Virus record (IMG/VR): IMGVR_UViG_3300035664_000064
Location: 1 to 29,466 of that record
Strand: one strand, 5' to 3'
Length of the DNA stretch: 29,466 nt
Source of the DNA: a virus
In this document: one piece after another, positions 1 through 29,466 of the stretch
How the letters are laid out: each line of letters begins with the position of its first letter
How positions within the stretch are numbered: the first letter of the stretch is position 1
Made by a program: the position numbers and the translations under genes
The notes under the pieces: model-generated
Seen by the model: the letters and a program-made list of their open reading frames with translations, nothing else
Databases searched by the model: none
Told to the model about the DNA's origin: nothing

Positions 1-821
1 ATCGCCTGGCCGATGTTCGCTCCCCCGATGTCTCCGACTAGCGTCGTGAACTGCTCGGAGATCGCGGTGATCGCCGGGGCGAGGTACGCGACGACTTGCT
101 GGACGACCCCCTCGATCGACTTCGAGACCATCGTAAACGAGTCGTTCATCGCCTCGACGTTCTGGCCCTGGGCGTTCGTTAGCGTCAGCCCGAGTCGCTC
201 GGCCTGCTCGCGAGCGGCCGCGATCCCTTCAGCCCCGCCGGAGAAGAGCGGGAGCAGCTCGGCCCCGGCCCTGCCGAAGATCTGGACGGCAGCCGCGGCC
301 CGCTGGGCCTCGGTCGGCAGGGCCGCGATCGAGGACGCGATCGCGTCGAAACGATCGGCGGCCGACATCGCGTTCAACTGCTCCACCGATAGGCCGAGGC
401 CGGCGAAGGCGGCCGTCGCGACCTCCGATCCGCCGGCCGCCTTCGCGAACGCGATCTCGGCCTTCTGTGAGGCCTTGCCGATCGTGTCCATGGAGACACC
501 CGCCAGGTCTGCCGCGAGCGATAGGCCTGCGAACTCTCCGTAGGTCATGCCCAGCCGGGCGGCGAGTTTGCTCGCGTTGTCGACTACGTCGGCCTGTGAC
601 TGGCCGAACGAGATCAGACTCCGGACGCCAGACGCGGCCGCGGAGGCGACCGACGCGAAGAGCTGCGTCACGTTCACCGCGACGAGGGTCTTCATCGCAG
701 ACTCTAGCCCCTTCGTATCCGACTGGAGGCTACGAAACGACGAGGAGGCGGCCTTCACTCCGGACGTGAGTCCGGACGTGGACGCGGTGAATACGGCCGA
801 CACTTTTCCGATCGACGCCAC
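1..821 (-). CDS. Tail tape measure protein, N-terminal part (runs off the left edge)
   Basis: The frame is open from a GTG at 821 to the window edge, giving about 273 residues with no stop. The GTG follows a strong GGAGG five bases upstream and lies one base after the stop of the frameshifted chaperone, so this start is well supported. The protein is Ala/Ser-rich and mostly helical, with segments such as SQADVVDNASKLAARLG and a Gln-rich stretch. These are typical of the N-terminal part of phage tape measure proteins, which set tail length and are threaded inside the tail tube. Its place directly after a frameshifted tail assembly chaperone is the standard position in siphoviruses. The C-terminal two thirds or more are missing because of the window edge, not because of a mutation. 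Confidence 0.85.
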   Translation of the reverse strand, partial: MASIGKVSAVFTASTSGLTSGVKAASSSFRSLQSDTKGLESAMKTLVAVNVTQLFASVASAAASGVRSLISFGQSQADVVDNASKLAARLGMTYGEFAGLSLAADLAGVSMDTIGKASQKAEIAFAKAAGGSEVATAAFAGLGLSVEQLNAMSAADRFDAIASSIAALPTEAQRAAAAVQIFGRAGAELLPLFSGGAEGIAAAREQAERLGLTLTNAQGQNVEAMNDSFTMVSKSIEGVVQQVVAYLAPAITAISEQFTTLVGDIGGANIGQA

Positions 822-822
822 A

Positions 823-1463
823 CTAGCCTCCTTCCTTGGTCCAGCCCTTCAGCTTCTCCGCGATCTCGTCCTCGGTCATCTCCCGGTCGGGGTCATAGTT
901 CGGAAGGAACACGTCGACGAAGTCGGACCCCGGCTTCGCACCGAGGGCCGCGATCGTGAACATGGTCGCCCGTGCCTCTCGGAGCCAGTCCTCGCCAAAT
1001 GGCTCGACGCGATAGTAGGCGATCCATCGGTGAAGCTGGTCGAGAGTTAGTTCGCGTTTCCATGTTTCAACGTTTCCGATCCCTAAGTGGGCCGCCAGAC
1101 GGTAGACGAATCGGTCGACGCGTCCCGTCTGGCTCCTTAGTTTTTTTCGATCTCTCCCACGACTTGGTCGTCGGACAGGAGGACCGTCGCCCAGGCCTTC
1201 TTGTAGAGCCACATCACTCGACGGTGGCTCGCGAGCATGACCTTCGACGCCTCGGACCCGAGCGGCTTTCCGCTCGCGTCGCAGAGGCAGGTGGCGAGCG
1301 TCTTCACGATCAGCTCGGCCGGAGGAGCGCCGCCGTCGAGGTCCCTGTGAGCCATCGCCAGGCCGTGCCATTCGGCGAACGTCGGATAGCGGAAGTAGAC
1401 CGGCTCGCTATAGCCGGGCGGATTCACGAGGAGCGTTTCGGAGATATTGTCGAGGAGGCTCAT
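823..1463 (-). CDS. Tail assembly chaperone, long form made by -1 ribosomal frameshift (G-T type fusion)
   Basis: This is the predicted fusion of the 108-residue short chaperone with a second frame that runs to a stop at 823. Ribosomes slipping by -1 on the A-AAA-AAC heptamer at 1140-1146 would continue as KKLRSQTGRVDRFVYRL and finish with KLKGWTKEGG, about 213 residues in all. The second frame has no convincing start of its own: its nominal upstream extension is Arg-rich shadow sequence antisense to nothing conserved. In lambda and many other phages the equivalent gpG and gpGT bind the tape measure protein and recruit tail tube subunits. The long form is made at a low ratio. The tape measure gene follows two bases downstream, as expected. 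Confidence 0.85.
1094..1146 (-). promoter_or_regulatory. Programmed -1 frameshift signal: slippery heptamer plus stem-loop
   Basis: On the minus strand the end of the short chaperone reads GAA AAA AAC TAA. The heptamer A-AAA-AAC (1146-1140) is a classic -1 slippery site in the correct phase. After a 6-base spacer comes GCCAGACGG (1133-1125). It pairs perfectly with CCGTCTGGC (1102-1094) as a 9-bp stem closing a 22-base loop. A GGGAG Shine-Dalgarno-like stretch lies a few bases upstream of the heptamer and could also stimulate slippage. Spacing and phase match known bacterial -1 frameshift elements. Confidence 0.85.
1137..1463 (-). CDS. Tail assembly chaperone, short form (gpG-like)
   Basis: A 108-residue protein starting MSLLDNISETLL and ending in VVGEIEKN at a TAA placed just after the slippery site. 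It starts at an ATG that overlaps the stop of the preceding gene (ATGA), which suggests translational coupling. The sequence has an N-terminal region with FRYPTFAEWHGLAM and a helical C-terminal half, like the short tail chaperones of siphoviruses. I cannot identify an exact family by eye. The call rests on position before the tape measure gene and on the frameshift architecture. Most translation should end here, giving an excess of short over long form. Confidence 0.8.
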   Translation of the reverse strand: MSLLDNISETLLVNPPGYSEPVYFRYPTFAEWHGLAMAHRDLDGGAPPAELIVKTLATCLCDASGKPLGSEASKVMLASHRRVMWLYKKAWATVLLSDDQVVGEIEKN

Positions 1464-1846
1464 TGTCCCTCACCTGTCAGTTTGAATACGGCCTGGCCCA
1501 CGAGAAACTCGCCGACGCTGCCGGTCACATCGAAGGTCTCGAGGTAAGCCGGTCTCGACAGCGACCCACCTTCGAACGACACCGAAACGGTCCCACGGGA
1601 GCCGATCTGGGCGTTCGTGTAAGGAGGGCACCCGTAAAGTGTGACCTCGACCGTCCCCGGATCAATCGCGACACAGTCGTAGGTTTTCACGATCCGGGCG
1701 TTCGCCCCGGAGCCGACGACCTCGCTCGTGATGTTCGTCTTTTCGGCGAACACGGCGGCCCCTGGAGAGATCCGGAACCGCGTCATTCGGCCAAGAGTTT
1801 GGCCGTTGAAACTACAGCTTGATCCCTGCGACGAAGGAGTCGGCAT
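1460..1846 (-). CDS. Putative minor tail protein, 128 aa
   Basis: A 128-residue protein starting MPTPSSQGSSCSFNGQ. It is rich in beta-forming residues, Gly and Ser, with no membrane segment or catalytic motif that I can see. It lies between the small tail proteins and the chaperone pair, overlapping the latter by ATGA, so a tail tube or tail tube-associated role is likely. Phrases such as TVEVTLYG and TVSVSFEGG suggest a beta-sandwich fold, like tail tube subunits or their Ig-like decorations. I do not recognise a named family. The structural role is inferred from context only. Confidence 0.6.
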   Translation of the reverse strand: MPTPSSQGSSCSFNGQTLGRMTRFRISPGAAVFAEKTNITSEVVGSGANARIVKTYDCVAIDPGTVEVTLYGCPPYTNAQIGSRGTVSVSFEGGSLSRPAYLETFDVTGSVGEFLVGQAVFKLTGEGQ

Positions 1847-1866
1847 CGTGACCGGCCTCCCTTACG

Positions 1867-2235
1867 TCAAGCCGCATAGTCGGAGGTGTAGTTCGCCGAC
1901 CACTTCTTCAGCTCGCCCACGGAGTCGTCGCTCGTGGAGTCCATGCACTTACAGGTGACCCCCTCGGCCGTGATCGTGGTCCCCTTCGTGGGCTTCGTTG
2001 CCCCCAGGCCGTCGATCGTCACCGTCACGATCGCGCCGGAGTTTGAGTTTTGCCCGTTGTCCGTCAGGCCGTTCTCGTAGACGCGAGTCCCGCCGTGAGC
2101 GATCGACAGCGTCGAGGCGTCGAGCTGCGGCGTCACGTCAGACTTCCGCGAGACCTTCACGGAGACCTTCGTCGCGCCGGAAACGCCGAACGCGTTGAAC
2201 CCCTGCGAGCTGGTGAACGTTACGGGATCTGGCAC
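1867..2235 (-). CDS. Putative tail tube-like structural protein, 122 aa
   Basis: A 122-residue Thr/Ser/Gly-rich beta protein starting MPDPVTFTSSQGFNAFG and ending in WSANYTSDYAA. No catalytic motif, signal or membrane segment is seen. It sits between the tail terminator and chaperone genes, where the major tail tube protein normally lies. Its C-terminal region (GVTCKCMDSTSDDSVGELKKW) aligns loosely with that of the next upstream protein (GWICESFEKSYEVGKYATF). The two may therefore be paralogues that arose by tandem duplication. Which of the two, if either, forms the tube cannot be decided from the sequence. Confidence 0.6.
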   Translation of the reverse strand: MPDPVTFTSSQGFNAFGVSGATKVSVKVSRKSDVTPQLDASTLSIAHGGTRVYENGLTDNGQNSNSGAIVTVTIDGLGATKPTKGTTITAEGVTCKCMDSTSDDSVGELKKWSANYTSDYAA

Positions 2236-2247
2236 GTCTGCTGCTCC

Positions 2248-2592
2248 TTATGCCGCGGGCGGATAGTAGGAGAACTCGACCGAAAACGTCGCGTATTTAC
2301 CGACCTCGTACGACTTCTCGAACGATTCGCAGATCCAGCCGGTCGTAGTGGCGGCCGCCGTGATCGCGAGCGTGGTGTCGCTCTTGAGATTGCCCGACAC
2401 GGACACCGTCTTCGTCGCGGTGTTCGTCCCGCCTTCGACCAGCGGAGGGGCCGCATACTGTCGCGTCGAGTCCCCGAGGACCGTCACGTCTTCCTTCGCG
2501 GTCGCGCCGGAAGTCTCGATGTCCTTCAGGGAGATCGTCTTCGCGCCGGACGGAATCGTCGGGCCTGGCGAGGTCAGTGTGGAGATCGGCAT
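2248..2592 (-). CDS. Putative tail tube-like structural protein, 114 aa
   Basis: A 114-residue beta-rich protein starting MPISTLTSPGPTIPSG and ending in FSVEFSYYPPAA. The ATG is preceded by an AGGAG ribosome binding site six bases upstream. A promoter-like sequence lies in the 56-base gap before it (see 2620-2648), so it may begin a tail transcription unit. Composition and context suggest a tail tube or tube-associated subunit. It shows weak resemblance to the protein encoded at 1867-2235. No named family is recognised by eye. Confidence 0.6.
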   Translation of the reverse strand: MPISTLTSPGPTIPSGAKTISLKDIETSGATAKEDVTVLGDSTRQYAAPPLVEGGTNTATKTVSVSGNLKSDTTLAITAAATTTGWICESFEKSYEVGKYATFSVEFSYYPPAA

Positions 2593-2619
2593 GGTCTGCT
2601 CCTGTGTCGGGCGTGGTCG

Positions 2620-2648
2620 ATTTTATGGCCGTCGTAGCGGGGCGAATC
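2620..2648 (-). promoter_or_regulatory. Putative promoter: GATTCG-N17-TAAAAT upstream of a tail gene
   Basis: On the minus strand GATTCG (2648-2643) is followed after 17 bases by TAAAAT (2625-2620), a 5/6 match to the sigma70 -10 box. It lies in a 56-base gap and would start transcription about 20 bases before the ATG at 2592. The upstream box is part of a 16-base string, GAGATTCGCCCCGCTA, repeated exactly at 18437-18422. Related boxes occur at the capsid and portal genes. The -35 is not consensus. Confidence 0.4.
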
Positions 2649-3062
2649 TCACTCGGCCCAGCGGATCTCGACCGACAGCTCGACCGTGTAGGTCGGCGTC
2701 TCGCGGCCCTCGAGGTAGTCGGGCTGGCCGTCTCGCTCGTCGAGAACCAGGCAGTGCTCGACCGTCGTCCCGTCGGCGGTGCCGGCGAACTTGTGGATCG
2801 CCGCGGTGATCTGCCCGGCGAGCGTCCAGGCCTGGACGTAGTCGTCGGCGTAGACCGCCACCAGGAACCGGGCGACCGGGTTCACCTGGTCGGCGGCCGG
2901 GGTGTCGTCGAACGTGTCGGCGAGGACCTGCTCGCGGCTCGTCGCCTCGCGAGCGTAGATAGTGAAGGGAGGCGACTGGGTGCCGGTCATGCCGACCGGC
3001 CAGGCCGTGGCCGACGTGGCGTTCTCGATCGCTTCCTTTAGCCAGACGTGCGGGGTAGGCAC
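2649..3062 (-). CDS. Probable tail terminator / tail completion protein (gpU- or DUF3168-like)
   Basis: A 137-residue protein with an N-terminal helix (HVWLKEAIENAT), a central segment FLVAVYADDYVQAWTLAGQITAAI and a C-terminal beta strand YTVELSVEIRW. This arrangement, helix then a short alpha/beta core ending in a beta strand, is common in tail terminator and tail completion proteins. Its place right after the HK97 gp10-like gene and before the tail tube genes fits. Such proteins cap the tail tube where it meets the head. Exact family membership is inferred from size and order, not from a diagnostic motif. Confidence 0.6.
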   Translation of the reverse strand: MPTPHVWLKEAIENATSATAWPVGMTGTQSPPFTIYAREATSREQVLADTFDDTPAADQVNPVARFLVAVYADDYVQAWTLAGQITAAIHKFAGTADGTTVEHCLVLDERDGQPDYLEGRETPTYTVELSVEIRWAE

Positions 3063-3071
3063 TGGTTGTTC

Positions 3072-3614
3072 CTATCGTGGGGCGACGCCGGCAGCGAGAC
3101 CGCGTTTCGACATGCCTGGTCGCATAGGCGAGTTTGCCTCGGCGACGGCCTTGTCGAGGGCCGCAGCCATTTCGACCTCTAGCTTGGCGAGGACGACCGA
3201 TCGTGAGGCCGCGAGCGTTTTATCGATGATCTTTCGCGGCTCGATCCCGCGACTCGTACCGAACTCCAGCCAGATCGCTTTTCGCGACTCGAAACCGTAC
3301 TTGTAGCCGACGACTCCGATCACGCTGCCGTCCTTATTCCGGCCGATGTATTTCGCGGTGAACGTCGCAGCCTTTCGGAGCGATCCGCCACGTCGCTTGT
3401 AGTTCTCCTTCAGCTCGCCGCGAACGACGGCAGCCTTCACGCGGCGGCCGCCGCCCTTCGGCGTGTTGGCCTTCAGGATCTTGACGGCATCCTTCCCGGC
3501 CCGCTTCATGGCGGCCTGTAGGTGTTTCTTCGCGACACTTCGCGGCAGCTCGTCGTATCGCTTCATCAGCTCACCGATCTGGCCGCCCATGTCGCTCCAC
3601 GAAATAGAGATCAT
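3072..3614 (-). CDS. HK97 gp10-like head-tail joining protein
   Basis: A 180-residue basic protein starting MISISWSDMGGQIGELMKRY. Near residues 40-60 it has AGKDAVKILKANTPKGGG, and later GYKYGFESRKAIWLEFGTSR. The pattern of amphipathic N-terminal helix, 'ALKRAA...L...AP' element and a late '(E)xGTS' motif is characteristic of the HK97 gp10 family, which acts at the head-tail interface. It overlaps the downstream end of the adaptor gene (ATGA). The long basic C-terminus (RPGMSKRGLAAG) is unremarkable. Confidence 0.8.
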   Translation of the reverse strand: MISISWSDMGGQIGELMKRYDELPRSVAKKHLQAAMKRAGKDAVKILKANTPKGGGRRVKAAVVRGELKENYKRRGGSLRKAATFTAKYIGRNKDGSVIGVVGYKYGFESRKAIWLEFGTSRGIEPRKIIDKTLAASRSVVLAKLEVEMAAALDKAVAEANSPMRPGMSKRGLAAGVAPR

Positions 3615-3943
3615 GCGACCTGCTCCTCGACGGTCAGCTCCAGGTCCTCGCGGTTCCCCTGCTCGACGACGGCCGAGATATAGAGGAGCCTGCCGCCGCG
3701 GGCGAGCCAGCGAAGCCGCTGGTCGCCTGCCAGCCCGGAGCGGTAACGCGTGTAGACCGTGGCCGAGATCCCGCCACCGACCTGGCCGCGTCGGGCCTGC
3801 TCGTTATAGGACGTGGCCTCGTAGGAGCCGAAGATCGTCGCGACCGTCTCCCAGGTCTCGACGGTCCCGCCGGCCGCGTTTCGCGTGCGGACGGGTCGCT
3901 CCAGGACGAAGACCTCGCGATAGCGGCCGGCAGCTCGTGCCAT
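3611..3943 (-). CDS. Head-tail adaptor (SPP1 gp16 / head closure type)
   Basis: A 110-residue protein starting MARAAGRYREVFVLERPV. The ATG is taken at 3943, where it overlaps the upstream stop as TAATG. A longer open frame upstream of this point is antisense-like noise. The sequence follows the family pattern: an N-terminal strand with 'ERPVxTRNAxGGxVETW', a central 'YEATSYNEQARRGQ' and a C-terminal 'LARGGRLLYISAVVEQGNREDLELTV'. This matches the small beta-barrel head closure proteins that sit below the connector. Context between connector and gp10-like genes agrees. Confidence 0.8.
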   Translation of the reverse strand: MARAAGRYREVFVLERPVRTRNAAGGTVETWETVATIFGSYEATSYNEQARRGQVGGGISATVYTRYRSGLAGDQRLRWLARGGRLLYISAVVEQGNREDLELTVEEQVA

Positions 3944-4503
3944 TACCAGCCTCCGTTCCACGAGCTGGCCGCGAGGAGCGTCTCGAAGGCCTGGGGCAGC
4001 TCGCCGCCGCCTTCGGTGTTGAGGACGCCGCGATTCTCGAACGAGTGGTTGACGTAGGCCAGGAGGGCTGAGCGGATCGTGGGCTCGATCACGCCGCCAG
4101 GAGCAACGCCTCCCCAGTAGACGACGACGACCTTCGAGGTCGTCGCGGTGTCGAGCGTCAGGGTCGCCGGGAACGCGTCCTGGTCGACCTCGTAGTCGGT
4201 CGAGGCCAGGGCCGTCCCGTCGACGGTGACCGTGATCGGATAGTTGCCCGAGATCAGGACCGGAGGAGCCGGCAGGTCGAGCACGTCGCCGCCCGTCTGC
4301 CACGTCGCCCGATACTGGGTCGCGACGAGCGTCACCGAGAGCCGCCGCTCGATCAGCCGCCGGGCGGCCGCGATTTTATCTAGGAGGAACCGATCGTGTT
4401 CGGTCTGGTCCTGGGCGAGCGAGACCTGGGCCTTCGCGTCGGTGAGCGTCACCGGCTCGACGATAGGCCACTGGAGGACGCGGATCGTGTCGGGCTTCGC
4501 CAT
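3943..4503 (-). CDS. Head-tail connector protein (HK97 gp6-like)
   Basis: A 186-residue protein. It has the N-terminal pattern 'P(V)EPVTLTDAKAQVSL..DQTEHDRFLLDKIAAARRLIERRLSVTL' seen in gp6-like connectors, which form a ring beneath the portal. A central beta region (ITVTVDGTALASTDYEV) and C-terminal helix (TIRSALLAYVNHSFENRG) follow. It starts at an ATG with an upstream GGAGG and is the first gene after the capsid gene's downstream hairpin. The order of portal, protease, capsid, connector, adaptor is standard apart from the cassette inserted before the capsid. Confidence 0.82.
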   Translation of the reverse strand: MAKPDTIRVLQWPIVEPVTLTDAKAQVSLAQDQTEHDRFLLDKIAAARRLIERRLSVTLVATQYRATWQTGGDVLDLPAPPVLISGNYPITVTVDGTALASTDYEVDQDAFPATLTLDTATTSKVVVVYWGGVAPGGVIEPTIRSALLAYVNHSFENRGVLNTEGGGELPQAFETLLAASSWNGGW

Positions 4504-4535
4504 GCTCGCCTCCGGAGGTCCCTATAGTCAGAGAG

Positions 4536-4563
4536 CCGGGGCCGGCATCCCTGCCAGCCCCGG
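4536..4563 (-). terminator. GC-rich hairpin after the capsid gene (possible attenuator or terminator)
   Basis: The arms 4536-4547 (CCGGGGCCGGCA) and 4552-4563 (TGCCAGCCCCGG) form a 12-bp stem with one mismatch and a TCCC loop. It lies in the 85-base gap between the capsid stop and the connector start. No T-run follows in the direction of transcription. It may therefore act as a partial attenuator or mRNA-stabilising element rather than a full intrinsic terminator. Confidence 0.5.
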
Positions 4564-4588
4564 CCCCCGAGAATCACATCGTCGAGGG

Positions 4589-5812
4589 TCAGGCCTTCGC
4601 GAGGCGACCCACGAACTCCGGAGCGTGGTTGCTCACGCCGAACCGGGTGTTCGCGACGTAGAGAACCTGGCGGTTCCGCATCAGGATCTCTCGGCCCGCT
4701 TCGATCTCGAGGCCGCTGTCCTTCAGGCCGACCACCGTCGACATCGAGAAGTCGCCGTAGAGGGCGAGCGTCGTGGAGGGGAGACCCTTCACGAGGTAAA
4801 CAGGGGCACCGAAGATGGTCGGAACCACCCGACCGCCGCCGACCGTGAGGGTCGTCTGCTGAGCGGACCAGATCTTCATCAGGTCGACCCAGCCAGCACG
4901 CGAGCAGACCCACGAGGCGGTCCCCATCACGGTCTCGTCGACCTTACCGACCACGTCGGCCAGGTTCGCGAGGCTCGTCGCCGTGGAGCCGGCAGCCACG
5001 GTGATCGTGTTGCCGCCAGCGACAGCAGCCGCGAGGCCACCGATCGTCGGGTTCGACGCCTGGCCCGCGAGCCAGAGGGAGTCCATCTTCTGAGCGTAGG
5101 CCAGAGCGAACCGCTCCGCCACGAGGCCGGCCACGTCGAGCGGCGAGTCCTCGATCAGGCTTCGCGAGATCGCGACCGAGCCCCGCATCTCGTACATGGT
5201 CAGGGCACCGACCGAGGACACAAGGTCCTGATCGGTCGTCGCGGTCCCTTCGGCCACGAGCGACGCGGTCGCGTCGCCGACCTTCGGGAAGTCGATCTTC
5301 TGGCCGCGGGGCCGGACGACCGTCGCGAGCTGGAGAGCGACCGACGCGTACTGGAGCCGGTTGACGATCGCGCCGTACAGCTCCTTGTAAACGTACTCGG
5401 CACCGATCCCGTCGTAGGTGCTGGAGGTCTCGCCCATCGCTCGGGTCTCGCCCGTGTAGAGGGCCTTCAGGTACGAGCCGACAGCCTCGGCAGCACGCCG
5501 CGAGCTGAAGAGCTTGATCCCGCTCCGCACGTCGGCGGGCTCCTGGAAGTCTTCGACGGCTGCCTTCTCGGCAACCTTCGGAGACGAGGCCGAGCCGGTC
5601 ACCTTCCGGAGGCCGGCGAGCTTCTCGTCGAGGTCACGCTCCGAGCCGGCGTCCTTCGACACGATGTCGGCCTTCGCGATCAGGCCCGCGAGCCGCTCCT
5701 CGATCCGGGTCCGCTCCTCGTCGTTCGAGGGCTCGACCGAGCGGAGGGTCTCGATCTCGGTGGCGATCTGGGCGGCTTCGTCCTGGAGGCGAGCGAGTCG
5801 TGGCGACGGCAT
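4589..5812 (-). CDS. Major capsid protein, HK97 fold
   Basis: A 407-residue protein. The first ~65 residues (RLARLQDEAAQIATEIETL, then ERLAGLIAKADIV) form a predicted coiled coil like the scaffolding delta domain that is cut off by the prohead protease. The remainder has features of the HK97 fold: a GIGAEYVYKELYGAIVNRL N-arm and spine region, 'VAISRSLIEDSPLDVAGLVAERFALAYAQKMDSLWL', and a C-terminal 'ALYGDFSMSTVVGLKDSGLEIEAGREILMRNRQVLY' followed by 'TRFGVSNHAPEF'. Normally it directly follows the protease gene. Here about 3.3 kb of other genes separate the two. A promoter-like box (5857-5885) and a gap of about 100 bases lie upstream. Confidence 0.95.
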   Translation of the reverse strand: MPSPRLARLQDEAAQIATEIETLRSVEPSNDEERTRIEERLAGLIAKADIVSKDAGSERDLDEKLAGLRKVTGSASSPKVAEKAAVEDFQEPADVRSGIKLFSSRRAAEAVGSYLKALYTGETRAMGETSSTYDGIGAEYVYKELYGAIVNRLQYASVALQLATVVRPRGQKIDFPKVGDATASLVAEGTATTDQDLVSSVGALTMYEMRGSVAISRSLIEDSPLDVAGLVAERFALAYAQKMDSLWLAGQASNPTIGGLAAAVAGGNTITVAAGSTATSLANLADVVGKVDETVMGTASWVCSRAGWVDLMKIWSAQQTTLTVGGGRVVPTIFGAPVYLVKGLPSTTLALYGDFSMSTVVGLKDSGLEIEAGREILMRNRQVLYVANTRFGVSNHAPEFVGRLAKA

Positions 5813-5856
5813 GGGGGAGTCCCTTCGTGTGTCTGGTGGTGTCCTTACCGCACATC

Positions 5857-5885
5857 ACGATATGAGAGGCCGCCGCGGCAGAATC
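5857..5885 (-). promoter_or_regulatory. Putative promoter: GATTCT-N17-TATCGT upstream of the capsid gene
   Basis: On the minus strand GATTCT (5885-5880) is followed after 17 bases by TATCGT (5862-5857). It lies in a 99-base gap before the capsid ATG at 5812. The box belongs to GCGAGATTCTGCC (5889-5877), which recurs identically at 11798-11786 before the portal gene. A dedicated capsid promoter would fit the need for a high copy number. Confidence 0.4.
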
Positions 5886-5911
5886 TCGCGGAGCGTTCTA
5901 CGGTAGGACGT

Positions 5912-6208
5912 TCAGCGACACGTCCCCGACGTGCATGTCTTCGCACGCTCCGCGACGCATCGCGGGCACTTGCAGCCGCAGCGTTGCTCGATCTTCCCGT
6001 CGGGCTTCCAGACTCCGCGGACGCACGTCTTCCCGCAGTCGCAGACCTGCGGCGTCGGCGACGGCGGGGCCGGAGCGTCGACGAGCATCGAGGCACGAGC
6101 GGCCGACACGGCCGCGGCGGCCTTCGGGGCCTCGAGGTCGACGGACCTCGGGTCCGACGAGAGCCAGACCAGGAAGGCGATTAGGGCATTCCAGATTCCG
6201 GAGAGCAT
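5912..6208 (-). CDS. Cys-rich small membrane protein, 98 aa
   Basis: A 98-residue protein starting MLSGIWNALIAFLVWL at an ATG overlapping the upstream stop (TGATG). The first ~18 residues form a hydrophobic segment, followed by an Ala/Pro-rich spacer (DAPAPPSPTPQ). The C-terminal half carries nine cysteines (CDCGKTC, RCGCKCPRC, CTSGTC), which suggests metal binding or disulfides. The layout of anchor, flexible Pro linker and compact Cys domain resembles an envelope-exposed anchored protein. It is the last gene of the membrane cassette between protease and capsid. Function is unknown; a role in lysis or envelope disruption is only a guess. Confidence 0.65.
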   Translation of the reverse strand: MLSGIWNALIAFLVWLSSDPRSVDLEAPKAAAAVSAARASMLVDAPAPPSPTPQVCDCGKTCVRGVWKPDGKIEQRCGCKCPRCVAERAKTCTSGTCR

Positions 6209-6465
6209 CACCAGCCCCTTCCGTTGTGGATGATCGGATAGCCGTCGTCTCCGACGTTCGCGGACCTGGCGACGTGGTGGTCGGGCTGCGGCTCCTCGGG
6301 AGGCTTCTCGGCCAGGAGGGCGACCCAGAGCAGGCTCCGAGCGGCCCTGGCGATCCACCGCACGACCGGCCGGTCGGCGGGCTTCGGCGTGATGTCATGC
6401 GACGAGGCGAGCCAGTAGCCGACGATCAGGGCGACAGCGACGGCGGCGAGCGTTCGGCGATCCAT
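6208..6465 (-). CDS. Small membrane protein, 85 aa
   Basis: An 85-residue protein with an N-terminal membrane segment (TLAAVAVALIVGYWLASS, residues ~5-22) and a second short hydrophobic stretch (ARSLLWVALLA, ~41-51). The C-terminus is polar and His/Asp-rich. It starts with ATG after a GAGG and is tightly packed between the papain-like peptidase and the Cys-rich protein. Size and topology would fit a holin, anti-holin or spanin-like partner, but no family motif is visible. I record it as a membrane protein of the putative lysis cassette. Confidence 0.55.
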   Translation of the reverse strand: MDRRTLAAVAVALIVGYWLASSHDITPKPADRPVVRWIARAARSLLWVALLAEKPPEEPQPDHHVARSANVGDDGYPIIHNGRGW

Positions 6466-6472
6466 GGGATCC

Positions 6473-7603
6473 TCACGGGGCGAGTGTGAACGTGTGTGGA
6501 GCGAACCAGTCGGCGATCGTTTCGGGCGGGGCCGGCGTCAGCCAGTTTCCGTTATGGAGGTCACGCCAGCCGAAGCCGGCGACGGAGCCGACCGCGAAGG
6601 AGTCCTTCGCCCGGAGCATGGATTCCACGACGGGCCGCGTCACCCAGAACGAGCCGTCGGGCTGGTCGGCCGGGAACTTGCCGCGGTAGGTGATCCATCG
6701 GGGTCCCCAGCTATTCAAACACAGGAGAGCGTCCGACGGTGATCCGTTCGCCTGGTAGCGGACCGCGACGAAACACATCTGGTGAGCCCACTGGCCGGAG
6801 GCGGCCGCGTAGCCCTGAGCGTTGGTCGTGCTCGCGAAGCCTTGCATCGAAGCCACAGGCACGGGGAACCCGGCCTCGATCGCGGCGGCAGCCTCGGCCC
6901 AGGTGGTCACGAGCGCGACATGGGCGGCCGGGTGCTTCTTCGCGATCGCGTCGAGCTTCCCGCCGTCTCCTTGGCCGCCACATCCGTAGGCTCCCCAGTC
7001 CTTCGCTCGGTTCGCGGAGTAGGCCGAGAGGTCGTAGCGGTCGAACTTCTCGCGGTAGACGACGCCCCAGTCGCGGACGAACCGAGCGGCCGCGGCCCCA
7101 TACGATCCGTCGGAGTAGCCGCCGACCGGCGACGAGCCGTCACCTGATCGGCCGCGGGCCTCGACGCGAGAGCCTCCATAGATTGCCTCGGTGCTCGGGA
7201 ACGACGGAGGCTCCGCGAGGCGGCCCGTCTCCCAGTCGACGGCCTGGGCGATCCATACGCCGTGAGCCCAGCCCCAGGAAACGCAATCCCCGATCCCCTG
7301 GCGTTCGCAGACCCAGGGCTTCCCGTAGCGAGCCAGGTGAGCGCGAGCCGCGGAGCGATAGAGGAACGTGTCGACGCCTTTCGCCTCGCGGACCGTCTCG
7401 GCTCCGGCGTCGCGAAACAGCGGCTGGGGCAGCTCCGCGAGGAATCGCTCGACGCCTTGCGGGTCTGGACGGTAGCCGAAGTTTTCGTCCCCCGGCCAGC
7501 CGGCAGGGCCGGGGCCGCGGTCGAGCCCGGCGACGATCGCGGCGGCCGCGAGCCCCAAGAGCAGAGCGACAGCCAGCCAGCGAAGAGCGTTAGCGCGAGG
7601 CAT
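6473..7603 (-). CDS. Signal-anchored papain-like (C1A-type) cysteine peptidase
   Basis: A 376-residue protein. Residues ~9-27 (WLAVALLLGLAAAAIVAGL) form a signal or signal-anchor segment, so the catalytic part should be outside the cytoplasm or membrane-bound. The catalytic domain has the papain elements in order: Gln102 and Cys107 in RQGIGDCVSWGWAHG, His274 in GQWAHQMCFVAV, and Asn297 in LCLNSWGPRW (the NSWG box). All catalytic residues are present, so it is probably active. It overlaps the next upstream membrane protein gene and lies in the cassette between protease and capsid. Peptidases of this type are unusual in tailed phages. It could cleave envelope or surface proteins during lysis or act on virion proteins; the N-terminal anchor favours the envelope. 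Confidence 0.85.
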   Translation of the reverse strand: MPRANALRWLAVALLLGLAAAAIVAGLDRGPGPAGWPGDENFGYRPDPQGVERFLAELPQPLFRDAGAETVREAKGVDTFLYRSAARAHLARYGKPWVCERQGIGDCVSWGWAHGVWIAQAVDWETGRLAEPPSFPSTEAIYGGSRVEARGRSGDGSSPVGGYSDGSYGAAAARFVRDWGVVYREKFDRYDLSAYSANRAKDWGAYGCGGQGDGGKLDAIAKKHPAAHVALVTTWAEAAAAIEAGFPVPVASMQGFASTTNAQGYAAASGQWAHQMCFVAVRYQANGSPSDALLCLNSWGPRWITYRGKFPADQPDGSFWVTRPVVESMLRAKDSFAVGSVAGFGWRDLHNGNWLTPAPPETIADWFAPHTFTLAP

Positions 7604-8138
7604 CGGCGGCAGCCCTCGCGATTTCCCTGTAGGCCGCGACCCACGCCGACCGCTGGGCCGGCGTCAGCGGACCGCCGGACGTGCCGGCCGTCGCGTCCAG
7701 GTGTTGCTTGATCACCTCCCTGGCTCTCGGGTGCTTCTCGCCCAGCGAGACGCCGCGACATCGCAGCTCGCGGGCACGCTGCCGCAGATCGTCGACGGCG
7801 ACGCCTGTCCGGATCAGCGGCTCGGCCTGCATCGCATCCCATTCGATCTCTGAGGCCAACTCCTCCATCAGGGCCGACACGGTCGCGGCGTCGGCCGAGG
7901 CGTCGGGGCCGACGAACGTCCCGCGGAGGCTGAAGCCGGGGGCCGGGCCGGGAGCCGGCTGCGGAGCCGGGGACGGTGGAGCGGACGAGCCCCACGCGAA
8001 CGCGGCCGCCGCGAGCAGGGCAGCCCCGGCGACGTGTCGCCGCTCCAGGGTCGGCAGCGACACGTCGCCGATGTACTTGGTGAACTTGTCGCCGGCGAAC
8101 GCATAAGCCGCGGCGGCGATCAGGAGGGCGACGATCAT
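7590..8138 (-). CDS. Membrane protein with Pro/Ala linker and helical C-terminal domain, 182 aa
   Basis: A 182-residue protein with two hydrophobic segments near the N-terminus (MIVALLIAAAAYAFAG and HVAGAALLAAAAFAWG). A Pro-Ala linker (APPSPAPQPAPGPAPG) follows, then a helical domain ending in PLTPAQRSAWVAAYREIARAAADASR. The layout suggests an inner-membrane protein with a domain extended from the membrane by a flexible arm. Its end overlaps the start of the peptidase gene by 14 bases, suggesting coordinated expression. No enzyme motif is visible. In context it may be an accessory of the peptidase or a holin/spanin-like component. Confidence 0.6.
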   Translation of the reverse strand: MIVALLIAAAAYAFAGDKFTKYIGDVSLPTLERRHVAGAALLAAAAFAWGSSAPPSPAPQPAPGPAPGFSLRGTFVGPDASADAATVSALMEELASEIEWDAMQAEPLIRTGVAVDDLRQRARELRCRGVSLGEKHPRAREVIKQHLDATAGTSGGPLTPAQRSAWVAAYREIARAAADASR

Positions 8139-8512
8139 CGGGCAAGCCTCACGAGTGGAAGGAGCTGCTCGATCACGCCGCCCGCGAGAGCCAGGACCAG
8201 CGACCGGACGGCCGGGCGGGCCACGAGCCAGATCGGGTAGAGCGTCACCGGGACCGCGTAGTCGGCAACGGCGTCGAAGAGCCGGGCGACCGCGTCGATC
8301 GCCATGAACTTCTTTTCCCGCCCGGAGAGCGTCGCCACGGAGTCGAGGGCCGAGACGACAAGCCGGAGGAGCGCGAGGAGCAGCTCGCCGAACTCCGACC
8401 AGGTCAGGCCGTCGGCGGCCGCGACCTTCGCGGACGCGATGTAGGTCGTGATCTTGTCGAGGAGGCCAGGCTGGTCGACTGCTTCGGTGATCGGAACGGT
8501 CGTGATGCTCAT
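8135..8512 (-). CDS. Holin-like membrane protein, 125 aa
   Basis: A 125-residue protein starting MSITTVPITEAV. The ATG at 8512 is chosen because upstream sequence in the same frame is Arg/Pro-rich shadow. It has a hydrophobic helix around residues 42-57 (FGELLLALLRLVVSAL) and a long C-terminal hydrophobic stretch (YAVPVTLYPIWLVARPAVRSLVLALAGGVIEQLLPL). Short length, two or three membrane helices, a charged C-terminus and its place ahead of an exported hydrolase are all compatible with a holin. No holin family motif is recognised, so this is inference. It overlaps the next gene by a few bases. Confidence 0.5.
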   Translation of the reverse strand: MSITTVPITEAVDQPGLLDKITTYIASAKVAAADGLTWSEFGELLLALLRLVVSALDSVATLSGREKKFMAIDAVARLFDAVADYAVPVTLYPIWLVARPAVRSLVLALAGGVIEQLLPLVRLAR

Positions 8513-8661
8513 CGCTTCCGCCTCCAGACTTGATCGGCCGGGACCACTTGTCGGCGACGTTGCCGGCAGCTCTGACACTCGACGTATCGGACCTGGCGGT
8601 CGCCGGCCCGCTTGCTCGACTCGACGCGGCAGCGGCCGCCGCAGGTCGTGCATAGGCTCAT
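8509..8661 (-). CDS. Zinc-ribbon protein, 50 aa
   Basis: A 50-residue protein with CTTCGGRC near the N-terminus and CQSC 20-odd residues later, giving a CxxC...CxxC zinc ribbon in a very basic background (RQRRRQVVPADQVWRRKR). The ATG overlaps the stop of the preceding gene (ATGA) and the end overlaps the start of the holin-like gene, so it is a real coupled gene despite its size. It probably binds nucleic acid or stabilises a larger assembly. Function is otherwise unknown. Confidence 0.65.
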   Translation of the reverse strand: MSLCTTCGGRCRVESSKRAGDRQVRYVECQSCRQRRRQVVPADQVWRRKR

Positions 8662-9164
8662 GTTTTCGTCCCGACGAGGACCATGTCGTAGGTGGCCGCC
8701 AGCGTGTTGCCGGAGATTGAATACGCGATCACCTTGTCGATCGGAGTCGCCGTCGCGGAGCCCTCGACATTCGACACACCGACCGACCAGAGCAGGACAC
8801 CGCCGGGATGGACCTCGGCGCTCCAGTAGGGAGTCGACGACGAGTCGGCGAGCATGATCCCGAGGAACTGGGCCGCGCTTGTGTTCTTCACATAGATAAG
8901 TCGGACCTTGTCGATCGACGCGGTGTAGGTCGTGCCCGACTGGGTCGGCACCGTCACCGACGAGAGCGTGGTCGTATCGGTCCCGGAGGTGGCGACGCTG
9001 CCCGACTTCCTGATGTAGATATTCGCCTGGCTCGCGCCGGTCCCGTTCGCGAAGGCGATATTCTCCAGCACGACGGACGAGTCCGACACGGACCCGACGG
9101 TGAGCGTGTTCGTCAGGTCGCAGTCGATCCGGAGGAGCCCGGAAACGGTCAGAGCGGAAGGCAT
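8658..9164 (-). CDS. Beta-rich putative virion protein, 168 aa
   Basis: A 168-residue protein rich in Ser, Thr, Val and Ala, starting MPSALTVSGLLRIDCDLTNTLTVG and ending YDMVLVGTKT. It shows alternating strands and Gly-rich turns without a signal peptide or catalytic motif. It directly follows the prohead protease. A decoration or head fibre protein is plausible at this position, and the composition resembles other small beta-sandwich virion proteins. No family is recognised. Confidence 0.55.
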   Translation of the reverse strand: MPSALTVSGLLRIDCDLTNTLTVGSVSDSSVVLENIAFANGTGASQANIYIRKSGSVATSGTDTTTLSSVTVPTQSGTTYTASIDKVRLIYVKNTSAAQFLGIMLADSSSTPYWSAEVHPGGVLLWSVGVSNVEGSATATPIDKVIAYSISGNTLAATYDMVLVGTKT

Positions 9165-9176
9165 AGCGTCCTCGTG

Positions 9177-10160
9177 TTAGCCGGCGTTGATTCGCATTCG
9201 GGCGACGGCGGCCGCGGCGGCAGCCTTCGATCCCGCGAGCGTCGAGACCTTGAACGATCGAGCCGCCGGGGCCGGGGCCGCCACGATTCCCTCGGGGTAG
9301 TCGTCGACCCACACGTCGACCGCGATCCCGGCCGCGGCGGCCGCGTCGCGCTTCTGGGTGTCGGCCCCGCACAGGATCAGGTCGCCGACCTCGAGGTCCG
9401 CGAACGCGAGCCGCAGCTCCTCGCGGTTTTCGTCGGTCGCCTCGCGTCGCGAGATACAGACGACGCGGTTCCCGGCGGCCGTCGCCATGTTGACGAACGA
9501 ACGCCAGAGGCCAGGGGCCGCGGTGAACGTCCGGTCGTAGTCGAGCGAGATCACGAGCCCGCGGCCCTCGGCCCTGTGGTGGACGAGCCCTCGGGCTTCG
9601 CGCCAGGCCGACAGGGACCGAAGGCCGACGGAACTATTGGGATACGCGGCGTGTGTTACTGGGCTTACGTCAAAGATCGCCGCGTCGGTGATCGTCCTAG
9701 TGACGTTGCCGGCGGGATCCTCGTCCCAGGTCTCGCCTCGAGGATCGGGCAGTGAGAACGCGAAAGACGATCCGAAGATGTAGCCTTCCCGGATCAGCGG
9801 AAGGACCTCGGCAGTCGTCGGCGTGCCGACCGGAGGGGTCGCCCGGAACACGAGCCCCTTCTCGTTCTCCTGGATCTGGAGCGTGCCGTTCGTCGTCCGG
9901 CCGAGGACGGCGGAATCCATGTGGTTGTATTTCGCGACAACGTCGGCGGCCCCTCGCGGATCGTTCGGCGAGCGGTCGAGCCACTTCCGGAACGCTCCGG
10001 GCATAAAACGCTCTTTGAAGCCTCCGAGATCGACGCTCCATTTGTTCCATGGGGGAGCCATGCCGACGATCTGCGGCCGGCCGTCGTCGCGGGTCTCCAG
10101 CCGCAGCTCGATGTCAGGGTCGCCAGCCTGGGCCAGATAGCGGGTCTCAACTTGCGACAT
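9177..10160 (-). CDS. HK97-family prohead protease fused to a HAD-like domain
   Basis: A 327-residue protein; the ATG at 10160 is used because upstream in-frame sequence is Arg/Ser-rich shadow and overlaps the portal end. Residues ~1-185 form a U35/S78-type prohead protease with His80 (KYNHMDSAVLGRT), Ser131/132 (GYIFGSSFAFS) and Asp164 in FDVSPVTHAAYP. They would cut the capsid delta domain. Residues ~200-295 carry HAD superfamily motifs: Asp207-x-Asp209-x-Thr211 (SLDYDRTF), Ser237 at the end of a strand (VVCIS), a Lys270 candidate and Asp286-Asp287 (DVWVDDYPEG). A phosphatase-like domain on a prohead protease is unusual. All HAD motif residues look intact. An Ala-rich tail follows. Confidence 0.85.
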   Translation of the reverse strand: MSQVETRYLAQAGDPDIELRLETRDDGRPQIVGMAPPWNKWSVDLGGFKERFMPGAFRKWLDRSPNDPRGAADVVAKYNHMDSAVLGRTTNGTLQIQENEKGLVFRATPPVGTPTTAEVLPLIREGYIFGSSFAFSLPDPRGETWDEDPAGNVTRTITDAAIFDVSPVTHAAYPNSSVGLRSLSAWREARGLVHHRAEGRGLVISLDYDRTFTAAPGLWRSFVNMATAAGNRVVCISRREATDENREELRLAFADLEVGDLILCGADTQKRDAAAAAGIAVDVWVDDYPEGIVAAPAPAARSFKVSTLAGSKAAAAAAVARMRINAG

Positions 10161-11736
10161 CGTTCTCGCCTCCGTCCATGGGATCCGCCGACAGGTCCGA
10201 GACTCGCTTCCCGACCGTGAACTCGGTCGCCTGCCCGCCTTCGTGAATGCGAACCGAGGCGGCCGGCGAGTCGGGCGACGCGGAGATCGCGAAGGGCGAC
10301 CCTTCGACACCGAGGACGCCGTCGGTCATCAGGTGCTCGATCGTTCCCTCGCCGCCGTCGAAGTAGACGTACTGGCCGAGAGCGAACCCGCCGGCCTGGT
10401 CGACGCTCTCGCCTTCGGACGACTGATCGTCCGGCGAGTCCTCGGCGGCGGGCGGCAGCGGCTCGCCTCCGGCGGCCCCGGCCTGGGCGGCCGCGGCGTC
10501 GAGCGTCGAGAAGCCGAGCTGGACGAAGGTCTGGTTCGCGGCCGGAGTGTCGAGCAGCTCGAAGTCTTCCCTGTCTCTTATTTCGTTCGGCGTGATTGAT
10601 CCGAGGTTCCAGAGCGTTTGATACAGGGCCGCTCGGCCGGCGGTGTCGGCCCGCAGGATCCCTCGCGTGTCTAGCTTCGCGTATACGTCCTCCCCATAGA
10701 CCGGCTGGAGGGCCATGTCGATAGGCGACTCCATGCGGCGAGCCCACGGCAGGAGGCACCAGACCTGGGCGGATAGGTGCTCCTGCTCGACCGTCGAATA
10801 CTTATTCATCTTCGCGTCGCCGAGGAGCGTCGAAGGGACGCCCCAGTGACGGCACACGTCAGGCAGGATCGCGTCTCGCAGCTCTTGAAACTGCGACGCC
10901 TCCATCGAGTTTGAGTCGATCGGCTTCAGTCGCGTCTTCTTCGGAAGGACGGCGGCCTTCCCGCGGTTCTCGGCTCCGCCGTAGACCTGGTGGAGCGACT
11001 CGCGAAGAGCGTCGACCGCTTCGTCGGGGATCTTCTCGTCGGTCTCGAGGACCATGTCGGGGCGAGCGGAGTTGTCCCAGAACGCGGTCGCCGCGGTGTC
11101 GAGTTTCTGAGCCAGGCGGATCGAGGTCGCGCACATCTCGGCCGGAGCATGGCCGACGATTCCGTTGTCGCTGATCCACTTCCAGTGAAGGACCTGCTCC
11201 TGTGGGATCGTCTCCCACACTCCGCGGTCCGTCCAGAACTTGTAAGACAGCGAGTAGTCGTCGAGCTGCTCGACCTTCACCCGCGACGGGTGCATCGGCA
11301 CGAGCTGCGACATCCAGCCGCGGTCGCCGGAGAGGATCCTCGCGTAGCCGTTGCCGTGGAGGGCCGCCCAGTAGGCTTGCAGTAGGTAGAAGTCGAACGC
11401 CGACTGCCAGCGGTTTGGCCGCTTGCGGAGCGTGTAGGCGGCCGGGATGTCGGCCTTCTCGCGGCGGCCGTCTGGCCGGTGCCGCATGATCTGGACCGGG
11501 CAGATCGCGACGGCCTGAGCGATCCAGCGCACGACCCCGAAAATCGAGGAGACGCGGATCGCGGTCTCGGGTCCGATGTTCCCCGGAGAGATCGCTCCGA
11601 ACGCGTAGGGCGACCCGAGCGAGGTCGACCGAAACGAGATAACGCGAGCGGCCGCGGCGGCCTTCGCCGGGGAGCGGCGGCGGCTGCCGCGGCCTCCATT
11701 GGCGGTCGGCTTGCGGCTGGGCTTCTTTTCGGGCAC
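10147..11736 (-). CDS. Portal protein (HK97-type) with C-terminal beta module
   Basis: A 529-residue protein starting at GTG 11736 with GAGG nine bases upstream. It has the portal core pattern: AIRVSSIFGVVRWIAQAVAICP, then 'LLQAYWAALHGNGYARI', 'EQVLHWKWISDNGIVGHAP', 'KLDTAATAFWDNSARPDMVL' and 'DVCRHWGVPSTLLGD' with 'STVEQEHL'. It forms the 12-mer ring through which DNA enters. The last ~75 residues (GQYVYFDGGEGTIEHLMTDGVL...PFAISASPDSPAASVRIHEGG...TVGKRVSDLS) look like a small beta-barrel module that I recall appended to other phage head proteins. This addition to a portal is uncommon. Its 3' end overlaps the protease start. Confidence 0.92.
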   Translation of the reverse strand: MPEKKPSRKPTANGGRGSRRRSPAKAAAAARVISFRSTSLGSPYAFGAISPGNIGPETAIRVSSIFGVVRWIAQAVAICPVQIMRHRPDGRREKADIPAAYTLRKRPNRWQSAFDFYLLQAYWAALHGNGYARILSGDRGWMSQLVPMHPSRVKVEQLDDYSLSYKFWTDRGVWETIPQEQVLHWKWISDNGIVGHAPAEMCATSIRLAQKLDTAATAFWDNSARPDMVLETDEKIPDEAVDALRESLHQVYGGAENRGKAAVLPKKTRLKPIDSNSMEASQFQELRDAILPDVCRHWGVPSTLLGDAKMNKYSTVEQEHLSAQVWCLLPWARRMESPIDMALQPVYGEDVYAKLDTRGILRADTAGRAALYQTLWNLGSITPNEIRDREDFELLDTPAANQTFVQLGFSTLDAAAAQAGAAGGEPLPPAAEDSPDDQSSEGESVDQAGGFALGQYVYFDGGEGTIEHLMTDGVLGVEGSPFAISASPDSPAASVRIHEGGQATEFTVGKRVSDLSADPMDGGENDVAS

Positions 11737-11763
11737 GGGCGGCGACCTCGTGGACGGTGCCCG

Positions 11764-11798
11764 CCAATATCCCAGCGGCCCGCCGGGCAGAATCTCGC
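11764..11798 (-). promoter_or_regulatory. Putative regulatory box between terminase and portal genes
   Basis: Immediately after the terminase stop the minus strand reads GCGAGATTCTGCC (11798-11786), identical to the box before the capsid gene. A short dyad (GCCCGCCGGGC) and an AT-richer ATATTG/TATTGG (11770-11764) follow 18-19 bases downstream of the box. It may be a promoter of the same class as at 5857-5885, though its -10 is poor, or an RNA processing or termination signal. Confidence 0.3.
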
Positions 11799-13453
11799 TA
11801 CAGGACGCGGATCCGCCACTCGTCGAGGCTCCGGCCGGTCCCCGTGTCCTCGTCGGTGGACGCGAGAGCGAGGGCATTCACGAGAGCCGCGACGCCGTCG
11901 ATCTTCTCCGTACTCTTCGCCTTGTCGGGTTTAATCATCCCTGTGGGATCGGTGTAGACACAAACGTTGTTTGCGTTCCACTGGGCGACCGGATTCCCGC
12001 CCGTGCGGAGCCGCTTCTCGACGACCAGGGCCTCGAGGAGTTTACATGGCGAGTTGAGCGTCGACGTTTTTTGCGCTATGTCCTTCGTCGTGATCCCTTC
12101 ACGCTGGAGCAGCGTCTCGAGGGCTCCGGCCTGCCAGGGGTCGCAGCCCACGGCCTTGATCTCGTGGGTCTCGCCATACGCGATGATGTCGCGAGCGACG
12201 CTCTCGTGATCGAGCCGGTGTCCATCGGTGACAGTCACCCAGCCGTCGCGGATCCAGGCGTCGTAGGGGATCCCTTCGCGGACACGGTCGGCCACGGTCT
12301 CGCGTGGGACCCAGTAGCGCCACTCGACCGAATAGGAGCCGTCCGACTCCTTGAACACGAACGCGGCCGCCGTCATGTCGAGATTCGACGCCAGGTCGAC
12401 GCCGACCCAGCACGGCCGGCCCTCGGTCGGATCGAGCGGACCGGCGGAGCAGGCCGACCAGTCGTCGCCGTGGAACCAGCGAGCGTCGGCCTGTGCCCAG
12501 ATTCCGAGCCGGTATCTGAGGAACGCCGTCATCTTCGTCGGGGCCGTGAGGGCGTCGGCGTAGTCGGCCGCGAAGTCCTTCTCGGTTATCGTGACGCCGA
12601 TCGACGGGTTCGCCTCACGCCACACTTCCGGGTCGCCGTAGCCGCGAGGGTCGTCCGGCTTCGCCTCGTAGATCTTCCCGAAGAATGTCGGGTTAGCGGC
12701 CGGGTTCGCTTCGACCAGCCGGGCGTCCTCGTACCATCGAAAGCCAATCCCGTTCCGGGACTCGCCGGCCGTTGAGATCGCGACGACGAGCGGCTGGGAT
12801 CTCGCGGCCCCGGCGTAGGTCAGGGCCTGGACGAGGTCCGGCTTACGGTGAGCGTGTAGCTCGTCGATCACGACGGACGACGCGTCGATACCTTCAGCTC
12901 TCCACGAGTCGGCGGCGAGGCAGGTGTATCGACTGGCCGTCGGCTTATGGACGATGGTCGACCGCGAGTCGATCACCTCGAGGGCTCGCGTCAGCTCGGG
13001 GTTTGCCCTGACGCTCGCGGCGACGGCACGGTATATGAGCCCGGCCTGGATTCGGTCCACTGCCGCGCCGTAGACGGCCGCGCCGGGCTCGCCGTCCGCG
13101 AGCAGGTGATACAGGACGAGGGCAGCCATCAGCGACGACTTCCCGTTTTTCTTACTGACGAAGATCGCGGCCCGGCGGTAGCGTCGCAGCCCGTCGTCGT
13201 CGACCCAGCCGTAGAGCGGTTCGATGATGTCGTGGATCTGCCACGGCATGAGCTTCATCGGCTTCCCGGCAAACTTCCGGCCGCTCGTCATCGTGACGAA
13301 CTGCTGGACGAACTTCACGACCCGGTCGGCTCGCTCCTGCTCGAACTTGTAGCCCGGGACGTATTCGGGCCGCTGCTTCCATGCCGGACCCGCGAGCCGC
13401 TTCTTAGGCTCGGCCTTCGATGAACGCTTGGAGGGTGTCCTTGATTTCGCCAC
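11798..13453 (-). CDS. terL: Terminase large subunit
   Basis: About 551 residues, starting at GTG 13453, which has GGAGG six bases upstream; the first residues overlap the TerS gene. The ATPase domain has Walker A SKKNGKS (~100-106) and Walker B VVIDELHAH (~195-203). The nuclease domain has acidic residues in VGVDLASNLDMTA (Asp ~353), VGCDPWQ (~438) and KIDGVAALVNALALA (~519). This is the HK97-like terminase that cuts and pumps phage DNA into the prohead. All catalytic positions are intact. HNH and TerS genes lie upstream, as in many HK97-type cos-packaging phages. Confidence 0.95.
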   Translation of the reverse strand: MAKSRTPSKRSSKAEPKKRLAGPAWKQRPEYVPGYKFEQERADRVVKFVQQFVTMTSGRKFAGKPMKLMPWQIHDIIEPLYGWVDDDGLRRYRRAAIFVSKKNGKSSLMAALVLYHLLADGEPGAAVYGAAVDRIQAGLIYRAVAASVRANPELTRALEVIDSRSTIVHKPTASRYTCLAADSWRAEGIDASSVVIDELHAHRKPDLVQALTYAGAARSQPLVVAISTAGESRNGIGFRWYEDARLVEANPAANPTFFGKIYEAKPDDPRGYGDPEVWREANPSIGVTITEKDFAADYADALTAPTKMTAFLRYRLGIWAQADARWFHGDDWSACSAGPLDPTEGRPCWVGVDLASNLDMTAAAFVFKESDGSYSVEWRYWVPRETVADRVREGIPYDAWIRDGWVTVTDGHRLDHESVARDIIAYGETHEIKAVGCDPWQAGALETLLQREGITTKDIAQKTSTLNSPCKLLEALVVEKRLRTGGNPVAQWNANNVCVYTDPTGMIKPDKAKSTEKIDGVAALVNALALASTDEDTGTGRSLDEWRIRVL

Positions 13454-13886
13454 GGTTGACCTCCATCCCAGCACGGGCCGACGGCGTCAGGCCGTATTCC
13501 TGCTCGATCCTGAGCATCGAGTGGGCCAGCTTGACGAACATCGTCGCGGCCGGCGTCGATTGCATGTATTTCACCTTCCCGTCCTTGTCGCGGATCACGA
13601 GCACGTCGAGCCCGCGACGGATCTGGTCGAGGTAGCGGACCCACTGCTCGTACATGGCACAGTAGCGGCCGATCGCTTCGACATCGGCCGGCGTGATCAG
13701 GCCCATCGCTTCGAGCTGCGGAACGACCTCGTCCCACTTCTCGCGAGCCTTGCCCGTCACCCAAGCCGGGGCGACGACGGCCCCGGCCGGCGGGACCGGC
13801 TCGTCGGCGTGCTTGCCTTCTTTCGACGGGTCGCCCCGCAGAAGGCGGAGAGCTGTCGGTTGTTTACGCGGTCCGCGTTTTCCCAC
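13404..13886 (-). CDS. terS: Terminase small subunit, P27 family
   Basis: A 160-residue protein with the P27-family N-terminus MGKRGPRKQPTALRLLRGDPSK. A Pro-rich linker (EPVPPAGAVVAPAW) follows, then a helical core TGKAREKWDEVVPQLEAMGLITPADVEAIGRYCAMYEQW. It recognises phage DNA and loads it on the large subunit. It overlaps the methyltransferase end by 23 bases and the TerL start by about 50 bases, so all three are translated from one message. Confidence 0.92.
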   Translation of the reverse strand: MGKRGPRKQPTALRLLRGDPSKEGKHADEPVPPAGAVVAPAWVTGKAREKWDEVVPQLEAMGLITPADVEAIGRYCAMYEQWVRYLDQIRRGLDVLVIRDKDGKVKYMQSTPAATMFVKLAHSMLRIEQEYGLTPSARAGMEVNRGEIKDTLQAFIEGRA

Positions 13887-15183
13887 TGGGGGCCTCCTCG
13901 CGTGTGGCCTTCTTGCCGGTCAGCGTTTCCCACCGCCTGACGATCACGTCGCAGTAGGCCGGCGAGATCTCCATGCCGTAGCACTTGCGGCCCAGTTGCT
14001 CGGCGGCGATGAGCGTCGTGCCGGAGCCGCAGAAGGGCTCGTAGACGTTCCCTCCATCGGAGCAACAAGCCGCGATGTATGCCGCCGGAAAAGCGACCGG
14101 GAACATCGCCGGGTGTTTGTCCAGTTCTTTATCTCGCGACTTCACTACATCGCACCTAAACACGGTGCCCAACTGGCGGAGCTTGGACGTTGTGCTTTCG
14201 GCTGGTGTGGTTGATCCGTCTTCTTGTCGACGGGTGCCTTCCGTTTTCCTTCCGGCTGTTTTGTTTGGGACAGTTTTGTTTAGCGTTCGAGACTCCCTTC
14301 CGAACACGAACACAAACTCATGATCTATCGTGAACATGGCGGTCGCCTGCCCGATCGTGTAGCCAAATCCAGAGCGGTCCCATACGTTCCAGCTCAGCAG
14401 ACCGAGGCCGCACGACTCGGCGGCCGATATGTAGTGATCCCAATACCGAACGACTACGCCCCTATCTCGCTTCATCCCAAGATTCACGCAGACCAGATCG
14501 GCGTATGGTTGCGACTGCGTAATAAACGCCGATAGTTTTTCTGGCGAGAGGTCGGAGTTTCCGTCGTACGATCTCTGGTCGGAGTAGGGCGGAGACGTGA
14601 ACAGGATGTCGATATTCGCCCCCGCCATCAGCCGCTCGACATCCTCCGCCTTCGTCGAGTCGCCGCAGAGCAGGCGATGTTCCCCAAGGATCCACAGGTC
14701 GCCCGGCTTCGTGATCGGATCGACCGGCGGATCGGGGACCTCGTCCTCGACGATTTCCTTTGCGTCGTCCTGGTAGAGCTCGGCCGCCTCGGCCAGGTCC
14801 GCGTACATCTGCTGGAGCCCTTCGCTCCCCGTGTCGACTTCGCGGAGGAGGGCGTCGAGGGCGACGGCGTTCGTCTCGGCCAGGGCCGCGAGCGGGTCTA
14901 GCGAAAGGAGCAGCTTGTCGGCCTCGGCCTCGTCGATGTCGAGGACCAGGACCGGGACCTCCTGGTCGGGCGTGGTCTCGGCCCGCAGGTGACCGTCGAC
15001 CAGGATCAGGGAGCCGTCGGGCAGCTCGCGGGCGAGCAGGGCGTCGGCGTAGCCGACTTCTGCCAGGATCCCGCGGAGGGCGTCGGCCTGGGCCTTCGGG
15101 TGGGTTCGCCAGTTTTTCGGGTTCGGCGTCAGGTCGCCGGCCCGGACGCGGCGTAGTTCGCGGACGCGGTCTCGGATCTGCAT
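13864..15183 (-). CDS. ParB-like domain fused to beta-class DNA methyltransferase
   Basis: A 439-residue protein. Residues ~1-95 form a ParB/sulfiredoxin-like domain (DLTPNPKNWRTHP, then LILVDGHLRAE). The rest is an N6-adenine or N4-cytosine methyltransferase with motif IV TSPPY at ~196-200 and motif I EPFCGSGT at ~382-389. The order IV, recognition domain, I is the beta class. No cognate restriction enzyme is adjacent, so it may be an orphan that protects phage DNA or marks it for packaging. The stretch coding the recognition domain (about 14100-14560) is clearly AT-richer than its flanks (29 of 60 bases are G or C in 14221-14280), which suggests domain swapping. A promoter-like element lies directly upstream. 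Confidence 0.93.
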   Translation of the reverse strand: MQIRDRVRELRRVRAGDLTPNPKNWRTHPKAQADALRGILAEVGYADALLARELPDGSLILVDGHLRAETTPDQEVPVLVLDIDEAEADKLLLSLDPLAALAETNAVALDALLREVDTGSEGLQQMYADLAEAAELYQDDAKEIVEDEVPDPPVDPITKPGDLWILGEHRLLCGDSTKAEDVERLMAGANIDILFTSPPYSDQRSYDGNSDLSPEKLSAFITQSQPYADLVCVNLGMKRDRGVVVRYWDHYISAAESCGLGLLSWNVWDRSGFGYTIGQATAMFTIDHEFVFVFGRESRTLNKTVPNKTAGRKTEGTRRQEDGSTTPAESTTSKLRQLGTVFRCDVVKSRDKELDKHPAMFPVAFPAAYIAACCSDGGNVYEPFCGSGTTLIAAEQLGRKCYGMEISPAYCDVIVRRWETLTGKKATREEAPSGKTRTA

Positions 15184-15202
15184 TGTGGGCCTCCAGGCCC
15201 TT

Positions 15203-15230
15203 ACGGTACGGGAGTGGTGGTCCGGATCAA
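15203..15230 (-). promoter_or_regulatory. Putative promoter: TTGATC-N16-TACCGT before the methyltransferase gene
   Basis: On the minus strand TTGATC (15230-15225), a 16-base spacer and TACCGT (15208-15203) are followed by AAGGGCC, then a GGAGG ribosome site and the ATG at 15183. The same arrangement occurs before RusA and the phosphoesterase. It lies in a 146-base gap, one of the largest in the minus-strand operon. The gap also contains an 8-bp inverted repeat (GTGGGGTC at 15277-15284 with GACCCCAC at 15311-15318). Confidence 0.5.
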
Positions 15231-15329
15231 TCTGGCCCCCTTATCGAAAACCTCCGGAAATACGCGTCGAGGGCTCGTGGGGTCTTCCGTCCTTTTTTGG
15301 CCCCGCGGCCGACCCCACCCCCTTTTCGA

Positions 15330-15626
15330 TCACAGCCTGCCTCGCCTCCGCTGCTCTTCCCTGGTCTTCGTGCCGTGGCACGACTGGCACAGCGTCTGTA
15401 GGTTCTCGTCGTCGTCCGTCCCGCCCTCCTCGAGGGGCTGGACGTGGTCGACGTGGGCGGCCTGGCCGTAGACCACGCGAGAGCAGGACCGACACACGAA
15501 CGCGTCCCTCCGCAGGATCCGCAGCCGGCGAGCCTTCCAGTCGGCGGTCCTGTAGTGGGCGACCTCCTTCGTCGCGGTCGTGCGACGCATACGCGGAGGC
15601 TTCCAGCGTTCGACGCGTTGCGTCAC
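15330..15626 (-). CDS. HNH endonuclease
   Basis: A 98-residue protein starting at GTG 15626, which overlaps the previous stop (GTGA). It has the zinc-stabilised HNH motif: Cys45 and Cys48 (CRSC), AHVDHVQPLEEGG with His58, Asp60 and His61, Asn75 in ENLQTLC, and Cys80, Cys83 and His84 (CQSCHGTKT). Small HNH proteins next to terminase genes assist DNA cleavage by the terminase during packaging in HK97-like phages. All motif residues are present. Confidence 0.92.
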   Translation of the reverse strand: MTQRVERWKPPRMRRTTATKEVAHYRTADWKARRLRILRRDAFVCRSCSRVVYGQAAHVDHVQPLEEGGTDDDENLQTLCQSCHGTKTREEQRRRGRL

Positions 15627-15940
15627 AGGGGGTCGGCCTCGATCGGTGGCATGAGAGCAACCGCGTCAGCCCATGGGATCACGTCGACGGCCGACATCAT
15701 GTCGGGCGTGATGTGCGAGAAGAGCCCCTCGAGGAGCCCGCCAGGCCCGACCTCGCTGAGAATGTCACCGCATAGGCAATATCGGCCGTCGGTGAGCTGG
15801 ACGCCTTGGTGAACGTGCCGCGGGTCGCCGTACTCCGTTTGCAGTTGATACAGAGCCAACGCGATTTCGTAGGGGTAGACGAGCGCGATCGTCCGCGAAT
15901 CTTCGTAGGACAGCGGTAGCGGTATCTGGTCGAGCGTCAC
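15623..15940 (-). CDS. Hypothetical acidic protein, 105 aa, at the end of the fibre cassette
   Basis: A 105-residue acidic protein starting at GTG 15940, coupled by GTGA overlaps on both sides. It begins MTLDQIPLPLSYEDSR and contains YPYEIALALYQLQTEYGD and RYCLCGD. No recognised domain, membrane segment or signal is visible. It could be a fibre chaperone because it follows the fibre genes, but this is context only. Confidence 0.55.
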   Translation of the reverse strand: MTLDQIPLPLSYEDSRTIALVYPYEIALALYQLQTEYGDPRHVHQGVQLTDGRYCLCGDILSEVGPGGLLEGLFSHITPDMMSAVDVIPWADAVALMPPIEADPL

Positions 15941-16836
15941 GACGTTCGCCCCATGGAAGTGTTGAACGCGAGCATCGCGGAATAGAACGAGGCGACCTGC
16001 ACGGAAGTCATGGCGAGGCCGATCGAGTAATGCCGCAGCGCCATGCCAGGTTGATCACCCAACTGCGAGCCGGAGTTGTTGAGCCGAAAAACGAAAAACG
16101 GAAACGACACTGACGCGATCCCGGTAGTCGCAGTGGTATTGGTCGCGTTGATCGATCCGTTTCGGTAGAACTCCAGCAACGTAGTGGCGGCTCTTTGCGC
16201 GAGCAGAAACGCCGCTGGTCGCGCTCCGTTAGTCCAGCCAGTCGAGAGAACGTTAGTGGTCTTCCCGCATCGAGCGGAATCAGTCGACGCTACGGTTGTT
16301 CTTATTGAGACCTGCAGCGCAAACCTGTCAGTGCCTCCGTTGTTCACGCCCAAAAGGTAGGGGTCTGTTTCCCCTGCGCCGGTTGGCCCATGCCAGGCGG
16401 ACAGGTGCAGCCCCTCCCACTGCGCCGCAGTCACCAGCGACGTTGTAAATCCAGTGTCGAGGTGTTTACTTGTCGAGAGCCCGGCAGTCAGCCCAACCGA
16501 TTCCGAGTAATCCCCCGACACGAACGCACTCGCGCCGCCCGCGTTGGTATCGACCGCTCCGCCAAACTGCGCCCCGGTCAGGCTTCGCCCACGAAACAGC
16601 GGAGTGATCGCGGCATTCAGCCCTGTCCCGCTGAAGACATTCAGCCGCAGAAACCGATCACGAATCCCGGCCGCGTCGATCGCGTAGCACAGACGGCTAA
16701 CTTTCGCGAGCGTGGCCGTCGATACGCTCGCCCCCTGCGCCACGACTCGAGTAGACCAATCGGCCGCGTCCGGATGGATCGGGGCGAGCCGAAGCGTCGA
16801 GACTCGTCGGATCGTCGAGGCGTTGGATACGGTCAC
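15937..16836 (-). CDS. Putative receptor-binding or tail-tip protein, 299 aa
   Basis: A 299-residue Gly/Ser/Thr/Ala-rich protein starting at GTG 16836, coupled by GTGA overlap. After a basic N-terminus (STIRRVSTLRLAPIHPDAADW) the body is beta-rich: GASAFVSGDYSESVGL, WEGLHLSAWHGPTGAG, LLEFYRNGSINATNTTATTG and FPFFVFRLNNSGS. The last part (SIGLAMTSVQVASFYSAMLAF) ends like concanavalin/LamG-type or tail fibre heads. Base composition is slightly AT-richer than in packaging genes. With its neighbours it forms a fibre or tail-tip cassette. Binding specificity is unknown. Confidence 0.6.
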   Translation of the reverse strand: MTVSNASTIRRVSTLRLAPIHPDAADWSTRVVAQGASVSTATLAKVSRLCYAIDAAGIRDRFLRLNVFSGTGLNAAITPLFRGRSLTGAQFGGAVDTNAGGASAFVSGDYSESVGLTAGLSTSKHLDTGFTTSLVTAAQWEGLHLSAWHGPTGAGETDPYLLGVNNGGTDRFALQVSIRTTVASTDSARCGKTTNVLSTGWTNGARPAAFLLAQRAATTLLEFYRNGSINATNTTATTGIASVSFPFFVFRLNNSGSQLGDQPGMALRHYSIGLAMTSVQVASFYSAMLAFNTSMGRTS

Positions 16837-17162
16837 GAGATTTCAGACCCGAAGAGCGAGAACGACAGCGAGGCCGAGGACGCGTAGACGGTCACAACAT
16901 CCGTGGTCGCCAGCGTGATACCGAGCGTCAGGAATGCGGAGTCGTTCGCAGTCAGCGACGAGTCGAAAACGAGGTAATGAGTCGCCGCCAGCGTCGCCCC
17001 GGCAGGCCGGACGGCGACACGGAACGTCGCGGACGACGCTCCCTGGTTGCAGACGGAGAGCGTCGAGGCGACGGCCGACGTAGCGGACGGCACGGTGTAG
17101 AGCGTTGTCGCCGTGGTCGCGGATGGATTCGACTGCCCCAACACTTTGTAGGCGGACGGCAT
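16833..17162 (-). CDS. Small beta-rich tail/fibre-associated protein, 109 aa
   Basis: A 109-residue protein starting MPSAYKVLGQSNPSATTATTL, with TFRVAVRPAGA and TDVVTVYASSASLSFSLFG near the end. I recall very similar short proteins beside tail fibre genes in several phage groups, where they are probably virion components. It forms a beta-sandwich by composition. Its ATG overlaps the collagen-like gene's stop as TAATG, so the two are translated together. Confidence 0.7.
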   Translation of the reverse strand: MPSAYKVLGQSNPSATTATTLYTVPSATSAVASTLSVCNQGASSATFRVAVRPAGATLAATHYLVFDSSLTANDSAFLTLGITLATTDVVTVYASSASLSFSLFGSEIS

Positions 17163-18079
17163 TACAGGCCCCCGAGGAGAAACGGATGGACGAACGACTC
17201 GACCGACTGCTGAGCGTTCGTGGATAGTCGCGAGTCTGAGAGCGTGCCGCTCGTGATGTCGCTCGCGGCGTGGACGTGGCTCGTCGGCGTCCTCGCGTCG
17301 GACAGCCGCGAGTCGTTCCCCTGGCAGGCCGTGCCGGCCGTCGTCCCGTAGGTCACGCCTCCGAGCGTCGAGGTCGTCGCGGCCGGCAGCGTGTAGGTCG
17401 AGATCGCGGCCCAGGTCTGGTCGCCGCGGAGGTAGGTCGAGGCCGAGGCGGTGCCGGAGGCCAGGCGGGCGGTCGGGATCGTGCCGGTGAGATTTGTCGC
17501 GTCCACAGCCCCACTAAAAGCTGCGGCCTCGATCACTCCTGGCGTCTGCACGTCGCCGAGAGCGTTCACCGAAAAAACCGAGGCGGCGTCGTATGTGACC
17601 GAGAACGGAACCAAGTCCGCTGGAAAGTTTCCAGCGGTTACGTTTGGCGGCGATACCGTCACCGCCGAAGGTGCGACGGCCTGTCCGGAAACCACCTCCG
17701 CTATCGTGCCGGTCGAAAGTTTTCCGCCGGTCGTGGTCGTGACTATCCGCCCCGACACCGTGCCGACCGTGATCGGGTCGGACCCGGCCGAGGCATGGCT
17801 TGACGCGTGGGTCGACGGCGAGAACGTCGCGGGCTTGTCGGTGATCCCGGCCCAGGTCGTCGTCCCGGCCGGACCCGTGGCCCCGGTGGCTCCGGTGGCC
17901 CCAGGCGATCCCGTGGCCCCCGCAGGCCCGGTCGCTCCCGCCGGACCCGTCGCTCCAGTCGCGCCGGTGGCCCCGGTCGGACCGGCAGGCCCGACGCCTC
18001 CAGAGACCGACGCGTTCACCGTCTGGCCGCTGGTGGAGACCTGGACGTTCTGATCGGTGACGTTTACTTCGATCGGCAT
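17162..18079 (-). CDS. Collagen-like tail fibre protein, 305 aa
   Basis: A 305-residue protein whose ATG at 18079 overlaps the previous stop (TGATG). Residues ~30-71 are 14 uninterrupted Gly-X-Y triplets (GPAGPTGATGATG pattern), expected to form a trimeric collagen-like rod. After it come phage-fibre repeats: THASSHASAGSDPI, LASGTASASTYLRGDQTWA and, near the end, DARTPTSHVHAASDITSGTL, a phrase common in tail fibres. The fold is therefore N-terminal attachment, collagen stalk and a C-terminal fibre part. The cassette sits before the terminase genes, not after the tail genes. Confidence 0.85.
   Translation of the reverse strand: MPIEVNVTDQNVQVSTSGQTVNASVSGGVGPAGPTGATGATGATGPAGATGPAGATGSPGATGATGATGPAGTTTWAGITDKPATFSPSTHASSHASAGSDPITVGTVSGRIVTTTTGGKLSTGTIAEVVSGQAVAPSAVTVSPPNVTAGNFPADLVPFSVTYDAASVFSVNALGDVQTPGVIEAAAFSGAVDATNLTGTIPTARLASGTASASTYLRGDQTWAAISTYTLPAATTSTLGGVTYGTTAGTACQGNDSRLSDARTPTSHVHAASDITSGTLSDSRLSTNAQQSVESFVHPFLLGGL
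17867..17992 (-). repeat. Collagen-like Gly-X-Y repeat tract
   Basis: This stretch codes for 14 successive Gly-X-Y triplets, mostly GAT, GPA and GPT, from nearly identical GC-rich 9-base units. Such repeats recombine easily and can change fibre length between relatives. Confidence 0.9.
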
Positions 18080-18399
18080 CAGCGGACGACCTCCCAGATC
18101 CCCTCGAGGGCCGTCTGGGCGTTGCCAGCGGCCGGCGTCCAGACGAGACGCCACAGATACGTCCCGGCCGCCACGTTCGCCGCGGCAGCGGCCGACAGCC
18201 CGACGTTCACCTGGCCGGTCGCGAGATTCACCGTCGACACCGTCAGGGCCTGGACGGTCGCGAACGTCACGGCCGACACGATCTCGGCCGAGAATGTGTA
18301 GCCGGTGAGGGCGATCGAGAAGTCGAGCAGTTGCGACACGGCCTGGCCTTGCTTCACGATGATGTTCAGCGTGCCGGGCGTTGCGGATACGGTAGCCAT
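18079..18399 (-). CDS. Putative fibre attachment or baseplate beta protein, 106 aa
   Basis: A 106-residue protein starting MATVSATPGTLNIIVKQG. The pattern 'QGQAVSQLLDFSIALTGYTFSAEIV' is like N-terminal domains of baseplate/fibre proteins that start with 'qGatfs..i.l.d.tGytf.a.i', and it ends YLWRLVWTPAAGN...GIWEVV. It is probably a virion adaptor that holds the collagen-like fibre. A promoter-like sequence lies just upstream, with its -10 only 8 bases from the ATG. The message could then be nearly leaderless, and no good ribosome binding site is visible. Confidence 0.6.
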   Translation of the reverse strand: MATVSATPGTLNIIVKQGQAVSQLLDFSIALTGYTFSAEIVSAVTFATVQALTVSTVNLATGQVNVGLSAAAAANVAAGTYLWRLVWTPAAGNAQTALEGIWEVVR

Positions 18400-18406
18400 G
18401 ACGAAA

Positions 18407-18435
18407 AGCCTACGCGTCGTCTAGCGGGGCGAATC
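18407..18435 (-). promoter_or_regulatory. Putative promoter: GATTCG-N17-TAGGCT before the fibre genes
   Basis: On the minus strand GATTCG (18435-18430), a 17-base spacer and TAGGCT (18412-18407) precede the ATG at 18399. The box lies inside GAGATTCGCCCCGCTA (18437-18422), an exact 16-base copy of the string at 2650-2635. The match falls in the last codons of the HTH gene, so coding constraint could explain part of it. Confidence 0.3.
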
Positions 18436-18754
18436 TCGGGTTCCAGCGAGTCGCGGTCTCGTCCTCGCTCCACCGCTCGGCTCGCAGCTCGGCAGCGCGA
18501 CGGTAGATTTCCTCGACCGGTATGTCGACGAACTCCGGCTGCGGCGGATACTCGACCCCTGGACGCGGACCGTGCTTCCCAGGAGGCAGGTCGGAGAGTT
18601 GACCGTGAAGGGCACGGTAGACCCGCTTCACCGGCACACCCGCAGCCGCGGCCGCCTCGGCTCGCGTTGCTCCGTTGGCAATCGCTCTCCGGACGATCCG
18701 CTCCTGGGCAGCCGTCAGGATCCGTCCGCTGTTCGCGAACCGTGGACGCCTCAC
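18410..18754 (-). CDS. Helix-turn-helix protein, 114 aa
   Basis: A 114-residue protein from GTG 18754, overlapping the RusA stop (GTGA) with GGAG nine bases upstream. Residues ~12-45 form an HTH: TAAQERIVRRAIANGATRAEAAAAAGVPVKRVY. A Pro-rich linker (LPPGKHGPRPGVEYPPQ) and a helical C-terminus with EIYRRAAELRAERWSEDE follow. It may regulate the switch to late genes, because it is the last gene of the recombination block and directly precedes the structural cassettes. That role is inferred from position. Confidence 0.65.
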   Translation of the reverse strand: MRRPRFANSGRILTAAQERIVRRAIANGATRAEAAAAAGVPVKRVYRALHGQLSDLPPGKHGPRPGVEYPPQPEFVDIPVEEIYRRAAELRAERWSEDETATRWNPRFAPLDDA

Positions 18755-19194
18755 GGAGGCAGGCTCCGGATCGTGATCCCTGTCCGCGGTCTTTCCCCAC
18801 AAATCGCGTAGCGTTTCAGGCAGCGGCCCTCGACGACCTGCGAATCGTCCTTCCACACGGACCCGGTCTTCGTGATCGCGTCCGCGACGCCTTTCGCGAG
18901 ATTGTCCCAGTCGCCACACCGCAGGCCCGGCCAGGCCGGAGCCGTCGTCCGCAGCTCGCCCGAGGTGGTCAGGTGGGAAAGTGGGCGGCCGAACACACAG
19001 ACGACCTCGAGGACGAACGCGGAGGAATCGTCCAGTGAGATCCTCCGACGTGCCGCCTCGGCCTTCACGAGCAGGCCGACCGCCTGCTTGAACGCGACGA
19101 TCCCGTTGTCCGGCGTGTACATGCGGCCGCCGCGGGTGCTTCGTGCCCGCGGCTGGGGAACGGCGTCGCCTGGTATCTCGACGGTGAACTCCAC
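18751..19194 (-). CDS. rusA: RusA-family Holliday junction resolvase
   Basis: A 147-residue protein starting at GTG 19194 with GGAGG six bases upstream. It has the RusA pattern: N-terminal PQPRARSTRGGRMYTPDN, then CGDWDNLAKGVADAI (Asp95, Asp97, Lys101, Asp105) and VWKDDSQVVEG (Asp116, Asp117). These acidic residues coordinate metal for cutting Holliday junctions. It would resolve branched DNA made by the Sak4-like system before packaging. All key residues are present. A promoter-like element lies upstream. Confidence 0.93.
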   Translation of the reverse strand: MEFTVEIPGDAVPQPRARSTRGGRMYTPDNGIVAFKQAVGLLVKAEAARRRISLDDSSAFVLEVVCVFGRPLSHLTTSGELRTTAPAWPGLRCGDWDNLAKGVADAITKTGSVWKDDSQVVEGRCLKRYAICGERPRTGITIRSLPP

Positions 19195-19217
19195 GATCCG
19201 CCTCCATGCGGACCTTC

Positions 19218-19245
19218 ACCGTAGATTTCCTGCCCTGCGAATCAA
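19218..19245 (-). promoter_or_regulatory. Putative promoter: TTGATT-N16-TACGGT before rusA
   Basis: On the minus strand TTGATT (19245-19240), a 16-base spacer and TACGGT (19223-19218) are followed by GAAGGTCC and the GGAGG site of rusA. It lies in a 52-base gap. The spacer length, TA(C/G)(C/G)GT box and following GAAGG/AAGGG are shared with the elements before the methyltransferase and phosphoesterase genes. Confidence 0.5.
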
Positions 19246-19246
19246 C

Positions 19247-19543
19247 TCACGCTAGGTGGATATGGAGCCGGTGGGCTGCGAAGAAGTCGTAGGAGTCGTC
19301 GTCCATGAAGACGACGATCGACAGCTCGGCCCGCTTGAATCCGTACTTGATCATCAGCCGGTCGCGGAGGTCCTGGAGCCGGTCGGCTCCCTTCCCGGTG
19401 AACTTGGGGAAGACGACGCGTATGAACGTGTGATAATCGTGGAAGTGATCGACCCAGAGCTTCGTCGGCGTCGCGACCCCATCGCCGAACACGGCGACGA
19501 ACTCCTTCTCTAGCTGCTCGGTCGTCAGGTGTAGGCAAGCCAT
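19247..19543 (-). CDS. Hypothetical protein, 98 aa
   Basis: A 98-residue protein starting MACLHLTTEQLEKEFVAVFG with a GGAGG ribosome site upstream. It has an alpha/beta pattern with HFHDYHTFIRVVFPKFTG, LRDRLMIKYGFKRAELSIVVF and MDDDSYDFFAAHRL. It is rich in His and Asp. No known motif is recognised. It lies in the replication/recombination operon between rusA and a small protein. Confidence 0.65.
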   Translation of the reverse strand: MACLHLTTEQLEKEFVAVFGDGVATPTKLWVDHFHDYHTFIRVVFPKFTGKGADRLQDLRDRLMIKYGFKRAELSIVVFMDDDSYDFFAAHRLHIHLA

Positions 19544-19591
19544 CCGTGGCCCTCCGCGGTCGAGTCTATTGGCGTCCTGTGGCGGGCGGAT

Positions 19592-19819
19592 TCACGCCCT
19601 GTGTCCTCCGCCTTGTGGCCGGCTGATCCCGGCGTTCCATTTCGCGATCTTCGCGCTCGCGGCCTCCTCGGTCTCGGCCATGCGTCGCCCGATGTGAGCC
19701 TCGCGGAGTTTGCGGGCTTCGATCTCGATCGCCGGAGCGAGCCGAAGACTCGACATGCTCGCGGCGTCCTCGGCCGGGTCCACCCACGGCTCGACGCCTG
19801 TGTTGATCGGTCGTCCCAT
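19592..19819 (-). CDS. Hypothetical helical protein, 75 aa
   Basis: A 75-residue protein from ATG 19819, overlapping the stop of the replication gene (TAATG). It contains a long charged helix (APAIEIEARKLREAHIGRRMAETEEAASAKIAKW) that could form a coiled coil. No domain is recognised. Its position directly after the replication initiator suggests an accessory, but this is only context. Confidence 0.6.
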   Translation of the reverse strand: MGRPINTGVEPWVDPAEDAASMSSLRLAPAIEIEARKLREAHIGRRMAETEEAASAKIAKWNAGISRPQGGGHRA

Positions 19820-20691
19820 TACGCGACTCCCTCCTGCGACCTGATCTGCTCCGCGAGTTTCCGCTTCGTCGCCTCGAACGCCGCGGCGTCGCTCCCCGAC
19901 CACGCCTGCGGAGGCGGCCGGTCTTCCTGACCGCCTCGGTAGCCGCCGCGGGCCGGCTGATCGCGAGCGTTGTCGAACTGGCCCCCGAGGACCTTGTCGA
20001 CGAAGCCCGGCGCGAGGATCTGCGGCAGCGTCACCGGGTCGCGGAAGTATTTACACCGCGGCAGGGCCTCGATCGCCGCCAGGGCCTTCTCGAACCAGCC
20101 ATCCTCCGAGAGCCGGTCCCCGACCTTGTCGGGCGGCCCAGGCAGCCGCCAGGGGCGACCCGTGCCAGCCGCCCAGGCCTTGCGGAGCGTCTCCCAGCCG
20201 GCAGGCCCGGCAGGGGCTCGGTCCGGGTCCCCTTGCGCAGCCGTCACGGGGGAAGAAGAAGAATTTCTATCTCCTCTCTCTCTGGCGCGTTGCGCCCCGG
20301 TCGGGGGCGCTGAGCGCCCCGGCTGGGGGCGCTTAGCGCCCCCGACCTTGTCGACCTGGTGTCGGACGGTCGCCAGAGCCCTTGATTTCGCGGCTTTTGA
20401 GAACCTGGCGTCCCATCCGGGGATACCAACGGTCCCATTCTCCGCGTCGATCACGAGCCAGCCCACGTCCTGGACCGCATACCAAAAGGCCTCGTCGCCC
20501 CCGCAGACCTTCGACAGGAGACGGAGCGACATCCGGGCCGACCCGTCAGAGCTGTTCAGGGCCGACCATCCCCAGAGCATCAGAAGCCGCCCGACGACCT
20601 GGTCGACCTCGAGGCCGGTCCGGTCGACGAGGTCGAGGACCTCGGGCTTCTGGGGTAGGCAAACGTCGTAGGGAATCCATTCACCGGCCAT
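19819..20691 (-). CDS. Phage replication initiation protein (DnaD/winged-helix type)
   Basis: A 290-residue protein. The N-terminal ~100 residues match the phage replication family pattern: WIPYDVCLPQKPEVLDL, DQVVGRLLMLWGWSALNSSDGSARMSLRLL and DEAFWYAVQDVGWLVID, a winged-helix fold. Residues ~110-150 are a low-complexity linker (RPQPGRSAPPTGAQRARERG and a Ser run) encoded by palindromic GC repeats. The C-terminal part (GWETLRKAWAAGTGRPW...DGWFEKALAAIEALPRCKYF) resembles helicase-loader or DnaD-like ends. It probably starts phage replication, perhaps at an origin inside its own gene. Confidence 0.75.
   Translation of the reverse strand: MAGEWIPYDVCLPQKPEVLDLVDRTGLEVDQVVGRLLMLWGWSALNSSDGSARMSLRLLSKVCGGDEAFWYAVQDVGWLVIDAENGTVGIPGWDARFSKAAKSRALATVRHQVDKVGGAKRPQPGRSAPPTGAQRARERGDRNSSSSPVTAAQGDPDRAPAGPAGWETLRKAWAAGTGRPWRLPGPPDKVGDRLSEDGWFEKALAAIEALPRCKYFRDPVTLPQILAPGFVDKVLGGQFDNARDQPARGGYRGGQEDRPPPQAWSGSDAAAFEATKRKLAEQIRSQEGVA
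20292..20344. repeat. Palindromic GC-rich iterons within the replication gene (candidate origin)
   Basis: Two 22-base direct repeats (20292-20313 and 20314-20335) differ at three positions. A partial third copy (GCGCCCCCG, 20336-20344) follows. Each unit is internally palindromic, for example GGGGGCGC-TTA-GCGCCCCC. A purine/pyrimidine-biased, AT-richer tract with GAAGAAGAATTTC and CTCTCTC runs lies immediately to the left (20248-20284). Iterons next to an easily melted tract inside a replication gene resemble the origin layout of lambdoid phages. Confidence 0.5.
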
Positions 20692-20703
20692 GTGTGGCCT
20701 CCT

Positions 20704-21123
20704 TCAAAAGTCAAACCCGAGTTGACGCTCGCTCATGTGTTTTGCGCCGTTCAGCAGGTGCCATGCGTCAATGAACGGATAGATGCTGACGATCCTGATG
20801 TCGTTAGGTACAGATCCGTCGTCACGAGAAATGGCACCCGAAGGAACGACGTACCACGATCCACTAATGACGATCGCGAACACATCAACCTCACCTGCCT
20901 TGTAGGCGATTCCGGTTCCCCTGGCTGATGTTTTCATCTCAATACTTGAACGCGTCCAATGTCCAATCGTCCGCTTCTTAACCTGCACGCGGAGCCCGTT
21001 AACGATCAGATCCCATGTCGAGTTCTGTGATGCCGAATGAGTCACGCTGTAGCCAAGAGAAAGGCATATTTCTGCCGCCATTTCCTCGGCCCGCTTTCCG
21101 TTTATTTCTGCCTCGCAAGTCAT
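20704..21123 (-). CDS. PD-(D/E)XK-type nuclease, 139 aa
   Basis: A 139-residue protein from ATG 21123, coupled by ATGA to the previous gene. It has an N-terminal helix with Glu14 (INGKRAEEMAAEICLSLG), then STWDLIVNGLRVQVKKR containing Asp38 and the Gln47-x-Lys49 half of the PD-(D/E)XK motif. The fold is that of small endonucleases, including homing and Holliday-junction types. The gene is visibly AT-richer than the neighbours, which suggests recent acquisition. A start ten codons upstream is also possible. Role: DNA cleavage in replication/recombination, or a free-standing mobile endonuclease. Confidence 0.75.
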   Translation of the reverse strand: MTCEAEINGKRAEEMAAEICLSLGYSVTHSASQNSTWDLIVNGLRVQVKKRTIGHWTRSSIEMKTSARGTGIAYKAGEVDVFAIVISGSWYVVPSGAISRDDGSVPNDIRIVSIYPFIDAWHLLNGAKHMSERQLGFDF

Positions 21124-21497
21124 GTCGTAGCCCTCGCGGCCTTCGCCCTCCATAGCCTTCCGCCGCTCGTACCGTGTCCCTTGCTCCTCGCGACGAATCC
21201 GGCCTCCTCAATCAGCCCCATCCGCTTCAGCTTCAGGAACACAGCCCCGAACGCTCTCGCGTCGTGCGGCACGATCCCGAGCCGCTGACAGTGGTCGACG
21301 AGCTGCTCACCGCTGCGGGCTTGGCCGTCGGCCAGGACCTCGAGGACCGCGGCCCTGGCCCGATCGGCGTCGAACGCGGTCGTCCGCTCGGCCTTCGCGG
21401 CGCAGGCCTCGGCCGCGGCCTGGCCTGCGGCGGCCGGCTTCGCCTGGGCGAAGATCGGCAGTGCCTCGATCGCGTCCATGCTCGTGCGTAGAGTCAT
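21120..21497 (-). CDS. Winged-helix DNA-binding protein, 125 aa
   Basis: A 125-residue protein from ATG 21497. After an Ala-rich N-terminus, residues ~47-115 form a winged helix: AAVLEVLADGQARSGEQLVDHCQRLG, AFGAVFLKLKRMGLIEEAGFV and the wing SKGHGTSGGRLWRAK. I recall this 'GLIE.AGFV...GHGT.GGRLW' ending in many phage proteins near replication genes. It probably binds phage DNA; an exact role is unknown. Confidence 0.7.
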   Translation of the reverse strand: MTLRTSMDAIEALPIFAQAKPAAAGQAAAEACAAKAERTTAFDADRARAAVLEVLADGQARSGEQLVDHCQRLGIVPHDARAFGAVFLKLKRMGLIEEAGFVARSKGHGTSGGRLWRAKAARATT

Positions 21498-21499
21498 GA

Positions 21500-21718
21500 T
21501 CAGTCCCCCGTCCAGTTGGTGCCGGCCCGTGGCCCGGCGTAGCCGAGCTGCTGCGGAGCGTTGCCCCACCGCTCGAACCAGGCCCTCCGGACGGCCAGCT
21601 CGTCGGCGTAGGGTCGCGATCCGTCCATCGATTCCATGGCGACCGCGTTCGCGATCCGCATCGCGGCATGCCGGTCGGCTGCCGTGTTGATCGCGTCGAT
21701 CGCGTCCGTGATCGTCAT
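21500..21718 (-). CDS. Hypothetical small protein, 72 aa
   Basis: A 72-residue protein starting MTITDAIDAINTAADRHAAM at an ATG with GGAGG seven bases upstream. It is helical in the first half and ends WFERWGNAPQQLGYAGPRAGTNWTGD. Nothing in it allows a functional call. It is the first gene after a 160-base gap containing a long hairpin. Confidence 0.55.
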   Translation of the reverse strand: MTITDAIDAINTAADRHAAMRIANAVAMESMDGSRPYADELAVRRAWFERWGNAPQQLGYAGPRAGTNWTGD

Positions 21719-21758
21719 CCGTCCCTCCGTGTGTTGGCCCCGTGTCGTGGGGCATCCG

Positions 21759-21795
21759 CCTAGTGCCGGTCGTCAAGGCGAACGACCTCACTAGG
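21759..21795. other. Large imperfect hairpin in an intergenic gap
   Basis: The arms CCTAGTG (21759-21765) with CACTAGG (21789-21795), and inside them GGTCGT (21768-21773) with ACGACC (21782-21787), enclose an 8-base loop. Together they make a 13-bp stem with one small internal loop. It sits in a 160-base gap between the SSB-like gene and the 72-residue gene. No T-run follows on either strand. It may be an RNA control element, a weak terminator or a priming structure for replication. Confidence 0.6.
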
Positions 21796-21878
21796 AGCCG
21801 GTGTTATGTCGCGACCGCCGGCGGCGCTCTCCCTGTGGCCGAGATAGGCAGCCACTACGGACGGGAGCGGCCGGAAGA

Positions 21879-22391
21879 TCAAAAAGGAATGTCGTCCCCC
21901 GGCATCCGCGACGCGTCGTCGGCTTTCTGTGCCGCCGTCCGCTTCACCGGCGGCCTCGAGGTAGGCGGAGCGACGGCCCGCTCGACCTGCGGCTTCGCGG
22001 TCGCGGTCTCGACGACCTGCTCGGCCGGCAGGAACTCGCCGACGTTGACGAACGTCTTCCCGTTGCCGGCCTTGTGGTAGATCCGGGCTCGGACGCGACG
22101 GCCGACCAGGTCGGTGATCTCGCCGGCAGCCCACTCCTCGCGGGTCATGCCGACGGCCTGGCGGAGGCTCGACAGGATCCGCCGGCCCCAGTCGGCCTTC
22201 GGGATCCGGGCGAACACCCAGCCGAAACGTCGCTCGTCGTGGACGAGCCGGAACTCCACCTTGTCGCCGTGGTCGATCACCTCGCGGACCTGGAACGAGT
22301 GGTCGCCCTCGGGGACCAGCTCGCGATCCGGAGCCCGCGAGTCGTCGCGGACAGCAACCGGCGGAAAATCATCATCAAGACCCCAGTCCAT
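21879..22391 (-). CDS. SSB-like / DUF669-like single-strand DNA-binding protein
   Basis: A 170-residue protein. Residues ~25-125 form a beta-rich, OB-like domain (DHSFQVREVIDHGDKVEFRLVH, RFGWVFARIP, then RRVRARIYHK and FVNVGEFLPAEQ). A disordered Pro/Ala linker then leads to an acidic C-terminus ending GDDIPF. That tip is the hallmark of single-strand DNA-binding proteins, where it docks replication and recombination partners. It lies beside the Sak4-like ATPase, as such proteins often do. The OB fold is inferred. Confidence 0.75.
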   Translation of the reverse strand: MDWGLDDDFPPVAVRDDSRAPDRELVPEGDHSFQVREVIDHGDKVEFRLVHDERRFGWVFARIPKADWGRRILSSLRQAVGMTREEWAAGEITDLVGRRVRARIYHKAGNGKTFVNVGEFLPAEQVVETATAKPQVERAVAPPTSRPPVKRTAAQKADDASRMPGDDIPF

Positions 22392-22641
22392 CGCGTGTCT
22401 CCTGTTCTTGGGATTTCGCGGTCGCGAACTCGATCACGGCGATCAAGTGGTCGCGGCCGTAGTGGTTGTGTCCGTACTGTTTCTCCGGCTTCGGCAGGTG
22501 AGCGATCGCCGTTCTGATCTCGTAGCGTGTCATCCGATAGCCTGCGGCCTGGCTCGCGTCGACCAGGTCCGAGCAGCGGAACCAGTCGCGATCGTGGTCG
22601 TGCCGCAGGCCCGAAAACGTCAGGTGTTCGAGGCTCGTCAC
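22375..22641 (-). CDS. Hypothetical protein, 88 aa, between SSB-like and Sak4-like genes
   Basis: An 88-residue protein from GTG 22641, overlapping the ATPase stop (GTGA). Its end overlaps the SSB-like start by 17 bases. It contains WFRCSDLVDASQAAGYRMTRYEIRTAIAHL, which looks like a small winged-helix region, and a His-rich turn (QYGHNHYGRDHL). Coupling to both recombination genes suggests a role in the same complex. No family is recognised. Confidence 0.6.
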   Translation of the reverse strand: MTSLEHLTFSGLRHDHDRDWFRCSDLVDASQAAGYRMTRYEIRTAIAHLPKPEKQYGHNHYGRDHLIAVIEFATAKSQEQETRDGLGS

Positions 22642-23609
22642 GAGGCGACCTCCGCGACAGGCTCGATTTCCTTGTGCCGCTCGTTCACCCGGTCGGTGAG
22701 CTGCGACCACTCGTCGGCCGTGATCTGGTCCGTCGAGACCAGCTCGTCGAGACGGTTCCCGATCTTGCCGAGCGTCCGGACGTTCGCCGCCTGGGCGATG
22801 AACAAGGCGATCTGAGCGTAGAGCGGCCCTTCGGGCGGCTCGAACCGATCGACGTGGGCCACGGTCATCCCTGGTGCGACCTCCTTGACAGATTTGGTCA
22901 AGGGAGCCGCCGCCGGAGTTTTGCCGTTGTTCAACCACTCCGCGAGCTGCCGGCCGAGGTCCTCGCCGGCCTCGCGAATCACAGCGTCCTTCAGGAAAGC
23001 GGCCCGCGTCTTCGTCACGACCAGGTCGTGGTCCTGGGTCACGTCGCCGACGACCGTGAACTCGTACTCGAGGCCGTCCCGCTGGACCGGCTGGAGCCCG
23101 ACCTTCCGGACCTGGTTCCGGCCGCCCACGTTCTCGACGACATACTCGACCTTAGACCGGAGGGTACAGATCACATGGAGCGGAGCCCCGAGGATCGCGT
23201 CGACGAGCGAGTTGTGCCTCGGGGTCGCGTCACGCCAGGCCCCAAAGTTTCCCCCGCCCTGGTTCCGCTTTCCGGCGTTGTCGACGAACTCCAGGATCCC
23301 GCCCTTCCCTGACCAGGCATGGGACAGCGAGTCGATCACCAGCGTCGCGTATCCGCCGTCGGCTGCGGCCTTGATCGCGTCGATAAACCGCTCGACCCCG
23401 TAGGTGTCCAGCTCGATCACGTCAAAGTCGAGCCCACGCTCGCCGGCGTAGAGGCTCGCGGAGCCTCGCTCCGTGTCGATCACCGCGACCGGGCCGCCCA
23501 GCCCTGCCGCGATCCGGAGGGCCGTCATCGTTTTCCCGCTGCCGGCCGGGCCGATCAGTCCGAGCCGCAGCTTCGCGGCTGCCTTCGTTGCCTTCTTAAA
23601 TCCGCTCAT
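22638..23609 (-). CDS. Sak4-like RecA-fold ATPase (phage recombinase)
   Basis: A 323-residue protein from ATG 23609 with AGGAGG eight bases upstream. The core has Walker A GPAGSGKT (~20-27), VAVIDTERGSASLY and Walker B LVIDSLSHAW (~91-100), then LHVICTLRSKVEYV and DGLEYEFTVVGDV. This is the minimal RecA-like AAA family that includes Sak4 single-strand annealing proteins. The C-terminal ~90 residues are helical. With the SSB-like protein and RusA it makes a complete recombination set: annealing, single-strand coating and junction resolution. Confidence 0.85.
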   Translation of the reverse strand: MSGFKKATKAAAKLRLGLIGPAGSGKTMTALRIAAGLGGPVAVIDTERGSASLYAGERGLDFDVIELDTYGVERFIDAIKAAADGGYATLVIDSLSHAWSGKGGILEFVDNAGKRNQGGGNFGAWRDATPRHNSLVDAILGAPLHVICTLRSKVEYVVENVGGRNQVRKVGLQPVQRDGLEYEFTVVGDVTQDHDLVVTKTRAAFLKDAVIREAGEDLGRQLAEWLNNGKTPAAAPLTKSVKEVAPGMTVAHVDRFEPPEGPLYAQIALFIAQAANVRTLGKIGNRLDELVSTDQITADEWSQLTDRVNERHKEIEPVAEVAS

Positions 23610-23875
23610 CTCGAATACCTCCTCACGGTGTCGATGTCGATCCACCCTGTCTCGCGGAACACCCGGAGCAGGGTCTCGCGGTCCGTCTCCGACGGCCGCG
23701 ATCCTTTGCCATGGCCTCCAGCCAGGCCGGCATCCCGCCGGCATCCCTCTCGGTCGGGCTCCGCCCGGCCGAACTCATCCAGTGATCGGAAGTAGGCGAT
23801 CCCGACGATCGCGAGGCCGGCACAGCCGAAGGCGATCCCGAGGACGGCTCCGACGAACAATGCGGCGGCGTTCAT
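23606..23875 (-). CDS. Single-pass membrane protein, 89 aa
   Basis: An 89-residue protein from ATG 23875 (ATGA overlap, GAGG seven bases upstream); an in-frame GTG two codons earlier is an alternative. Residues ~4-30 form a membrane helix (ALFVGAVLGIAFGCAGLAIVGIAYF). The rest is a charged cytoplasmic tail ending TGWIDIDTVRRYSR. A membrane protein in an early operon could take part in superinfection exclusion, but nothing specific supports that. Confidence 0.6.
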   Translation of the reverse strand: MNAAALFVGAVLGIAFGCAGLAIVGIAYFRSLDEFGRAEPDREGCRRDAGLAGGHGKGSRPSETDRETLLRVFRETGWIDIDTVRRYSR

Positions 23876-24132
23876 TTCCACACCTCGCCTTCCTGGTCCT
23901 CGAGGTAGGGCATCGCGTGTTCGAGGGCCGCCCGAGCCCGGAGCAGGACGGCCCGGTTCACCGGGCAGCCGCAGGCGTCGACCTCGTCGATCAACGCCTC
24001 CAGCGACCGCAGCGGACGCCAGGCCGCGATCGCCAGGTGGCGAGCGAGCCTGGCACCGCGAGCGACCGGGTGGTGCCGGTCGTGGGTGTTCCGGTGAAGG
24101 GCCGTGTCGTTTCGCGAGATCATGCGTCCCAT
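23872..24132 (-). CDS. Hypothetical early protein, 86 aa
   Basis: An 86-residue protein from ATG 24132 with AAGGAG seven bases upstream; ATG 24123 is an alternative. It is His/Arg-rich at the N-terminus (NDTALHRNTHDRHHPVARG), followed by helices (SLEALIDEVDACGCPVNRAVLLRARAALEHAM). The CGCP turn could bind metal. No domain is recognised. Confidence 0.55.
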   Translation of the reverse strand: MGRMISRNDTALHRNTHDRHHPVARGARLARHLAIAAWRPLRSLEALIDEVDACGCPVNRAVLLRARAALEHAMPYLEDQEGEVWK

Positions 24133-24143
24133 GGTCTGGCTCC

Positions 24144-24410
24144 TTAGAAGGGCAGGATCGCGCCGTCCGGCCACGGCCGGCCGTCGATCACGCGGAGCGT
24201 CTTCTCGTCGTCGGTCTCGACCACGACGAGCGGCCGGTCGCCTTCCTGGATTCGGACCACGCGGCCCGCTTCCCATTCGGTGTCCGTGTGGGTCTTCAGC
24301 CGGTAGGCGATCCGGTCGCCGATGCTCGGCAGGTGACAGGCCGTCGGCCGTCCGTAGGTCTCGGCCATGCCGTCCGCTGCGGCCTGATATTCGCGTTCGT
24401 GGGCGTCCAT
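24144..24410 (-). CDS. Small beta-barrel-like protein, 88 aa
   Basis: An 88-residue protein with a Met/Ala-rich helix, then SIGDRIAYRLKTHTDTEWEAGRVVRIQEGDRPLVVVETDDEKTLRVI split across strands in the manner of a small SH3- or Tudor-like barrel. It has a ribosome site (AAAGGA) before the ATG. It is the first gene after a 135-base gap with a promoter-like and an operator-like element, so it may open the early operon. Function unknown. Confidence 0.6.
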   Translation of the reverse strand: MDAHEREYQAAADGMAETYGRPTACHLPSIGDRIAYRLKTHTDTEWEAGRVVRIQEGDRPLVVVETDDEKTLRVIDGRPWPDGAILPF

Positions 24411-24436
24411 CTCGCGTCCTTTCGTTGATGGTCTGA

Positions 24437-24465
24437 AGTGAACACGCGTACATGCGTTTCGTCAA
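24437..24465 (-). promoter_or_regulatory. Possible early promoter: TTGACG-N17-TTCACT
   Basis: In the AT-richer 135-base gap, the minus strand has TTGACG (24465-24460) and, 17 bases on, TTCACT (24442-24437), 27 bases before the ATG at 24410. The -35 is good and the -10 is weak. An operator-like repeat lies 70 bases upstream. Confidence 0.3.
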
Positions 24466-24534
24466 ACGTTTTTTGGTGTGGTTTCGTCCGTGAAAAACAC
24501 TGAGCGGAGGAGTCGAAAAGCTTGTCGGCACCTC

Positions 24535-24555
24535 TAGCGTCGGAGTTAGAACTGT
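24535..24555 (-). promoter_or_regulatory. Operator-like repeat, copy 2
   Basis: The 21-base segment matches the copy at 24756-24776 at 19 of 21 positions. Its core on the minus strand is TCTAACTCCG. It overlaps the stop of the 50-residue gene. The promoter boxes present around copy 1 are degenerate here. Confidence 0.5.
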
Positions 24556-24698
24556 GGCAGCCCGAGCATTCTGGCGGCCAACGCGAGTAGCTCGACGATG
24601 TCGTGGACTGCCTTCGAGGCCGGAGATTCAGTCCCCAGCTCCTGGCCGATCCTGACGAGGATCAGGGAATGAATTGCAGCGTTCCATGTGCGTTTCAT
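24546..24698 (-). CDS. Small early protein, 50 aa
   Basis: A 50-residue protein, MKRTWNAAIHSLILVRIGQE..., from ATG 24698 with GGAAGG seven bases upstream. It follows a near-consensus promoter. It is helical, with HDIVELLALAARMLG near the C-terminus. It would be the first product of that promoter and could be a regulator such as an antirepressor or Cro-like control peptide. No HTH is visible. Confidence 0.5.
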   Translation of the reverse strand: MKRTWNAAIHSLILVRIGQELGTESPASKAVHDIVELLALAARMLGLPQF

Positions 24699-24751
24699 TG
24701 GATAGCCTTCCGTGGCGTGCACGCCCTGCGGCACTCGCCGCGATGGTGGGC

Positions 24752-24779
24752 AATATAGCGTCGGCGTTAGAAGTGTCAA
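24752..24779 (-). promoter_or_regulatory. Near-consensus sigma70 promoter overlapping operator copy 1
   Basis: On the minus strand TTGACA (24779-24774), a 16-base spacer and TATATT (24757-24752) give a strong sigma70 promoter directed at the 50-residue gene and the early operon. The spacer is filled by the operator-like core TCTAACGCCG, so a bound regulator would block RNA polymerase. Confidence 0.75.
24756..24776 (-). promoter_or_regulatory. Operator-like repeat, copy 1
   Basis: Core TCTAACGCCG followed by ACGCTA, inside the spacer of the strong early promoter. It is repeated at 24535-24555 (19 of 21 bases). The 10-base core recurs in opposite orientation at 25054-25063. Confidence 0.6.
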
Positions 24780-24808
24780 CACCTAAATAAATCGGGATAA
24801 AGGGGCAG

Positions 24809-25045
24809 CTAGTTTGCCTTGAACCCGCCGGCCGGTCGGCCGGTCTTCCGCTTAGCCTTAGCCCGCTTGCGGACCTCGGCCTCGTCGAACACGCGGGCCG
24901 TCGGGGCCGCGAGCCACGAATGTAGCCCGCCTTCGGACGGGTCGAGGGCGGCGAGCTGGCGAATGCGACCCATGGTCACGCCGAGGATCTTCGCCGCCTC
25001 CGCCGTGCCGATCAGTTTCCGTCCTTCTGGTAGTGCCACGACCAT
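24809..25045 (-). CDS. Excisionase- or repressor-like helix-turn-helix protein, 78 aa
   Basis: A 78-residue basic protein. Residues ~10-33 (KLIGTAEAAKILGVTMGRIRQLAA) form a MerR/excisionase-like HTH, followed by a wing (WLAAPTARVFDEAEV) and a Lys/Arg-rich tail with GRPAGG. The ATG at 25045 coincides with the predicted transcription start. A GTG at 25039 has GGAG seven bases upstream and may be the true start. It is divergent from integrase, the usual place of an excisionase or phage repressor. An operator-like core overlaps its own -10, suggesting autoregulation. Confidence 0.7.
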   Translation of the reverse strand: MVVALPEGRKLIGTAEAAKILGVTMGRIRQLAALDPSEGGLHSWLAAPTARVFDEAEVRKRAKAKRKTGRPAGGFKAN

Positions 25046-25051
25046 GCTCCA

Positions 25052-25079
25052 AATCTAACGCCGCGGATAGTCGAGTCAA
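25052..25079 (-). promoter_or_regulatory. Promoter of the HTH gene with overlapping operator copy 3
   Basis: On the minus strand TTGACT (25079-25074), a 16-base spacer and TAGATT (25057-25052) point to the HTH gene. The core TCTAACGCCG (plus strand 25054-25063) overlaps the -10, inverted relative to copies 1 and 2. Confidence 0.6.
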
Positions 25080-25114
25080 ACTGTCCGACCAGCCCGACCC
25101 TCACGACCTGCCCA

Positions 25115-25146
25115 GCCGGCGCGACCGTTTGCATTGGTCGGCCGGC
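25115..25146. other. Inverted repeat in the integrase/HTH intergenic region
   Basis: GCCGGCGCGACC (25115-25126) and GGTCGGCCGGC (25136-25146) pair with one unpaired base around a 9-base loop. The intergenic region (25046-25288) also has a repeated GAGGGGAGT (25188-25196 and 25211-25219) and several AGTCGA strings. These could be integrase arm-type or core sites. No attachment core can be named without the host junction. Confidence 0.4.
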
Positions 25147-25288
25147 GAGGAAAGAGTCGAGGTGTCGGGCAGATTTCGAGTGGAGGCGAGGGGAGTACAA
25201 ACGTTCAGGTGAGGGGAGTCGAATAGTGGTGGACGCGTGTACAGTCCGGTAGGCTGCCCGGCATCTAAACAAAAAAGGAAGTGATGCC

Positions 25289-26302
25289 ATGCGTTCTATG
25301 TTGCTTCGTGATGCGTTTCGTCGGTATGCCTTGCTCCGTGAGTTGAAGCCCAACACGGTTTCGCACTACAGGATGCTCTTCGATCGTCTGGAGCGATTCT
25401 TGAAACGACCGCCGACGGTCGGGGACCTCGAGGACGTGGTCGTCGCGGAGTATTTGGAATGGCGACGACTGACACCTGGTTGGCGTGATCGCCTGCCGAA
25501 GCCGGCCACGATCCGGAAGGACCGGAACATGATCCGGGCCGTCTGGGAATACCTCGCCCGTAAGAAAATCACTACAGAGTTTCCCGAGGTCCCGAAGGTC
25601 AAGGTCCCGAAGACGATCCCTCTCGGTCGTGCCTACACGGCCGACGAGGTCGGCTCCCTGATCAGGGCAGCGAAGCGTCGAATCGGAAGGACGGGCGGCC
25701 TGCCGTCGCGCTGGTGGTGGTCGACGCTTATCTACGCGGCCGTATGCACGGGCGAGCGATTCGAGGCCCTGACATCGCTCCGCTGGGGCCAGGTGGACCT
25801 CGACCGCCGTCGCGTGATCTTCCTGGCCGGGACGCGGAAGGGCTCGACCCGCGACATCGAGAGGGCGGTGACTCCGCAGCTCGCCGCGATGCTCGCGGAG
25901 CACCGTCGCGGGCCGGACGACCTGGTCTGGCCGTGGGATCGGGCGACCCGCAGCCACTGGGCCTCTCTACAAGTCCTGTGCCGATCTGCCGGCGTCGAGT
26001 ATCGGGGGCGAGGCTTCCACGGATTCCGCCGCATGGCGGCCTCCTACGCGGCCCTGGCGGGCGGAGCCGCCGCGGCGACCCAGCTCCTCGACCACAGCGA
26101 CCCGGCACTCCAGGCGGTATATGTGGACCCGCTGATCTGCCCGCGGGACACCTGCTCGGTCGACACCCTGCCGCCGCTGGACCTGGGCGAACTCGACCCA
26201 CGACAACCGGACCAGCGGCCGACGGATTTTGAGTCCGCCGGCCGCGGTCCGTCTACGTCAACGGTAGCGGATCACCGCGTACCACCGACGCGTAACCGGT
26301 GA
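25289..26302 (+). CDS. int: Tyrosine site-specific integrase
   Basis: A 337-residue protein and the only plus-strand gene. The N-terminal SAM-like/core-binding domain (~1-105: NTVSHYRMLFDRLERFL, TIRKDRNMIRAVWEYLARK) is followed by the catalytic domain with all active residues: Arg157 (CTGERFEALTSLRW), Lys184 (GTRKGS), His244 and Arg247 (FHGFRRMAAS), His269 (LLDHSD) and Tyr278 (AVYVD). It inserts and, with an excisionase, removes the phage genome. The ATG at 25289 has an AAAAAAGGAAG stretch upstream. About 55 residues past the Tyr form an unusual Pro/Asp-rich tail. The last 45 bases overlap a convergent gene. Confidence 0.95.
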   Translation: MRSMLLRDAFRRYALLRELKPNTVSHYRMLFDRLERFLKRPPTVGDLEDVVVAEYLEWRRLTPGWRDRLPKPATIRKDRNMIRAVWEYLARKKITTEFPEVPKVKVPKTIPLGRAYTADEVGSLIRAAKRRIGRTGGLPSRWWWSTLIYAAVCTGERFEALTSLRWGQVDLDRRRVIFLAGTRKGSTRDIERAVTPQLAAMLAEHRRGPDDLVWPWDRATRSHWASLQVLCRSAGVEYRGRGFHGFRRMAASYAALAGGAAAATQLLDHSDPALQAVYVDPLICPRDTCSVDTLPPLDLGELDPRQPDQRPTDFESAGRGPSTSTVADHRVPPTRNR

Positions 26303-26569
26303 GAAGGCTACGCCTTCGTCGGCGATCGGACGTGTACCAAAAAAGCAGCACGACCGGCGAGCCTGCTCGGGTGTCGAGCCCATGCCGATCCCTTCCATCT
26401 GGCCGCAGCCAGAATGAACGAGCGAGCCGCGTCGAGCGATCACTGTCGCGTGCGACTGAGCACAGCCGCCGTTCACACAGACGACCGACCGCGGCCGGGC
26501 GATGATCACGTCCTGAGCCACGGCGGCCGAGGCGACGAGCGACAACACAGACAGCAGAAACAAACGCAT
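26258..26569 (-). CDS. Secreted Cys-containing small protein, 103 aa
   Basis: A 103-residue protein with a clear signal peptide, MRLFLLSVLSLVASAAVAQ, and an AAGGA ribosome site. The mature part has CVNGGCAQSHATV, CGQMEGIGMGSTPEQARRSCCFFG and ends RRWYAVIRYR. I recall this '(E)G(I/V)G.S...A...CC(Y/F)(W/F)G' family from planctomycete genomes and their phages; function unknown. It is convergent with integrase and overlaps its end by 45 bases, with no terminator between them. Export suggests action on the cell envelope. Confidence 0.7.
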   Translation of the reverse strand: MRLFLLSVLSLVASAAVAQDVIIARPRSVVCVNGGCAQSHATVIARRGSLVHSGCGQMEGIGMGSTPEQARRSCCFFGTRPIADEGVAFSPVTRRWYAVIRYR

Positions 26570-26624
26570 AGCAAATCCTTTCGCTAGGTGGGAACCGACC
26601 AGCCACTAGCAGACCGGATCGTCC

Positions 26625-27122
26625 CTACGAGTCCAGCGGCTCGGGAGGCTCACAGCCCGGCCCGCGGAGCGTGCCAGCGTTCAGGTGGGGCCAGAGCTGC
26701 TCGGAGTGGATCGCCGCGAGCAGGCCCCAGGCAGCGTGCGGCAGGTGATCCTCCGAGCGGTCGCCGGCGAGGTACTGGTAGATGTGGCGGATCGCGTGAT
26801 TCAGGAGGTCGTTCACCGGCATTCCGGCCTCCCAGTTGAAGTCGGAGTATTTCTCGGCCCCTTCGGCACACGTCCGGGCGACGGCCTCCAGGCCGATCGG
26901 TGAGATCAGGTCGTATCGAGTCGCCTCCGCGTCGCTCGACCTCACAGCCCCGGTCGTATAGGTCACGGTCCCGCCGTTCGTCGTCTTCATGTTTCGCTCC
27001 TTCAGCTCTCGGATCATTCGCAGAGCGAACGAGGCTAGAGAACCTCCAGTGCCAGTCCAGCAGTTTGCCGGACCGAGCCGGCGGCAGAGCTGCTCCGCGG
27101 CGGCGAGGTCGGCGTCGGTCAC
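26625..27122 (-). CDS. dATP/dGTP diphosphohydrolase-like protein (DUF5664 type)
   Basis: A 165-residue frame from GTG 27122 (GTGA overlap with the previous stop). The last ~100 residues match the dATP/dGTP diphosphohydrolase N-terminal-domain pattern: RYDLISPIGLEAVARTCAEGAEKYSDFNWEAGMPVNDLLNHAIRHI in segments, then HLPHAAWGLLAAIHS. It may adjust deoxynucleotide pools during phage replication. An ATG at 26990 has GGAG six bases upstream and would give only this domain. The first 44 residues may therefore be a second small protein in the same frame or an N-terminal extension. Confidence 0.75.
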   Translation of the reverse strand: MTDADLAAAEQLCRRLGPANCWTGTGGSLASFALRMIRELKERNMKTTNGGTVTYTTGAVRSSDAEATRYDLISPIGLEAVARTCAEGAEKYSDFNWEAGMPVNDLLNHAIRHIYQYLAGDRSEDHLPHAAWGLLAAIHSEQLWPHLNAGTLRGPGCEPPEPLDS

Positions 27123-27403
27123 GGCAGCCGGTATCCAATCGACCACAGAATCCGGGCGAGATCGCGGCCGGCCCCGGAGACGGTCTCCTCGGCCAGGTCG
27201 GGGAAAAGCTGGTGGAGCCCCTCGTGGATCTCCGTCTCGAGGCGAGCCCGGCCGCGGAGCCTGGAGTCGATCAAGACCTTTCGCTCCAAGTCCGGCCGCT
27301 TCTCGTCTGGAGTGATCGACCAGCCCGCGGCCCGGCCCCGTAGCCTCGCATACCTCCACAGGACGCGGAGGCCGCGGATCTGGAAGTGATGGTCGCCGCT
27401 CAC
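27119..27403 (-). CDS. Zincin-like HExxH protein, 94 aa
   Basis: A 94-residue protein from GTG 27403, overlapping the phosphoesterase stop (GTGA). Residues ~40-85 read ERKVLIDSRLRGRARLETEIHEGLHQLF, with the zinc motif His60-Glu61-x-x-His64 and, just after, LAEETV, whose Glu could be the third ligand. The rest is basic. I recall small phage proteins with this 'IDSRL.G...LE..IHE.LH' pattern. It could be a minimal metalloprotease or a catalytically adapted zinc protein. Substrate unknown. Confidence 0.7.
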   Translation of the reverse strand: MSGDHHFQIRGLRVLWRYARLRGRAAGWSITPDEKRPDLERKVLIDSRLRGRARLETEIHEGLHQLFPDLAEETVSGAGRDLARILWSIGYRLP

Positions 27404-28419
27404 GAGGACCTCACTCGGCCGTCGGCCGTGATCCTGTGATTCGACACGTCGAACGATCCGTCGGCGTGGGTCGTCACGGCCGCGAATCCGTGGTTCCACT
27501 TATTCAATCTCGCGTACTCGGGACGAAGGTCGCACAGGCAGCCGGTCGACCAGCAAAAGACCTCATGCCCGAACATGTCGGGTTCGCAGTGTCCCGAGGT
27601 CCGGTGGCCGTGGCCCTCGAGGACGGTGTGGTGGAGTCGCAGGAACGCTCCGCGGGCCTGGTTCACCGGCGCGCTGATTCCCTTCCCCTTTTCGTGTCCG
27701 TGGAGGATCGGCAGCTTCCCGGCCATGATCGGGCGCTGGTCGTCCACGAGCGTGATGTCGTGCTGGTCGAGACGGAGCCAGGACGCGAGCCCCATCTCCG
27801 GCTCGTCGGATATCTCGGGAGCGTGTTGCCACAGCCAGTGAGCCCAACGCTCCTCGTGGTTCCCCGTTTTGAACACGATCGGGATCGTGGGGAACTCCTG
27901 GCGGATCCACGACACGAGCTGGCGGATCTGCTCGATCTCGCCCTTAAAGTTTCGGTGTCGCGGGTTCTTCGTCCACCGACTGATCGCGTAAAAGTCGCAG
28001 GTGTCGCCGTTCAGGACCAGGGCGTCGATCCCGCTCGACTTCAGGTCTGCGACCGCGGCCCCGAGGGCGACCTCGGAGTGATACGGGACGTGAATGTCGG
28101 ACAGGACGCCGATCGTCCCGACGACTCCCAGGTCGTGAGTCTCCCAGGGCTCGGCCTTGCTCTTCGGCATCGTCACCACCTCGCCGGCGACCCGCGGCTG
28201 CCGGTGGAGCGACTTGTCGGCCGACGATCCACGCTGCCGCTTCCCCTTGATCCCGAGCTGGTGCCGGATCCGCTGGTATCCCTGCTGAAGTGTGATCGCT
28301 CCGCCGGTCTCGGCCGCGAGCCGGCGGCCGAGCGTCCGGGCCGGGGCGTCTGGGTGCCGCTCGACGAGCTGCCGGGCCATACGCGTGATCTCGTCGCCGC
28401 CGTGCTGGCCCTTGCGCAT
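27400..28419 (-). CDS. Calcineurin-like phosphoesterase with N-terminal HTH-like region
   Basis: A 339-residue protein from ATG 28419 with GGAGG five bases upstream. Residues ~10-60 form a helical region (ARQLVERHPDAPARTLGRRLAAETGG) like DNA-binding N-termini of other phage phosphoesterases. The catalytic part has all metal-binding motifs: SDIHVPYH (Asp108, His110), LNGDTCDF (Asp139), TGNHEER (Asn187, His188), ILHGHEKG and EGHGHRTSGH. It is likely an Mn-dependent phosphatase, nuclease or nucleotide-clearing enzyme. A promoter-like element lies upstream. Confidence 0.9.
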   Translation of the reverse strand: MRKGQHGGDEITRMARQLVERHPDAPARTLGRRLAAETGGAITLQQGYQRIRHQLGIKGKRQRGSSADKSLHRQPRVAGEVVTMPKSKAEPWETHDLGVVGTIGVLSDIHVPYHSEVALGAAVADLKSSGIDALVLNGDTCDFYAISRWTKNPRHRNFKGEIEQIRQLVSWIRQEFPTIPIVFKTGNHEERWAHWLWQHAPEISDEPEMGLASWLRLDQHDITLVDDQRPIMAGKLPILHGHEKGKGISAPVNQARGAFLRLHHTVLEGHGHRTSGHCEPDMFGHEVFCWSTGCLCDLRPEYARLNKWNHGFAAVTTHADGSFDVSNHRITADGRVRSS

Positions 28420-28467
28420 CCGGCCCTCCGTGCTTGGGTCGGCGGCCGTCCATGGCCGCGGGCCTTC

Positions 28468-28495
28468 ACCCTACGCTATGGGGTCCCCGGATCAA
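28468..28495 (-). promoter_or_regulatory. Putative promoter: TTGATC-N16-TAGGGT before the phosphoesterase
   Basis: On the minus strand TTGATC (28495-28490), a 16-base spacer and TAGGGT (28473-28468), followed by GAAGGCC, lie about 50 bases before the ATG at 28419. It overlaps the end of the upstream gene. The same arrangement occurs before rusA and the methyltransferase gene. The string around the -35 also appears in a coding context at 1653-1667, so chance is possible. Confidence 0.4.
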
Positions 28496-28832
28496 TCTCC
28501 GCCGGGGCCGTGGATCCCGGCGGCATTCCGAGCCATTTCGCCGCGGCCGCGTTCATGGCGGCCTGCCGTTCCGAGCAGCCGCACGGGCGTCCCATGGCTG
28601 CGGTGACTCGCTCTTCGGTGATCCCAAGAGAGGAGAGCCACGACTTTACCATGTCGCCGAGCCCGGCCGCGGCCACATCGTTGCCTGCCCTCGCGTGAGG
28701 ATACGACGGATGATTCACATCAACGTCGTACCAACCGCCACCGAGTGGTGTTGTCAGGCACGGGCGAACGTCGTCTAGGGAGTAGCCGCGCTCTGCGGCG
28801 CGAGCCAGAACGTCTTTGGCGTGTAATCTCAT
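28476..28832 (-). CDS. CGC-motif small protein, 118 aa
   Basis: A 118-residue protein from ATG 28832, coupled by ATGA to the previous gene. The first half is helical (MRLHAKDVLARAAERGYSL, DVRPCLTTPLGGGWYDV). The second half has WLSSLGITEERVTAAMG, then RPCGCSERQAAMN. The GRPCGC..R...MN string recurs in small phage proteins that I recall, but has no assigned function. It could be a short metal-binding site. It ends shortly before a promoter-like element. Confidence 0.65.
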   Translation of the reverse strand: MRLHAKDVLARAAERGYSLDDVRPCLTTPLGGGWYDVDVNHPSYPHARAGNDVAAAGLGDMVKSWLSSLGITEERVTAAMGRPCGCSERQAAMNAAAAKWLGMPPGSTAPAEIDPGTP

Positions 28833-29466
28833 GGCGCTATGTTTATAGAGGCAGTTATGTTTTCAGCCATCGTCTCAAAACAACAGAAACCTCCAGGAAA
28901 ACTCCCCAGCCTCGAAACAACAGACTCGCCAGTAATGTCGTTAAAAACGACCTCCAGATAACACGTTGCTATGCGCGAAAGTGTGTCATTTACGAGCGAA
29001 AACTGAACATGGAATGCCACAACGTTTGAGTTACAGGCCGTGTAAATCGAAAAGTTAGAAACGTCGAAATTGAACCTTGTTGCGGTAAACGCTTCGCCGT
29101 TCGGCGGCGTGCAGGAAACGGAGATATTTTCGCCGTTGCCGCCCCCAGCGCCGTCGCTGAACTCAGGCTCGTTGCCGCTTGCCCACTGATTAATCGGTGC
29201 CGTTGCGGTGAGGCCGCACACTGTAAGCGTCATCGTTGCGTCATCAAGGTCGGGCGGTGTCTGCGTAGGCTTCGCAACCACGGTCCCGTTACACTGGCAT
29301 TCAACGTAATCGGCAACATAGCCTTCATCAAGGACGCAGCATCGTGCAACGCTTGGGCCAGGCCGATAGCAGTCTTGCTTCCTGACCTGGAATGTAGCGT
29401 CAAAATCCCTCACACAAGCGTTGTCGTACACCGCCTGCGCGGATGTAGATTCCTCGGCATTTGGGT
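28829..29466 (-). CDS. Cys-rich beta protein, partial (5' end outside the window)
   Basis: The frame is open to the right edge; an in-frame GTG at 29431 gives a 200-residue product, but upstream codons continue without a stop, so the start is probably beyond the window. The protein has CVRDFD, CYRPGPSVARCCVLDEG, CQCNG, CGLTATAP, SCTPPNG, NFDVSNFSIY and a final FPGGFCCFET. About 12 cysteines in a Gly/Ser/Thr-rich, mostly beta sequence suggest a disulfide- or metal-stabilised exterior protein. The DNA is markedly AT-richer than the neighbours. If the genome is circularly permuted it could be the last tail gene. No named family. Confidence 0.6.
   Translation of the reverse strand, partial: PNAEESTSAQAVYDNACVRDFDATFQVRKQDCYRPGPSVARCCVLDEGYVADYVECQCNGTVVAKPTQTPPDLDDATMTLTVCGLTATAPINQWASGNEPEFSDGAGGGNGENISVSCTPPNGEAFTATRFNFDVSNFSIYTACNSNVVAFHVQFSLVNDTLSRIATCYLEVVFNDITGESVVSRLGSFPGGFCCFETMAENITASINIAP

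Follow-up and report, generated by a model that had tools for sequence, protein, structure and literature searches.

The window analysed here (the whole 29,466-nucleotide stretch of DNA) carries capsid, portal, terminase and prohead protease genes, and thus belongs to an HK97-like tailed phage. On its minus strand, two overlapping open reading frames (ORFs) sit immediately 5' of the tape-measure gene, giving the gene order G, T, tape measure. The zero frame is a G-like tail assembly chaperone ORF (1137..1463), which starts with ATG, encodes 108 aa and ends in VGEIEKN*. The frame at -1 relative to it is T-like (823..1143; Phage_tail_T, PF06223) and encodes the putative C-terminal part of a GT fusion. 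The tail tape measure protein (3..821, GTG start; phrog_9483, E 1e-36) is represented by its N-terminal 273 aa, as the contig ends inside the gene.

The second frame matches PF06223 with 29.7 bits (cut-off, 25.9) and PHROG 337 as well, and the Pfam family is also matched by T in 12 of 12 relatives. Searched by sequence against solved structures, T gave no match; among the genomes of cultured species, 14 pattern matches were obtained, none encoding a relative. The G protein of the window matches phrog_344 (tail assembly chaperone) weakly (E 0.02), and PHROG 344 is hit by each of the 12 family members at E values up to 0.1, the best being 8e-14. A tblastn search of G against annotated phage genomes gave no match. 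When the AlphaFold model of G (pLDDT 81) was searched with Foldseek, the top match was gp13, the tail assembly chaperone of HK97 (PDB 2ob9), which is encoded at an equal gene position; the likeness in fold is moderate (E 0.026, probability 0.99, TM ~0.5; VIA Z 6.4). In contrast, G is only 20-21% identical to gp13, and solved structures gave weak matches only by sequence, with 2ob9 not significant at E 0.7.

Anatomy of the candidate frameshift signal

The 3' end of the G-like ORF reads GTG GGA GAG ATC GAA AAA AAC TAA, in which the slippery heptamer A_AAA_AAC (1140..1146, minus strand) lies in phase (read GA|A AAA AAC) and is adjoined by the zero-frame stop TAA (1137..1139). A spacer of 6 nt, TAAGGA, which includes this stop, leads to a candidate stimulatory stem-loop (1094..1133), whose arms GCCAGACGG (1133..1125) and CCGTCTGGC (1102..1094) form nine of nine possible pairs around a 22-nt loop. 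On the other side, 7 nt 5' of the heptamer, the stretch GGGAG (1154..1158) is a candidate Shine-Dalgarno-like (SD-like) stimulator. Counted from CTA, the first codon after a slip, the -1 frame comprises 105 codons and closes with TAG at 825..823, a single base separating it from the tape-measure GTG at 821. The initial annotation had described the in-phase heptamer, the stop just past it, the 6-base spacer, the upstream GGGAG and a -1 frame of about 105 codons reaching almost to the tape measure, and all of these were recovered on the minus strand at the positions given. It was likewise right about the perfect 9-bp stem and the 22-nt loop, although this loop is not free of pairing, being partly closed by a GACG/CGTC extension and three further pairs. 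RNA folding of the hairpin yields -29.4 kcal/mol (z -2.7), with 4 of 200 dinucleotide shuffles equally good.

Within the 33 ORFs scanned (23 kb), there are eight in-phase heptamers of the general form XXXYYYZ, and A_AAA_AAC alone among them directly precedes a stop at a frame overlap. When the second frame was recoded synonymously, an equally stable stem arose in 2.1% of trials for the window, in 0.05-0.3% for the related loci L040 and L038, and in 9-19% for L044, L048, L058 and L070; single hairpins outdo synonymous recoding only moderately (0.05% to 19%). A scan of the whole window with Rfam at gathering thresholds gave no match.

Conservation of the signal in related loci

Relatives were collected by IMG/VR scans, which provided 85 loci with the junction AAAAAAC (this phage being one of them; L022-L025 were left out because G matched over 15 residues only). 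These correspond to 42 distinct junctions, counts of which ignore shared ancestry. Comparison with related phages, which the initial annotation had proposed as a check, found the heptamer in the same phase throughout: every one of the 42 distinct AAAAAAC junctions reads GAAAAAAAC, with exactly seven As each time, and the AAC form of the heptamer is fixed within the lineage. This holds while T identity among the heptamer-bearing relatives falls to 29% (L070) and that of G to about 21%. The E, K and N codons account for three of the five invariant columns in a 152-column alignment of G. Furthermore, in this phage of 66% GC, GAG outnumbers GAA by 314 to 85 and AAG outnumbers AAA by 222 to 54, roughly fourfold in each case, so GAAAAAAAC runs counter to usage. 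An SD-like 4-mer precedes the heptamer in 40 of 42 distinct junctions, as against 22.9 expected from synonymous recoding, kinship being ignored in this figure. On the other hand, the position of the stop varies, lying 0 nt past the heptamer in 14 of the 42 distinct junctions and 18-36 nt past it in the others. A distant relative of T, L069 (2440-2560), has an in-phase G_GGA_AAC at the junction, with TGA immediately after. In two further distant T relatives (L067 and L068; L067:690-800), an in-phase AAATTTA is found at the junction.

The stem is also maintained. The clade of the window keeps all nine pairs, with the middle A-U replaced by C-G through changes on both sides in L020, L040 and L041. 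Pairing is seen in 93% of the cells of 19 distinct rows; displacing the partner by 1-3 columns lowers this to 50% or less, and 1 of 500 shuffles attains the covariation score of the stem. In a sister clade, that of L044, the outer pairing adopts another register (AGCCGGT/ACCGGCT plus CAGG/CCTG), L044 itself forming all pairs. The switch of register, together with the compensatory change, indicates that a hairpin is kept at about equal distance while its letters differ. A conserved YRLA stretch of T could partly explain why the stem arms are conserved. The relatives place the signal far beyond what chance would produce, and conservation is a stronger argument than the chance tests within the window.

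Probable ribosomal frameshifting and its alternatives

A -1 ribosomal frameshift of the lambda G/GT type on A_AAA_AAC is very probably the best explanation of this arrangement, given that T belongs to PF06223 and that G matches PHROG 344 and has an HK97-like fold. The same reading had been put forward in the initial annotation, and the protein families, the gene order, the invariant heptamer, the covarying stem and the second frames that lack a start support it. That slippage occurs, how often it does so and what G and GT do are inferences, and the proposed course is as follows. A minor fraction of the ribosomes translating the G-like gene would slip back by one base at A_AAA_AAC, where the Lys and Asn tRNAs would re-pair with AAA AAA, aided by the downstream hairpin and probably also by the upstream GGGAG. 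Slipped ribosomes would bypass the TAA and continue in the T frame to yield a GT fusion some 213 aa long, while unslipped ones would terminate and release G alone. The predicted junction peptide of GT is ...EIEKKLRSQTGR (EKK-LRSQ), which only a slip would give. By analogy with lambda, G would coat the tape-measure protein and GT would recruit the major tail protein, and both would depart before completion of the tail.

The same fusion frame would result from transcriptional slippage, in which RNA polymerase adds one A within the A7 tract and the mRNA itself fuses the frames, so that the ribosome reads on without slipping. The run of seven As, which all relatives keep despite a GC-rich genome, is in line with this, but it numbers exactly seven in all the distinct junctions and is never longer, and efficient slippage by bacterial RNA polymerase usually requires a longer run. 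Moreover, polymerase slippage needs neither a downstream stem at fixed spacing nor an SD-like element, and the G_GGA_AAC that L069 carries at the equivalent place cannot slip transcriptionally; together with the immediate TGA, it argues for ribosomal over transcriptional slippage. We consider the transcriptional route improbable.

A rival without any fusion, in which T has a start of its own and is reached after G by re-initiation or internal initiation, is less probable still. In its favour, the window has 87 open codons upstream in the -1 frame, which offers an ATG at 1371 and a GTG at 1212, and annotations such as that of Moraxella phage Mcat32 give two separate CDS; yet both candidate starts are deep within G and have no Shine-Dalgarno sequence. 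More tellingly, a scan for ATG, GTG and TTG from the preceding stop to 9 codons beyond the heptamer found no start in the second frame of L040, L042, L064-L066, L070, L073, L087 and L100, so that full-length T could be reached in these nine loci only via the overlap. A separate start also leaves the invariant heptamer unexplained. Relatives without the heptamer whose two frames have starts of their own, the case that the initial annotation had named as contrary to its reading, were sought among the relatives and not found.

That a continuous GT gene was split by a sequencing or assembly error is hardly credible, since 85 loci, drawn from many metagenomes, share the two-frame layout. The one locus in which G and T are read in one frame, L083, is a singleton that has lost the whole signal through a 38-nt deletion and is otherwise nearly identical to its sister, L082. 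Over 5.3 kb, L083 and L082 are identical except for one mismatch and this deletion, which lies between CGGA repeats, takes the heptamer and the 5' stem arm, and turns the two genes into one 207-aa ORF. The fused gene (2192-2815 of IMGVR_UViG_3300044613_002271) was seen once in the collection; the deletion may be real and recent, or may have arisen at the hairpin as an error of assembly or copying.

Comparison with known systems

In lambda, where G binds the tape measure and T the tail tube protein, gpG and gpGT are made at a ratio of about 30:1, and long-tailed phages widely conserve the G/GT frameshift although their sequences are little alike (PMC5009743). The phage described here resembles lambda in the location of the signal between the major tail and tape-measure genes, the -1 direction, an XXXYYYZ heptamer near the end of G, a T protein also of PF06223, and short and fused products, which are predicted in our case. 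It differs in having A_AAA_AAC (the related lambdoid mEp390 has G_GGA_AAG), a strong hairpin and a stop directly at the site, and its G is only weakly similar in sequence. An identical heptamer has been reported as the g-t site of the haloarchaeal virus HCTV-2 (PMC5009743), a likeness recorded at the level of the heptamer; a point of difference is its archaeal host. A literature search pairing A AAA AAC with tail assembly found no paper.

The Moraxella phage Mcat32 (KR093656; L116, 1460-1510) also has GAAAAAAAC, with a stop and a hairpin behind it, and its T is 31% identical over 78% of the query, whereas its zero frame ends one codon later. Its G and T are annotated as separate genes without fusion, and the GT fusion of this phage looks unannotated. 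Outside tail genes, E. coli dnaX combines an SD-like element, an A6 slippery site and a downstream stem, the same layout as in this phage. Nevertheless, dnaX is an unrelated host gene that gives a truncated product, and its site is A_AAA_AAG (PMC5009743), with AAG in place of AAC. In E. coli, A_AAA_AAC shifts much less than A_AAA_AAG (PMC5009743), which makes the slip rate in the host of this phage uncertain. The tRNA set of that host may render the heptamer more slippery, or the hairpin may make up for it. It is conceivable, if unlikely, that A_AAA_AAC is an efficient bacterial site in the uncultured host and that some strains (L083) have lost the signal through the 38-nt deletion and live with a permanent GT fusion.

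The mechanism is a textbook one, to which this phage adds another case of the known g-t signal. With it comes an uncultured lineage of siphovirus-like type, whose g-t signal is complete and conserved to an unusual degree. As heptamer and hairpin are kept down to 29% identity in T, the family constitutes a good natural data set on frameshift signals, which could separate their fixed parts from those free to drift, stem register and stop position among them. With respect to annotation, the G and T ORFs should be joined.

Elsewhere in the window, an integrase-like protein (25289-26302, plus strand, opposite to most genes), with a match to PF00589 slightly below the cut-off, suggests a temperate phage. 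A probable tail or fibre protein with collagen-like GXX repeats (PF01391) is encoded at 17162-18154 (minus strand), and a 439-aa protein at 13864-15183 (minus strand) carries a DNA methylase domain (PF01555) in its C-terminal half, its approximately 190 N-terminal residues having no Pfam match. Finally, the 376-aa product of 6473-7603 (minus strand), also with no Pfam match, contains a protease-like GDCVSWGWAHGVW that recalls, as an impression only, papain-like enzymes.

Follow-up and report, generated by a model that had tools for sequence, protein, structure and literature searches.

In the immunity regions of lambdoid phages (CI, Cro, OL/OR), repressor and operators form one exchangeable block that sets the immunity group, the repressor is autoregulated, and its mRNA is leaderless. 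In mycobacteriophage BPs, attP lies inside the repressor gene. The sites of L5-type phages are many, up to ~30, and are scattered as stoperators (PMC6550527). Among small DNA-binding proteins, RdfS (PMC11963761) and XisF4 (PMC7379572) also act on transcription, and BldC, a developmental regulator and not a phage repressor, binds direct repeats head to tail (PMC5859096).

The locus described here lies in the IMG/VR virus record IMGVR_UViG_3300035664_000064, analyzed at its full length of 29,466 b (the window). It carries HK97-type head, portal, terminase, tail and replication genes, leftward where identified, and probably belongs to a temperate planctomycete phage. Judged from comparison of related sequences, the segment at 24,535–25,079 is very probably an immunity (lysogeny-control) cassette, in which a repressor of the BldC/Xis fold would act on itself and on early promoters.

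Repeated sites around a small regulator gene

The features of the segment and its surroundings are as follows.

24507..24518, minus strand: left cassette edge, att-like element TTTCGACTCC[C/T]C, the junction of swaps in near-identical backbones
24535..24548, minus strand: candidate operator O3, TAACTCCGACGCTA, which overlaps the stop codon that ends the 50-aa ORF (24698-24546)
24546..24698, minus strand: small early ORF of 50 aa (P0003), between O2 and O3
24752..24779, minus strand: early promoter P2, TTGACA-N16-TATATT, 11/12 consensus, after the HTH stop codon
24756..24769, minus strand: candidate operator O2, TAACGCCGACGCTA, within the P2 spacer and extending into the P2 -10
24809..25045, minus strand: HTH gene (P0001, 78 aa), putative immunity repressor, MerR-like winged helix of the BldC/Xis kind
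25052..25079, minus strand: promoter P1 of the HTH gene, TTGACT-N16-TAGATT, 9/12 consensus
25056..25069, minus strand: candidate operator O1, TATCCGCGGCGTTA, inverted relative to O2 and O3, overlapping the P1 -10
25175..25201, minus strand: presumed attP core, TTTGTACTCCCCTCGCCTCCACTCGAA, the right cassette edge in classes G2 and G6
25289..26302, plus strand: tyrosine recombinase (integrase, P0002), divergent from the HTH gene; phrog_1 integrase, E 4.6e-29

The word TCTAACKCCG has exactly three matches in the whole record, at 24541-24550 (minus strand), 24762-24771 (minus) and 25054-25063 (plus), where 0.12 are expected by chance; none of 100 shuffles reached three. The decamer covers the centre and one half of an imperfect dyad that is itself longer, ~14 bp, and is of the type TAACG-N4-CGNTA in O1, O2 and O3; the outer TA of O1 and O2 constitutes the first two bases of the -10 of the respective promoter. 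With three mismatches allowed, the 16-mer TCTAACKCCGACGCTA finds O1, O2, O3 and one stray site. The 21-b stretches 24535-24555 and 24756-24776 are 90% identical, in the same orientation and offset by 221 b. P1 and P2 are the only promoter matches in 22.6-29.5 kb. These results bear out the original prediction in its description of the locus: three operator-like copies around a small HTH gene, one in the spacer of a near-consensus early promoter, a second 221 b away at the 3' end of the first early gene, and an inverted one over the -10 of the HTH gene's own promoter. The search of the rest of the genome that had been proposed as a check gave no copy of TCTAACKCCG outside 24541-25063.

The HTH protein has a Xis/MerR-like winged-helix fold. 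A profile search of the PDB returned Pukovnik Xis (4j2n, E 1.7e-5) and BldC (6ama, 3.4e-5), and members of the family match HTH_17, MerR and excisionase families; 19 of 41 match phrog_66, 'excisionase and transcriptional regulator'. In the AF2 model (pLDDT 78, pTM 0.60), the best fold match is BldC, with Xis, RdfS and MerR proteins weaker, and none of the matches reaches E 0.001. The -10 of P1 ends 6 nt ahead of the HTH start codon (6-7 nt overall), and the spacing of P1 and this short gap are kept across most HTH classes. The HTH mRNA is therefore probably leaderless, as is that of the lambda cI repressor. Among the ORFs scanned there is no other repressor-like gene, and no Cro-like ORF was found; P1, P2 and the early genes all point leftward. 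Apart from one unrelated tRNA-Pro, the window and the related loci contain no tRNA or tmRNA gene, and an Rfam scan of the region gave a single sub-threshold chance match.

A search with the HTH protein retrieved 33 loci at 64–99% identity (class G1). In all 33, CTAACGCCG-type sites surround the gene, and in nearly every one they lie over P1 and in P2. With few exceptions, the inverted word stands at -18 relative to the start codon, either exact or as ACTAACGCCG (one first-base change), and the word recurs at ~+275 to +307 in the loci that are long enough; further copies follow at ~+400 to +1480, often paired 27-31 bp apart, and matches elsewhere in these loci are rare. O2 is almost invariant in 22 loci (TTCTAACGCCG[A/C]CGCTA). 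In O1, GGCGTTAG is kept in most or nearly all G1 relatives and the other half is variable. In most G1 relatives O3 forms a full promoter, P3, with TTGACA, a TATGTT-like -10 and the operator in the spacer, often with a second operator 27-31 bp downstream; in some of them, for example L101 and L095, the promoter at O3 is strong and has two operators at this distance. O3 of the window is an operator with no recognisable promoter hexamers.

The place of the 50-aa ORF is taken in many, not all, HTH classes by homologous 47-aa ORFs or by hydrophobic ones of 22-23 aa. The small cassette ORF thus occurs in two forms, of ~47-50 aa (M.R.WNAA.HSL.LVR.GQELG..) and of 22-23 aa (MN.E.WIELL....RI.AAG); it accompanies many HTH classes and was not seen in G4 and G5. 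It possibly encodes an antirepressor or a small membrane protein.

Covariation of site word and regulator class

Searching with the integrase yielded 80 related loci, and in all of them except six with too little upstream DNA a small HTH gene lies divergent from int. Twelve seed-defined HTH classes stand beside this integrase family (11 besides G1 of the window), some of them related to one another (G1 and G4). TCTAACKCCG is absent from integrase relatives with other HTH classes; these mostly bear a dyad of their own in two places, the P1 spacer, where it reaches into the -10, and the P2 spacer, and the P2 arrangement recurs in most of them. The promoter spacers of the classes measure 16-18 bp. 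The site words of four classes are as follows.

Class G3: TACCGATACCGGTA
Class G5: GTACGCTACCGTAC
Class G9: TAGAGATCGCTCTA, at P2 only
Class G13: TAACGCTGTCGTTA, at P1

When class labels were permuted, P1 words fitted the P2 of their own class over those of others (with a single locus per class, p = 0.0015 and 0.0005), in a spacer table partly compiled by eye, with P2 read by eye or left out for several loci, among them L005, L014, L029, L046, L064, L065, L067, L074 and class G6. Own-class O2 words are significant at P1 and recur in their own region beyond O2, i.e., at O3, where none of 100,000 permutations scored as high. They are not significant in the HTH coding sequence (p = 0.10) and in the backbone (p = 0.68). 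P2 spacers show dyad symmetry above that of shuffles (p 0.001). For classes G2, G6 and G9, no operator was recognised at P1.

The original prediction further proposed that the locus is an autoregulated switch and named the 78-aa HTH protein as its candidate ligand. Since the site word changes when the HTH class changes, and the sites travel with the gene, this assignment now has strong comparative support.

Covariation also bears on the possibility that the repeats are nothing but copied promoter spacers read by no protein: O2 and O3 are indeed 21-b near-copies in the same orientation, and O1 and O2 lie in promoters, but the word is kept in relatives, is inverted at O1 and changes only with the HTH class, with permutation support, which makes this reading scarcely credible.

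Cassette ends and the presumed attachment site

Related contigs are mostly 88–97% identical in DNA to the window up to ~24,520-24,527 and again from 25,040-25,177, and these near-identical backbones carry four HTH classes (G1, G2, G3 and G6). Given these breaks of identity, the interval between them, which is in essence the segment 24,535–25,079, is the exchanged unit, and we infer that the segment is an exchangeable immunity cassette, a property not visible from one sequence. Compared base by base, all backbones examined have their left junction at the start of TTTTCGACTCCTCCGCTCAG; the right junction for G2 and G6 falls within a few bases after CTCCCCTCGCCTCCA, and G1 and G3 have DNA in common up to the P1 -35. 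Most loci, whatever their class, retain the left element at the edge of the cassette. Integrase pairs at least 93% identical with different HTH classes number 115, and 34 changes of HTH class, the minimum being 11, fall on the integrase tree, where support is weak at many forks. A flank-pattern search for contigs with no cassette or with new cassette types returned only contigs already known.

Several observations concern the surroundings of the cassette. At the left edge, the TTTCGACTCCTCC element is duplicated in tandem (21 bp) in three G6 loci (L009, L011, L013), as though the edge of the donor and that of the recipient had both been retained. Just beyond this edge, ahead of an 88-aa ORF (24410-24144), the window has a weak promoter-like TTGACG-N17-TTCACT (24437-24465), and TTGAC..TACA-like sequences follow the left element in many loci. 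On the other side, positions 26198-26970 are common to the window and two loci (L004 and L005), and most near-identical relatives have ~250 b in their place, a difference that alters the last 34 residues of the integrase frame.

The right-end core ACTCCCNNCGCCTCCA resembles the 3' end of Planctomycetota tmRNA genes, ..GGTTCGAYTCCCGCCGCCTCCA. Based on this likeness, and on the sole genomic integrase relative being in a Planctomycetaceae MAG, the attP core would correspond to ssrA. This presumed core precedes the HTH start codon by ~130 bp, so that integration would not truncate the protein. An att site at the 3' end of int, where identity with many relatives stops at residue 303, was considered and rejected because the tmRNA 3'-end-like core sits between HTH and int; the break at 26198-26970 resembles an insertion or replacement. 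In L067, L070, L079 and others, the core variant GAGGGGAGCCGCCTCCA replaces GACTCCCGCCGCCTCCA, and its left part appears reversed.

The exact core GACTCCCCTCGCCTCCAC was not present in 149 planctomycete genomes, and no prophage junction was found. The prophage search of genomes gave as its only match the Planctomycetaceae MAG, with an integrase of 47% identity; a search of 392 genomes for the G1 HTH protein, run without a positive control, gave none at E 1e-8. On the contig of the MAG (L117), int and a small HTH gene diverge, and the HTH stop codon is followed by a near-consensus promoter; this shared divergent layout suggests that the int/HTH arrangement is older than the present phage group.

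The cassette might be swapped by the phage's own integrase, or by tandem-prophage recombination, between the tmRNA-type attP core and the TTTCGACTCC element, which we hold to be rather unlikely. The sharp junctions at both elements and the G6 duplication speak for it; against it, left element and core match over 11-12 nt only in some backbones and over 5 nt in the window, figures biased upward by the choice of the element from its pattern. Homologous recombination at conserved linkers would explain the sharp junctions too, and no empty or stand-alone form of the cassette was found. If integrase-driven swapping were true, the immunity module would be site-specifically swappable, and the cassette could stay behind by itself at the ssrA locus of the host, as an island of superinfection immunity.

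Proposed mode of action and relation to known systems

In the preferred reading, a 78-aa winged-helix repressor, made from a probably leaderless mRNA, would bind ~14-bp imperfect dyads lying between the -35 and the -10 hexamers. The early and replication genes, which run leftward, would be shut off from O2 and from O3 (P3 in relatives), presumably by occlusion, since the near-consensus P2 has the operator in its 16-bp spacer. Autorepression is suggested by the overlap of O1 with the P1 -10, and at O1, with its weak second half, the protein would limit its own synthesis. Repressor and operators would be inherited as one exchangeable unit with ~12 specificities, and a switch of cassette would change the immunity group while the integrase and the rest of the phage stay. 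Binding of the sites by the HTH protein, repression through this binding and the resulting superinfection immunity are all inferred steps. The locus does present a repressor-like gene with repeated sites in its own and early promoters, and site specificity shifts with the repressor between relatives, as is characteristic of immunity regions. Against this reading, the nearest structural relatives (excisionases and BldC) bind direct repeats or attP, and the sites here are dyads; O1 is only half conserved, O3 of the window has no clear promoter, the P1 operators of three classes escaped recognition, and host and integrated state are deduced.

The original prediction also suggested that the HTH protein may combine excisionase and repressor roles. 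The class-specific sites support the repressor half. They lend no support to the excisionase half: own-class O2 words are not in excess in the attP arms (int start to P1; p = 0.88), and integrases 97–100% identical, with near-identical att sequence on the int side, adjoin at least four unrelated HTH classes. A dual function, in which the repressor of P1, P2 and P3 also directs excision near attP with relaxed specificity, would extend the preferred reading and not oppose it; it has a likeness in P2 Cox and 186 Apl and draws on the same Xis and BldC matches. That the attP arms have no sites does not settle the matter, as no consensus is required for binding by RDFs such as RdfS (PMC11963761). 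However, class swaps beside one integrase require every class to serve the same att site, and O1 aside, there are no cognate sites near the core. On balance, a dual function is possible, if somewhat unlikely.

We consider it quite improbable that the protein serves chiefly as excisionase (recombination directionality factor) to the adjoining integrase, with the promoter sites reflecting coordinated xis/int control as for RdfS. Fold and profile match Xis (4j2n) and RdfS (8dgl), about half of the members examined match phrog_66, the gene adjoins int with O1 ~120 bp from the presumed attP core, and RdfS binds attP as well as its own promoter (PMC11963761). The exchange of HTH classes beside near-identical integrases and the attP arms described above do not fit such a role, and the operators cover early-gene promoters far from att.

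Very improbable is a MerR-like activator working from the promoter spacer. MerR proteins bind dyads between -35 and -10, where the present dyads lie, and the winged helix is MerR-like; MerR-activated promoters, however, have over-long spacers of 19-20 bp, whereas those of the cassettes are of 16-18 bp and P2 is near consensus, and the 78-aa protein has no effector or coiled-coil domain.

If the HTH protein acts as the repressor, an excisionase-type fold would be used for repression, with ~12 protein classes each having its own site word in one phage family. The cassettes would then offer a natural data set on how a small winged-helix protein changes its DNA specificity, and on how phages change immunity group in one step with the integration site retained.

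Structurally, the closest likeness is to Streptomyces BldC, the best match and likewise a small MerR-like protein without a dimerisation domain (PMC5859096); unlike those of BldC, the cassette sites appear to be imperfect inverted repeats, with dyad symmetry above shuffles. Pukovnik Xis (4j2n), RdfS (PMC11963761) and Pf XisF4 (PMC7379572) resemble the HTH protein in size and in having a tyrosine integrase as neighbour, and the first two also in fold. The cassette differs from these systems in its clear consensus dyads, which lie in promoters and not in the attP arms, and in an HTH class that is not tied to the integrase. In mycobacteriophage BPs, where immunity depends on integration, the repressor gene likewise lies beside attP and integrase (PMC4557955), but the presumed core at 25175-25201 is outside the HTH gene (24809-25045).

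With the lambdoid regions, the cassette would share the exchangeable repressor/operator block, the leaderless mRNA and autoregulation. It differs in having no divergent repressor/cro pair and no visible Cro-like gene, in that the HTH gene and the early promoters run in the same direction with single dyads in separate promoters, and in that the right edge of the block adjoins the presumed attP core. Cluster A mycobacteriophages (L5/Bxb1) also have a DNA-binding repressor, an early-promoter operator and a site in the repressor's own promoter region, and their cognate site sequence differs between immunity groups (PMC6550527). Unlike L5, the window has three sites only, all of them dyads in the cassette, with no stoperators and none of the asymmetric, scattered, one-orientation sites; the repressor is of the Xis/BldC kind, and specificity changes by cassette replacement in one backbone and not only by gradual drift. 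The cassette would work like the lambdoid and Cluster A repressor/operator immunity regions without their defining layouts, and because the 50,697 annotated phage records searched hold no relative of the integrase or the HTH protein, this lysogeny switch appears not to have been described before, in what are probably phages of a little-studied phylum.
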